Source of the DNA: Thelephora terrestris
Taxonomy: Eukaryota > Basidiomycota > Agaricomycetes > Thelephorales > Thelephoraceae
DNA: 64,000 bases
Assembly: GCA_015956445.1 (NCBI GenBank)
Contig: WIUZ02000014.1
Span: 868,001 to 932,000, forward strand
Direction of reading: 5' to 3'
Shown: in pieces, positions 1 through 64,000 of the stretch
Layout of the letters: every line of letters starts with the position of its first letter
Numbering within the stretch: the stretch's first letter is position 1
Translations under genes and position numbers: made by a program
The notes under the pieces: generated by a model
Seen by the model: the letters and a program-made list of their open reading frames with translations, nothing else
Told to the model about the DNA's origin: nothing
Databases searched by the model: none

Positions 1-775
1 GGCAAGCGATGACAAGAAAACACGGAATTGTAGCATACCAGCTTTAGGTGATTGCTAGCGTGAGCGCGAACAAAATCCATGATGTTGCCGTTGACCATCC
101 AATTGGAAACCATAGAGAACCTCCCTTCCTCGAGGGTATCAGGAACCCCAATGAGGGTGAGAATGTTAGGGTGGTACAGGTTCTTCCACATGGCAACCTC
201 TTTGCAGAAACGCTGCGCGGTGTGAGCGAGCCTGAACAAGCAGCACTGGCAAGGTTTCCACTGACCTTACGGATTCGGGTTTTGTCGTCCGATTCTAGGA
301 TTCTCAACGACTTTACGGCAACGGTCACCTCCCCAGACTTGGACACCTTCCACACATTCGAGAAGCCGCCGGAATTGTAAGGTTTCCCGGAGAGGTCGAA
401 CTTGTCGGGTAAGAGGTAGGAGCTGGGGAGGTGTCCTGTCTTGCCGCACAACTTTGCGAGAACACTGAAAGCAATTACTTCGAGGTCTTTGTCCAGTCGC
501 AGTTCTCGGAATGCCTTGAAGGTCAAAGATAAAATCATTAACCAGGCAACACAGAACATTCCAGGGAAACACACGCTTGCGATTATCCCGATGAAAACCT
601 TCGCATCTTCTTCAGAGAGGGCAAGGATAGCCGTCCGTTCGTCCTTCGATAATAAGAATGACCGGAACAAGTTCAGAAAGCCTTCAGATTTCGGGTCGGG
701 TGAAAGGTAATGCAATCCTGGCGGCACATTGTTTGAGAAGACTATTTTGCACGGATTTAGATAATGACTCGGCAA
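1..775 (-). CDS. Partial fungal TKL/FunyTK-like protein kinase (runs off the window)
   Basis: This is the 5' part of a kinase gene; the catalytic core lies beyond base 1. Reading from 775 downwards there is an N-terminal region with VPPGLHYL and SEEDAKVFIG, an intron (GTGTG...CTTCAAG) near 540, then the kinase N-lobe: a glycine-rich loop (NSGGFSNVWK) and the ATP lysine (VAVKSLR). Hinge-region sequence (WMVNGNIMDFV) follows near the window edge. It is a close paralog of the kinase at 20879-23509, matching it over the whole stretch including the non-coding bases. The upstream N-terminal exon of that paralog is only partly recognisable here, because homology fades at about 860. It could be functional or a fragment; the window edge prevents a decision. 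Confidence 0.65.
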
Positions 776-891
776 AAGCTACAACATCTCACTTCTCTTC
801 GGCTTTGGCTTAGCGTTTCGTGCTTTCAGTAGGTTTGGATGAGACAGGGACATGGTGGCGTGTGCAGGAAGGAAGGCGGCGTGTTCGACGG

Positions 892-1178
892 CACTGGGTC
901 CAGGATAGAATAGGTTTCTGGGGATTATTCTAAATAATATTCAGAATATAATCAGAATAATAAACATGTCTTATTTTAAACATATTCTAGCCATATCCTA
1001 GGATTATTTTATTCAAATCTGATGCCCAGAGCCAACTCTGCTGAGAGTTCATTTGCATTTGCATATTCCTTGAATGTGGGCAGAATCTGTTTAAAAAATA
1101 ACACATTTATTATTATAATTATATTCAGAATATCGTTTAGAATAATCCCCCAAAACCTATTCTACCCTGGACCCAGTG
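892..1178. mobile_element. 287-bp CACTG...CAGTG MITE with long terminal inverted repeats
   Basis: The element starts CACTGGGTCCAGG and ends with the inverse, CCTGGACCCAGTG. The inverted repeats extend about 50 bp with few mismatches (TAGAATAGGTTT at the left pairs with AAACCTATTCTA at the right). The inside is very AT-rich with no coding potential. Both ends are flanked by the trinucleotide CGG (889-891 and 1179-1181), a 3-bp target duplication. CACT(A/G) termini plus a 3-bp duplication fit a non-autonomous CACTA/EnSpm-type element. No transposase is present, so the superfamily call is inference. Confidence 0.8.
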
Positions 1179-1252
1179 CGGCAGGTGTTGGACTCGGGGC
1201 AATGCAATTATACGCACAGGAACCACGAGGCAGACTAAGTCCATCCTGACTG

Positions 1253-2440
1253 TCAATATCTGGGAGTCAGCATCAACACCCGCAAGGGTCTTGCCCGATG
1301 GCAGTAAGATTGGAAAGGATGTATGTCACGGCTTGATTCGCGCGCCTTGGCCGGCAGGTTCGATCGAGGGCAGATTTGGGCGACAAAGGTCGAAAAAGTT
1401 CCTTCGCGATCGGTATCTCTACTTTGCTTCCCCTTCGCTAGTTCATCCAGGTATACGACGTCAAACGTGGGAGTCTTCTCTCTTGGCGGGAAAGTATTGT
1501 TGGGCAGAGCGATAATGCGTTTCGGCTGCAACTCTGGCTCTGTAAGATCCGCCAAGGCGTCTGAGAAAGGATGTATTACGAAATTGTCGTTTTGATCCTT
1601 CGGTTCCTTCGTCGCCTCTTGTGTGAAGTCTACGGAGAGCCTAAAGAGAATGGAATCGACGACCGGGGCTGCCCCAACGAAATACATAGGAGTCGGACCC
1701 CGGCAGATACGGCTTCCGCGCCGGGAAGCTCTAACCCACACTCCCGCAGACTCTCTGTCAAAAGTCCCAACCTTCGCTTTTCCTCATCTGGATCTGGCGA
1801 AGGCACTGTCACCAACGGCTGATCCAACCTTGGGGCCCACAGGACAGCTCGTCCTGATCTCGGAGGACCAAATGCAAGGCCGATCCCCGCAACTTCTCCA
1901 TCCCCGAACCTCCCCAACACCCTGACATTTGGACGATCCGCGAGATTTGTGAACAGTGGACGCGGGATCCGGGATTGGACGAAAGTCAGGATATCACCAG
2001 CGGAACTCTCTACTGTCGCAGTTTCCACGCCCCCACCCCCGGACAGACCTGGCGTAGGCGGGAACTCCACAACCACGGAATCGGGGAGGTCCAAGCTCGG
2101 CGCTCGATCCTAGTTCATAGGAAGCTGGAAGCGCCAAAACGTCCTTTGTTCGACCTTTTGCGCCAACAGAAAAAGCCAGAAGCAAGCCCCCATCGTTTAC
2201 ATATCTCGACACCCGAGTCGTCAACTCCGATCCGCTGGTTGTCGATGAGAAAGACGGGATGACGAGCAGAGCACAGGTAGGCGCCCAAGGGTGGTTGATC
2301 AGCGCGTGTTGGGTGATGCTCTGCACGGTGTAGTTCGGTAATAGGAGACTCCGGAGAGTGTTTGTAAGGAGTGGGAGCGATGATTGGATAACTTCGGGCC
2401 CGGAGTAGATGAAGACGTTCATTTTTGCCGTCGCGGTCAT
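1253..2440 (-). pseudogene. Truncated biotin-protein ligase (BPL1) N-terminal half, copy 1
   Basis: The reading frame from 2440 begins with a BPL-N (glutamine-amidotransferase-like) motif: VFIYSGPEV, a HALINHPWAPTCALLVIPS block and VNDGGLLLAFSVG. These correspond to the YSGPG, PW and GG-FIGFCAG regions of fungal BPL1. About 120 residues in, the frame ends and the protein continues in another frame from about 2094 (LPDSVVVEF, GIGLAFGPPRSG, TPMYFVGAAP, FPPREKTPTFDV). The ligase catalytic domain that should follow the FDV/YLDEL region is absent, so the copy cannot biotinylate proteins. Copy 2 at 17560-18593 has the same frame break, which therefore predates the duplication. The family assignment comes from motif order and was not searched. 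Confidence 0.65.
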
Positions 2441-2449
2441 GGTGCGGTA

Positions 2450-3150
2450 CCCTGCGAGTCACCCGCCAATCATCACAATCATCATTTGGACCAGCTTCCT
2501 CGTTTCTGACCACCAAGTTAGCCCTCGCTGGCCCTCCTGTCTTGCCGGTTGCTTGTGCAATTTATGAATGCTGCCACAAGGTTTGCCGCACCACGCATTG
2601 GAGGACGTACAACCTGTGACCGCTCCACCGCTGTTCTCAACTCATCGATGTCATTGAAAGAAGACTCATGAAAACACGAGGCTTAGCGCTTGAGCTTGAA
2701 TGCCCGTACATGCGTCTGCATGGACTCAGACGCTACCCCATAGGACTCCCTGTGACCTCCGTGATGAACGAGGCAGGATTTGTAGAAACAAACACGCCTC
2801 CCAGCTACTGTGGATGAGCACTTTCCGTCAACTCGAGGTCCATAGCGACGTCGACGGTGTTGGAAAGGATCAGCTGTGGCATGTAATGTACAATGATTAT
2901 TACAGGTACACATATCTCGGAACATGTTACACAGCGCTTTAGGAATATTTATATAACGAAGTCTACATCGTTGGCTTATGATAGGATGTAGTAGGGCCAT
3001 TCGGATCTGTTGTGGTCATGGATATTTCCATTGCAGACTCGTTATAGGCGAGACTGCGCTCATCTGTTTAGTATGCGATTCAGAGACCTCTGGAGAAAAT
3101 TCGGTCGTTTGGTGTCAGTGGAGGCTTTGGACCCTGTTAGATGGTGAGAT
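2450..3150. other. Duplicated non-coding spacer, no gene seen
   Basis: No ORF here looks real. The part from about 2860 to 3150 reappears at about 8340-8700; shared blocks are GCTGTGGCATGT, GTTGTGGTCATG and TCGGTCGTTTGG. The part near 2600-2680 (GATGTCATTGAAAGAA) reappears at about 18640-18720 beside the second BPL1 copy. The spacer is therefore part of the segmental duplications of this kinase region. Confidence 0.6.
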
Positions 3151-3153
3151 GCA

Positions 3154-5788
3154 CTAACGTAGAGAATGGTAAATCTCATGCTCAACCGGTGGTCCTGTTC
3201 CAAACCATGTCAGTAAATCGGGAGGGGTGCAGAAAGGACAAAAAGTTACTTTGCGCTGGGCATTTCTATCTATCTGTTCCTGGAGGTAACTTACGTCATC
3301 TTGGGCAAGGTTCCTCTGGAGTATCTCTAGTAGCATGCCGTCGGAAGAGGATATGCGAACCACCCCATTCTTATGGTACGCAAGGGCTCCATGCTGCCAG
3401 TGAAGCCCAGTGGAATCGTGCCACGTTCTGAAGTCCCTCTTTTGGCGTTCCTCGAAAAGGTCGTCAGCGCCAGTCATGATACCAACAGATGAGCCATACT
3501 TTTTCTTTCTCTTCGCCGTGCTTTGGGGTCTGCAGGCGCTTTAGCGACGAATGGAGATGGAGTCGTAGGAAATTCAGGAGGCGGCGAATATTGGAGGATT
3601 TCATGGATATATGTACAACTGATTCGACGCCTTGGCACATTTTCGCTCGGCGGGTGTCCACTCACTGATGAAGACAGTTAAGCCGTGTTCGCAGTCTATA
3701 TCCGTATAACGCACCGGATTCGCCGCAAGAGGTGTTTTCCCCTTGGGCATTGATTGCACGCCTGGCTTCAACTGCATCGGTTGCATCGTTCAGGGCGTTC
3801 ACTGCGAGTTCGACATCGGGCCGACCATCCCACGAGAGAGACCAGCAGCGGGAAATGAAGTTCCAAACGTCACCTGAAACCCACTCATTGGTACTCGGGG
3901 GTCGGATTGGTCGGTTCCCGAAAACGACGTTGCGAACGATCACACCGTCCGTTGCCCCAGGGAAGTATTGCTGACCTGTAAGCACCTACACCCTGCTGTT
4001 AATTGCCATACTAAATGTACAACACGCGATGCTCACTTGGTATGTGACCACTCCCAACGCGTATATGTCACTCTTCCTCGTCGGGTTGCTATTCTTCAGA
4101 TTGAAGCGGGAGGGGCAAAGCAGCTCCGGTGCCATGTATCGAACAGCGCCTACGGGGGGGAGCGTGCCAGTGCTACCGGGGTCGACAATTCTCGGATCCA
4201 AAATAATCGCGATGAGTCCATAGTCAGTGAGACGAGCATGATAGTTGCTGTCGATGAGGATGTTCGTCTGTGTGGAACCATGATTAGCGGGAGCCGACGG
4301 AAACTGGCTGTGACACCACGTACGGGCTTGAGGTCACTGTGGACAATGTTCGCCAAATGTAGATACTGCAATCCGTTCGCTGCTTCTGCGAGCTTGAGAT
4401 AAATTTCAGGATTTGAAGATCGAGGGGGGAAAGAAGAATGGGCGCACAAGACGAAGGCGATTGAGCTCGGGATGGGCCGATATAAAATCGAGGATGTTCC
4501 CGTCAATCATCCATTCAGAGACGATACATAGTGGGAAAAGCTCGGGGGAAATGCCCAAAACAGGGAGGACATTAGGGTGGGATAGGCGTCGCCATACCAC
4601 AATCTCTTGGAATAAGCGCTACAACGAACGATCGTCAAAATCATGACACAATCAGCAGAAAATCATCGTCTGCAAACCTTCTTTATTTCTATCAAGGCGT
4701 CGGCAGTGTACGTGCGGAACGCCTTAATGCAGACGGGATTCCCATCGTGGTTGCCTTTCCAGGTGTCTGCGAGCCCGCCAGAGGCGAACGCGAAATCTCC
4801 TTCCTTTGGGATATTACCGGAGAGGATGCAAGAACGTGGGAGAGTGGTCTGTAGGCCACAAACTCTCCGAAGGGTGCGGAAACCCCTTCTCCGGAGATCA
4901 AGGGACATGTTCGGTGCCTCGGAAGCCTGTGTGGGCATAATCAAATGTCGTAGCCAGACACCCGCCGGTCTGCTTACCTGATCGAGGATATCCAGGAGGG
5001 TCGACGCATCCTCGTCCTGCAAGGACAATGAGGCGTTCACACCTTCTTGAGATACCAGCATCTCGGTGAGGATGTTTGGGAATTCCCAAGACCTTGTGTT
5101 GAAAGACATGAGTACGATGAGGAAAGTACACTTGGGTGCTAGAACAGATTTCATGCAGATAGAACCTGTCTTAGACCCCAATAATACACCTGCCTGCACG
5201 CAGAATGTCGTCTATCCGTCTAAGGAGGATCCGGTAGATATCATATGTAGCTGCCTTGAAGTACAGACCTTGGCTTGAACGCCTCATTCGGCGACCTAGT
5301 GGGAGTGTGCCGGAGAAGAATAGATTGATAAGGTTGCTGAACCTGCGGAGGTGCCGGATATGAGTATTGTAAACGAGGGTCGTCGTCGTCGGGAGAAGTT
5401 GATTGTGGCCCCACTAGGAACGACGGTGAGTTTGGGGCCACGATCGACGTCGAGGTTGACTTACTCGTGTTGTAGTTGGACCAAGTGGACGAAGGGTCGC
5501 TGAGAGGGTCATTAGACTCGTTTCTTCGCTCGGGCTGCGACTGATTCTGATTGTAGGAATCAGAGGGCTCGGCTAGTGATGAAATGAAAGCACAAATGAA
5601 AAATTGACTAATGTGGTTAATACTCGAGAAAGCGACCGACCTGTGGGACGCGAAGAGCGGAACACAGACAACGGCGGGAGATTCCACAGACTCCTGTGGG
5701 AACCGTTGCCTTGGGATGACGGAGGCCTGCGTCCTCCTCGACCAAAGCATCCTGAGGAATGATGACCGTCGTATGGGTAAGCAGACAT
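3154..5788 (-). CDS. TKL-type protein kinase with C-terminal SHD1-like domain
   Basis: The kinase is assembled over several exons. A glycine-rich loop FASGGLADTWKG with lysine VCIKAFR lies near 4700. The helix C/hinge segment HPNVLPVLGI and SEWMIDGNI is near 4550. The catalytic loop HSDLKP | TNILID is split by an intron (GTACGT...CACAG, about 4255-4330). DYG stands for DFG, then APELL, a GVVTYQ | VLTGQQYF splice and the C-lobe (DVWNFISRCW, DGRPDVE). After a proline-rich linker comes RTWHDSTG...GVVRISSSDGMLLEI...QDDVSYLQ, which fits an SLA1 homology domain 1. HSD replaces HRD, as in many fungal TKL kinases. The 5' end is uncertain: ATG 5788 opens a low-complexity N-terminus that loses frame near 5250. 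It may be active or recently damaged. Confidence 0.6.
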
Positions 5789-5848
5789 AATGGTGTTACA
5801 GAAAGGGTGTACAAAAATCGGAGAAATTCCGCGGGTCGGGTGCATATG

Positions 5849-6192
5849 TATGCGCGGTACACGCTGAGGCCATGAGAGTGCTCAAATCCGGACTGAGCAG
5901 AACGTCTGGTCCACGCGGTGAACTTGTGGATGATCTTGGTCGATCGAAACACAGAGTGTTTAATGTGTGGTGGCCAAAGGGTCTCGCAGATGTCGCGCGG
6001 AGGAGAAAACCTCGGCTTAGTATGCGCGGTACATGCTGAGGCCATGAGAGTGCTCAAATCCGAACTGAGCAGAACGTCTGGTCCACACGGTGAACTTGTG
6101 GATGATCTTGGTCGATCGAAACACAGAGTGTTTAATCTGTGGTGGCCAAAGGGTCTCGCAGATGTCGCGCGGAGGAAAAAACATCGGCTTAA
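5849..6192. repeat. Two tandem copies of a 172-bp unit
   Basis: The unit starting TATGCGCGGTAC (5849-6020) is followed directly by a second copy (6021-about 6192) with only a few substitutions and a one- or two-base change in the AGGAGAAAACC tail. No coding role is visible; the long minus-strand frame through it is incidental. The high identity suggests a recent tandem duplication. Confidence 0.9.
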
Positions 6193-6771
6193 AGGAGGGA
6201 CGTAAGGAAGATAGCAAGTGCCAGCTGCGTTGACCAATGTATTTGTTCCTATGCCGGGTATTGCAAGAAGCAGGGATTGATGCAAGTACCAGATCGGGTC
6301 GACTGAGCAAACGAAAATCGCGGCTAGGTTCCAGTACTGTTCCAGTTTAAGGTTTCTTTTTCGACGCTTTGATAATCCACGCAATTTATGTAAATACCGC
6401 CGGCAATCCCCGCACAAGGAATTTCCCGAAGAAAAGATGAATGGACGGGGTCTTGTACCGCTTCAACTAAGTACGTGCATATCACGCTTTCGCTTTTGTG
6501 AAAAACCTTCATAGAAGAAACCCACTCTCGTTCCGTTTTTCAAATTTCAGGGATCACTTCACAAACGTTGATCAATCTATCACCGTTAACTCAGCCGTCC
6601 ACCTCCTCAAAACACACTCAAGAAGATCATTAGCACAGACCGCAGCGTCTGCAATAGGACTCGGACAAGAATGGGAGATTTTGCACGCGACACCCTGCAC
6701 TCACTGCCGGATATGGACACAAGTGATTCTCTGCCTCCCACCATTCCATCTGAGGTTTGCACTTGTCGGTC
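6193..6771. other. Intergenic, no gene recognised
   Basis: No supported coding sequence or RNA gene was found. Short frames here have no recognisable motifs. Confidence 0.5.
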
Positions 6772-7224
6772 ATGAGTTCACGACCGCTCCCCACTCCCCC
6801 AACCATGCCTGGGGAAGACTACTGGAGTAATGATTATCTCGACTCAAGGCACGAACCTGAGTTACCTTACTATCCGTATCAATCCTACGGCGTTACCCCG
6901 ACTTGAACCCGGTTCAGCGATCATCCCACCGCTCTGCGAGGCGGCACCATACTGTACAAAGGCATCTATGGCCTACTGCCAGCGCTCATCCCCTCTACGC
7001 CCTCACCCTCTCGGTTCTTTTGGCCCGCCCGCACAGAAGATCCCGAGCCCGTTGCCGGACCCCGTTATGAGGAGATCCCCTCTGCTCCTCCGAAGCCTCC
7101 ACCGGTGCAGGACCCTTCATCTTCGTCCCCACCACTAAGAAAAGGCAGGCGTATCAGCAAGGTCTCAAAACCAACAGGTTTCGTGTGTGTGTTGCACGGT
7201 TTTTCCCTATTCACCTTCACCTAA
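6772..7224 (+). pseudogene. Unrecognised proline-rich ORF with one in-frame stop
   Basis: An ATG at 6772 (MSSRPLPTPP, DYWSNDYLD, YYPYQSYGV) reads into a TGA at 6904-6906. The same frame then continues open for over 100 codons with protein-like text (TRFSDHPTALRGGTILYKG, PPKPPPVQDPS, RKGRRISKVSKPTG) to a stop at 7224. A further fragment reading AHALLTRWGPDGQGK lies just downstream (about 7260-7310) and could be the next exon. I do not recognise the family. A single stop in an otherwise open, biased frame points to a recently disabled gene. Confidence 0.35.
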
Positions 7225-7372
7225 TCCCTCACAGCCGTCTCGTACACGCATATGATGCGGGCCAAGCACATGCATTGCTAACGCGCTGGGGTCCGGATGG
7301 TCAAGGTAAACTTGGTGGTCCGTACAATCATATGGGGGGTGGTCGTAGGGCCTTGGCTGGATCCTACACCTT

Positions 7373-8267
7373 TCAGGACGGTGTCCAGCATCCGCGAGCT
7401 GCACAATATTCGGTGAGTGGCGACGATGAACCACGCGATCGCGGCCTACAATTGTTAGCAGGGCCGTATTCCACCGCGCTATTTAGCCCGTCCGCTCGAA
7501 AAAAAAATAGACAACATTCCTTCTCAAGGGCTTCATAGACCCAAATGAGGTTGAGAACGTTGGGATGGGACGGGCTTTTCCAGATGATCACCTCTTTGCA
7601 GATACTCTGCACGGCGCATGAGCAAACCTGAACAGTCACACGTTTGGATTTCGATCTTACGGGTCCAGGTTTATTCGGACATCCCTGAGATTCATGGCGA
7701 CCTCACGGCAAAGTCCTTCTTTTCAAAGGTCTCCTCCGATGAGGCCGCTAAAAGCGTGAGGTACCCCGAAATCGAACTTGTCGGATAGCAGGTAGGAGGT
7801 GGGGAGGTGTCCGTCTTTCTACGTGACTTTCCGAGAATGCTAAAGACAAAGTTTTAAACCATTTACATCTACACGCGCCGTTTGGAATCACTTGGCGCTC
7901 AGAGTTAAAATCATTGAGCTGCGCCAAATAAAGTTCGGGAGGGACATACCCCGCCGAAGATTTCGATCAAAGGCTTTGCGTCTTCCCCTAATGATGTGCG
8001 GATGATCGTACGCCCATGTCTTGACAGCGAGGATGAATAGAACAACTCCAGAAATCGCCCAGAATTGGGGTCCGGTGGTGGGAGATGATGGGATCCCGGC
8101 GGCACTTCGATTGGGAAATCGGCTGACACGGACGCCGGGCCCGGCAGTGTCCATGCTTTGGTTTCGGGTTGTGATGCATTCGGCAGACACGCAGGGGGTC
8201 TCGGCGGGGGGAAGCGAAGAGAGGCGTGCCTTTGCGACACTGGGCGTGATCCGGCAAGTATGAACAC
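7373..8267 (-). pseudogene. Decayed TKL kinase relic
   Basis: Fragments match the kinase at 20879-23509 in the same order: a segment like VPPGSHHLPPPDPNS and LGEDAKPLIEI (about 8000-8130), a degraded LPSSYLL region (about 7790), and CKEVIIWK-SHPNVLNLIWV (about 7540-7620). Frames shift between fragments, and the glycine-rich loop and catalytic loop are not recoverable. It is a dead copy that marks an older duplication round. Confidence 0.6.
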
Positions 8268-8329
8268 CGATGAGTGCTTTACGCCAACCAGAGGTCAATC
8301 ATGGCGCGGCCATCGATGTCACGGGCGGT

Positions 8330-8700
8330 TGGAAACGAGCGAGTCGGCTGTGGCATGTGATGTACAACTTGTGATTAAATATCATAACTTAGTACGTGGC
8401 TTTGAGGATACTTCACATGCGCTAGAGAAGTATATAATAATGAGGTTGGCCTGTGGAAGGATCCTCGTACATAAGTTACGTGTGGTTCGTGTGCCGTTGT
8501 GGTCATGAATATTTGTGTTGCGGGCACGTTGTTGGTAAGGCTGCCCAATGACACGGCCTCGCTAGCGAGGTTTGGCATTGAACAGCCTCAGATTCTGCAC
8601 GGCGCTCACCTGTTTATAACACAGTTTCAAAATTTCTAGAAGAAAGTCGGTCGTTTGGCGTAAGTGGAGTCTTTGGGCCCTGTTTGATGGTGAGAAACGG
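8330..8700. repeat. Duplicate of the spacer at about 2860-3150
   Basis: Several blocks are shared with 2860-3150 in the same order (GCTGTGGCATGTGATGTACA, GTTGTGGTCATGAATATT, CGCTCACCTGTTTA, GTCGGTCGTTTGGCG). The spacer and the following kinase 3' end were therefore copied together. Confidence 0.65.
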
Positions 8701-9503
8701 CAGGTCTCATACTCCACTGTTTCAAATCATGTCAGCAGATTGGGAAAGCTTATCCTCAGGTATTTCCAGTAGCATGCCGTCAGACGAGGATAGGCGGACG
8801 ACCTTATTCTTGTGATACGCAAGGGCTGCGTGCTGCCAATGAAACCCAGTGGAATCGTGCCATGTTCTGAATTCCCTCTTTTGTTGTTCTTCGACGGCGT
8901 CGTCAGTGCAAGCGTGATGTCAACAGATGATACATACTTTGTCTCTCCTTCCGCCGTGCAGGTGTCTTCACGATGAATGGAGATGGAGTCGGAGGAGCTT
9001 CAGGAGGCGGTGATGAATATTGGAAAATTTCATGGATAATGCATCATCGATTCGACGCCTCGACGCATTTCCGCTCGGCGAGTGTCGACTCACTGCTAAA
9101 AAGAGTTAAGCAGTGTTCATAATCTATATACATTTAACGCACCAGGTCCGCGGCGGGAGTTCTCTTTTCCCCGGTCATTGGTCCGTAAGATTTCACGCGG
9201 CTGGCTTCAGATGCATTGGTCGCATCGTTCAAGACGTTCACTACGAATTCGACATCAGGCCGATCATCCCGCGAGGCAGACCAGCATCGGGAGATAAAGT
9301 TCCAGATGTCATCTGAAACCCACTCGATCATGCACGGAGGCTGGCTTGGTCGCTCCCCGGTGGCGACGTTGTGAATGATCACATCATCATTTTCCCCGGG
9401 GAAGGGCTGCAATCCTGCAATCACCTGCACGCCGCGTTTGATCACTGTAGCTTAGACGTAACACGCGCTGCTCACTTGATACGTGACCATTCCGAACGCG
9501 TAA
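8700..9503 (-). pseudogene. 3' half of a kinase-SHD1 copy split by Ngaro
   Basis: This segment aligns with the 3' half of the kinase at 3154-5788. It holds a C-lobe (PSQPPCMIEWVSDDIWNFISRCW, read in parts) at about 9134-9445, a proline-rich linker (PPPEAPPTPSPF) and an SHD1-like segment (RTWHDSTGFHWQH, VVRLSSSDGMLLEIPEDKLS) at about 8750-8890. At 9503/9504 the homology stops inside the activation-loop-to-C-lobe region and the Ngaro element begins. The other half resumes at 15081. Confidence 0.75.
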
Positions 9504-9654
9504 ATTGGCAGTCTCGGCGGAGGGAGGCACGATCGAAGCAAGAGAGTAATGTCTTTGCGCCGCAGAATGTGATCCGGCACGTGTCTCTCTTCCGAGAACA
9601 CCACCATCTCATTGCTCTCCGTTCCTCTCCTTCGCCATCCTCAGTTTTCTTTTC
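9504..9654 (+). repeat. Ngaro split direct repeat A1
   Basis: 151 bp starting ATTGGCAGTCTCGG and ending TTTTCTTTTC. The same sequence returns as A2 at 14649-14799, with one difference seen (GCCGCA versus GCCGCG). Confidence 0.93.
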
Positions 9655-9825
9655 TTCGTTCAAACCTCCGTTTCCAACACCTTTTCATTCCGTTTCACTC
9701 CACCCAAACTCTCACCTCAGTCGTTCCTCATAATTCCTTCTCACGCCGCACCAATCAATCCTCGTCTTCCCCGAAACTACCCCGTTACACATCAGCCTCC
9801 TGGCAACAAGTCTTAGTTCCAAGGC

Positions 9826-11288
9826 ATGCCGGAGCCGGCAAACGTACCTCTGAATGGCGAAGGCCTTGAGCAAATGAGACAGACAATAATGGACCGCCTC
9901 CAATGCTCTGCCGACGAAGCCGCTGCAAGATTGGAAACAATGTGGAACAACGCTCTTCAGAATCTTTTAGAAGAGGCTCAACCCCCACCACAACCACTTC
10001 CCCCTTCCTCTCCCGTGCCTGGCCAACAACCTCCCGCGATGGAGAAGACAACCTTTCCGGACCTCGATCAAGATGCAATGATCGGCGACAAAGTTCCCAA
10101 TAGACCCCTCAGGTTCGCGATCAATAAGATCAAAGCAATGGAATACATCGACCTCTGGTACTTTACCACGGAGGGATGCAAGGAAGGAAGCCAGGCCGTC
10201 CCCACCGCGTCCGCAGCCTTTAGCATACTCAACACCGAAACGGGCGTCACCTTCCAGCCGGTCGACTCCGCCAAACCCTCCAAGAAAGCCATCATAGACG
10301 AACACTTAACCTGGGAACAGCTCATGACCGCAAGGCACACCTTCATCGCTACCGCAAATCAAGCTGGCTGGCCCCAGGGAAGCACGCAGTCGTTCGCCGA
10401 ATTCTACATCAACCTTGAAAGCCTTAAGGCGGATGGCAAGAACCCAAGAGCACTGATCCTCTACCACGCAGTAGTCCGCAGGCAGTGGCACGAAATGCTG
10501 AAAGCCGGAGACAAGCCCTTTAACCCCAGCCGCATCAACCAAAACCTACTCACCGACCTCGAGAATCAGATCAGAGACCACGATCACGAAGCGCTTCAGA
10601 GACAGGTAAGCCGCCTCTCCCAATGCCGGTCGCAGAGGAATCTTCAGCTAACGAATCAACCCTACGCGCACTCCAATCCCCCCCCCCCCCACTTCTGCAA
10701 CGCTACGCAACGCAACGCAACTACCTCGTGTCCTCCTACGTCTCCCCCACCATGCAACGCCCACCACCCCATGTCAACCTTCGTACCCTGGCTGATACCA
10801 CCCTTCCACAGGTGGAGATCATGGCTAACAGGGACACGTATGGTTCGCATGATGGTTATAGGGATAGGGGTCGAGCACCGCGACGAGACCGAGGCTCGGG
10901 TAGAACGAGATCCTCGAGATCAAGGTCCCCGAAGGACAAACGTCCAAACCGAACATTTCGGAAGCGCGGCTACGAACCGGAGACGTCAACCCTCCCCGCG
11001 TGCCCAGTATGCCTCAGCCGCAAGAAACACGACATGCCCATCAGGCAGTGTCAGGCTCCCACCCTCTGGGACGAAGCACACAAATCCCGATGCACCAGAT
11101 CGGAAGACGGCCGCCTCATTGACAAGGCTGGTCGAGCCCTCTGCATCAACTGGAATCAAACCGTTGGTTGCACCGAAAAAGCCTCTCGTCACATCCACGA
11201 GTGCTCGGGATGTGGCGAGTCGTCTCACGGTGCTCAGGAATGCCATCTTGCAGAGAAGGCAAACCCCTCTCACACCGCTCGCCGCTGA
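9826..11288 (+). CDS. Ngaro gag-like protein, split over two frames
   Basis: The ATG at 9826 starts a Gag-like region (FPDLDQDAMIGDKVPNRPLR, WYFTTEGC, HLTWEQLMTARHTF, FAEFYINLE). Around 10620-10690 the coding character moves to the -1 frame, which encodes an arginine/serine-rich stretch (RGRAPRRDRGS, SRSRSPKDKR) and cysteine/histidine clusters (CPVCLSRKKH; CSGCGESSHGAQECH) before TGA at 11286-11288. A run of 13 C residues at 10678-10690 sits in the overlap. The original frame stays open through to the RT, so a single 1131-codon ORF spans both. The shift may be programmed or a one-base change in the C run. Expected role: nucleic-acid packaging in the cytoplasm. Confidence 0.7.
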
Positions 11289-13221
11289 TCAGTGGCATAG
11301 CGCCCTCGCCTCATCACATCTCCTGTCAAAGTACCCGCTGATACCCAAGTTCATACGACACGGCGCCTTCGCAGGCATCCCACGAATATATCACTCCTTC
11401 ATCCCACTTAATAAACATTCTACGGAAGATTTATCAGACGCTTTCCATGATATAATACAATCAGAATTTAATAAAGGAAGATACTTAGGCCCCTTCTCAC
11501 AAGAAGAATTGGAACGAGAAATAGGCCCCTTCCAATCTTCTCCGCTGTCGCTCGTTCCTAAGGCTGGAAAGCCTGGTAAATATCGCCTCATCCAGAATCT
11601 ATCCTACCCCCATACAAACCTCCCCATCCCCTCAATCAACTCCCAGCTAAACTCAGATGACTTCCCATGCACTTGGGGCACCTTCCGGACCATGTGCACA
11701 CTCATCCAAGGGCTCCCGCACGGCGCGCAAGCGGCTACTCGAGACATAGCAGAAGCGTACCGGATAATTCCCTTACACGAAAGCCAATGGGCCGGGGTCG
11801 TAGTTCGGATCTCAAACGACCCATCCTTATTCGCACTCAACACGAGTAACTGCTTCGGAGGAGCTACGGCAGGCGGACTATTTGGCCTCTTCGGAGACGC
11901 GCTGGCAGATGTAATGCGAGCAAGGGGAATCGGCCCAATCCTAAAATGGGTAGACGACTTCTTATTCGTCAGAATCCCACGAGAAAAAATCCCGCAATAC
12001 AACGTCGCGAGAAGCAGTGGCCGACGCATCATTCTCGACAACGGAGGCAGGCAACAAACAGGTGGACGCCTATGGTACAAAGGGAAAGCTCGTGCAGACC
12101 TAGGAATGGAACATTTTGCCGAAGATTTATCTTGCCCAATACTAGACATTGGGGAGTACCAAGAGAATGGCCTCGTCTACCCATACAGCTTTGAAGAAAT
12201 CAACGAAATCACTGCGCCACTGGGAATACCTTGGGAAATCTCAAAAGACACACCCTTCAGCTCAGTGGTCGTCTTCGCAGGTCTAGCCTGGGACTTAGAG
12301 GAAAAGACGGTAGCGCTGCCAGACACGAAAAAAGTGAAATACTCTAAGGCCATCACGGAATGGAAAAGCCGACCAACCCACAACCTTGAAGATGCTCGCA
12401 AATTGTACGGAAAGCTGCTCTACGCCTGCCATGTGGTGCCTCAAGGTAGAGCTTACCTAACCACCCTCGAAAAAATGATGGCGACGTGTCACGAGCGTCC
12501 GTTCACTCCTCGACACCCTCCCAAGCACCTTAACGACGACCTAACCTGGTGGCAAGAACGTCTCTCACAACCTTCCCTCTCCCGAGAAATCCCAGGCAAC
12601 CGGCAGTTCCATGACGTCGGGGGGTGTTCCGATGCTAGCTCGTCGACTGGGATCGGCATCACTCTCGGCAACAAATGGCGCGCCTGGAGACTCTTACCCG
12701 GGTGGAAAACAGCAGGGCGGGACATCGGCTGGACAGAAGCAGTGGGCATGGAGCTACTCGTCCGAACTATTCTCAAGTATCAGCCGTGCCCCGGAATCAA
12801 AATCTTCGGTGACAACACGGGAATTGTCGAAGGATGGTGGGCCGGCAGAAGCAGAAATGCTGAAACGAACCGAATCTTCCGCAGGATTCACAAGCTACTG
12901 GAGGAGCACAACTCAATCCTCACGACCAGATACATACACACCTCCAACAACCCTGCAGATGGACCCTCCAGGGGAGCGTACCCCCCAAGACACCTCCTCC
13001 TACCACCAATCGAGATCCCAGAAGAAATCAGGAACTTCGTCATCGACTTCGACTCTCCCCTCCAACCCTGCGAGCGCCATCCTCCTGACGGCCTTCCTCA
13101 ACAACCAAAAGAGCACCTGTCCTACACAGAGCGCTGGCGTCGGCAACAAGCGAACGCTTGCGCCGACGACCAAGCCGGCGAGACAAACGAAACGCCCACG
13201 TCTGCTCGAGGCCCTCTTTAA
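11257..13221 (+). CDS. Ngaro reverse transcriptase-RNase H
   Basis: The domain begins near PLAADQWHSALASS and continues with GPFQSSPLSLVPKAGKPGKY (template-grip region), DIAEAYRIIPLH, and the active site WVDD in ILKWVDDFLF, the DIRS/Ngaro-type variant of YxDD. RNase H follows with its acidic residues in place: GGCSDASSS, TEAVGMELL, IFGDNTGIVEGWW and NPADGPSRG. There is no ATG; it lies in the frame of the gag N-terminus and overlaps the gag stop by a few bases. It is expected to copy element RNA into the circular DNA used for insertion. Frame and catalytic residues are intact. Confidence 0.88.
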   Translation, partial: RQTPLTPLAADQWHSALASSHLLSKYPLIPKFIRHGAFAGIPRIYHSFIPLNKHSTEDLSDAFHDIIQSEFNKGRYLGPFSQEELEREIGPFQSSPLSLVPKAGKPGKYRLIQNLSYPHTNLPIPSINSQLNSDDFPCTWGTFRTMCTLIQGLPHGAQAATRDIAEAYRIIPLHESQWAGVVVRISNDPSLFALNTSNCFGGATAGGLFGLFGDALADVMRARGIGPILKWVDDFLFVRIPREKIPQYNVARSSGRRIILDNGGRQQTGGRLWYKGKARADLGMEHFAEDLSCPILDIGEYQENGLVYPYSFEEINEITAPLGIPWEISKDTPFSSVVVFAGLAWDLEEKTVALPDTKKVKYSKAITEWKSRPTHNLEDARKLYGKLLYACHVVPQGRAYLTTLEKMMATCHERPFTPRHPPKHLNDDLTWWQERLSQPSLSREIPGNRQFHDVGGCSDASSSTGIGITLGNKWRAWRLLPGWKTAGRDIGWTEAVGMELLVRTILKYQPCPGIKIFGDNTGIVEGWWAGRSRNAETNRIFRRIHKLLEEHNSILTTRYIHTSNNPADGPSRGAYPPRHLLLPPIEIPEEIRNFVIDFDSPLQPCERHPPDGLPQQPKEHLSYTERWRRQQANACADDQAGETNETPTSARGPL

Positions 13222-13387
13222 GTCCTCTGCCGCCCGCTCATCCGAACTCCTTGCAAACGTCGTAAATGATCTCTCACTCCCCTCCTTAAAACCCTCCCCA
13301 CTACGCCCCGCCTGCAGGTCGGTAGACCGACTTCGTCTCTGGAAGCCACCAAACCCACGCCACGCCCTAGACGAAAAAGGCTCCCCG

Positions 13388-14407
13388 ATGAACATAGACG
13401 AAGAAGACCTGGCCAGGATCAAAGACGTCCTCGACGAAGCCTACGCCCCGAGCACGAGAGGCGTTTACGGCGCAGGCCTGTACGCATTTCACTATTTTTG
13501 CGAACTCAAGGAAATAGAGGAAGGCCACAGGGCCCCAGCTCACTCAACGGTCCTCGCCTCCTTCATATCTCTGCTAATTGGAACATACGGAGGCAGTGCA
13601 ATTAGAAACTACGTCTATGGCGTACGCGCTTGGCACATCATCCACGGAATCGAATGGAAAGTGAATGAGATCGAAATAAGAGCGCTTCTCGAAGCGGGCA
13701 ACAAGCGGGCACCCAGAGAGTCGAAGAAAAAGAAGAAGGAAGCCTGGACCATGGATTATGTCACAAAGATCTGTGAGGCCCTTGACCCCAACGACTCGAA
13801 GGACGCTGCGGTTCTCGCCTGCCTCACCACCGCCTTCTGGGGCACAGCCAGACTGGGAGAAGTCACGGTCCGCAAACTCGACGGCTTCGACCCCTCTATT
13901 CATGTCAAACCCTCTGACATCAAGTTCGACATCCCGGATAGAAACCAGCTGAAGCAAACAACCATCTTCATCCCCTGGACTAAGGTCGCAAAGGAGAAAG
14001 GAGAAGAGATCTTCTGGGCCAGGCAGGATGGAATCACGGATCCGCTGACCGCCTTGAAGAACCACATCAGAGTCAACGCCCCCCCTCCCGACAGCCATCT
14101 CTTCTCCCACAAACAAGGCGACAAACTGCGCCCAATGACACGTTCCATCTTCCTTACCAGAATCAACCAAATTGTCACAAGCAAGGACCTACCTAAGCTC
14201 TCTGGCCACGGCATCCGAATCGGCTCAACCCTGGAATATCTACTGCGAGGAGTGCCTTTTGATGTCGTCAAAGCCAAAGGCAGATGGCAAAGTGAAGCGT
14301 TCAGGGGCTACCTACGAAAACACGCTCAAATAATGGCCCCATACATCCAAGCCAACCCAAATGCCTACGACTCCTTTGTGCGATACGCCATGCCGCCCAT
14401 TCGTTGA
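13388..14407 (+). CDS. Ngaro tyrosine recombinase
   Basis: The ATG at 13388 gives about 340 residues covering a full phage-integrase-like fold: an N-terminal SAM-like region (YAPSTRGVYGAGLYAFHYF) and a catalytic half with the first arginine in GTARLGEV, the HxxR box in GHGIRIGST, GRWQSEAF, and the nucleophile tyrosine in FRGYLRKH. All key positions are present. Open protein-like sequence in the same frame starts further upstream (about 13060, ILLTAFLNNQ), so translation may begin within the 3' end of the RT-RNase H ORF. It should insert the circular cDNA by site-specific-type recombination, which explains the absence of a target duplication. Confidence 0.88.
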   Translation: MNIDEEDLARIKDVLDEAYAPSTRGVYGAGLYAFHYFCELKEIEEGHRAPAHSTVLASFISLLIGTYGGSAIRNYVYGVRAWHIIHGIEWKVNEIEIRALLEAGNKRAPRESKKKKKEAWTMDYVTKICEALDPNDSKDAAVLACLTTAFWGTARLGEVTVRKLDGFDPSIHVKPSDIKFDIPDRNQLKQTTIFIPWTKVAKEKGEEIFWARQDGITDPLTALKNHIRVNAPPPDSHLFSHKQGDKLRPMTRSIFLTRINQIVTSKDLPKLSGHGIRIGSTLEYLLRGVPFDVVKAKGRWQSEAFRGYLRKHAQIMAPYIQANPNAYDSFVRYAMPPIR

Positions 14408-14492
14408 GTAAGTGACGAAGCCCTCTCGACTGGAACTCGGGCGTCGAGCCACAGCTGACTCACGCGTCGACAGACCTCCTAACCTTTGGGTG

Positions 14493-14649
14493 ACGCAGCT
14501 GATCTCGAAGACCCGGTTCCCTCGGCCTGGAAGCCCGAGGGCTTTCGCCCAGTTTACTCACTCTACTCCTCATTCTACCATGTCATCGTTACAAATATAT
14601 ATTGATGTTCGGCTCTCTAATCATTGGGTCACGAGAGCGACCGCAAAGA
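14493..14649 (+). repeat. Ngaro split direct repeat B1
   Basis: 157 bp starting ACGCAGCTGATCTCG and ending GAGCGACCGCAAAGA, immediately joined to A2. It recurs as B2. Confidence 0.93.
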
Positions 14650-14799
14650 TTGGCAGTCTCGGCGGAGGGAGGCACGATCGAAGCAAGAGAGTAATGTCTT
14701 TGCGCCGCGGAATGTGATCCGGCACGTGTCTCTCTTCCGAGAACACCACCATCTCATTGCTCTCCGTTCCTCTCCTTCGCCATCCTCAGTTTTCTTTTC
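14649..14799 (+). repeat. Ngaro split direct repeat A2
   Basis: Second copy of the 151-bp A repeat, directly after B1. The B1/A2 junction reads CGCAAAG-A-TTGGCAG; the single A is shared with both outer junctions and marks the likely recombination point. Confidence 0.93.
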
Positions 14800-14820
14800 C
14801 CCACCCACCACACCTCACCA

Positions 14821-14852
14821 GTGAAGGAGTTTGCGTCCGTAAACTCCTTCAC
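14821..14852. terminator. Perfect 12-bp stem hairpin between A2 and B2
   Basis: GTGAAGGAGTTT (14821-14832) pairs fully with AAACTCCTTCAC (14841-14852) over an 8-nt loop. It lies in the unique stretch between A2 and B2. A role in transcript 3' end formation, packaging or recombination is conjecture. Confidence 0.6.
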
Positions 14853-14856
14853 ACTC

Positions 14857-14903
14857 GCTGGCTCAAAACCAACTAGACCGAAGGATGGGCCCTTCGAGCC
14901 AGC
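14857..14903. other. Second hairpin between A2 and B2
   Basis: GCTGGCTC pairs with GAGCCAGC, and inside it CGAAGG pairs with CCTTCG, giving a two-tier stem directly after the first hairpin. Two adjacent stems in about 85 bp are unlikely to be chance. Confidence 0.55.
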
Positions 14904-14923
14904 TTCGTGGGTCCCACCCGCCC

Positions 14924-15080
14924 ACGCAGCTGATCTCGAAGACCCGGTTCCCTCGGCCTGGAAGCCCGAGGGCTTTCGCCCAGTTTACTCACTCTACTCC
15001 TCATTCTACCATGTCATCGTTACAAATATATATTGATGTTCGGCTCTCTAATCATTGGGTCACGAGAGCGACCGCAAAGA
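14924..15080 (+). repeat. Ngaro split direct repeat B2 (element 3' end)
   Basis: Identical by eye to B1. The host kinase sequence CGTCACTCTTCTTCG resumes at 15081. Confidence 0.93.
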
Positions 15081-16110
15081 CGTCACTCTTCTTCGTCGGG
15101 TTGCTGTTTTCCAGATCGGAGCGGGAGGGGTTGAGCAGTTCTGGTGCCATGTATCGAACGCTTCCTGTGGAGGGAGGCGTGGCGCTACGGGGGTCGATAG
15201 TAGTCAGTGAGGCGAGCATGGAAGTTACTATCGATGACGATGTTCGTCTGTGTGGAACCACGATTAGCGGGAGCCGACGGAAGCTGCTTGTGGCACTCAC
15301 GGGCTTGAGGGCGCTGTGGACAATGTTCGCCGAATGTAGATACTGTAATCCGTTTGCTGCTTCTGCGAGCTTGAGATATATTTCAGGTTTTCAAGGATCG
15401 AGGGAGAAACAAAAATTGGCGCACAAGACGAAGACGATTAACCTTGGGATGGGCCCATGTAAATTCGAGGATGTTCCCGTCACTCATCCATTCAGAGATG
15501 ATACATAGGGGGGAAAGCTCGGGGGAGATACCCAAAACGGGGAGGACATTGGGGTGAGATAGTCGTCGCCAAATCACGATTTCTTTGAATAAGCGCTTCC
15601 ACGAAGTTCAAGTTAACCGTCAAAGACGTGGCACGGAACACGTGAAATCATCACGAACCTTTTTGATTTTCGTCAACTTGTCGGCAGTGTACACGCGGAA
15701 CGCCTTTATGCACACAGTGTTCCCATTATGGTAACCTTTCCATACGTCAGAAAATCCACCAGAAGCAAACGCTAGGTCTCCCTCCTTCAAGATATTGTCT
15801 GAGAGGATACAAGAGCGTGGGAGAATCGTCTGGACGCCGCAGATTTTCCGGAGGATGCGGACGCTCCTTCTCCGAACATCAAGAGACATATTCGGTGCCT
15901 CGAAAGCCTGTGCGGAGATAACCAGATAAGATAACCCGATTCTCGTCCGTCTGCTTACCTGATCGAGGATGTCCACGAGGGTCAACGCGTCCTCGCCCTG
16001 CAACGACAATGTGGTGTTTACGCTGTCTTGAGACACCAGCATCTTTGTGAGAGCGTTTGAAAAATCCACTGATCTTATGTTAAGCGACGTGAGTTGGGTG
16101 GGGAAGGTAT
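15080..16110 (-). pseudogene. 5' half of the kinase copy split by Ngaro
   Basis: It aligns with the 5' half of the kinase at 3154-5788. The N-terminal helical region (TKMLVSQDSV, LTLVDILDQ | intron | AFEAPNMSLDVRRR), the loop FASGGFSDVWKGYHNG, the lysine VCIKAFR, the hinge SEWMSDGNI and TNIVIDSN | are all present. At about 15200 the activation segment is damaged: after LTDY a deletion removes the DYG region and shifts the frame. The copy was therefore not able to encode an active kinase, independent of the Ngaro insertion. Homology to the paralog ends near 16110. Confidence 0.8.
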
Positions 16111-16142
16111 TCTTGGAGACTACGATATATTGGACTCAGAAA

Positions 16143-16279
16143 ACCCATCGACCCGATATTAATATATTACCTTTTGCCCATGCACGCCGAACACGAACGG
16201 TGTGTTTGGGACAGTATACCCATCGACCCGATATTAATATATCACCTTTTGCCCATGGACGCCGGACACGAACGGTGTG
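16143..16279. repeat. Two copies of a ~62-bp motif at 75-bp spacing
   Basis: ACCCATCGACCCGATATTAA at 16143 recurs at 16218, and each copy runs on to GAACGGTGTG. They differ at a few positions. Each contains the AT-palindromic core ATATTAATATAT. Function unknown. Confidence 0.85.
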
Positions 16280-17120
16280 CTGTAGCATTATCTGCCATTA
16301 AATTTGAAATTTGACTATTCGCACCCTCCGACGAAGACCCAGCGTGATAATCTGCTCATACTAGGCGCGGAGGTCTCCTGTGGTATCAAATAGACTCAAC
16401 GTTCCGTTCAGGACAAGGTAAATTGCGGCTGTATTTATGCGGTATTTGTAGGTTTTGTAGAGGTATGTGTGGGGTACGGGCGGAAGTGCACCAGACCAAA
16501 TGGAACCACTGCGCATCGGGGGGGACGGAGCTCGTGGACAAGAAGTCCCCCTCAGACCCCCACAACGTAGATGAGGGTTTGAAAAGATATCAGTGTCACA
16601 AGGGCCGGGTCCCCGAATGAATGAATCTGCGGCCTGCTGGATGCCAATGTGCGAAACGGCCTGCGCTGCGATGCCGGGGTGCCACAATACTGCGCCTACG
16701 GTACCATCGAAAGTCAAATAGACCTGGGCCCTATATTACATCACAGGGATCGGTCCCTCGAGGTGTAATCTCGTCGTCTGTTGAGGAGCGATTCTGCCCT
16801 GAGGCTGATTACTATAATAAAGCAACGCCGTCCGTCCTCGTCGGAATGCAAAAATGGACAAAGGATGTCAACGTTGCAACATCACTTGTGATGTAGTCCC
16901 CGGGCCCCAAACTTCAGGAAATGTGGGGGGAGCGATGACGTACAAGCATGCCTTTTGATCACCGGGTGTCTGGAGAGAGGACGTGCACAGCTCTAGCCTA
17001 TGAGCGCTATGAGCGCTTGAGCACTTACCAAGCATGCAAATCGGGACTTTGCCTGGTGGAAGTTTACCGGTTACCTCGAGGTTTGGCAGCCTGCGAAATT
17101 AACACACTCATAAGTCAAAA
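16280..17120. other. Intergenic, no gene recognised
   Basis: Frames in this stretch are short and lack motifs. A G-run (GGGGGGG near 16520) and mixed composition are the only features noted. Confidence 0.5.
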
Positions 17121-17124
17121 GGTT

Positions 17125-17400
17125 ATACAGAAAGAGCAAAGCGAACATGATGACTTCAAACCTGTCATAGAAATAAACAACATGGCGCAGCCCAGACCCA
17201 CCGCAACTCCGAAAGAATAACTTGTGGGTATCTACGATGTGGTCCAACATTCTGACAAAACGTCTCCGGACGCGAAAACAGCTCTGTCAGGGTTTGGTCC
17301 TACTATTGTCATCGGAATGTGACGCAGGGTTGTCGCTCGCTCGAGGAGTGTGAAGCGTTCTTCCATCCAGTACAAAGTCGTAAGACGAGTCCACGGGATC
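17125..17400 (-). pseudogene. Kinase C-terminal tail relic
   Basis: The segment matches 20770-21010, the tail and 3' flank of the intact-looking kinase. Shared blocks are AATACAGAAAGAGCAA (one change), GTATCTACGATGTGGTCCA and CATCGGAATGTGACGCAG. Only the last exon is represented; no kinase domain is present. It abuts the second BPL1 fragment, marking a rearrangement junction at about 17450-17560. Confidence 0.6.
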
Positions 17401-17559
17401 AGATCGATCAACAACTTGCGTTTTCAATGCGCGGCTCAGGGCCGCACCAATATTCAGAGCGCTCCCCCCCTCGCATCCTCCTCCGAATTTGCTCTGAATT
17501 TGAGGCTGGATTCCAGCCTAGCACCGATCGGCCAAGTATCCGGGTCATCATCGATATCC

Positions 17560-18593
17560 CTGCTTTGCTTCCCCTTCGCTAGTTCATCCAGGTATATTGC
17601 GACGTCGAACGTGGGGGTCTTCTCTCTTGGCGGAAAAGTATTGTTGGTCAGGGCGATGATGCGTTTCGGCTGCAACGTCGTCGCATCGGTTCCGGAAGAT
17701 CCGTCGAGGCGTTTGAGGAAGGGTGAACAACGAAAGTGTCGTTTTGATCCTTCAGTTCCTTCGTCGCCTCTTGTGTGAAGTCTACGGAGAGCCTAGAGAG
17801 GATGGAATCGACGACCGGGGCTGCCCCAACGAAATACATAGGAGTCGGAACCCTGGCAGATACGGCTTCCGCGGCGGGAAGCTCCAACCCACACTCCCAC
17901 AGACTCTCTCTCAGGAGCCCCAACCTTCGCCCTTCCTCATCTGGATCTTGCGAAGGGACTGTCACCAACGGCTGATCCAACCTTGGGGCCCACAAGATAG
18001 CTCGTCCTGATCTGGGAGGACCAAATGAAAGGCCGATCCCCGCAAGCTCTCCATCCTTAAACCTTCCCAACACCCGGACATTAGGTCGATCCGCGAGATT
18101 TGTGAACAGTGGACGCGGGATCCGGGATTGGATCGAAGTCAGGATATCACCAGCGGAACTCTCTACTGTCGCAGTTTCCACGCCCCCACCCCCGGACAGA
18201 CCTGGCGTAGGCGCGAATTCTACAACCACGGAATCAGGGAGGTCCAAGCTCGGCGCTCGATCCTAGTTCATAGGAAGCTGGAAGCGTCAAAACGTCCTTT
18301 GTTCGACCTTTTGCGCCAACAGAAAAAGCCAGAAGCAAGCCCCCATCGTTTACATATTTCGACACCCGAGTCGTCAACTCTGATCCGCTGGTTGTGGATG
18401 AGAAAGACGGGATGACGAGCAGGGCACAGGTAGGCGCCCAAGGGTGGTTGATCAGCGCGTGTTGGGTGATGCTCTGCACGGTGTAGTTCGGTGAGAGGAG
18501 ACTCCGCAGGGTATTTGTAAGGAGTGGGAGCGAAGATTGGACAACTTCGGGCCCGGAGTAAATGAGGATGCTCATTTTTGTTGTCGTGGTCAT
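17560..18593 (-). pseudogene. Truncated biotin-protein ligase (BPL1) N-terminal half, copy 2
   Basis: A near-identical paralog of 1405-2440. It starts at ATG 18593 (ILIYSGPEV, HALINHPWAP, VNDGGLLLAFSVG), hits TGA at about 18234, and continues one frame over (LPDSVVVEF, VRVLGRFKDGE, TPMYFVGAAP, FPPREKTPTFDV) to about 17560. The frame break falls at the same place as in copy 1 (GAGCTTGGACCTCCCTGATT). The ligase catalytic domain is missing here too. Below 17560 the sequence differs from copy 1, so the duplication ends there. Confidence 0.65.
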
Positions 18594-18599
18594 GGTGCG

Positions 18600-19741
18600 G
18601 TGGCACCTTGCCGATCCTCGCGATCATTTACATCAACCTTGATTTTGACCACCACGCAAGCATCGAAGGACGTACAGCCTGAGTCCTTTCCTAACTCCTC
18701 GATGTCATTGAAAGAATCTAAGTGACAGGCTCGGCACAGATTGACGATGCGGCCCCGTGGACCCCGATGATATGTACTAAGGAGGGGAGCAACACCAAGC
18801 ACGCGACATGGTCAATGCTACTGCGGTCTGTCAACTCTGTAGATTGGAATCGTTCTCTTTCTCCGACTGTGGCGTAAGTTGACCCCGTGAACCCCACACC
18901 TCCCGAATGGTCGGCTTGACCGTGAACCTCAACCATCCGTCCCCGTCGAGCCTCAACCAGATCGTACAGGATCTGTGCCATCCAATCCCCACGCCAATCA
19001 CCTTCCGTGCCTCTCCTATCCAATCCTTCCCACCTACGCTGGAATCTCCCTCCAGTCGCAACGATTCTTTTTGACACCCCAAGAAGTTGGAAATGAAGGG
19101 AATCTCAGCTTTCCCTCAACCAAAAACTTTCCCCTATGCCACCAAACTTACACTGCACACAAGGGGATGCGAGGTGATACAAGTGAGCCGCTTCTTGCAG
19201 AAATTGGAACAGCTTCCATTGTTGTAGAGGGTCTATCTCGTGTTCTGTTCGGACATGTACACCGGGTCTGTCCCTCACATCGCCACACTCCTCCCACGTG
19301 TACATACGATGAGCTTGTCCAAGCCCGGAAATAATAGTGATCATTGAATCGTTGTGCGCCTTTCGCAACTCCTTGCATTCCCCCGACTCCCAGAAGTCAC
19401 ATCATTTTCTGTGGAAGCATTTCCGGAGTTGGTGTCGTTTCGCCCCATATTTCCTCCTATAGCGTTAAATTAAAATGTGCTCAAGTTTGGAGGGACATGG
19501 GCGTTAATATTGCTTGAGAGCTTTGGTGCGGAGATCAGTCAACTTGTCCAGGGGTCGAACTCTGATCTATGTGGGACACACGACCCCTCTCTACGGACTT
19601 GACTCACTTGCTCGAGCCCCTCAAAAGGATCTCCCTCTTCGTGCTTTCCTATCGCTCCCCAACTCTTCCATCCCCATCGACGAGTTACTCACTTGCGATT
19701 TCTGACTACTACTACCTCTCGTGAACTGTTTCTTCCCCATC
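18600..19741. other. Upstream/intergenic region
   Basis: It contains the duplicated flank of BPL1 copy 2 up to about 18730 and then unique sequence leading to the gene at 19742. CT-rich tracts before 19742 (19690-19740) look like a fungal promoter. No other gene was recognised. Confidence 0.5.
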
Positions 19742-20693
19742 ATGGATCCAGAATATGCGAACAAGAGTGAGTGGCGTCCGTTGTCTCACTTCGTTACAAG
19801 TGCTGAGTGTTTCCCGCAGAGATCGCCGACCTGAGCGAGGAGGAGCTCATTCGCCTCGGGTTCCTGGGCGAAGGTGAGCTTATTCGTCGTTACACACCTC
19901 CATTTCTCACCCTTTAATTGCCCGTCTATCTTGTAGGTGTTGCTCCTGGTATCCAGGATCTCATCAAGAAGGTGAAGGCCAACCCCGAGAACCTAGGCTG
20001 TAAGTCTTCTATCTTCTCTTCGCGCCTTTCATTTTCCACGTACTCACATCTTCTTGCGTTTCAGCCGTCACCTGCTTCATGGCAGACTGTCTTGTTCGAG
20101 CCTACCAGGCCAAGCCTACCGCACAAGACGGTACCAAGCTGCCCACTTCTCCTACCTCGCCCACGCCTCCCACCCTCAGCGATGCCGAGACCCTCTGGTC
20201 AGAGCTAAGCAGCAACTCGGACGCCCTCACCGTCGTAGCCCCTGACATGGTCTCTAAATATGAGATGCAATTTTACTACCACGGCGTCGGGGATCTCCAG
20301 CTCATGTGGCGTTCGGACCTCGAGACGAACCCCTTCCCCATCCCCGCGCCTGGCACCCGCTTCTTCAAGATCCCTACCAAGACTGTCCACGGGGTCTTCA
20401 ACACGCCGCTCAATGCCGTGTGGGACAACGTTGCGCCTCTGATCATCGCGTCGATGAAGGCCAGTGGTCTCCAGTGCTCGGCGCTGACGACGGCTCGCTT
20501 CTCGACCGTCGAGGATGGCAAGGAGCCAACTCTCGGCCCCGTCGTCATCTGGATCGCTGTTCGTCCCAACACCGCCAAGCCTAGGGACGTTTGCGATGCG
20601 ACGCCAGACATCCTCCAGATCCTCGCGAAATTCAATATCACTGATATCGTCATCGAGTGGTATGAGGGGTTGGTCGTCAGGTTGGTAGGCTAG
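19742..20693 (+). CDS. Conserved agaricomycete hypothetical protein, C-terminally truncated
   Basis: Four exons join cleanly: 19742-19766, 19820-19873, 19937-19999 and 20065-20693, with GT-AG introns of 53-65 bp and matching phases. The product is about 256 residues: MDPEYANKKIADLSEEEL at the start, a lysine-rich helix (IQDLIKKVKANPENL), then a globular region (QFYYHGVGDLQLMW, FKIPTKTVHGVFNTPLN, GPVVIWIAVRP). The stop TAG at 20691 is followed in the same frame by LMRVVKNSNAKFGLNIPFN, which reads like the continuation of the domain. At about 20765 the sequence changes to kinase-tail DNA. The gene seems to have lost its C-terminal part by rearrangement. Function unknown. Confidence 0.7.
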
Positions 20694-20878
20694 CCTCTCA
20701 TGAGGGTCGTCAAGAACAGCAATGCCAAGTTCGGCCTCAACATCCCGTTCAACACCATTGTTACACTAATTTAAAAGGTAATACAGAAAGAGCAACACGA
20801 GTATGATAGATTCACACAAGCCATGAAAGTGAACAGCCTATCCGGGCGCAGCCCAGGCTCACCGTAGCTTCAGGAGAA

Positions 20879-23509
20879 CTACTTTTTGGTATCCACAATG
20901 TGATCCATCATTCTAGCAAACTGTCTCCGGAAACTAAAACGGCTTTCTCGGGGTTTGGTCCCGCTATTGCCATCGGAATGTGACGCAGAATCTGGTTCGG
21001 CGGGTCGCGAGAAAGAACTGTATAGCGATAACACGCTTGCGGGTCGGCTCAGCTGGGGTGTTCGGTTGTCCCTCGCTCGAGGCATGTTAATCGTTGTTGC
21101 ATCCGGTGGGAAGTCATAAGACCAAACTCACAGCATTTGTCCGACGCCGGTTCGAAAAGGAAGGACGAGAGGGCTTCCGTATTCTCCCCCTTCGAGTGAC
21201 CAATGCGGTAGGTGGTTTCCAACTCACAGCCGTGATCTGGCGCCGTTTCGAAAAGGAAGGCTGGCAGGTCTTCCGTGCTCCCCTCCTTCGAGTGACCACC
21301 CTTTGCCACCGCGTTGAACATCCCCAGACTAGTAGCTTCTGAAGTACCTGCGAGTTTGGAGAATAATGAATCTGGCAGTGAGACGTCCGACCCGTGGTTC
21401 GAAAGGCGTGCTGTTGCTAGTGTGGAATTCGTGAGTGCACTTGGGGGGTATAGCGAAGCAATGCGCTTACAATCGCCAGCTACCCTCTCTTGATCACCTA
21501 CGCCACACAACGTTGGCATTCGGCAGGTGTGCGATGGAAGAGAGAAGCTCACCGTCGGTCATTTCAAGAAAAAGTTGATCTACAACGCCTTATGAATTCG
21601 ACGTCCCTGGGTAGCTGGGAAAGGGACGCACCGAACTTTGTGAAGTCTAAGTTGGGGTCCTTTTGCCGTTGCTTGGCAACGGGAGAGAGAGTACCACAGG
21701 CCGAGGCAGCTGACTTGACACGGCTCAGGACATCTTTCACCTGTGGCCGGAGCTGACGTTTTGTTTGCCAGCATTCTTCAAGTAGCTCCCAGAGCTCCTT
21801 GGAGAGGCCGAGTTCCAGTGCATTCGAGGGCTTAGGGGGTTTCACTCCTTCCATAACCTGGAAAACCACTTCAGGTCCGGTTTTTTTGCCGAATGGGAAT
21901 GTCCCGGTGAGCACCTACATTGAACGATTAGCATGTGTGCGGGTTAAGAATCGCATGGTGAGTACTTGGTATATCACCATCGCCATTGCGTATATGTCGG
22001 CTTCCTTCGTAGGTGAACCCCTGGAGTCCAGCCCGAGCTTTGACGGAACAAGGCGCTCTGGAGCCATGAAAGGGGTAGTCTCCCCGTCCACTTCAGTTCT
22101 CGACGACACCATCCCGAGGCTTGTGTCATCGACGATGGTCATGAACCCGAAGTCCGCCAGACATGCTGAGACGGGGTTGGTATTGGTGATCAGGATATTG
22201 GCCTATACAATCATGTGAGGGGTGTCCGTGGGATCCTGACTGGGAGACTCACACCCTTCAGGTCGCCATGTACAATGGTGGTAAGATGAAGGTAATTCAA
22301 ACCTTCAACAGCGTCCGCAAGCTGTAACGTTTTAGACAAGCGATGACAGGGAAGCACAGGGTTGTAGCATACCAGCTTCAGGTGATTGCCAGCGTGAGCG
22401 CTAACGTAATCCATGATGTTACCGTTGACCATCCATTCGGATGCGACGGAGAACCTCCCTTCCTCGAGGGTAACAGGAACCCCGATGAGGGTGAGAACAT
22501 TAGGATGAGACAGGTTCTTCCACATGACAACTTCTTTGCAGAAACGCTGCGCGGTGTGAGCGAGCCTGAACAAGCACCACTGGCAAGGTTCCAACCTTAC
22601 GGATTCGGATTTTGTCGTCCGATTCTGAAATTCTCAACGACTTGACGGCAACGGTAATCCCCCCTGACTTGGACACCTTCCACACATTCGAGAAGCCGCC
22701 GGAATTGTAAGGTTCCCCGGAGAGGTCGAACTTGTCGGGTAAGAGGTAAGAGCTGGGGAGGTGTCCTGTCCTGCCGCACAACTTTTTGAGCACACTGAAA
22801 GCGATCGTTTTGAGTCCTTTGTCCAGTTGCAGTTCTCGTAATACCTTCAAGGTCAGAGATAAAAATCATGAAACAGGCGCCAGAGAACATTCCAGAGAAA
22901 CATACGCTTGCAATTATCCCAATGAAAACCTTCGCATCCTCTTCAGATAGGGCGAGGATAGCCGTGCGCTCGTCCTTTGACAATAAGAATGACCGGAACA
23001 AGTTCAGAAAGCCTTCAGAGTTCGGGTCGGGTGGAAGGTAATGCAATCCTGGCGGCACATTGTTTGAGAAGACTGGTTCACACGGATCTCAGATAACGAT
23101 TCGGAAACATAAGTTACAGGATCTCACTTCTCTTTGGCTTTAGTTTAGTGTTTCGTGCTGCTTTCAGTAGGCCTGGATGGAATGAAGCATTGCCACCGAG
23201 CTGCAGAGAGGCGCCTGGCGAGATCGGTCGCGACTGAGAACTGCCCAGTGACAACTCGCTGGAGGGTCTGCTCGGCTGACGTGTTGGATTTTGCCTTCCC
23301 TGGGCCATATTAACCGCCGTTGGATTCGGGGCGAAGAGGTAAGACGAGGCTGCGGGATCAACTACTGGCCGCTTCTCTATGTCCGTCAACTGATGTTGGT
23401 TTTGATGCGCAATCATTCCAACTGTAAGAATGGAGGTGAGTCCTCCGGACAACAGGAGTGTGGTGGAAACGGACCTCCATCGCTGCCAACTGTGATAGAT
23501 GGCTGACAC
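20879..23509 (-). CDS. TKL-type protein kinase with N-terminal membrane helix and repeat tail
   Basis: This is the most complete kinase of its subtype here. Near 23450 is a hydrophobic helix (TTLLLSGGLTSILTVG), then a Ser/Pro-rich stretch and an intron (GTGAGATCC...CCAG) leading to SNNVPPGLHYL. After IIAS an intron leads to LRELQLDKGL. The kinase domain has NSGGFSNVWK, VAVKSLR, HPNVLTLIGV, HGDLK | ANILI, DFGF, FMAPERL, MVIYQ | VLTGTFPFG and LLEECWQ. HGD replaces HRD. The tail has two 32-residue repeats and ends SRFSFRRQFARMMDHIVDTKK-stop region at 20879. The start is unsettled because the first long frame opens with GTG; an upstream exon is likely. One exon junction near 22590 did not resolve. 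Confidence 0.6.
21126..21317. repeat. Two in-frame 96-bp repeats in the kinase tail
   Basis: ACTCACAGC at 21126 and again at 21222 starts two 96-bp units, each carrying CGTTTCGAAAAGGAAGG or a close variant and CTCCTTCGAGTGACCA. They encode 32-residue repeats of the type GHSKE/G..TE.L..FLFE.A.D..CE. Length divisible by three keeps the frame. Confidence 0.75.
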
Positions 23510-23572
23510 TCCGACAATATCTCAGACATCTCGGTTCCTGTCACACCCTACCCGCAGATGAGTGCACGGTTT

Positions 23573-24893
23573 TTAGAACACCATGGGTACTACCTTTCTT
23601 ATCCGGGAGATGTCACGATGGTGAATCAATACAGCTTCTGCATTAGAGTTCTGCCATCGAGAATGCTTAACAGTCCCGTCGATCAACCGGTATCATCAAG
23701 GACTTACTTCAAAGACATAGGTAGAGACAACGTCAAAAGCGTCTTCGTCCTCCTAGAATGAAAAAGTAAAAATTGGCAGGGGGGAATGATGAAGGACGAC
23801 ATACCGAAGATACGTTGTGAGTCACTTGAAAATTTGACCCGTAATCGGTCCCTGAATCGGAGTAACCTGTCGTGGAGTCCCCGCCACTATCATACCCAGT
23901 GTCCGAGTCCGAACCCCACTGCACCGTCAGTTCTGGGAGTGTCTCTTGGTGGTTGTCACCTGACCCGAGGTCGTGAGGACCAGCCGCCGCCTTTATGAGC
24001 TTGGGGAACATCAAGACCCGTTTGCGAATAGTATAGTACCGGATAAACACGCATTGGTTGTATTCGTCGGGTGTGGTACCAGTTTGAGTGGCATCGGTAG
24101 AAATCAAGCCCGGTGCATCAGGAGATGACGGAGTACTGCATAGCTGGGGCCCGCAGTTGGTGTGAACCAACCCTTGAGTTTGCCATTTGCCCCATGGCAG
24201 ATACTGAAGCGGAAGCTACATGGGGGACAGAAGCCGTGAATTGGGATGAAAGTTGGGTGCCGTTGTTCGAATATGCGATCATCGCAAAATCCCTCGTCAT
24301 TTCGACGCCGGTGACAAGTACCGGTTTGATATCGTTGCCGTGTCGTGTGGTGCGAGCGAAAGCCACCCATGAGTCGTAATGACGTTTGGTGTACTCTTCG
24401 AAGCCAGATTCGAGCTCGATGTCTTCCCGGTACGTGCGGTACTTAGTCACTAGAGCCGCTCCCTTCTTTTCGCTGAGCTCAAATGAGAAACTGATGCCAG
24501 GCTCTAAGAGTCTAGAGTGATGGTGAGGAACATAACGGAGGAAGGGTTTGAGGAGTCTTACGGGGTCGCGCTGACCGAAGCGCCGAGGTCACCTCCAGTT
24601 TCCTTGACAGTGCTTGTGCAGAGGCAGCCGGGCAGCCGAGGCTGACCATAGATAATGGGCCCAACATCCAACGGTTCGAAAGTGGGGGGAACGTCGACTC
24701 CTAGTTGGCGCGATCCCAATGCGCAGCCTGCGGAGAATAGCAAGTGGAAATGACCGCGACGGATATACCCCACGTCGCCCGCCTTGACACGCCTGTAGCT
24801 GTGAATCGGCGCTGGTTCCCTGGAGCCCGTTTGATTTTAGAGGAAGAATGATGTTGTTATGAGAACGGAAATGTGCACCATAAAGCATCCCCA
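23573..24893 (-). pseudogene. Conserved agaricomycete hypothetical protein with frameshifts
   Basis: Reading down from about 24893: MGMLYGAHFRSHNNIILPL, a frame change, then VKAGDVGYIRRGHFHLLFSA, GASVSATP | intron | LEPGISFSFEL, YTKRHYDSWVAFARTT, IKPVLVTGVEMTRDFAM, a second frame change near 24190, GLVHTNCGPQL, NQCVFIRYYTIRKR, an acidic Asp/Ser-rich tail, and two short exons (DEDAFDVVSTYVFE | NSNAEAVLIHHRDI) to TAA at 23573-23575. The chain reads as one protein with at least two single-base indels (near 24835 and 24190). I recall similar uncharacterised proteins in mushrooms, but no function is known to me. Confidence 0.6.
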
Positions 24894-24899
24894 TGGTCA

Positions 24900-25574
24900 A
24901 GCAGCCCCATCTGCCTAGGAAACTATCGTCAAGATCTTGGAGGCAGTACAGTATGTAGGAATTCCCACTGTTTGTAGATCTTCCATCCCGCTTGCTTGGA
25001 AGTCATGATGTGACCCTCAGAGTGGGAGGGGGAGATCTAAAGTCAGGGAGCGGTACTGTAGATGTGGTTTGGGGGAAAGTTCTGCGCGGCTGTGTATTGT
25101 TTTTCACTGGCCTCGTGGAAGGGCAGCACACGCACAAACAACGCGCAGTCTGCTTTTTTCTATATCAGCACTAGCCGCGACCCGTAATTGGCCCTCATAA
25201 AACCTACTATTGGTGTTGTAGTGGTGTACATACCGTCTCCTTGTGACACAGTCTGCGGGCGCATTTATGGCGGGCCTCCGTACAGAAGAATCTCTGTGGC
25301 GATTCGGCTCTAGGCGACGTTATAACACCTGGCCGTGTTACAGAGGTTGTTGAATCAACCGCGGTTATGGCACGCAGGATCATTGAAAGGCGTTGTGATG
25401 GATGATGTAAGCGGATTGCATTGTGTGCAACTTGAACCAGTGTGCAACTGACCCCCGTGTCGTAACATCATCAAGTAAATGCCGCTGACCAGAAAAGAAC
25501 ATCGGTCAACCACTGGTCTGGGATGGACCAGGGCGTTGATTTTTGCAGTTATCGAATAAAAAACGCTCCAAGGG
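24900..25574. other. Intergenic, no gene recognised
   Basis: No frame with recognisable motifs and no repeats seen. It lies between a minus-strand pseudogene 5' end and a plus-strand small ORF, so it may hold divergent promoters. Confidence 0.5.
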
Positions 25575-25935
25575 ATGTCGTCATCGCGATCTGTTTACCC
25601 CGACTTCATATCACCTCCTTGTGATAGCTGTAGGCATTACTCATTTTCCAAGCTCCTGGATGCCATCGAGAAGGAGTTGGAGACTATCGACTATTGCCGG
25701 AACGCCTCAGGTAATCCATCTTCTGACCGTGGCCATGGTAGGCTTTTATCGGGCTCTTTCGCTTGACAGCAAACTTGCCGATGATACAACGGCTGTGCAG
25801 GTTCAAGTAAGTCAGAGATTCAAGCTTACACTGAGCGAACTACAAAACACCAAAAACATTCTGATTGGAGATCCCATCGGAATCACATTGTACACGCGCA
25901 ACAAGATGAATGAGCAGAGCAAAAAAATCCGGTGA
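25575..25935 (+). CDS. Small hypothetical protein, possible two-exon gene
   Basis: An ATG at 25575 (MSSSRSVYPDF, FSKLLDAIEKELETIDYC) can splice at G|GTAATCC...GGTAG|GC (about 25712-25742) to a second open stretch (FYRALSLDSKLADDTTAV, FKLTLSELQNTKNIL) ending at 25935. The product would be about 109 residues, helical, without known domains. The 31-bp intron is unusually short, which weakens the model. The second stretch could instead be part of a different gene. Confidence 0.3.
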
Positions 25936-26029
25936 TACGAAACCATCAGTTCACACAAAAGCCTTTTCTGTACCCTCAAACCAAACAGAAACCTGTTGGA
26001 ACTCGTGCTAATTATGATAGGATTGAAGG

Positions 26030-27060
26030 GGGGGGGAAAACCAGTAAACGGAGTCGGAAATTCACCTTTGTTATCTTCAGCTTACTGCAGACCTCTTCTT
26101 GAAGCGACGCAGCCCTTTCAGCAGGAGAGATAGCGACCAGAGCAGCAGCGGCAAGCATCGAGATCGGAGCGGATAAGACATCCCGTTCTAGGCCTTCCTT
26201 CAGCTTGGACAAAGACAAGGGCCGCCACCCCGAATCATACGTAAGAGCGCATCGAACATCCTGACCCAGAACCGCCTGGTCAAGTCCTCTGCGGAGATTT
26301 TCACAGCTAGTTGTTGGAACATCGAGAGAGAGCAGCGGAGTTCTTCCAGGAACGGTTGAGGCGTATTACCTTGCAAAGAATATGAGACTGCTTCCAAGAC
26401 ATCCTTCTGTGCTTGCTGAACAAACGAAGATCAGCTTGTGATGTCGATCGTAAGCAGCTTTCACCTCTAGATCGTAAACGGTCATGCCCATACCCCGAGG
26501 CGCCAGTTGAACCAACTCCTTGTTTGTCACGGGGCGTAAAGGAGGGAGGAAGTCTCGTTGCATCTGTCTCAGCCAGTGAGCAACACATCATTCAATTCAA
26601 CTGGAACTGACCCTGACGCAAAGTGCGATGCACGCGATTGCGAGCTGCCAACCGTAGTCCACGAATCCCTTCCACTCCAGAGTATAACTCCCCACCTCAT
26701 ATAGGAACCAGAAGCGCGTCATCAAGTAAGCTGCAGCAAATCGAGTATCTGGTGAAGCTGATAACTGGTCGCGGAGGTCATGCCTTCCGGGGTGAAGAGA
26801 AGGGGGTGGTGGGACCTTTGAAATCGGTAAAAATGTGCGAAGGGATATTAACGGGGTCGGCGTACAGTCAGAATGAACTCCACCAAAACATGCCGATGAG
26901 TTTCGTAGCGAGCAAAAGTTCTGCCGCTGCTCAAGAGCTGTCGGTCTATTCTAGGATGAATGCCATCGCTGGCCCGTTGCTCTGCCTCTTTTACTAGGAG
27001 AATTTCGAGCCTAATCTGATCTAGAGCACCATCATTACGAGTCAAGAGCTACAGTTGCGA
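26030..27060 (-). pseudogene. Degenerate unrecognised helical protein
   Basis: Four separate open stretches on the minus strand read as helical protein: DQIRLEILLVKEAEQRASDG (26848-27045), QRDFLPPLRPVTNKELV with MGMTVYDLEVKAAY (about 26450-26560), EAVSYSLQGNTPQPFLEEL (about 26290-26395) and LSLSKLKEGLERDVLSAP with PAERAASLQEEV (26050-26218). They do not join with clean introns and several end in stops. They look like pieces of one decayed gene of unknown family. Another possible piece with basic residues lies at 27109-27400. Confidence 0.35.
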
Positions 27061-27800
27061 AACGCGGGAGCTCACCTTGCGGTCTTGGAACAAGATAAGG
27101 TTCTAAAGCTACGCTTGCAGGAATGATTTCCTGAAGGGTGTCGGATGAACTTCACGGCGCATATATCGACGCACGGAGAAGCGTACCGGTTTTCTATGCC
27201 ATTTTGGCGGACCAATGAGGGTAAGCGATGTCGTGTATCCCTTTCCTGTTGGAAATTTGGTTTCGACGGAGCAAGACCGAATGATTTTATCGGTGATCGC
27301 TTTGCGCTTCTTGCGTTGAAGTGTGTGACTTTTGGCCGGGCGGAGTCGACGTTCTGGTAGCTTAGAAGGATACAGAACGGGGGGCCCGTGTATAACTTTT
27401 GGTGCGCAGCCATTCTGAGCAACGACAGAGCCAGACTTGAACTCGTTCCCGTCGGATGTGCGACCAACAGCCGTGATAGCGCAGCCCATGTCGCGTCGAG
27501 GTGGGAGAAGAGCACAAGGTCCTCCGGCGGATGCCGACGGGAGCTCGCACAGGTGATCGTATTGCGAGAATCGAGAAAGACATTCGAGTTGGAAGAATGA
27601 AACATGCACAACTATCGAGAGCAAGCACAACAGAAAAACATTGCAGTTGGAACGATGAAGGCAAAGAAACCCGAATGGTCAAAGGCTAAGTACGAGAAGG
27701 GCAGAATGCCCACCAGGGTTCTCTCAATCCGAGAGTGGCCCACAACAGCCAATGTAACGCCTAGACCCACACAGCACCACGTAAAGAAATTTGCAAAATT

Positions 27801-28847
27801 TTAGAACTTGAAGGTCGCAGGCGGAGCAGAAAGCGGGAGGCCCGAGCTGATCTGCGTACTGAAGAGTCCCTGCACGGCCTTGGACGGGGCGAGCACCTGC
27901 GCAACAATAGATTCGGTATTCTTTCTGGACGCCTTCTTTGAGTCCGTAGAATCCATCAGGAGAGGGAAAGGGCGTCCCGACTTGCGCAAAAGCTCTCTCG
28001 CTCGCGCCAACCGAGCGGTTGTCACAGCGCCTAACTTCTCCGCTTCCTGATCCGCCAGTGGCTCACATCGCTCGCAGATATCACAGTAAGCAGGAATCAG
28101 CCAAGGTTCCACGGAATGCTTGACGGCGAGGACCACTTTATCGACAGCGTGTAGTTGCGGATTGTGACCCTCTATCTCGCTGATCGCGCGTCGGCGGATC
28201 CGATCGAGCTGAAACCGGGTCGAAATGGAGAGGAGGGAAACCCATTGGTCAAGGGACCTTGTCTCTTCCTTTGAACTCTCTCTAAGGTGTTGCAGTGAGG
28301 AGCAAGTGAGAAAGCGGTGCGGTGCGGTAATACGAACCGATGATAGAAGAAATCGAGGAGAGCCTCAAATTCCTTGCGAGTGACATCAGGGATGGTAATT
28401 GCGGCTTCGTCAGTTGTCCCTTCCTCGGGCTTCTCCTTCCCCTCATTGACGGGTTGTGGAAGGGCAAACATGTCCTTGAAGAACCCAGCCTCTGACGTGA
28501 AGAAATGCTTGTGTACGCGGTACAGGCAGTTGTTGACCTAAAATGCGGCCAAGTGATTATGGTCAGTGATTTCGATGAGTGCTCTCAATTTGACCACTGA
28601 CCCGGAAAACAACCATATCCGTATCCATGTAGTACTTCGGGTGGCGGTATAGGCCCTCATTGCCAACGGGGGGATCGAAATTGAACGAAGTAGGGTTAGA
28701 GCCGGTGCCGAAGATAAACTTCGGTGGTGCCTGAGTGAGCGGGGTCTGCGCTTTCTCCATAAGGGTCATTGTCGAGGACGGCTCAGACGGCCGAGAGCTT
28801 GGGGGCGAGGTCGGCGCCATCGGAGCAACACCAGACGCGTCCGCCAT
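27801..28847 (-). CDS. BTB/POZ domain protein 1
   Basis: Three exons, 28847-28602, 28537-28338 and 28281-27801, join in phase with GT-AG introns. After a proline-rich N-terminus (FIFGTGSNPTSFNFDPP) the BTB core reads YYMDTDMVVFR | VNNCLYRVHKHFF, FKDMFALPQP, ITIPDVTRKEFEALLDFFYHR. A BACK-like helical part follows (WVSLLSISTRFQLDRIRRRAI, KHSVEPWLIPAYCDICER). The tail (about 60 residues) is basic and Ser-rich. BTB proteins dimerise and often act as Cullin-3 adaptors or transcription cofactors; which applies here is unknown. It shares intron positions with its three neighbours, pointing to local duplication. Confidence 0.85.
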
Positions 28848-28900
28848 TGGAGTTCGCGACACGGTAGATCACGACAAAGGTTCCTTGATTACATAACGAA

Positions 28901-29624
28901 CTAGGTGGGCGGAGGGAAAATCTCCTTCACCAACTCAATGACAGAGACATCTCGGGCGGAGGTCCAACTATTCCTCTTGCACCTGTCTCGCCCCTTCAAC
29001 ACCTGCACCGTAATCTCCAATCCTAACTTCTCCCCCTCCTCCACCGTCAGGTGATTCCTCCTGACAAACAATTCTGCATACGCTTGGGGGAGCCATTGCG
29101 GGACCGCGTGCTTGTTCCCTAGTTCGACGCGGTCTACCGAGGACACTTCAAGTTTGATTTTCCTCGCAGTGACATCGTCGATTACTTTGGCGCGCAATTC
29201 TTTGCAGTCCAATTTTGAGGATATGACAAGCAGCTTGCACCACTCATCTGCCGGTATCTTCTTGCGGAAGATGCTTAGGCAAGGTATGAGTCACAAAAGC
29301 TATCGCTTGTGGTTAACTGGGACGAACCCTCGATAAAAGAAGTCAAGGAACATCACAAACTCCCCCCTGGAAATGAAATCGTCGATGGGGATCGCAGTGT
29401 CGTCTGAGGTCCCTCGCATCCCGTCGGTGTCGGATTCGGTCAGACGCAATAAAACCGGACTGAACTTCTCCAATTGCCAGTGAGGAAGTTTGAAGAGTCT
29501 TCCGCCACACTGGGATGAGTTCAACGGCAAAGCCGGAAAACCCAGCAGAGATACCTACCGAGAGGATAATCATCCGACCATCCATATAGTACCTATCGTG
29601 AGCTTGCAGCCTCTCGTTCGCCAT
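28901..29624 (-). CDS. BTB/POZ domain protein 2
   Basis: The exons 29624-29560, 29509-29328 and 29273-28901 join in phase. The BTB core reads DRYYMDGRMIILS | CGGRLFKLPHWQLEKFSPV, IPIDDFISRGEFVMFLDFFYRG, followed by a helical segment (EWCKLLVISSKLDCKELR, GNKHAVPQWLPQAYAELF, EEGEKLGLEI). The N-terminus is short (the ATG lies only about ten residues before the BTB), unlike BTB1, so an upstream exon might be missed. Same strand as BTB1, with only 54 bp between this stop and the BTB1 start. Likely a paralog with a shared ancestry. Confidence 0.8.
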
Positions 29625-29773
29625 GATCAGTAGCGGATACTGAGGGTTGAACATTGAAGAACAGATAGTGGGTTCCAGGGGGGTTCTTTGAAGTACCACC
29701 CGCCACAGTTGGACCCCAGGGATCCCATGCACATTTGGTAAAACTACGCCCAACTACGAATCTACATTGTAGG

Positions 29774-30564
29774 TTAACTAATATGCAACACTTCCTTGAC
29801 AAGTCGTGTTGCATTCTCGTTTGGCTGCTGGTTGTGCGCTGGGCTTTGAATGTACTTCTCTCTGGCTTCGCTGAGAAGTACCGTCATACTCAGGCCAAGT
29901 TTTTCCGCCTCGGTATAGGAGAGGGGGTCTTGCCGCTCAACCAATGCTACGCAAGCTGGAAGCAACCATTCTTCCACCTCAAATTTCCTCGACATCGCGA
30001 CCATATCTGCGTTATCGACGGGTGGATTAAGATCGTTGATCTCTTTGATCGATCGTTTGCGTGCGCGGTCGCACTCGTATCGATGAGAGATTGAGAGGAG
30101 ATCGCGCCAGTTGGCCTCGGAGAACTCTACCTCCTCGAGGCCTTGCCTGTTCGTATGATTCATGCTGCGGGTAGAGAACGATGCCACGGTCTTGCTCACC
30201 GAAAGTAAAAGAAGTTGAGGAGAGTCTCCATTTCTGCGACGGTGACAGACGGAAGGATGATGGGCGACTCATCCGTCTCCCCTTCTACGGTTGTATCTCC
30301 TTGAGGGATCTCAAACATCGACTTGAATACTTCGGACTCCAATTCGAACAGATCTGGGGAGAAATCAGGTGTGGCGTCTTTCGGTGTTTGTCTGTGGGGA
30401 CTGACATCGATGAACTCGAAATAATCGTCCTTCGACCTATGTGCGTCAGGCATCTACCCCGAGCCGTGGTTGATATGGCATACCAAAAACGTGACGAACG
30501 GCTTTCTGTCATCGATATAGAACCTGGAGTGTCGTACAGGAGCGGGAGATTGTGTGGCAGGCAT
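29774..30564 (-). CDS. BTB/POZ domain protein 3
   Basis: Four exons: 30564-30484, 30436-30406, 30353-30200 and 30164-29774, all with consistent phases. The 31-nt second exon carries the core of the BTB strand (VEGRLFRVHR). The core reads FYIDDRKPFVTFL | VEGRLFRVHR | YLFELESEVFKSMFEIPQG, ILPSVTVAEMETLLNFFYFR, then NWRDLLSISHRYECDRARKR and EVEEWLLPACVALVERQ. The micro-exon means simple ORF calling would miss the true start and give a wrong N-terminus. Function as for the neighbouring BTB genes is not known. Confidence 0.85.
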
Positions 30565-30595
30565 GAAGGATAGGCTGGACTAACATCAACAGGTA

Positions 30596-31090
30596 TTAAC
30601 ATTGAAACCGTCCGCAAACCCATCCTCTGAAGTCCATCCGCCACAGGTCCCCATTGAGCGCCCTCGGTCTTTGCCGGTGACAGTTCGGCAGGCTCCGGGG
30701 CGTCTCGCTGTCGGCGTTATGTATTGTGAAGCGACATCCGTGAATACCAGGAGTCACCAACTTGAGGTTCCAAACCGCTCCATGGGTTCGCACATCTGCT
30801 GAACGCACAATATCCACGCCATAGTCCGTCATTAAGGCTGCGCTCGGATTCGGGGGACGGTATAACTTCTCTGATGCTGAAGATGTGGCGCCCGACCATA
30901 ATAATCCCCCGCCACCGCGGTCCACCTCCAGCTCGTACGCCCAGGCTTCGTGGTGGGGAAAACCTCGGTATTCTGAGAGAACATCTGAGCTCTCAGGTCG
31001 GCGTACAGCGGGCTTCAGAAAGCGATCTGATCTCCTGATACGATTGATACCCTCGGGCACCCACTCGAGCGCGTCCGCACCCGCACCCAT
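30596..31090 (-). CDS. Unrecognised ORF, possible small gene
   Basis: An ATG at 31090 opens 164 codons (MGAGADALEWVPEGINRIRR, HHEAWAYELEVDRGGGG, ASEKLYRPPNPSAALMTDYG). Composition is protein-like in the first 100 residues and less so afterwards. No domain recognised. Its upstream side meets the promoter of the plus-strand gene at 31407. It could be the 5' remnant of another BTB neighbour or an independent gene. Confidence 0.3.
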   Translation of the reverse strand: MGAGADALEWVPEGINRIRRSDRFLKPAVRRPESSDVLSEYRGFPHHEAWAYELEVDRGGGGLLWSGATSSASEKLYRPPNPSAALMTDYGVDIVRSADVRTHGAVWNLKLVTPGIHGCRFTIHNADSETPRSLPNCHRQRPRALNGDLWRMDFRGWVCGRFQC

Positions 31091-31260
31091 GAAACGCGAT
31101 GATGCCCAAATGGCTGTGGTAGCGACTCCTGCAACGTATATGCTTTCAATATGTATGTCTCAGCGCGTTGATCCCATCGCGATCAGCCAACGATGATCAG
31201 ACCAACACTGAAACGAAATCTACGCGTCTGCTGCGCGTTGATTTCTCACTGGGCTAGGCA

Positions 31261-31268
31261 TATAAAAG
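31261..31268 (+). promoter_or_regulatory. TATA box of the WxEWG-repeat gene
   Basis: TATAAAAG about 146 bp before the ATG at 31407, followed by CT-rich leader sequence (31300-31400). This is a typical spacing for a highly transcribed fungal gene. Confidence 0.6.
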
Positions 31269-31406
31269 CTTGAGGGTTTCGGTGGGAGCTGGTTTCTTCA
31301 GCCGCTGCGCGACTCACCACACCGAGTTCTTCTCACTTGCCTCTCTCACGACCTCCAGGCCCAGTGCCGTTACTATCTATCGCACCCCACAAAACACATT
31401 ATCACC

Positions 31407-31905
31407 ATGACTGCCACCGATAGCCAAACCGTCTCCTCCACTCCATTTCCTTCCCAAACACCCGTCCAAGGCCAATGTATGGATTTTTCCCGTGACCTCT
31501 GATGTGTGGCCACGTATCTGATCATCTCCTGCAGCGTGGGGCGAATGGGGTCAGAGCCTCGGCAACTTCTACGCTCAGAAGTACAGCAACCCGGAATCCG
31601 CTGGCATGACCCAAACCAACCAGTCCTGGGCTGAGTGGGGACAAGGCCTCGGAAAGTTCTACGCCCAGAAGTACAGCTCTCCAGACAACGTCGAGGATCT
31701 CCCGGGAACCGGAAAGACCCGTCTCCCAGACGCTCCGCCGCAAAATTGGGCTGAGTGGGGAAAGGACGTCGGAGAATCTCACTCTGCCCAGTACCGCGCT
31801 CCCAACACGATGCCCCAATTCGGCCAACAGAAGGCCCAGACGTGGGGAGATTGGGGGAAATCGGTCGGAGAGTACTACTCCGCTCCGTGGGCGAAGCGTT
31901 CCTAA
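31407..31905 (+). CDS. Small protein of four W-x-[ED]-W-G repeats
   Basis: Two exons, 31407-31476 and 31535-31905, join in phase (T|CG) with a 58-bp intron that has clear GT-AG ends. The product of about 146 residues starts MTATDSQTVSS and consists largely of four imperfect repeats: SWGEWGQSLGNFYAQKY, SWAEWGQGLGKFYAQKY, NWAEWGKDVGESHSAQY and TWGDWGKSVGEYYSAPW. Each has two tryptophans, an acidic residue, glycines and paired tyrosines. There is no signal peptide or membrane segment. The TATA box and CT-rich leader suggest strong expression. I do not recognise the family; the regular aromatic spacing suggests helical repeats that bind a partner or a surface. Confidence 0.8.
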
Positions 31906-32162
31906 GGTGAGCTCCAGTTTCACCGTTGATGGAGAGGCCGCAGCGACCCTGACCCGACTTCATTAGCTTGATTATATCGCGCACTAGAGTCTCCGATTCG
32001 AGACAGTATGGTTATATTCCTATGTTTATGTACGACACAATATGAGATACATAAGAACGGTGGAATCGGCTCCAATCAACAAAACACAACTTGATTCGTT
32101 GAGAAACATACTGGGTGTGATGGAGAATCCTTCGAGCACGTACGCGAGGTCGGGAGCTGAGC

Positions 32163-33221
32163 TCACTGCTTAAATGTAAACAAGGATGAAGTGGAACTGA
32201 AAGGAGGTGGATTCCTGGGTCTTCCAGGCTCTGCGAAACCAGGAAAGCCGCTAGCACCATTCTGTTGGATGGATGTTGCCTCTATCGGCTCGGGTTCGGC
32301 CTTGGGCTGGTCGACGTCGTTTGCTGGAGAAATCACCGATGCTACGTCCGATTGAGCAGACTTTGGTAGAGAGGACGTCTGTTGCGCAGCCGTACCGACG
32401 GAGTCGCAAGAACAACCCACCGAGTCGACCAATGGTTGCGGAGGGCTCGCAGCACGTTCAGTCCTCGCGTCCGGAGTAGAGCGGATCCTTTCGCGTTCCC
32501 TGAACACTTGAGTCGTGATGGCCACACCGAGCTTCTCAGCTTCCTCTACAGTAAGAGGTTCGGGGAGTTGGCACAATGTGTTGAAGCATGAGACCTTCCA
32601 ATCTTCCACCGCGTGCTTTTCAGCCAGCGCATACTTCTCGGCAGGATCGATCTCTGGCCGGTACCGCTCGACCTCCTTTATTGCAATGCGGCGAATCAAA
32701 TCGAGCTCGTACTTCGTCGAGACGGAGAGGAGGTTGATCCAGTATTGGAGCGAAGGTTCCCCGCGGGTTAAGCGATAGCTTGAACATACATCAATACCAA
32801 TCCACCTGAACCGATTGCAGGCGGACTCACTATGGAAGCAGGAACTCAATCAAAGCCCGGAATTCGTCTACCGTCAGGTCGGGAAGCGGAATCGCAGGTC
32901 CGTCCGAGCCTTCATCATATCTCTCATTGAAAAGCAATAGCTTAAACTTCCCCGGACCAGGCTCGAAGAGACACTTTGGGACGCGGAAGAGAACGTCTTG
33001 GACCTATATATCACGTCAGTGGCCGGCAAGATGCAAAACCAACAAAGAAACATCACCTCAAAAACAGCCATACCGTCGCAGTAGTAGCCCTCCATGAACG
33101 CCTTCTGCTCCTGTGCAATGGGATATGGTGGCATGACCTCCACCGGCCCGTTCCTTGGTGTCATGAACACCCGGATGGATGAGGCTGCTAAAGAACACAC
33201 AGATTTCGAAACTTGAAACAT
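32163..33221 (-). CDS. BTB/POZ domain protein 4
   Basis: Three exons: 33221-33057, 33003-32831 and 32778-32163, with matching phases. The BTB core reads GYYCDGMAVFE | VQDVLFRVPKCLFE, IPLPDLTVDEFRALIEFLLP | YYRL. The helical part is WINLLSVSTKYELDLIRRIA with EKHAVEDWKVSCFNTLCQ. The C-terminal 90 residues are a Ser/Pro/Gln-rich tail. The same exon layout as BTB1 and BTB2 places it in the same local family, separated from them by the plus-strand repeat gene. An alternative start is the in-frame ATG about 19 codons downstream. Confidence 0.85.
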
Positions 33222-33224
33222 TGG

Positions 33225-34150
33225 TCAGGGAGAGAACAGGTTTTTCCGGGGGCCTTTTATATGTTTGAGCGTAGCTTAGGCGTCCCGGTACGGCAACGGT
33301 GAATTGGGTGTGGCCCCAAGGTGGCTGAAAGACTCGCAGCCCGCGGTCAAGTCTACAGCATTGCAAACACAAAGGGGCTGTCAGGGTGGCGTGTAGAAAG
33401 GATTTCTTTGAACCAAGGAGGGGGCAGTCCAGGCACCAAAGGCATAGCAGGTGGTCCAAATCACAAAGCCCACACGGCTCCGGCTGTTGCGGCAACGCCC
33501 AACACCGGAAATGGCCGGGGCAGAATTATACGCACAACATCTTTCAACGTTTGGTGTGGGACAGCCAAAAACCAATGAGAACGGATAATATGCAGCCCAC
33601 AGGAATGTTAGCCAAAGGCGAAGCAGACCTCTTTCAGAATGGCCTCGATGTAGGGCAGGCTTTTAGTTGGTCAGATAACACCGGGAGTCTATCCTTTCTG
33701 ACGACCCGGTCGAGCTCCTCGCGGCCACGTCAACATGCCACCAGCATGCCATTCTGGAAAGGAAGGTATCAGGTTCGTGATTCCCCTTGTTATTGACGTG
33801 TTGTTGTCTTCTTTCACGATAACATGGCTGACAGCGCTGAAACTCGTTGAGAAAGCTAGGCTAACTCCGGAAGTTCGACTTGATACCAAAGGCAAACAGC
33901 GAACTCAATGTTCGCGTCGCGTTGACCAAAAACGGGCTGGGGAGCTCTCAGTCCCGAAAGCCTCTGCAAGTTCACCGGTCCCACGAGACATCGTAGTAGG
34001 GTCTGGTGGTACGCACCTCCAGGGTGTTGACTTTTCGGCCCGAATGGCGGCTGACAGCGGCCGGGCAAATTGGACACGTCGACATAACTCTCCCATCAAC
34101 AGATACGCAAGCCTTTGAAAAAATTTGAAGGCCGTACTTGCGCCAACGTG
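33225..34150. other. Intergenic, no gene recognised
   Basis: Frames of 60-136 codons occur on both strands, but none has recognisable motifs or clean exon structure. It may contain the promoter of BTB4 and old, unrecognisable sequence. F-box gene homology begins at about 34145. Confidence 0.5.
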
Positions 34151-34862
34151 GAATTTATCAAGTGTAATCGTAGGGTGCCAGTTCTACACTCTTTCTCCCT
34201 GTTTCTCTCACCTTGATGAGCTTCTTTTCAACCTGATCCCTCGTGAGATTCACCCAGGGTATTTGATACCTGATCACACACCAGATATCCTCATCAAATT
34301 TCATTTTTTTGAGGGTGGGGCTACATTGGTTCGCGATCCTCATCGCTCCCTCCGTAGTGGGATCCAAATACTCGGGCTCTCCGGATCGGATCTTCAGGGG
34401 GGTGACATAGAGCACATTGAGTTTTGTGGCCTTAGACAATAATTCCCCGATCAAATCCTGGAACTCGTAAATTCACTGCAGAACTGATCTTTGGCCCAGA
34501 ACTCACCAGGTGCCTAAACCTGATCCAGATCGAAAGCCGTCTCAATCCTTTTATCCCAACACATAAATCACCCAATGCCTGCGGAGAGATCAACAAGCGG
34601 TGAAGAGAAAAGTTCCTAAGGTGTGACCCATGGGCAGAAACGAGAGCTGTGATGAAGTTGTCCATTTGGGCTCCCGTGTCTGTGACTGTGTCGGAACCGC
34701 AGAGCAGCAGACATTCTAACGTCGACGAAGCAACCAGCGAGGATACATCCTCTTCCCACGCTGAAGTAGAGTTGATGGTTATGGTCAGAGAAGTCAACCG
34801 ACTTAGCAGATGTGGTTTCATCCGGCACTGTCTGTCAAACTCGGGCACATCCTTCGAACATA

Positions 34863-34873
34863 CGATCAGGTGC
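34863..34873. repeat. LINE target-site duplication, left
   Basis: CGATCAGGTGC, directly before the poly-T that begins the LINE. The same 11 bp occur at 41108-41118. The empty site in the paralog reads AATCAGGTGCC. Confidence 0.85.
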
Positions 34874-35616
34874 TTTTTTTTTTTTTTTTAAATTCTGATT
34901 TAACGTGCTACAGCAACTCCTAACCTACTGCTCATCCGTATGGACAGAACACGTGGTAAAACACTAAGTAATACCAACTCCTACAAAGACAGACATCCCA
35001 TTTTAGCTACGCGGAGGTAGGGAAGAAAAAGAGAAAGTCCATGCAACTACCGAATTCGGGGTTCAGAGCTACATACAAAGGAAAAAGGGGCATAGAGGGA
35101 AACGAATCCGGTTTGGGCATGCTCTGCGAAGGAGACAGGGTGTGGGAAAAATTTGGGGCATTGGCCCTGCATGTTGTGGTGGAAAAATTTGAATGCGCTC
35201 CATAGAAAGAAGGAGGCAAGTGGTGGGGAATAATAAGTGGGAACGAACCTCCATCGATCGAATTCCTGTATGTCCTGCCGTCCCTCAGTCAGGGGCAGGT
35301 GGTGTCGGTGTCGATGAAGGCTCAAGTTCGGGAGTTGCATAGAAGGGAAAGGGGATAAGGGCGGGCTACCGGGTGTGGATCCTTGTCCAGCGGCGCATCA
35401 GGAGGGAGCAGGTTGGCATGGGGGGCCAATAGCTGTGCAAGCTCCCTAGCGTCAGCGGAGGCAAAGCGCAAATACGAGACTAGTTGCGTCTCCGATGCGT
35501 CTTAGAAGGGGACCCTATACACTGCGGTGTCCAGAGGGTAGCGGGTTGTCGGTGATGGTGAGGTGCGTGTAAAGGAGTGTGGGATAAAATAAGGTAGGAA
35601 AAAGAAAGTAAAGCTG

Positions 35617-36684
35617 TCAAATTTTGTAAGCAATAATCGCCAACAAAACAAAACATGCAAATGTGAGGGCGAGCGGGAGGCTGTCCACGACGTAGACCAC
35701 GGTTTCCTTGGAGACCAGGAAGCCCGCTAATGAGAGAAGCTCTCCTGAGGGGATGGAGGAGATGGAGGAAAGGGAAGGGGAGGGAGGGGGTTTGGGAATG
35801 GGGGAAGCTGGTCGTTTGGCGTGTGCCTCCTTAAATAACTTTTCGATCAAGTTATCCGGGAAAACATTGACGACGTGGATGGGAACCCTAGGGTTCTTCC
35901 GCTTCTTGATGGCTGCGAGGCAGCAGTCGTGGCAGGGGGCTGGAACGGGGTCGGTGATGGGATCAGCGATAAAGTGATCAGGTGGTGGGGTCCTTGGACT
36001 GTAAGATAGTCCGCTCCGTTCTGATTGGATCGGTTGAACTGGACGTTGATGGTTGGGGATGACCCTGGAAGCGTGCCTGATCGGGGGTCGGACCGTGCGA
36101 GAGGAGTGATGGGGTGGCGCTGATCGTTGGGGCAGGTCGAAAAAGGGTTGTGACGATCTGAATTGATCGCCGTGGTGGCTCGGTTGCAGTTGGTTGTCCA
36201 ATTCGGAGGGGTCTCGACCCATGTTCCTGACGATCTCCGTGACCGGAGTGATGTTGCTTCTGTCGTTCCATTCGTCGATTCTCTGTCGTGCTTGTTGCCA
36301 TAGTGGTGGGGCTAGATCCTCTGGTTGGGTGGTTGGGGTCCAATGGATTTCGGGAGTCACTGGTTCGATTTTTGGGACCAGGTCTAGGCTCACCTGTCGC
36401 CGTCGAATACTTCCGGGAAAGAGCGCCGGATTCACTGAGGAATGTGACGAGGTGTTCGAGAAAATCCTTTTTGAGGAGATTGGACGTTGGCCACTTGCGA
36501 TGAGTGATTCGCGGCGCATGTCGTTGAAGGACTCCCCGAGCATCTTCGAAAAGGGGACATGCCTTGATTGCGTGTTCTCTCGAAAGGGGGACTGGTGGAT
36601 AGGGGGTAACGTTGGTCTTGTTGCAATCACATGTTCCTCGATTGGGAATCTTGAACCGGTCGAAATATTCTGTTGTGTAGCCAT
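35617..36684 (-). CDS. LINE ORF3: overlapping frame with C-terminal membrane helix
   Basis: A 355-codon frame starts at ATG 36684 inside ORF2 and runs about 360 bp past the ORF2 stop at 35978. The first half is Pro/Ser/Arg-rich (TLPPIHQSPFRENTQS, RQRIDEWNDRSNITPV). A cysteine pair (CHDCCLAAIKKRKNP) and a short amphipathic segment (DNLIEKLFKEAHAKRP) follow, then a hydrophobic C-terminal helix (LPLALTFACFVLLAIIAY). The part after the ORF2 stop is not constrained by ORF2 yet stays open and protein-like. That favours a real gene over a shadow. I know of no function. Confidence 0.55.
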   Translation of the reverse strand: MATQQNISTGSRFPIEEHVIATRPTLPPIHQSPFRENTQSRHVPFSKMLGESFNDMRRESLIASGQRPISSKRIFSNTSSHSSVNPALFPGSIRRRQVSLDLVPKIEPVTPEIHWTPTTQPEDLAPPLWQQARQRIDEWNDRSNITPVTEIVRNMGRDPSELDNQLQPSHHGDQFRSSQPFFDLPQRSAPPHHSSRTVRPPIRHASRVIPNHQRPVQPIQSERSGLSYSPRTPPPDHFIADPITDPVPAPCHDCCLAAIKKRKNPRVPIHVVNVFPDNLIEKLFKEAHAKRPASPIPKPPPSPSLSSISSIPSGELLSLAGFLVSKETVVYVVDSLPLALTFACFVLLAIIAYKI

Positions 36685-39600
36685 GTCCGGTGATGAACTG
36701 GGTGAGGCGGGAGGTGATGGGACGGTTGACTTTCTTGAACCACTTGGGTGGTTTGAGAGAGGGATGTAGAACTTGGGAGTTTTTGAAAAAGAGGGAGTCG
36801 TCCTTTATAGGATGGTCCTCGATGTGTTCTTTCCAGTTCTTGATGGGGTTCTTCTCTCTGATCTCCGATAGGACGTGAGAAAGACTGGCAAAGGATTGGA
36901 TAGGTTTGAGTTTGGACTTAGCACCTGCCTTGGCGAGGCGGTCCACAATGTCCATTCCTTTGGATCCTCTGTGGCCTGGGGTCCAGACTAGTGAAAAGGT
37001 GATTTCGGGGTTGGTTGTGAACATTTCATAGATGGCGTTTCGAAAGTTGATGGAGGACTGTTGTGAAGGGTGTGGAGCAGGGTCGAAGATGATGGAAATG
37101 GCGCTGGAGTTTTCCGAGTACATTTTGATGTTGTTGATTTCGGGGTGGTTCTTCATGTATTGAAGGGCCCCTCTGGCTCCGCGTGAAATGGCGAACATTT
37201 CGGCGTCAAAGTTCGACGCCCGATCAGAATACGGTTTTGAAACAGAGAAGCATTTCTTGAGCTTCCCTCTTCCCACGGCATGGTGATAACCTGTGACGGC
37301 GTATCCAGTATGGTGACCGGTGTTCCTCTTGTTGGGGAGTCTAGATCCGTCAGTGAATATGGTAAGGCAGGAGGGGTCTTGTCTTCGGCGTGTGAAGGTG
37401 ATGTTTTGATTGTGGACCAGGGATTTCCTATCTGCTTTGGCGCATACTTCTGGGTCGATATTGAGCCGATTGCCGAACATGGGAGAGGTGGTGCAGAAGG
37501 AAGCAGGGTCGCAGTGGTCGTGGTAGGGATATTGGCGCTCCGTGTCGGGCTGGAGGGTGGAGGCGAGGAGTGTGATCTGGGAATGTTTTTGGGGGTTCTT
37601 CGTGGGTTTGACACGAAGGAAAGGGGGTCTGATGAAAGGAATGTGAGTTTTGGGGCCTAGGTGGGCTCCCGGGACTCGGATGTGAAGTGGGGAGGAGGGT
37701 GGGATGAATGATGGTGGGAGTCTGAGTGAGACTTCGGATGAAAGCGGTAGCCGGAATAGTCTTGCTGCCGAGGACTCAAATAACTTATTGATAGTGACAT
37801 CGATGGGGGGGATAAAGGAGGCGATGTGGAGAGCTTCTGTCTGTGAGGTGCGAAATGCTCCGGTGACCCTTCGTAGGCCCAGGTTCTGGACTGTCTGGAG
37901 CTTCTTGATGAGAGTCTTCTTGGGATGATGGGGGTTGTACCATAGTTGGGAACCGTAGGTGATGACTGGGATGACACATGTTTTGAAGAGGAGACGTAGG
38001 TGTTCCTGATTGATTCCTGTGACGGTGTTGCCTAGACAGGAAAGGCCGGAGATGATGTTCTTCCCTTTTTTGCAGAGTATATCGGTGTGATCTTTGAAGG
38101 AAAGTTTCCTATCCAGGTAGAAGCCGAGCCATCGGATGTATTTGGGCGGTGTGATGGTGATAGGTTTCCCTTCAAGGACCGTTGACAAAGAGGGCGAAGA
38201 GTTGTGCTTCTGACGCCACGAAAAGTGCATGAGGTCCGATTTGTCGGGATCAATGTGCATGCCTAGTGAGTGGAAGAGGGACTCGGCCTTTTCCAACGTG
38301 GCTCTGAGGGTGATGATGTTTTCTTCTAATGAGTCGGATATAGCGAGGAAGCCCACGTCGTCGACGTATGACCGAGGGGCAACAGGAAGGCCAGAGGAGG
38401 AGAGGATGGGATTGGCGTTGATGGTTTCCAGGACTATGGAGGCGTAGATGCACGATAGGACAGGAGAGGCTGGTGATCCTTGTGGGACGCCGACCTTGAG
38501 ATGGAATGATGGTGAAAGATATTCGTCCAGACGGATTTGTACTTGGCGGTCTGTCAGGAAAGAGGCAACCCAGTTACAGATTTCCCTTGGGAAACCTTTA
38601 TCCCAAAGGGTGGATATCATCTTCTTGTGGTCGACGTGGTCGAAGAAGCCCTTGATGTCGATTGCTAGGAAAGAAGAGACAAGACCTTGTTGTCTTCCGG
38701 TGTGGATGTCATGAATGAGGGAGAGGCCTGCGTCCAGGCAAGATGCGTTTGATCTTCCACCAAATTGGTTGAATGGCATGAGGTCGAATTTCCCTGAGTC
38801 GAACAGAAGTCTTTTTGTGACAATCTTCTCAACCAATTTTCTGAGGCATTCGATAAGCTGGATTGGGCGGTGTGAGCGTGGGGCTGATGGGTCTCTCTTG
38901 GGCTTGGGGATAGCTAATACCAGGGAACGTTTCCATCTGGGATGGTGGATCCCTAATTGGACAGATGCTTTGATGATGCTGTTTAGTTTGTCAGGTTGGC
39001 TCGAGTGGGCCCATTTGAGTACTTTGTAGCCTAAACCGGAAATCCCAGGTGCGGACGTGTTGGAGAGGTTTTTGAAAGCGAGACTGATCTCTTGCTCTGT
39101 CACCGGGAGGAAGGGGCGGGATGGAGATTGATTCGAGGGAGGGGGTTCTGTGTCAGGGTCGTCTCTGGTGGGTCCGGAGAGGGGAAACCATGTGTTCGCA
39201 AGAAGCTCGGCTTTGTCCTTGGAGTTCGTAGCCCAAGAGCCATCATGGTCCTTTAGAGCAGGGGTTAGGGTTTTCCGTTGGCCTCTGTACCAAGAATTGA
39301 GTCTCCATAAGTTGGTGGTAGTGGTGACTTCGGAGGCGTATTTCATCACGTGTGATCTCTTGGATTTCTTGATCTGGTACTTGAGTTGTTTGTCTGTGAC
39401 CTTTGCTCTGAGGAAATTGTGAGAAGAGGGTTGGGACCTTGCTTTGTCTCGAGCTTTCTGGGCGGTGCGAAGGGCGGATTTAACTTCCTTGTCAAACCAT
39501 TTGGCTGCTTTAGGAGATGACTTGTGCCTCAAACATGTTGCTTTCGAGGCGGAGATCATGCTATCCATGAAGATGTCAACGGCTGAAGTGAAGGTGTCCT

Positions 39601-40591
39601 TGTCCAGTATGACTTCGGGGATGGCGAAGCGTCTCCATTGAAGAGTCACTTCCTTGTTGAATGCTTTTGTCCAATCAGACATGTTGTCGTCGTGAAAGAG
39701 GAAAGAGGTGTCGTCGAAGGGGAGGGGAGAGAAGCCGATCTTCCACGTGATGGGGTAATGGTCAGATCCGGTGTGTCTGTGGTAGTTGACTTGGAAATCG
39801 GAGATCCGAGGGATAGAGGAGGGTGATGCCCAGGTGAGATCAAGTACGGATTTGTACTCTTTTTGTGTCTTGCTGTTGTATCTGTAGAAGGTCGTATTGC
39901 CTTTGTCGTTAATGATAGAAAAGCCGTGGTTGGACATCCAATTGACCAGAGACTCGGACTCGTCTGTGAGTTTGTGATCGTGTTCTTCTATGGACCAGAG
40001 AGGGTGGTGGAGGTTGAAGTCACCGGTGATGATGATCTCGGTGAAGGGGAGTGTGGCGGAGAAAATGATGGGCAGAGAGGCAGAATCCTCGGGGTTATAA
40101 ACATTGATGAACAAGATAGACGAGGAATTGAAGTTGACTTCGAGGGCTTGAACATTAGGATTGGAGATGATGTCCGATCTGTTCTGGACGGTCCAGCCCG
40201 GGTGAGACTTGGGGACGTAGACCGCTACTGAGGGTCTGTGTGGAGGTGCGAAGTCAGGGGAGATGCTGATCCAGTCTTTGTGTGAGGGGAAGCCTAGGAT
40301 CGGCTCGCCCGAAACGACATCCATTCCTATGCAGTAGTAGGAGACTTCCTGTATGAAGAAGATGTCTGTTTCCGGACCAAATGAGTTGAGTAAGGAGTGG
40401 ATGGTTTTGTAGTCTTTCCTGCAGTTCTGGGAGCATACCCAAAGCTGGTTGGAGGAGATAGGGAATGAAGGGGGGTAGGAAGAGGAAGATGGTTGGGAGA
40501 CGGGGACATATAAGTCGTCTTCGTCGATATTAGGTGAAAAGCGGTCTAGTTCGGCTAATAAGTTATTCATAGTGAGGTCGTCTTGATACAT
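35978..40591 (-). CDS. LINE ORF2: endonuclease-reverse transcriptase-RNase H
   Basis: 1537 codons from ATG 40591. The apurinic-type endonuclease comes first (residues about 50-300: FFIQEVSYY, ITGDFNLHHPLW, GSDHYPITW). RT follows with FLAIDIKGFFDHVDH, GVPQGSPASPVLS and the active site SYVDDVGF. A thumb region (WLGFYLDRKLSFKDH, LRRVTGAFRTSQTEAL) leads to RNase H (FTDGSRLPN, NFDAEMFAISRG, MYSENSSAI, DRLAKAGAK). The third RNase H acid is Glu in SEN where Asp is usual. A Cys/His cluster (CDCNKTN, REHAIKACPLF) closes the conserved part. The last 150 residues are low-complexity and overlap ORF3. It nicks genomic DNA and primes reverse transcription at the nick. Confidence 0.93.
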   Translation of the reverse strand: MYQDDLTMNNLLAELDRFSPNIDEDDLYVPVSQPSSSSYPPSFPISSNQLWVCSQNCRKDYKTIHSLLNSFGPETDIFFIQEVSYYCIGMDVVSGEPILGFPSHKDWISISPDFAPPHRPSVAVYVPKSHPGWTVQNRSDIISNPNVQALEVNFNSSSILFINVYNPEDSASLPIIFSATLPFTEIIITGDFNLHHPLWSIEEHDHKLTDESESLVNWMSNHGFSIINDKGNTTFYRYNSKTQKEYKSVLDLTWASPSSIPRISDFQVNYHRHTGSDHYPITWKIGFSPLPFDDTSFLFHDDNMSDWTKAFNKEVTLQWRRFAIPEVILDKDTFTSAVDIFMDSMISASKATCLRHKSSPKAAKWFDKEVKSALRTAQKARDKARSQPSSHNFLRAKVTDKQLKYQIKKSKRSHVMKYASEVTTTTNLWRLNSWYRGQRKTLTPALKDHDGSWATNSKDKAELLANTWFPLSGPTRDDPDTEPPPSNQSPSRPFLPVTEQEISLAFKNLSNTSAPGISGLGYKVLKWAHSSQPDKLNSIIKASVQLGIHHPRWKRSLVLAIPKPKRDPSAPRSHRPIQLIECLRKLVEKIVTKRLLFDSGKFDLMPFNQFGGRSNASCLDAGLSLIHDIHTGRQQGLVSSFLAIDIKGFFDHVDHKKMISTLWDKGFPREICNWVASFLTDRQVQIRLDEYLSPSFHLKVGVPQGSPASPVLSCIYASIVLETINANPILSSSGLPVAPRSYVDDVGFLAISDSLEENIITLRATLEKAESLFHSLGMHIDPDKSDLMHFSWRQKHNSSPSLSTVLEGKPITITPPKYIRWLGFYLDRKLSFKDHTDILCKKGKNIISGLSCLGNTVTGINQEHLRLLFKTCVIPVITYGSQLWYNPHHPKKTLIKKLQTVQNLGLRRVTGAFRTSQTEALHIASFIPPIDVTINKLFESSAARLFRLPLSSEVSLRLPPSFIPPSSPLHIRVPGAHLGPKTHIPFIRPPFLRVKPTKNPQKHSQITLLASTLQPDTERQYPYHDHCDPASFCTTSPMFGNRLNIDPEVCAKADRKSLVHNQNITFTRRRQDPSCLTIFTDGSRLPNKRNTGHHTGYAVTGYHHAVGRGKLKKCFSVSKPYSDRASNFDAEMFAISRGARGALQYMKNHPEINNIKMYSENSSAISIIFDPAPHPSQQSSINFRNAIYEMFTTNPEITFSLVWTPGHRGSKGMDIVDRLAKAGAKSKLKPIQSFASLSHVLSEIREKNPIKNWKEHIEDHPIKDDSLFFKNSQVLHPSLKPPKWFKKVNRPITSRLTQFITGHGYTTEYFDRFKIPNRGTCDCNKTNVTPYPPVPLSREHAIKACPLFEDARGVLQRHAPRITHRKWPTSNLLKKDFLEHLVTFLSESGALSRKYSTATGEPRPGPKNRTSDSRNPLDPNHPTRGSSPTTMATSTTENRRMERQKQHHSGHGDRQEHGSRPLRIGQPTATEPPRRSIQIVTTLFRPAPTISATPSLLSHGPTPDQARFQGHPQPSTSSSTDPIRTERTILQSKDPTT

Positions 40592-40648
40592 GAGGGACGT
40601 TTGCTTGGACGTATTGAATATGGTTTGGAATGGAGAGTAGGGGAGGGA

Positions 40649-41092
40649 TTAGATTCCTCCGCCTCGTTTGAGGGCATAGGGACGGCCATTCGGGCGGCGC
40701 TTGTTAGAGGGTTTCTGGTGCGAGACGGTGTTCCAACCAGCGGCCGGGGCTCGTAGGGTGCTTGGGTCAAGGATGGTTTGTCCGATGGGGACTTTCTTCT
40801 TCTTTCTGGCCTCTGCGATTGCAGTGCTTCGGGATTGGCAGTCTAAGCTGTCAGAGGGGTGTGCTTGACCACATCCGCGGCAGGAGAAGTGGATACATCT
40901 CCAGTTGGCTGAGCTGATCTCATCAATCGGTTTTTTCGAGGCAAGGCATTTCTGGCAGTTGGTGTTGTGGGTGAGTTCTGTATGTTTGGTGCTTCCACAA
41001 AGGCGACAGACTTCTGTGCAGTGGGAGTGGGTGGCGTCCAGCATCCAACAACGTTGGCATTGTTTTAAGTGAATCTTTTCGGTCCACTCAAC
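40649..41092 (-). CDS. LINE ORF1 fragment with zinc knuckles
   Basis: The frame is open from the element's truncated 5' end (VEWTEKIHLKQCQRCW) and carries a chain of CCHC-like fingers (CQRCWMLDATHSHC, CRLCGSTKHTELTH, CQKCLASKKP, CRGCGQAHPSDSLDC), then a basic tail ending at 40649, 57 bp before the ORF2 start. The N-terminal part of ORF1 and its start codon are missing. Intact ORF1 proteins of this type bind element RNA. Confidence 0.85.
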   Translation of the reverse strand, partial: VEWTEKIHLKQCQRCWMLDATHSHCTEVCRLCGSTKHTELTHNTNCQKCLASKKPIDEISSANWRCIHFSCRGCGQAHPSDSLDCQSRSTAIAEARKKKKVPIGQTILDPSTLRAPAAGWNTVSHQKPSNKRRPNGRPYALKRGGGI

Positions 41093-41107
41093 TGCGCGTA
41101 CGCGGGT

Positions 41108-41118
41108 CGATCAGGTGC
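41108..41118. repeat. LINE target-site duplication, right
   Basis: CGATCAGGTGC, matching 34863-34873. Host F-box sequence (CATTCGCAGGTG) continues after it. Confidence 0.85.
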
Positions 41119-41538
41119 CATTCGCAGGTGAAAGGTGATACCCTACAAATAGGTGGAAGAGGCCCCGAATAGTGAGACATTTGATCCCGTTCTTGTTATG
41201 ATGCAATGCCTTGACAAGCCCCTCATGAGTGACTCTATCCCAGCCTGTCAGTTTGAGTTCTTCAAGACCGGCAAATCTTCAGAAATTTGTTCCAAGAGCT
41301 CATCTGTGAGGGAAGATTGGCACTATTTTGGCTGGGGTGAGTGACCTGGGCGGGTCGATATCTAAAATTGTACCTACTGAACCCACAATCGACAGACGCT
41401 GCAACGGATTAGTCAAGGATTTCAACCATTCCAATAAAATGCCAATGACGGGCGGACTGGGCACCAACAGCTTAATCCGCCTAACGCTAGTGAGCTGTGG
41501 GAGAAGGGTATGGTCAAAGTACCCGTGGTTTGGGGCGT

Positions 41539-42541
41539 TGACCCGCCGTCTATTCGCGCGACCTTCGAATCTAGTGCTAGTCCCCAGTCCCTGTCTCCCT
41601 ACCCCGCTAACTACTGACTACGCGAGCCGACGACCCCTCGATCGGTCACAGGGGTGTCACGCCCACTTGACGTCCCGATCATCAAACCGTTCTCGCGATC
41701 CCTTCGACGTGCGTCATCGCCTACTGCTTCCGCATCTGTGGCCGTCCTCCCCGAACGGCACAAGACGTGTTGATCGGCCGATGCCTCCCGATCCCTTATC
41801 TCGTCGCGATGACGCGTCCCCTCCCCGGTCCGGTTCCCTTCAGTCTAGACACGTGTCGACTCGTTCCTTCTCGCTCGCCAATCATCTTCGACTGCTCCCG
41901 CTCTCCCGCCCGGTTACGATCTTTTGATCTCGAACCCGTAGACTTCCCCTTTTGGCTCTGTTTCTCACGATCGCTCCATCCTCTCGGTAAGACCTGTCCC
42001 AGCCTCGTTCCGGCCTCCCGATGAACCGTTCGTCTCCCTACCCTGCGTCGGACTCTCGTTTATCCCTTTCTATCTACCTGTTCTTATTCTCCCACCGTTT
42101 CTCCATTTGTTCGCTACTTTTCTCATCTCTTTCGCGTAGATCGCACTGTCCCTACCTATAAATACCCTGTACTAGCTAGTTGAACGAACAAGAAACCCCC
42201 GGGCCTCTTCACACCTCTTCTCCCTTCTGCCTGAACGAACTGATCATCGAAAACCACCAGTCCCTCGCTCTGACATCGATTCCACTAGCCTCATAGTTCC
42301 AATAGCCCCCTAGCCCACTAGCCCATCGCCCACTAGCCCCCTAGCCCATCGTCATCGTCTAGCAGGAGTTTGCTAGTACGGAGTTCTCCCTTCTCGTCCC
42401 GACAACGTCGCGACCTACCGTGGTTCCCTCTCCTCTGTCTAGCTTCTCTCCCCTTCCCGACCTCTGCGCAACCGGTGACCCCTCACCCCCACTTCTACTA
42501 TTCTGGTCGTGTCCCGACTCCACCCGGATAGTAGCAGTTCA
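41539..42541. mobile_element. ~1.0-kb solo-LTR-like insertion
   Basis: Comparison with the intact paralog shows that 1.0 kb interrupts GGGCGTTGATTT. If the ends are TG...CA (TGACCCGCC...GCAGTTCA) the target duplication is GCGT (41535-41538, 42542-42545). If the first TGA belongs to the host, the duplication is GCGTTGA. The insert has no coding potential, is CT-rich, and contains TATAAATACC at about 42159 with CCTAGCCCACTAGCC-type short repeats downstream (42308-42355). TG...CA ends, a TATA box and the length favour a solo LTR; no partner LTR is present to prove it. Confidence 0.6.
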
Positions 42542-43089
42542 GCGTTGATTTCTAATTCCTGCAGCAACCGATGCCCAAGTATTGCCAGAAGGATTCTGGA
42601 GTTTAATGTTCCAAACCGGATCCAGACAAAGGATTGTAAGTTCACGCTGTTTGCAAGGCCTTTGGTGCAGGAGTTGATGAGATCTGGATAATCGCACTCT
42701 ACTACACTCTGGGGGAAATCTTGGATTTCTGTTCGCCAGCAGATGGTGAAGGCCGTCGTCAATGCCGCGCATCCATAGGACAGAAACGACATCACCTAGT
42801 CTCTGAATGTGCTTCGCTAATTCTGGAGAACACGACAGTGTACGAAAGACTGCGATGGCCTTACACATCATAATGTCAGATATGTTTGCAAGGGGCATTC
42901 ACCGGATGATTCACCACCTTCACTTGGCAGTGCCTGCCAGAAATTGTGATAGTATGGTAAAGGATCGGCTGGATGGAGTGGCAAATTATCTTGTTGACAA
43001 GACATAATGAAGCCGAGTCCTTGGGCCGCACAATGTTCCGGACGATGGTCAGAAGCAAATCGAGCAGAAGATTGTTGAAAGTGACCATT

Positions 43090-44180
43090 GACCGTGGGAA
43101 TGGACCTTCGGCTGTGGGCAAAAGCTGCTGTCCGACAGGAACCTGTTTGTCCATGGGATCCCAATTTGTACCATGACTCCCTCCCTACCACCTGATACTT
43201 CCCGAGATGAGTGTTGCAGAAGATGGATTCACCGAAATATCCCCAATTCAACCCCTGTTTATATCTCCAGTTTTCCAACGGGGCCTACAAGAGTTGGCGC
43301 ACTCATCAACCTCTCACCTCTCTCGAAACTTTTCACGTTTTCTCCTTGATTTGATCTCACATACATATCTTCTGTGTTTCTCAGTATGTACAACGTTTGG
43401 AGAACAAATCACATTTCAATTCTGTGATGCCTGCTCTGTCGGCAGATTCATACCATGGTCAACAACTCAGTTCCGAGTCAACTCTGCGGCAAGAGACTGC
43501 AATCCAGCCCTAGTATCATCTTTCAAATCCTGTCATCCCGTTTGCATAAATTAGCATGCTGAGCTCAAAGTTGATCATCATCACAGGATGGACCTTGAGC
43601 TCTTCCACTCTGATGCTCAACCTGACCAGGTGAGGGTCAGTATCTGGGTCAGACTCAATACAGTGCTCAATCAGCGATTCGATGCCCCTGAGGCTTGTCG
43701 CCGGCTGTATGAATACGTGCAATGACAGTTGTGTCAGCCCTGGAACATCACCAGGGTAAAATTGCAGGGCGAGACTGGCTCTGTTTACATGCCCATGACC
43801 TGGCACGCTGTTGTCACTTTCCTGGCCTGTGTTTGTATTGGTGCCATCCATTCCATGAGGGTGCCAATTTTCAACCATCTTACCCCTTGTCCCATGTGAT
43901 GAATTTGGCTGGCCCTGATAACACTAAACTTCTGCTTGTCAGCGTGCTGAATTTTATTCCCTTTTTCAACCATTTTTACACCCAACTTTCGCCCACTTTC
44001 CTTACCGATACCCTCTTCTTATCTTATCGTTTCACGACTCACACGTCATCAAGGAACACAGACAAGGACACTGATGATATTACACACGCGCGCATAGCGA
44101 AGACACAAGACGACCAAACCGACGGAGTTGAATCCGCCCGGACTCTATGGACGAGGACTAAGGAGTACAAACCCTAGCCA
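43090..44180. other. Flank of the broken F-box gene, no gene recognised
   Basis: Homology to the upstream side of the intact F-box gene ends near 43120. Beyond that, frames such as 43516-43878 (minus) show no recognisable domain. Confidence 0.45.
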
Positions 44181-45931
44181 TCAAGACCTGGTCTGCCAGT
44201 ACTCCTCAGCACTGGCAACCTCCTCTTCCGTCCCCTCCGAGGCATTCTCGTCGACTTCCTCGTCGACCATCTCGACAACCCGAGCTTCCTCCAGACGATG
44301 AGCTACGGCCAGTTGAACCTCGGCGCGCAGGCGGTTCCTCGCTGAATCGACCATAGTCTGATCCAGAGTCCTCTGGACTGACCAACCCTCCACTCTCTCG
44401 GTCAGTTGAGCCACCAGGCGAACGGCCTCCGCTGCACGCTGGACCGACAAGAGCGTAAGGTCGGTTAAGCCGTTCACGTCGACGGACTCCACCGGAATCA
44501 GTTCGCCGCGATCCAAGCGACACTGTAGCATCGTTGCATCGGAATAGGACGGTGAATTCAATGTCTCCACCCTGGCGGACAACGTTGGGATTACTGGGAC
44601 GCATACGGTGTGCTGGACGAAGTGCCCCGCGATAAGGAACCCAACGACGAGCACGGATAGAACGTTGACCACGCACCGGCGAGATCGAAGGAGGTGGAAT
44701 CGGAACGGCCACCTCATTCTCCCCCGCGTACTCCAACTCGGGAGAACTGCTAACCGGATTCACGGCCGTCTCCTCGGACGTCTCGCGAATGACCTCCTCC
44801 CCGCCATCGGTGTGCGCAGGTGTGCGATACGACCCATCGGAAACTAAAAAGGGATGTCAGTGGACAAGCCAAATATGTCAACCGACATCCCACCTATGGG
44901 GGAAGCCATCCGATCCGGTATTGACTCGTCCTCGGACTCATCGCGAACCACAGCCACCGAACGAGTGCGGCAGTGACACAACCGCTCGCTCATCAATTCG
45001 ACCCGAGCGCCCAACAATGGCAAGGCGTCGTCCAACGTATCGACCTAGGAGTGGCATGAGCTCTCTTGGACAAAGACCAGGAGAAGTCGCACCAACCTTG
45101 GTGTCGAGCTCATTCAAAGCCCTTCTATGACGGTTGAGCCGTCGGTCGACCTCGATCAGGTCGCGCTGAATGGTGTCGTCCCGTTCCTTCAAGGACTCGA
45201 CCAACCGGTTGTGTTCTTCGCGCATCGCCAGCATCTCGCTCTCGAACGTCACGCGGAGCGTATCGTTCATCAAGAGCAGCGTCTTCTTCGTGTCCAACGC
45301 TTCCAAGTACATCCTACGGGCATCATCCTTCGCTTCCTTCACTTCACGCTTCAACCGCTCATTCTACAAGCCTGTCAGTGTTATCCCACAAGCGGGATGC
45401 ACAGACCGACTCACCGCTTTCTGTTCCGTCCTCAAAAGGAACCAAAGGCGGTGACCAACGGCTGCTGTATAATGTTGCGAACGAGTCGCCCCTGGCCACC
45501 TTCCTTCGCCGTTTCCCAGATCGTAGATCCCCATCTTCAGAAGACCCCACAACGATGACGCCACCGGAGTCTCCCATGGCATACGCAACTCGGTGTCGAA
45601 CGTGACCCCGCGCATAGATTCCTGTAACTTGTGGTCAATCAAGTTGTGATACCACAACTCGTCATCCATGGTCAAGTAGTGGGGAGGCCTGGCGATCGTT
45701 GCCTCTAGTTGTCGAGCATCCACCTTGTCGGCAACTGCGAAGATCTACGATGCGATGTCAGTTGTTGCCAGCAAACGGCGACACGTGACGTCGCACCTCG
45801 CGATAACTAGGGTACGCCACATTGGCGTTCGGGAGGAAGTAACCCTTGTTCTGCACAGATCGAGGATCCGCAGACTCGATGGTAGCGGTGCTGTTCTCAG
45901 CACGGAAGACACGATCAGAGATCATGGGCAT
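44181..45931 (-). CDS. Unrecognised multi-exon protein with coiled coil
   Basis: Exons 45931-45797, 45744-45415, 45363-45097 and 45044-44894 join in phase. A fifth begins at about 44843. The product starts MPMISDRVFRAENSTATIES, then SYREIFAVADKVDARQLEAT, HYLTMDDELWYHNLIDHKLQ, ETPVASSLWGLLKMGIYDLG and QHYTAAVGHRLWFLLR. It continues into a long heptad-like coil (NERLKREVKEAKDDARRM, MREEHNRLVESLKERDD) and an acidic tail (DEEVDENASEGTEEEV). The 3' end is uncertain, since two frames compete between 44760 and 44181. No known domain; the N-terminal 150 residues look globular. Confidence 0.6.
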
Positions 45932-45934
45932 AGT

Positions 45935-46945
45935 GGATGGGTAGTTGGTTGGTGGGATTGTTGATTTCAGGAAGAAGGGAGTTTGATGGATCCAACGGTC
46001 GGTTCGCACTACGTTTTATCCGACCATCGATAGCGCTTGCGTCCTATCCGCCATTGGATCGGTCCATCGTTTCACCGGTCCAGACTCCTCATACATTCGC
46101 CTTCGACATCCACGCCCCACTCGGTCTTTTGTTGTCCCGATCGGACGAGCTGACGCGTCGTCCTCTCATTGGTTCATCCTTACATGTGATATTATCCTTT
46201 GTCATTCCTTTCCCACATGACGTCATGCCCCCTTTCTCATTCTCTCACAAACCCTGACCCATTAGTCATTCCCTTATCATTTCAATTCTATACTCCGGGC
46301 CGCTTACTGTTCGTGCTTACTCTCGGCCCTTCTTTGCTCCGAGTTATTATTAGATAGGGTTATCTATGTCCCGGCCACTCTCCTATATAGGCACCAGTAG
46401 AGTAGCTGAGGACTCCCCATCTTTGATATCTCGGGAAGTCCTCTTCTCCTTGCAGCATCAGTGTATTTGCTGTAGGCCACTGAAGAGCTTATCGAGTAAC
46501 TCCTTGAACCGTTCGCTCTCCTCTCTCACTCAGTCTTGATCCTTAATCGGTGTTTGAAGCGAGGTCGGACACGACATCGAGTTCCGCACTGCTCTTTGGA
46601 TCAAGTCATCAGTTTGAGGCGCCATCCTCGGGCTCTTATCTCTGCCCTCAGAAGACGATAGGGATTGATCTGATAGAGGCTCGGCACTCCTGCTGTGAAT
46701 TCGGACAATCTACCAGAGAACGCTCGTCCATCGCGTTTTGGACCACGTAGACTTTGGGTGGATATAGGGAAGTTGTTCCCCCTTTGCCCCATTGTTTCTT
46801 GTTGGTTGGAGTTGCGACTCACCAACAGCACTGGTACCTGAAGGGCGAAGAGTGGCCCTGACACTGCTTCATTTAGACTTTCCCAGACTGAAAAAGATGA
46901 TAGTCAGACCACATTGGATTTGCACCCCTCCCTATGTAAGACAAA
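45935..46945. other. Intergenic between the coiled-coil gene and the NLR gene
   Basis: No supported gene. A CTATATAGG box at about 46383 (plus direction), followed by CT-rich leader-like sequence, suggests a promoter or an old LTR-like sequence, but no downstream plus-strand ORF was found. Confidence 0.4.
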
Positions 46946-46949
46946 GCAA

Positions 46950-49900
46950 TCACTTCCGGTCACAGAGACAATACACTATAGATTCTTTCTGAGGATACAG
47001 ATGACAGAAATCCATAATCAAAACCTCTCCAGTTTCATAGCCAGCAACCAGATATTGCCCATCCCATTGAGCCACAGAAGGTCCTGAATACCTCCCAAAT
47101 AGTTGGAAAACCACTTTTCCAGTGATTTTGTTTGTAATTTTAGTGGGTTTTTGGGTAAATTGCAGATGAGCTTTCTCTAAGGGTAAATTGGGCAGTAGGA
47201 CTGGGGAGGAGTCTGAGACTCCAAAGTCCAACCCTTGGATGTAAAAGCCCAAACATTCAATCCAGAGTTTTGAGCCATCCAAATAGAAGAAATCTCCCCA
47301 TGCCCCCCATTTCAACTCAACTTTGCCCATGGGCTCTCCTGTCCATATTGACCACACTTCAATGACACTGTGACCTCTCAGGCAAAGAACCTTTAAGCCA
47401 TCCCCTAATATCCTGAGGCTGTTGCACCCTGGGACCTCTACTGTTTGGAGGAGTTCAGCTTTCTCAATGTCCCAGATGTGAATCTTCCCACTCTCATGCC
47501 AAACAATGATTAGCTTCCCATCTGCCAGCTGGACATCTCTCAAGTTATCACTAGCTGGGGTCTGGAAGGTTGCTTTGCAGAGGCCAGTCAAGATATCCCA
47601 GGTCTTTACTACCCCTTTTGAATCACTTGAGATAACAATTCCATTCCCTGGGTTCAGACTGATAGACTTGATTGGGGCTGAAGTAAGTGGAGTGGACTCT
47701 TGATCAGGGACAACTTGGTCTTTTTGTGGAACACCAATCTGCCAAAACCTGGCTGATTCATCCCCAGATGTTGAAATCAGGGTGGAGGGAGAACAGAATA
47801 TAATGTCCCAAATATCAGATGGTGTAGTGAATCGCTCAGTGGGGTGAGAATCTGGGCTGGTGGTATCCCAGACATACATCATATGCTCAGTAGCAACTGC
47901 AACAAGCCTGCTGTCAGGAGAGAAACAGCATTTTCTAGTGGCTCCATCATCCACAGAGAATCCAGCTACAGTCATTCTAGTATCAGAGGATTGGACTGTA
48001 ACTGCATCTCCATTGCACAAGACAAATTGAGTACCATCTGGGGAGAAGGCAATGCAAGAACCATCATATGTTGGACCAATCTGATGGCCATTGATGTCCC
48101 ACTGCCTGACCTTGCCCCCTGATACAGATATGAAGTGTTGGGGGTTTGTTGGAGAAAAGGTGACATATTCTATAATCTGTTCTTGCTCAATGATACAGGT
48201 GTGTTCCCCAGTATGACAATCCCACAAGAAGATTGTTCCACTATCATCCCCTGAGGCAATCATAGCAGAGTTTGGTGAAATGGAAACAGACATGACATAG
48301 CCTCTGTGACCATCAAATGTCTTGATGACTCCACCAGTTTGCACATCCCAGAATTTGACAGTCTGGTCATCACTTCCAGAGATGAAAAACATCCCATCTG
48401 ATGAAAAGGTGGAAGATCTAACATAATCAGTATGACCAGAAAGGACAGCATTTTGGCTGCCAGTAACTGCATCCAGGATGATGATATTCCCAGATGACAG
48501 GCCAACTGCAACAGTGTTGTTCCAGTGTGAGATAGACCGTGGGTCACTGCCAAGAGCAACAGTTCGAGAACATTTTCCCCACCCAATTGGACCACCCCTG
48601 ACCACCTTGACTACATTTGAGAGTTCTGCACTGTAGTACTTTTGAAGCCATGATGAGGGAGGAGAAAATAGGAGGGCAAAATGGTATAAATTGGAAGGAG
48701 AGTCATTGACTGCATCAAAGTGTTCCAACAGGAATCGTTGGGTGTCATTTGTCCACTTGCAAATAACTCCTGCCTAAACAACCATTATTATGGGTCTCAG
48801 TAATTTATTTAAGTAGCACTCACCAAAGCACACCATTTCTCAACATCATTCATGGCATAAACTCCAACACCAAGTTTTCCTGTAAGCACAAGGACCTCAA
48901 TCCAATACAACAAGCTTGTTGTAGAGAATCCATTGATTGCCTCTGCTATTTCCTTGGCATGGGGGCTGCTTCCAGGGATCTCCAGAAGGTGCTTGGTCCA
49001 AAAGTGGCAGGCATATTCTAGGGCATCTCCTATTTTATTGCTTTTTTGGGTGGAAAGGTCCTCCCCCTCATTAAGAACAATATGGTCTTCAAGGTCACAG
49101 ATGTTTCTCTTCAACCTTTCCTTCATCAACCTCAGGCATGACAGCAAAATTTCTGCATGATGGACCTTGGGCTCCACAAAAAACCATTTGTCCCCACACC
49201 GGTTGGTATCTGTGAGGAAGTCAGGAAATGACTTGTGAAAGGCTTGAACTGGGTCTGATGTCTTCTCTGGGTCTGGTACAAGGAGGAGGGAGTGGAGGGA
49301 GCGGAGGGTAGTAGGGATGTTGGACATTTGGAGGAGGTCTGAAAGTGCTCCCACTGAGAGAGGGTTGAACACCAGCACCACTGTTCCAAGGACAGTCTTG
49401 AAACCAGAGTAGAAATCCTCCTCACTTGGATCTACACCATGGGAGGCTTGCTCCAGGATTTGGGTGTAGAGGCAATCAACACCTGACTTTCCTTCCTGGG
49501 AAGTATTTTGTGGGGAGGAGATGATGAGGGTAAGCCTCTGAGTGGGAAGGTGTTTTGGGGATCCAACAAATTTGACAACTGTTGAGGCATAGATGAACAG
49601 CCCAGCAGCCTTCTTGCAGAGAACATCAAGGTCATCTGAGATTGGCCATTGCTCTGTCAAGTCACAGTCGCTCCTTGTCTCAGCAATCTTGGCCAACTGA
49701 GTCCTGAGATATAGTTTGATATCTGCATCAACAGATGATCGTTCTACATCATGGAGCCTGAGCACTTCTGTGATAGGGCGGAGTGGTTTGAGACGGAACC
49801 CAGAGCGGATGGGGGGTTCAGGACGTCCGGTGATGAAGAATTTGACCTTGGGGATCTCGTCTGTGTAGCGGGAGAGCATGGAAAGGATGGCGGATGCAGG

Positions 49901-51363
49901 TTCTTTATCCTTGCACTCGTCAAGGGCATCAATGATGATAAGGGTTGAGATGGAGGCAGATTTGAGTGGACCGACAATGAGCTTCTCCATCTGTGAGCAG
50001 AGGGACTCCTGTCCAACATGGGGTGTTGCCCTCAAGACAGGTAGTAACTGCTGACGGAAATGGGGATAGCTGTAGGCAAGCTGGAATGCAAGGGTCGGGA
50101 AGATCTTCTGGAGATTGCTCCGGTCCACAAAGTCTCGTGAACAGAAGAAGCTTGCCCCGAGCTTTCCGTCCGCAAAGCTTGTTTTGGCGAATGTTTGTGC
50201 AATGGTGGATTTTCCGGTACCGGCCAGGCCGTTCAGCCAGAAAACACGTTGGTCTTGTTTGTTTGTCAACCAATGTTCAATTTCCCTGAGGACGTTGTGC
50301 CTTGTTCCACCCAAGCATCCCTGCCTGTTCCCATATTGGTATCCAGCATCCGGGGTGTGATACATTCTGTCAAGAACGGCAATGTCTGCAGATTCCTATA
50401 CATCGATTAGTCTGTGAGGGTAAAAGCATGGGGGTCTGGCGCACGATAAGCTGACAATTCTTGTTATAGATATCTTGCTGTAGAGAAGTCTAGAGCGAAC
50501 GTCAGAGGCGCGAGTGGTGCATCTTCGAGACATACCTGATAATCCAACATTGCATTGCGGATGTCCTCAACTAGTCCGTTAAGCCTATCGGCGTTCTCGA
50601 GATTGCTAAAAAAGCCTTCGATGTTCCCTTGTTTTGCCATCTGGTCCAGACCTTGATTGACAGCTCGCAATTTCCTAGTGAGCATGTATCAGAGGAGCCG
50701 GCACTTGGTACTGTAGGGCATGGTCTAACCGTTCGAGATAATTTCTCCTTGATTGCTCTTCGGTGTCACCCTTGAGAGCAGGTGCACAGAGTGACCCAGC
50801 GAGCGCACGGATTCGGGGCTCTAATGATTCTATTGATCGCTTATTTGCTGTTGTTTTCTGGCACATCTCTGAGCGACGTGAATAGCAGATGCAGGGGGAG
50901 GTGTGTACCTCGCAATTTTCGAGGAGGAAACAGAGCCCTCCCGCGACAGACTTGAGCGGAGGAAAGGCATCTGCGCAGTCTCTGACCCCACGAAGGAGTA
51001 ATTTGGCCGTGGGATATGCGGTTTCATTGAAGGATTTTGTGACTTTGCTGTATCCCCTGCTGAGAATGGATCGAAATCGATCGGGAATGGAACGGCGGTC
51101 TGCGCCGAGCAGAGAAGGGCGGTCAGATAGACAATCTAGAAAGAAATCGTTTGCATACCGTCTGATCGCTGGTCGCGAGCAGCAGAGGGACCAGGAGTCG
51201 TCGAAAACGAGGCATCGATCTGAAGATCTGGAGTTGATTCCGTCGTGGGACTTGACAGGGCCAGATCAACTTCTCCTGTGCCCTCGGTGGGGCTTATCTC
51301 GCTCCTAGCTGTGCTCCGCTCTCGACGGCCTTTCGGTATACTGAGAAAATCTCGCAAACCCAT
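46950..51363 (-). CDS. NACHT-WD40 NLR-type protein
   Basis: From ATG 51363 (MGLRDFLSIPKGRRERS) several short exons encode a Ser-rich head and a helical N-domain (NKRSIESLEPRIRALAGSL; FFSNLENADRLNGLVEDIRN) joined by introns to ESADIAVLDRMYHTPDAG. The NACHT domain has Walker A GLAGTGKST, Walker B LIIIDALDECKD and the FFITGRPEPPIR strand. An intron at 48774-48823 (WCAL | AGVICKW) leads to a beta-propeller with WD repeats (LSGHTDYVRSSTF, SGSDDQTVKFWDV, FDGHRGYVMSVSI and others) to TGA 46950. Fungal proteins of this plan act in non-self recognition and cell-death signalling. One N-terminal junction (about 50880-50920) did not resolve. The 3' 2.7 kb is nearly without CpG. Confidence 0.8.
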
Positions 51364-52215
51364 CTTGTTGTTGATTCGTTGTAGATGATGGGGTGGCAGC
51401 AGATAAGACGGACACGTGGGACTCGTGCCGTTTTTCGCTTTCTCGGCCAACAAGCGCTAAGCGCGGAAAATCCCCGTCTGCGGATGGCGAACTTTCATCT
51501 CTCGCAAGTGAAATACCACCCTCCTCTAGTTTCCTTGCCTTGTTCCATCTGTACCTAATGCTGACGCCTTGCAGGACACTCGAGTTTTACTTTATGAGGG
51601 TCGCTGGGCGTGTCCTTCAACGACGTCTCGCGGATGCGACCGCCACTTCTCTCAACGTTAACGGCCGTGTGGTCGTCGTAAGCGAACGGGTGCGGAGATC
51701 GTTGAAGGGGGAAGGTCTCCAGACGTATCCTGAAGTTGGAAATCGTGCGATACCTGTCCACACGCCACCGCGCTCCTCGCAAAGGGCAGAACGCGATACG
51801 CTAGACGCCCGCTGAGGGTTCGGGCCTTCCGAAGCCGTCTCCTTGGGCTTTCTCTTACACGAATGTGCGTCCTACCGCACCCTTTGTAGGATGCGGGTGC
51901 TCTAGAAGCAGCCGTCGCGGGCACCCCAGAGGTAGCCATCGCGGATCAATGTCCCCGAAGGAAGTGCGGCATTGGAGTCCCATGGTTTCCTCGTTCATCT
52001 CCCCTGATCACGTCTCCCGCACCATCAACTTTCTTCACCCCTCATCGAATCCAGGAAATTTGCCGATTGTCTTATTCGACGGAGTTATGATGCAACGAGA
52101 AACGGGCAAGCCTTCTCGCGCCAACGTGGAATTTATCGAGTATAATCGTATGGTGCCAGTTCTACACTCGTTTTCCTTGTTTCTCCCACTTTGATGACCT
52201 TCCTTTCAACCTGAT
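51364..52215. other. Intergenic, no gene recognised
   Basis: Plus-strand frames at 51393-51815 and 51865-52194 lack domains. Sequence shared with 34125-34150 (GCGCCAACGTGGAATTTATC, at about 52120) marks the far end of the F-box gene duplication. Confidence 0.45.
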
Positions 52216-52218
52216 CCC

Positions 52219-53806
52219 TCATGAGATTCGCCCAAGGTATTTGATATCTGATACACACCAGATTTGCCCAACAAATTTTATTTTTGTGAGGGTGGGGCTA
52301 CAGTGGTTCGCGATCCTCATCGCTTCCTCCGCGGTGGGTGACATAAGCTTGAGCTTTCCGAGTCGAATCCTCAGGGGGGTGACGTAGAGCATATTGAGTT
52401 TTGTGGCTTTAGACAACGAGTCCCCGATGAGATTCTGGAACTCGTAAATTCACTGCAGAACTGATCTTTGGCCAAGAACTCACCAGGTGCCTAAACCTGA
52501 TCCAGATCGAAAGCCGTCTCAATCCTTTGATCCCAACACACACATCACCCAATGCCTGCGGAGAGATCAACACCCGGTGAAGAGAAAATTCCCTCAGGCG
52601 TGACCCATGGGCAGAGACGAGAGTTGTGACGAAGTCGTCCATTTGGGCTCCCGTGTCCGTGATTCTGGGGGAACCACAGAGAAGCAGACATTCTAACGTC
52701 GACAAAGTAACCAGCGAGGATACAGCCTCTTTCCAGGCTGAAGCACGGTCGATGGTTATGGTCAGAGAAGTCAACCGACTTAGCAGATGTGGTTTCAACC
52801 GGCACCGTCGGTCAAACTCTGGCACATCCTTCGAAGATACAATCAGGTGCCATTCACAGGTGTAAGGTGATACCCTACAAATAGGTGGGAGAGGTCCCGA
52901 ATAGTGAGACATTTGATCCCGTTCTTGTTATGACGCAATGCCTTGACGAGTCCCTCATGAGTCACGCTATTCCAGTCTTTCAGTGTGAGTTCTTCAAGAC
53001 CGGACAAATCTTCAGAAATTTGTTCCAGGAGCTCATCTGTGAGCCAAGATTGGCACTATTTTGGCTGGGCTGAGTGACCGGGTCGATATCGAAAATTTTA
53101 CCTACCGAGCCCACAATCGACAGATGCTGCAACGGATTCGTGAGGGATTTCAACCATGCCGGCAAAATGTCTATGACAGACAGACTGGGATCCAACAGCT
53201 TAATCCGCGTAACGCTAGTGAGCTGTGGGAGAATCGTATCGTCGAATAACCCGCGGTTCCGGGCGTTGATTTCTAATTCCTGCAGTGATAGATGCCCAAG
53301 TATTGCCAGAAGGATTCTGGAGTTCAAGGTTCCGAACCGAACCCAGACAAAGGATTGTAGGTTCACGCTGTTTGCAAGACCTTGGGTGCAGAAGTCGATG
53401 AGATCTGAAGATTTGAGCTCTTCCCTCTGGGGGAAATTTCGGATTTCTGTTCGCCAGCGGATGGTGAAGGCCGTCGTCAATGCCGCGCATCCGCAGAACG
53501 GAAAAGACATCACCTAGTCTCCGAACGTGCTTCGCTAACTCCGGAGAACACGCCAGCGTACGAAAGACTGCGATGGCCTTCCGCAACAGAATGTCACATA
53601 CGTTTGCAGGGGGTGATCATGTTATGTTTCACCACCTTCACTCCGGGATTCCTGCCAGAAATCGAGATAGTATGGTAAAGGGTCGGTTGGACGGAGTGGC
53701 AAATTATCTTGTTGACGAGACATAACGAAGCTGAGTCCTCGAGCCGCACAACGTTCCGGAGGATGGCCGGAAGCAAATCAAGCGGAAGATCGTTGAAAGT
53801 GACCAT
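52219..53806 (-). CDS. F-box/LRR-like protein, intact copy
   Basis: Six exons, 53806-53636, 53577-53514, 53446-53115, 53055-52879, 52828-52484 and 52440-52219, join with GT-AG introns and fully consistent phases, giving about 436 residues. The N-terminus is an F-box (FNDLPLDLLPAILRNVVRL, SLCLVNKIICHSVQPTLYH). Leucine-rich stretches follow (RILLAILGHLSLQELEI, LEQISEDLSGLEELTL, LTSLTITID, TLECLLLCGS). F-box proteins recruit substrates to SCF ubiquitin ligases through SKP1; the substrate here is unknown. It serves as the uninterrupted reference for the broken copy at 34158-43088. Confidence 0.85.
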
Positions 53807-54035
53807 CGATCGTGGGAATGGACCTTCGATTGGTCATACGGGCAAAAGCTACTTACTACTGTCAGTTGAGCAAGAGACCCGCTGGTACTTCGATTGGTAC
53901 AAAGTAACCCAGGACGTCGCTGATAACTTTTTCCTTTGTTTTACGTAGGGTAGATCATGTTCGTAAGAATTAAATAAATGTATGTTGTTCACAATACGGA
54001 TGCACTAGAGGCGAAGAGGGCAAACGGTTCGTAAC

Positions 54036-55514
54036 TTAGTCATCGGAGTGCAGCTCTCCTCTCTGTGGCTTTTTCTCCTTTGGAACGAGGTCGGGTAGAC
54101 CAAGAGGGGGGTGTTTAGCTTCCGTGCGGCGCTTCGGAGGTGGTCCCGCGATGCGTTGTACCCACATGAGTCCCCTAAACCAGTGCCACCCATCCCCGAA
54201 GAGGTGTGTCACCTGGATAACCGGAGGGACAGCAACAAACAACGCGAAAACCTGAAACGACGTCAACTCTCTGATCGACCTCTCGTGAATGCGAAGATAC
54301 CTGGCCAAAACTGAGTGAGAACTTGTTGTCCATTGTGCCAAACGTGGCGAGCTCTACGACAGCGACCCAGTACGCCATTGGAAACGCGACGACAGACATG
54401 AATTGGATAAATGGGTAGTAATATCCAACAGTTCTCCTAAACACATCATCAGCAGAGGAAGCCAGGTAGAGCGAAGGTGACTGACCAAACTTTGATGAAA
54501 CGGGGACGGTATGGTTGGCCCGGTGGCCAGATCTCCTTCCTTTTCAGTATGATTGCAGCGGCCCAAGCGGCAAACATGAAAACAAACGGAAGCACGAAAA
54601 AGACGAGTGGGTAGGCGACACCTTGAGCCGTCCAAACATAAATGTATAGGAAAGGCACGATGAGAAAGAAGTAGTCCGTGACCGAACGACCCTTGCAGGA
54701 AGCTTGGGCGAAATGTTCCACGCCTCTCGGCAGGTAGGCGTAGATTAAGATACCTAGCCACGACGCGCCAGCAAACAGAACGATGGCTCGTCTAAGGTAG
54801 CGAGTGCGTCCTAGTAGGCTCTCCAACCGGTGTTCAGTTGACCAGAACGAACGTATGGAATATGCAACGAAATAGACTGTGATGGGGGAAGGACGAGTGC
54901 GAGGACGACCAAGGCGTGGAATCGAGTGAGGTCACCGCGGAGGACGGCGATGAAACACGTGAGCAACAGGGAATACACAGTGAGGATCTGGGACCAAAAT
55001 GCCTCCTGCACCCTCTTGGGGGAATAAAAAATGAGCACGGCTAGTACGATTGGACCAGTTAGCATTCGTTCATGGAAATCGTGTTCACTATACTTACCAA
55101 TGCAGAAACCCGTCACGTAGTCTATATGGCCGGAGAAAACTTGAATCAGGCCCTCGAGAACACAAGCATCTGAGCGCACACTTACTCGCGATCCGCACCA
55201 GCGGGCCTTGATAAGGAAAACACGGTCAGCAAAAGGGGATTGATAAGGCAAGCGATGAACTTCACACCTGCAATTTCGGGGTTCGGACAGAAATCGAATG
55301 GACAATCGTCGTCTCTGGGCGGGTTGGTGCAGTAGGCCGCGATGTATTTCTCAACCTCAACGGTGAGATTGAGGTAGTTCACCATGTTCTGCGAGACCGT
55401 ACAGTTGTCTTGTTTGAATGAGCTGAGGTCAAAGCCGTTATTGACGTCCGCAAGATAGAAACATTGGACATCAGGAGGCCATATCGCAGTATCGTTGCTG
55501 CTGCCGTCAGCCAT
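54036..55514 (-). pseudogene. Multi-pass membrane protein, frameshifted paralog
   Basis: The exons 55514-55268, 55206-55186, 55121-55098, 55040-54486 (frame broken), 54436-54301 and 54251-54036 follow those of the gene at 56386-57922. The luminal N-terminal part is Cys-rich (CFYLADVNNG, NCTVSQNMVNYLNLT, CPFDFCPNPEIAG). Helices follow (YVTGFCIAVLIFYSPKRV, LTVYSLLLTCFIAVL, FFLIVPFLYIYVW, LPFVFMFAAWAAAII). In the run of five G at 54884-54888 one base is missing relative to the paralog, moving VLALVL out of frame with VYFVAYSIRSFW. Either a true pseudogene or a homopolymer sequencing error. Confidence 0.75.
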
Positions 55515-56385
55515 GTTGCCAGAGGGGAGGGGATGGCAGTTGCGACCGCTCTTTCATGGACTCCAAGACTATAAGCCCAGCGGCAGGCGGAACGCCGACA
55601 GGCTGGTTGGGCGGATCTGTGTCGCCAAAATGCATGATCCACGCCAAGCCCGAAACCGGACGCAGATCCCACTTGAAGGCACCCACCCAGCGCTCTCCAC
55701 GGCTCGTGGCCCCACGACGCCGTCAATCAACACCCTTGGTTGATCCCCACCCGATTTTGCGCCCAAAAACCTTTGTTGATGTCAGTGTGAGAAATCGAAA
55801 CGTCTCGTTTTGATTTTCAGAAACGCGTCTATCCTTTGGCAACGCACCGTATGCTGCAGCGGCGACTATCCGGCAAGTGGGGGGGAGAAACGAGTTGGTC
55901 GGAATCCCCTTGCGCGGCGCGGCAAGTCATGAACGTGGCTTGGCAAGAAGCTGATCGGGGTGGAGAGCCTAGTCATCGCCGTCCTCTTCCATCCATGAAT
56001 TGATGCGCCCAGCTCCCCGTCAACGGAGAGACAGCGTCAGGATACTCACTCTGGCGGCATAGTGAGCTCTGCACTGGTTTCGTGAGCCAGGTAAGCAAAG
56101 GTCATGGTCAATGGCTGGTACTAACAGCAAAAGAACTGGCAACCTATGTCGTTCTTGCGGATGAAATCCCAAGCTTTGGGACCCCTAGGCTTATCACTAC
56201 AAAAGCCGGCGGAACGCCGCCACCTCGCCTCGCAACGCGGTCGTTTCACTCGGGGTTCCACCGCCGTCAGAGAAGCAGCGCGTGGAGCCCCCAGCGTCCT
56301 GGCTCAAACGATGTATTATCACTTTTCAGGTGAATAAATATCGACGCCCCCGTTTTCTTCCTCACCTCACGACCCGTCACCCGTA
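55515..56385. promoter_or_regulatory. Shared divergent promoter region of the membrane-protein pair
   Basis: 870 bp between the two divergent starts. The bases just before 56386 are CT-rich (CCCCCGTTTTCTTCCTCACC), typical of a fungal leader. Common control of the two genes is inferred from layout only. Confidence 0.45.
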
Positions 56386-57922
56386 ATGTCGTCCAACGAC
56401 CAGCTTCCCATAACGTACCCTCCAGACATCAGCTGCTTCGCGGAAGGTTTCTGGGATCCGGACGCTTTCAGAAGAAACAACTGTTCCGTGTCGACCAACA
56501 TGGTGAACTACTTGAACCTCACCGCGGACGTCAAGCAATACGTGACCGTGTATTGCCTGAATCCTCCCGCAGATGACATCTGCCCGTTCGGATTCTGTCC
56601 AAATCCCGATATCGCTGGCCCGTTGGTGAGGATCGCCAGTGAGTCGACTCTGATTTTTTCGGTTGTTTCGAGCTGTGTTAATGACCATTCACTAGACTAC
56701 GTCACCGGATTTTGTCTCGGTAAGCCATCGCTGTATTCAGAAACGCAAAAATTCAGCCATGCTGACTTTCGCCTCTTAGCAATCCTAATTTTCTATTCTT
56801 CAAAACGTGTCAAAGCCGCCTTCTGGTCGCAAGCCCTCATCACCTACTCGCTCCTAATCACCTGTGGGGTCTCCCTCCTCCGAGGGGAACTCACCCGGTA
56901 CCACTCCATCATCCTCATCTCCCTCGTATGCTCGCCCGTCAACGTATACTTCGCGGGCTACTCCATCAGAGCCTTCTGGAGCACCCATCGTCTCGAACCG
57001 GTGCTCGGAAAAAAGCAATACGGTCGGCGAGCAATGGTGTTCCTCTCCGTCGCCGTCTGGGTCGCCATCCTCGTCTACGCTTATCTCCCGCAAAGTCACA
57101 CCAAGTTCGCTCAAGACACTTGTCGTGGGAGCTCCGCCGCCGAGGCCGTCTTCCTCCTGGCCCCGATCGTTATCGTGATAGCCGCGGCGAGCCAAGGGCC
57201 AACCGGGATTTTTCTCGCGTTTTTGTTCCTGCTGGTCCCAATCCTAATCGTCGTCAGCTGGACGATCGCCATCGTTCGGAAGAGAAAGGAGATCTGGCCG
57301 CCTGGTGAGCCTTACAGGCCAAAGTTTGGCAAGGTATGGTGAGTCCAAACCCCGCATGTCACCAGAGGTCGCCAGCAGCGCTAAATCCAGTCCTTCGCAC
57401 AACTTGTAGGAGGACGGTAACAACGAATTACCCGTTCCTTCAATTCTGGTCCGTCGTCGCGATTCCCACAGTATATTGGATTGGGGTCGTCGAAGTTGGC
57501 ACCGCGGGCTCGCAAGACGTCGCTTTCTCCTTGACGTTTGGCCAAGTAAGTCTCGTTCCAATTCCAGCTCTCGTCCTTTCGCAAGGCCCTTACGCGTCTA
57601 TCTGCACCAGGTACTAGCCGTGTTCATGGCCGTGCCTCCACTCATTGAAGTAACCCACTCGGCTCCTCAGCTCTGGCGCTGGTTTATCAACCTGCCCTGG
57701 ATCCGGTTCATCACTGGCCGGCGGGCTCCCAAAATCCCTGGCGCGGAAGAAATGGGAACAGTGGAAACTGAATACATCGATTGGCAAAAGAAGGAAAAGA
57801 AAGGGACGGCAGATAGCCAAACCAGTTTCGTGGCTGAAGAACCTCGGTTGGGCATAGTCCAACAAACTGACGATTCAAACGGAGCTAGTGAGTATGGTCA
57901 GTTCTCAGGTTCACGTCCATGA
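56386..57922 (+). CDS. Multi-pass membrane protein, intact copy
   Basis: Five exons: 56386-56638, 56696-56719, 56780-57338, 57410-57545 and 57611-57922, all in phase; the second is a 24-nt micro-exon. The protein of about 427 residues has a Cys-containing, N-glycosylation-like N-terminal part (NNCSVSTNMVNYLNLT, CPFGFCPNPDIAG). Hydrophobic helices then follow: YVTGFCLAILIFY, ALITYSLLITCGVSLL, IILISLVCSPVNVYF, MVFLSVAVWVAILVYAYL, EAVFLLAPIVIVIAAA, FLFLLVPILIVVSWTIAIV, a pair around FWSVVAIPTVYWIGVVEV and VLAVFMAVPPLIEVT, and a charged cytosolic tail (DWQKKEKKGTADS). No family recognised with confidence; the layout resembles a receptor or transporter-like seven- to eight-helix protein. Confidence 0.8.
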
Positions 57923-59640
57923 TCCCCCCCCCATCTTCCATTCAACAAAATTTTACCCCCTACGCCCTGGTAGGCTATCCTGAAATGGAATCCTACTTCT
58001 CCCACTCTCCCTCATTTGTTTATCCACCAAAATGTCTCATTTGATATACCATTCACATTCACATTGTACAGATAATCTGTTGGGTGAGCTTCCTAGCGTC
58101 ATCGATCTGACTGCACCGGACGCCAACCACTGAACGAAGGCAGTGGAGAGAAAGTTCCATAGAGATCCTCGAAAATAGGGCGGTGTTCCCATTGTACGAA
58201 TCAGTGTGATCGGGTGACCGTGTTGTTCCAATCTGTACGCTCATGTGCACGAGTATATTCGACATGTGGGTGGAGATGTCGATGTCAGTTTCTGGTCTAA
58301 ACCGCATACGAGTGACGTTTGCCGCCAATCATCTCCGTCCCATTTGAATGCGAGATGGTCATGTCCAATGTTGGGATCAGGACTGCGGAGATGTTGATGA
58401 CCTCAGAATCCGTTCTATAGGGACCAGGCCTGACCAGACGCTCAGCTGGCCTCGGGCAGGGATTCAAAACGGGTGCCGAATGTTATGAAGATGTTATGAG
58501 GAAGAAACGAAGGGGTCTAACCTGGTTCGTTGGCCTCTCGTTATCTGGGATTCGAAATGAAGCGATCACACCTCCCAGTGATCATATTCGTTCCTGATCA
58601 GGTTCGGGCAGAACCGCAGATTACATCGATGACGCGTCGGTCCATGGTTCGCTGACAAGTGAATACATTTCATCAGTTTGCTAACTACACGATACGAGCT
58701 TTCAACTAACGGCGGTCTAGTGACGAACAACAGGGGGGGACTAGCAAAGCAAGCGGGATAGCACAACCGGATTACATGCAGGAGCGCACGTTAATACTGG
58801 AGGGTGGGGCAAAAAATGTTCCTATCGTGCGAAGAACAGCAAAATAACACGGCCTGTTCAGGAACTTGAAGTGGAAAGGACCGAGAGGAGATTAGCAAGA
58901 CCTAAACGTAAGGAACCAAAAGCGTGCAAGGCGAAGTTGAACCAGTGGGTCGAGTAACTGTCTATAGGAATAGAAAAGGGTAAAAGAGATAACGGCACCA
59001 AAGAGAGAACCAAAAGGAAAGAATGGGGCAAATTCCAGACGACCGTTATCGCAGGACAAGATAAGTGAAGGAATACAATAGGAACCGAGGGGGGAGGCAT
59101 GGGTGCAAGAAACAACATTCTGAGAACATCGTGCGGTGTTGTGTACAGGGAAGAGAGCAGCTGTTATGGGTGGAGGCGATTGCTGGAAACAACAGAAAGC
59201 CCAAAAAGTGGAGTAGAGCATACGCAGCGAGGGCCTGTGGAGGTCGCGAGTGGTGTACTTGTACAATCACTACTCGAATCCATTGATGAAGGCCAATTAC
59301 GAGCGCTCCGTTGGGCAGTTCCTGAAATGTGATATAAGGTGCTGTGTGATGATGCGGATGTAAATGGTGGTGATGCGTGATGAGAGAAATGAGTTGGTGA
59401 TATCACAATTCCGGAGTGAGCCGCAACGGGCGCGGTGATGCAGTGTTGGTACAAGGTTGGCGAAGGTAGGGAGTGGGATAAACAGCAAGAGGGAGTGACG
59501 GGCAGCGGTGGCCAACTATCATGAGGACTAGGAAGGGACCAGAAATGGGGAAATCAGTACTTTTGAAGACGTTGCGAAAAAAGCGCTGTGGGTGGGCATG
59601 AGAAATTGAAAGCTGAGCACAGAATGCTGGAAAACTGACT
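57923..59640. other. Long intergenic region, no gene recognised
   Basis: 1.7 kb without a frame that shows domain motifs or clean exon structure. It lies downstream of both neighbouring genes (converging 3' ends), so it contains two 3' UTRs and possibly unannotated non-coding transcripts. No repeats or tRNA-like folds were noticed. Confidence 0.5.
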
Positions 59641-60561
59641 CTACGCCTTGGGACCGAACTCGGTGGTCCAGACAGCTTCAGTTTTTTCCGCGTCCCAATT
59701 ATTCACGAAGAACCCAAAGATACGTGTGGAATCGACGGGTAAAATATCGAGCCTCAAAGCTCCTCTCTTCTTCTCCTTCTCCATACGGCGGGGTTCGAGA
59801 CGTCCGAGGCGAGTATAAAACGACAGACCGACTGCCTCCTTGGCTGAGGGTGGTAACATAGCCCACTCATCCTTCTTGATTCTGAGCCTGAAGAATGAAT
59901 GCAGGGTGGTAATGATGTCGCGTATCGTGATACACGCGTTCCGGGGCTGAGCCTGAGGAGGAACGAAGTACTCGTCGGCGTCAGCGGGGAAAATCTCGGC
60001 GCTGACGGAAGGGGGTGAAGAGCTGTACTGGAAGGCGAGACTTGCAGTGGGAAGCGGGGTACAAGGGAGAACTCCCGTGTACGTTCCACTTGACGGGCTC
60101 GAGTTTGGTACCGCGTTCGGAACGATTTCGATAACCCAAGGGATCAGCTGAGAAATGAGTTTGAGACCGCGGATTGGGGGAGACGTGGCAGGTTGGCTGA
60201 GAAACTCTGGAGGGACCTGATCAAGCATCTCCGTAAGTGACAGAGACAGGTCAATGTTCGGGTGGGACAGGACAAAGTGAATTGAGGGGTGGGTGGCTGG
60301 CGGTATGAAGTATTCGAGGTCAGAGGCTGGAGCAGGGGGCGTAGAGGGCCCAGCTGAATCAAGCTCGGATGTTTCAGACTCGGAACCGTCGGAATGTGGA
60401 GGCGACTCGTCAGACTCTGAGGGTGAGGGCCGTGGAGTGGGCGGCACGGGTGTCAGAGGTAGCTGAGGAATTGGGACTTTCGAGGTTGGAGTCATGAAGC
60501 AGACCTGCTTCTTGGTGACCTTGGGAAATGGCTGAGACATGAAGATTGGGCTGTGCAACAT
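59641..60561 (-). CDS. DUF6699-type domain protein
   Basis: Single exon of 306 codons. The N-terminal 110 residues are Pro/Ser-rich and acidic (PQLPLTPVPPTPRPSPS, SDESPPHSDGSESETS). A pair of conserved-looking segments follows: FIPPATHPSIHFVLSHPNID with WVIEIVPNAVP, and ITIRDIITTLHSFFRLRIKKDE with RLGRLEPRRMEKEKKRGAL and STRIFGFFVNN. This pattern fits the mushroom-specific DUF6699 family, whose function is unknown. The in-frame ATG eight codons later (MSQPFPKV) may be the true start. Confidence 0.7.
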   Translation of the reverse strand: MLHSPIFMSQPFPKVTKKQVCFMTPTSKVPIPQLPLTPVPPTPRPSPSESDESPPHSDGSESETSELDSAGPSTPPAPASDLEYFIPPATHPSIHFVLSHPNIDLSLSLTEMLDQVPPEFLSQPATSPPIRGLKLISQLIPWVIEIVPNAVPNSSPSSGTYTGVLPCTPLPTASLAFQYSSSPPSVSAEIFPADADEYFVPPQAQPRNACITIRDIITTLHSFFRLRIKKDEWAMLPPSAKEAVGLSFYTRLGRLEPRRMEKEKKRGALRLDILPVDSTRIFGFFVNNWDAEKTEAVWTTEFGPKA

Positions 60562-61138
60562 CTTGATGAACGGCGAAGACCCGGATTAAAAATTAGAGAG
60601 ATGAAGAGAGAAAAAAGAGCAGAAGGGAGACGGAGGAAGAGGAGGAGAGGGAGAGACGGGGGAGTAGAAATACAAAAGTCAGATCACGGAAAGCGAACCG
60701 ATGATTCCATATTAGGAGATATCATGCCATTGATCCAGCGAACCGAAACCGTAGCGACGGCCTCCTATAGATGACTTTTTTATTCGAGATCACTTCAAAG
60801 TTACAAGAACACGAGGCCGCCACACCTTCGGCTACACACTCTAAAACCTTCTCTAATCGATGCATCGTGTTCAACGCTTCCATCTTCTACCAAAATCCTC
60901 GAGGCTCTCGCGCCACAGCGCCGACAGATGCTCCCGTCTGCTCGCGAGGATCCCAAGAGGATCCGATCCCCCATGGCACATGTTTCCTCTTACGCGCGCG
61001 TGATCAGCGTAAAGGTCCGCCGGGTTCCTACAAGCAAAAATCCAGACTGGTGGTGCGCTCTTCCTCCTTTGTGCACCGGCAATCAGGATGGGACAAAGGA
61101 GTTCCGCAAAAATCGAACGTACCGCCCGTCCACATCCC
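60562..61138. other. Intergenic between the VPS15 3' end and the DUF6699 5' end
   Basis: No gene seen. A purine-rich stretch (60600-60665, AGAGAGA/GGAGGAAGAGGAGG) forms, on the minus strand, a CT-rich leader upstream of the DUF6699 start. Confidence 0.5.
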
Positions 61139-64000
61139 TCAAGCTGCGTCATTGCCCTCAATCCTCCAAACCTTGATCGCCCCCGCCCTGTCACCGCTCA
61201 CGACCCCACCCCTGAATGGCGAATCAATACACACTAATGCGGTTATACTGTCCTGATGAGCCTTGAGCAAATTCTGTTGGTTGTTTGTGATCAAGCTCAT
61301 TCTCTGCGGAGGTCGATTGCTCTGCGATTGACCGCTCGTCGGCCTGGTCCACGTCTCTACGAATGAAGTAGGGTAGCCCTCAGATCCCACAGTGCTTCTG
61401 GTCGAATCAAACGTCGCAAGTTTTCATCAATCTCTTTGCGAATGATACCGCCGTGAAACCCCACTCACCTATACCCGGGCTTTTCAACCTCCGTCTCAGC
61501 TCCGCTTAGTACTGCACTTCGTTCCACTCGGGCTAAATCCCACAGTCGCAGTTTGCGGTCTTCCGAGCCACTGATGATAAACCCGCGTCCGCCCGAAGAG
61601 CGCCCGCCAGTCGACGATTCAAGCTCAAGCTTTGATGAATACCCTCCAAGGTCGGACCCAACAACAATCGTTCTCACGTCCAGACAAGGACGAAGCAACG
61701 GCACATCTCCTGGGGAACCACTTTGGGCGGGTCGTTTCGGGAGCCGATCTAATGGCGTCTTCGACTGTTGCCTGGATCGAACCAGCGCAGCGATTGCTGT
61801 CGCCGGGTTGACCTCAGTGGGTTCCCCCGTAACTTCGACGGGCTGCGGTAGCTCTCCATCAGCACCAGGGGCCCCGGCAACAATCTCCCTCGTTGCGTAG
61901 GTCTCCATCAGTAACGTCTTCTCGATGTCCCAAACCTCTATCAGCGTTGTGGGGGAGGAGATCTCTACCCCGGGTGTGATCGGCTTTGCCGTCTCAAACG
62001 CAACCATGACCCAACGACCTTTTCCCTGAGTTGGGTGAAGAACGATCTGGTAAATTCGGCAGGACTTCGCTGTTTCCCCGGAACCAGCCCCAACCCTCCA
62101 ACTTTTGAGCAGCATTCCGAAGCGAAGATCCCAGAGTGACAAGACCCCATTCGCTGTCCCTACAATCAGCCACACCCGTTTTCGGTCAACGCATAAGCAA
62201 GTGATGGCTCCGTAATGTCTAGGATTTTCCATTGTTTCCAGGACGTGCATCGTCCGCAGGTCCAATACCGAAATGAAACAATGGGTCGTGGCGTAGATGA
62301 GATTGGATGCAGAGTCTTATCAAGTTGTAGGATCACAGTTACACACAGCACGCCACAAACGTGTGCGAACGTCCACAAGGTAAACAAAAAAAATTTCATC
62401 AGTCCCCGGGAAAAAATACAGTTGCAGCTGCACGTGAAACAAAGGGGCAAAACATACCAGAGTTAAAATGCATCATGCACGTCACATATTCACCTACTTG
62501 TTCAAGCCGATACTCCCTCACTGCCTGGAGCTTTCCGTACTTCGGCAGGGTCCCGGTTTGGCTGACGTTGACCCTAACGACGTGGATGCTCCCGTCCTCG
62601 GCTGCGCTTGCAAAACAATGGACTCCTTCCAACATGCAAACGCATTTCACCTTCGCGTGATGCTGTGAATAGCTGTGCCTCGGTTTACTTGTGACGTTTC
62701 GCTCCAATCGCGCAGTGTCCCACACTTTGACAGTCTTGTCATCAGATGCCGAGACGAAGAACATATGGTCGGGGGATACGGCGAGTCCCGTGATCGCATC
62801 TGTGTGAGGGCTGAGATGCGCAATAAGATTTGCCTCCGGGCGCTTATGCGTCGCGTCGCGAGAAACGAAGCTGTGTCGGCCAGTGGCGCGGCGGCGGATC
62901 GGCCCCTCGTGAACTTTCGGCCCGAAGTCGCCTTGCAGATCCTTGCTTCCGTCAAGGTACATGTGTTCCAGTAAGTGGATGACGCCGGGATCCATTCCAT
63001 CTATGGACGAAATTCAATAAAAAATCAAATGGGGATGAGCACAAATTTCTCTGCGCACCATAAGAGGAGATGGGTAATAAGCTGAGAGCCCGGGGTCTAG
63101 GCGGTATCCCTCTCAAAGTCCCACCGCCAGATATCGAAGTCGGGGAAGACCTTCCCGATCTTTCGGGGGAACCCTCAGACCTCATCTTTGACGCAGGCTC
63201 CAACAGACCGGTCGCATTCATTTTCGAGCTCCCAACCGCCGGCGCGGCTTTCTGATCGAAACTTCCCATGTGTATCCCGCGGACGGTGGTCCTTAGAACG
63301 GTAGAACCAGACGTTGAGAGAACGGACTCGGTAGGGCTTCCTGGTCTCTGCTGTAAACCTGCAACTTTTGGAGACACAATCGGCACTTTGTTGAGCTGGG
63401 AAGAAACCGGCGGCGTGGGCCGAGGATCTCGTAAGGCAGCATTCGTGGGAGGCATGACCAATGAATTCGCTGATCCATTTATCGTGGCCAATCTCCTACG
63501 CAGGTCTTCAAAGGGTGCGCCGCCGCCGGGTCCGTTGTCCACACTGGAAGCCCTGTGTGATCTTGGGGTTCCTGGGACTGGAGATTTCCCCGGATAACCC
63601 AGCGCTGACATGCGGCGACTACCATGTTGGGGCCTGGAACCGTCGGAACGGTGCCGGAGGAAAACCGTCTGTGGGACAATGCCTAGCTTTTGCAATTCAA
63701 TACCTATTACTGATTTCAACTGCTCTGATTCCGATTCAGTACTTGTACGGCTGGGGAAGCTAAGAAAAATTTCAGCGAAAACGAGAGAATCCCGATGCCG
63801 AACCAACTACCTCGAGATGGCTTGAGATAATTTCCAAATATAATCTCGCATTGCCAATAGTTTTGCCTCTTCATTCGGCGTCATCCCGAGTTGCTGTAGC
63901 TTCGCAAGTTGTACCTCATCCCTACGAAATTATTCACGTAAGATAGATGGGACACGGACATTCCTCTGTGACACGTACTCCTCAGACTTGCGTTGGATGA
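61139..64000 (-). CDS. VPS15: VPS15 (PI3-kinase regulatory subunit), C-terminal part
   Basis: The gene enters from beyond base 64000. The exons 63921-63811, 63759-63059, 63000-about 62488, about 62317-61490 and about 61418-61139 join in phase. The first visible part is helical (DEVQLAKLQQLGMTPNEEAK, LQKLGIVPQTVFL), then a Ser/Pro-rich linker (about 63650-63090). A WD40 propeller follows: LSPHTDAITGLAVSPDHMFF, SASDDKTVKVWDT, HYGAITCLCVDRKRVWLIVG, GVLSLWDLRFG, FIISGSEDRKLRLWDL, and AHQDSITALVC with GDRAGAIKVWRIE at the end. The ITCLCVD-GT-NGVLSLWDLRF order is characteristic of VPS15/PIK3R4. Together with VPS34 it makes phosphatidylinositol 3-phosphate on endosomes and autophagic membranes. The kinase-like N-terminus is outside the window. 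Confidence 0.8.

Follow-up and report, generated by a model that had tools for sequence, protein, structure and literature searches.

The window, the whole 64,000-nt stretch of Thelephora terrestris DNA that was analyzed, contains a LINE copy on its minus strand, which runs from position 41107 to 34890 and is followed by an A16 tail (34874..34889). An 11-bp target site duplication (GCACCTGATCG) flanks the copy at both ends (5' copy, 41108..41118; 3' copy, 34863..34873), with the element start at 41107. This copy is 5' truncated and retains the 3' part of ORF1 (approximately 152 codons plus the stop; 40649..41107), the 1537-codon ORF2 (35978..40591), and a 3' untranslated region (3'UTR; 34890..35616). 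All these features are on the minus strand, as are those described below unless stated otherwise. Pfam matches of ORF2 to RVT_1 (1.2e-25), Exo_endo_phos_2 (1.6e-20), and RNase_H (8.6e-7) revealed the endonuclease and reverse transcriptase (RT) of a LINE, together with RNase H, and the combination of 5' truncation, poly(A), and target site duplication is the signature of TPRT. The C terminus of ORF1 is Cys/His-rich by sequence; a Pfam search for CCHC-type zinc knuckles gave nothing above the cutoff. In the copy on contig C1, ORF1 is much longer; two overlapping loci there have open stretches of 813 and 475 codons. The element most resembles fungal two-ORF LINEs, putatively of the I/Tad1 type.

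ORF1 and ORF2 of the window copy are in the same frame (40591 to 40651), with one TAA plus 57 nt before the ORF2 ATG, and for the passage between them both readthrough and reinitiation seem possible. Elsewhere in the window, an RT/RNase-H-like frame on the plus strand (9817 to 14407) is followed by an overlapping frame that by eye has a tyrosine-recombinase-like end. These frames had no Pfam match at an E value of ≤0.001 and perhaps represent a DIRS-like element. On the minus strand at 46950 to 50395, a NACHT/NPHP3_N frame adjoins a WD40 frame, resembling an NLR-like fungal gene.

A preliminary description of this DNA had proposed that a third frame of 355 codons begins within ORF2 and continues about 360 bp beyond its stop. 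This was confirmed: ORF3 (355 codons plus the stop, with an ATG start; 35617..36684) overlaps ORF2 by 707 nt and extends 361 nt beyond the ORF2 stop. Its frame is +1 relative to that of ORF2, and its start lies inside the ORF2 motif GHGYTTEYF. Two candidate start codons, M1 in this motif (36682..36684) and M56 (36517..36519), are each ATG in all eight covering loci of the nine examined. The last methionine of the window ORF3 is M155, upstream of the ORF2 stop, and therefore the part of ORF3 beyond this stop must be entered from upstream. The ORF2 His codons overlapping the two ATGs are CAT in 8 of 8 loci, with 41 CAC and 12 CAT codons in the window ORF2. We do not count this as evidence for ORF3, since variation at His codons is rare (5 of 50 across four copies).

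A six-frame search with ORF3 across the same 40.6-Mb genome (60 contigs) gave at least 19 matches. Among the matches listed, four cover all 355 residues (the window copy and copies on contigs C1, C9, and C56), and none of these four has a stop. The remaining 15 matches listed map to L012, a 5'-truncated element with one base lost in ORF3; to L013, which has a nested insertion; and to the older broken loci L014/L015 (both on contig C13, perhaps one element), L016, and L017. Together with the window copy and the loci L009 (C1), L010 (C9), and L011 (C56), these are the ten loci used below. ORF2 of L009 has two stops and that of L010 a frameshift; ORF3 is open in both. In the six young copies, the 1-nt deletion in L012 and the nested insertion in L013 are the sole frame-breaking ORF3 lesions. 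L013 and L016 are broken near ORF3 residues 143 to 149 and L017 near residues 84 to 105. A shared insertion in these three loci, such as an intron or an ancestral module, was considered and rejected: the inserts were compared, proved unrelated, and were taken as nested insertions.

Some copies are mosaic, those noted being L009, L010, L012, and L016. When L009 is compared with L016, 84 of 181 synonymous ORF2 sites differ in the ORF2 core (37399 to 36700) but only 4 of 78 between 36684 and 36379, a contrast suggestive of recombination or template switching among LINE lineages. In L011, identity is lower in the two parts of ORF3 called segments B and C below.

For the analysis of selection, ORF3 was divided into segment A (36379..36684), overlapping the conserved C-terminal domain of ORF2; segment B (35979..36378), overlapping the ORF2 tail; and segment C (35617..35977), beyond the ORF2 stop. 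At each variable site, every minor base contributed one count, and the counts were set against the opportunities offered by the three forward frames, with transitions weighted. All counts come from one genome and from few, related, and mosaic copies, decayed ones included, in which sites are not fully independent, and so the P values are to be read as guides.

In segment C, the six young copies showed 30 synonymous and 25 other changes in the ORF3 frame, against an expectation of 17.4 and 37.6, which corresponds to a dN/dS-like ratio of 0.39 (P = 3.8e-4). With ten loci, the counts were 77 synonymous and 77 other changes (expected, 44.8 and 109.1), and the ratio was 0.42 (P = 4e-8). For the remaining two forward frames, the ratios were 2.26 and 1.68, and 2.06 and 1.14. 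Pairwise counts among five copies were in line with this: beyond the ORF2 stop, 9 of 10 pairs had ratios of 0.12 to 0.41, the exception being the window copy versus C9a (1.17, from 8 differences). In a further pair table, used for the rows listed and the pooled lines, the pooled segment C ratios were 0.35 for ORF3, 1.88 for the ORF2 frame, and 1.06 for the third frame. Thus, purifying selection on the ORF3 frame past the ORF2 stop, on which the earlier proposal depended, was detected in both sets of copies, and each of the four complete same-genome copies, the window copy included, has ORF3 open.

The distribution of changes over codon positions, measured against the window copy, agreed. In the ORF2 core, it was uneven (P < 0.05) for six of the seven loci, with a peak at ORF2 position 3. 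Unevenness with the peak at ORF3 position 3 was seen for four of the eight loci in segment B and for seven of the nine loci in segment C. In the 3'UTR, one of eight loci was uneven. In the ORF3 frame, the 3'UTR had ratios of 0.98 (six copies) and 0.89 (ten loci), with no excess of synonymous change. A different 3'UTR frame had ratios of 0.68 (P = 0.051) and 0.75 (P = 0.03), which indicates that the method is somewhat noisy and sets the scale of false signals. One antisense frame was also low, with 0.54 in segment B and 0.51 in segment C. We took it as the shadow of ORF3, because it shares third positions with ORF3 and carries stops (five in segment B and two in segment C of the window copy).

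ORF3 might be a frame that is open by chance, with its apparent constraint stemming from RNA elements, shared ancestry, or the alignment. The small number of related, mosaic, and partly decayed copies, whose sites are not fully independent, and the 3'UTR frame reaching P = 0.03 speak for this explanation. However, the signal has a periodicity that follows one frame and changes phase along the element, which an RNA element would not produce, and we consider a chance frame highly improbable. The mutation pattern suggests that ORF3 is maintained by selection.

Nine loci and the six young copies were compared in the overlap with ORF2. In segment A, ORF2 is constrained and ORF3 weakly if at all: the six copies gave 0.47 for ORF2 and 1.12 for ORF3, and the conditional ORF3 ratio was 0.68 (P = 0.15) in the six copies and 0.81 (P = 0.24) in the nine loci. 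One among the subsets tried reached 0.34 (P = 0.028, uncorrected). Given this weak constraint, translation in the ORF3 frame may not include the first approximately 80 residues. In segment B, ORF3 is constrained and the ORF2 tail looks neutral: the six copies gave 0.33 for ORF3 (conditional, 0.31; P = 1.1e-7) and 1.43 for ORF2, and the nine loci 0.44 and 1.29, respectively. When the ten loci were scanned in 120-nt windows, with starts at ORF3 residues 61, 81, and 101, the ORF2 ratio rose from 0.55 through 1.00 to 2.42 and the ORF3 ratio fell from 1.22 through 0.50 to 0.29. According to these ratios, the constraint switches from ORF2 to ORF3 near 36440 to 36380, give or take half a window. ORF3 residues 141 to 200 are near neutral (0.82 to 0.98). 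The final approximately 130 codons of ORF2 are open yet look neutral and would be an apparently dispensable tail.

This hand-over point lies near where the ORF2s of relatives end. Among 32 ORF2 relatives, which include Ceratobasidium entries, 13 show an SGAF/FSRR-like motif, and none of these 13 extends more than 30 residues past it; the window ORF2 runs 143 residues beyond the motif. Furthermore, in the distant same-genome LINE copies L030 and L032, which have intact C termini, ORF2 ends soon after the motif, and no overlapping frame of at least 80 codons with a strong hydrophobic segment was found at these ends. In related copies, the ORF3 frame is open and evolves under purifying selection. 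Our reading is that this family of fungal EN-RT-RNaseH LINEs has a third, selected coding region that overlaps the ORF2 tail and reaches past its stop.

The ORF2 C termini of the relatives deserve a separate remark. The final residues of those with the SGAF/FSRR-like motif (from the set P0001 to P0016) are Pro-Pro in 7 of 13 and Pro-Thr in 2 of 13, and both L030 and L032 end in KPP*. Conceivably, Pro-Pro before a stop could slow peptide release and so tether the nascent RT to the mRNA that encodes it (cis preference).

The ORF3 product is rich in Pro (48 residues) and Ser (41 residues) and was predicted to have a single strong hydrophobic segment at its C terminus. The highest 19-residue Kyte-Doolittle mean was 2.28, at residues 333 to 351, and the best mean within residues 1 to 325 was 1.17. 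A single-sequence AF2 model was poor overall (mean pLDDT, 46.7); 2 of 36 blocks reached a pLDDT of 75, residues 131 to 140 and residues 341 to 350, the latter being the highest (76) and lying in a modeled helix at 336 to 354. Hydropathy, this model, and conservation agree on a predicted membrane helix at about residues 333 to 354 (35623..35688). By hydropathy only, the product has the layout of a tail-anchored protein, with one predicted transmembrane (TM) helix that lies no more than about 30 residues from the C terminus and no N-terminal hydrophobic signal. The preliminary description had this helix followed by a lysine. The hydrophobic helix held up; the ending had to be amended, since the frame ends in ...SLPLALTFACFVLLAIIAYKI, that is, helix, then K, then I.

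The helix region is nearly invariant across copies. Residues 318 to 355, which include it, had a ratio of 0.17 in the six copies (12 changes, P = 0.0045) and of 0.33 in the ten loci (44 changes, P = 2.8e-4), and in the old copy L017, in which the ORF3 pieces are 40 to 70% identical, the helix is retained and still hydrophobic. In these comparisons, the predicted C-terminal helix shows itself to be among the most constrained parts of ORF3. Upstream of it are a C-x-x-C-C motif, a well-conserved stretch around KKRKNPRVPIHVVNVFP, and a basic motif, KKRK (residues 260 to 263; 35896..35907), which is kept in 7 of 9 covering loci (KKQK in L013 and TKRK in L017) and which we take to be NLS-like by its consensus. 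We conclude that ORF3 very probably is genuine coding sequence whose product has a C-terminal anchor.

ORF3 had no Pfam match at an E value of ≤1, and protein searches with the single sequence and with a four-sequence alignment gave no homologue at an E value of ≤0.001. The protein search is weak as a negative, because only candidates sharing words were scored. Moreover, gene callers tend to drop or reject frames with long overlaps (here, 700 nt), which makes the lack of an ORF3 homologue weak evidence. Viral contigs searched with ORF3 and part of ORF2 contained no relatives, and bacterial and archaeal genome contigs contained no relative of ORF3. A PDB search by sequence gave one ORF3 match (E = 0.19), taken as chance, and Rfam had no match over 34800 to 37000.

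These results also bear on the idea, raised in the preliminary description, of an env-like acquisition, in which ORF3 would have come from a virus as an env-like or fusogenic protein and would enable cell-to-cell movement. A C-terminal hydrophobic anchor is indeed present, and small TM-bearing ORF3s of bdelloid LTR elements have been discussed as possibly env-like (PMC5408684). However, there is no hydrophobic stretch of signal- or fusion-peptide strength in residues 1 to 325 (maximum, 1.17), only about two residues follow the helix, and no Pfam family (E ≤ 1) or homologue was found in the collections searched. These findings lend the idea no support, and we regard a captured env-like protein as very unlikely.

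How ORF3 is produced can be considered in the light of the selection profile. One possibility is that ORF3 is a C-terminal extension of ORF2, reached by +1 frameshifting near 36440 to 36380, in which case some or all of the RT would carry the membrane anchor. In favor of such a fusion, ORF3 is in the +1 frame, the constraint passes from ORF2 to ORF3 close to the end point of the relatives' ORF2s, and the ORF2 tail beyond this point looks neutral. The fusion would match the selection profile about as well as a separate protein does. In L012, a 1-nt loss in an A run at 36468 (window-projected) joins ORF2 and ORF3 into a 507-codon frame, but L012 is one copy and does not prove the mechanism. Slippage at this A run was rejected as a candidate, since the run is not conserved (AAGAAGG in L011). 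By-eye inspection of the copies recognized no conserved slippery site, and RNA folding in three windows gave z scores of -1.95 (7 of 200 shuffles as good), 0.65, and 0.52. The region 36455 to 36366 is mixed: ORF3 position 3 accounts for 4 of the first 6 changes and ORF2 position 3 for 4 of the following 7, a pattern that dual coding would give, although the numbers are small. We consider the fusion possible but somewhat doubtful.

Two other routes into ORF3 were examined and discarded. A splice donor GTGAGC at approximately 36393 has its GT in the window copy and L017 only, among 7 covering loci. A shift at the ORF2 stop itself is unneeded, since segment B upstream of it is already constrained in the ORF3 frame.

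Because no shift site was recognized, the folding was unremarkable, and the pattern at 36455 to 36366 was mixed, we lean toward a separate ORF3 protein made from an internal ATG, and we put the probability of this reading at roughly 55%. The near-neutral residues 141 to 200 point the same way, as they make an unconstrained ORF3 N terminus less odd. Translation of the separate protein might begin at one of the two conserved ATGs, at 36684 or at 36519, reached by a noncanonical route, for which internal entry or a shorter mRNA would be our guess. The helix would then hold the product in a membrane, and its long, presumably mostly disordered Pro/Ser-rich part would face the cytosol or nucleoplasm. 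As a guess at its function, ORF3 may help to bring or hold the RNP of the element at a membrane, for example the nuclear envelope. Fungal nuclei generally stay closed or half closed at division. A tentative model, rather unlikely in its full form, is that the LINE has overprinted a membrane-anchored third protein, or an anchored form of the RT, on the end of ORF2, and that KKRK and the tail anchor dock the RNP at the nuclear envelope and thereby give access to chromatin.

To our knowledge, descriptions of LINEs normally give them one or two ORFs. Among the matches listed in a search of the open literature, titles and abstract openings named no LINE with an overlapping, membrane-anchored ORF3. 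If our reading is true, LINEs would have a coding arrangement new to this class, in which a third ORF under selection overlaps ORF2 and terminates in a membrane anchor. Such an ORF would tie a LINE type to a membrane and would offer a direct handle on how LINE RNPs find the nucleus and chromatin. Gene callers would hide such overlapping frames, and more of them may exist.

Third ORFs are known from other elements. Human L1 also has a third ORF, ORF0, which is short, antisense, and located at the 5' end and is not known to have a membrane helix. Among RNA viruses, accessory proteins like HEV ORF3 resemble the present ORF3 in being small, membrane-linked products of a frame overlapping another; a sequence relation is not claimed. 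A passage of PMC5009743 gives mammalian LINEs three ORFs, and passages of PMC7998251 concern other element types. Bdelloid LTR retrotransposons and Terminons carry extra ORF3s, some types with TM domains (PMC5408684). Like the ORF3 described here, these are family-specific extra ORFs in retroelements, but their hosts are LTR or Penelope-like elements; the present host is a LINE, in which the overlap of ORF3 with ORF2 measures 707 nt. The closest comparison is with the fungal two-ORF LINEs of the I/Tad1 type. The element shares with them the EN-RT-RNaseH ORF2, the Cys/His-rich ORF1 C terminus, the 5' truncation, the A-tail, and the 11-bp target site duplication. It differs in the end of ORF2, which in the 13 relatives showing the motif stops within 30 residues past it and here extends 143 residues beyond it, overlapping an ORF3 that appears to be under selection.
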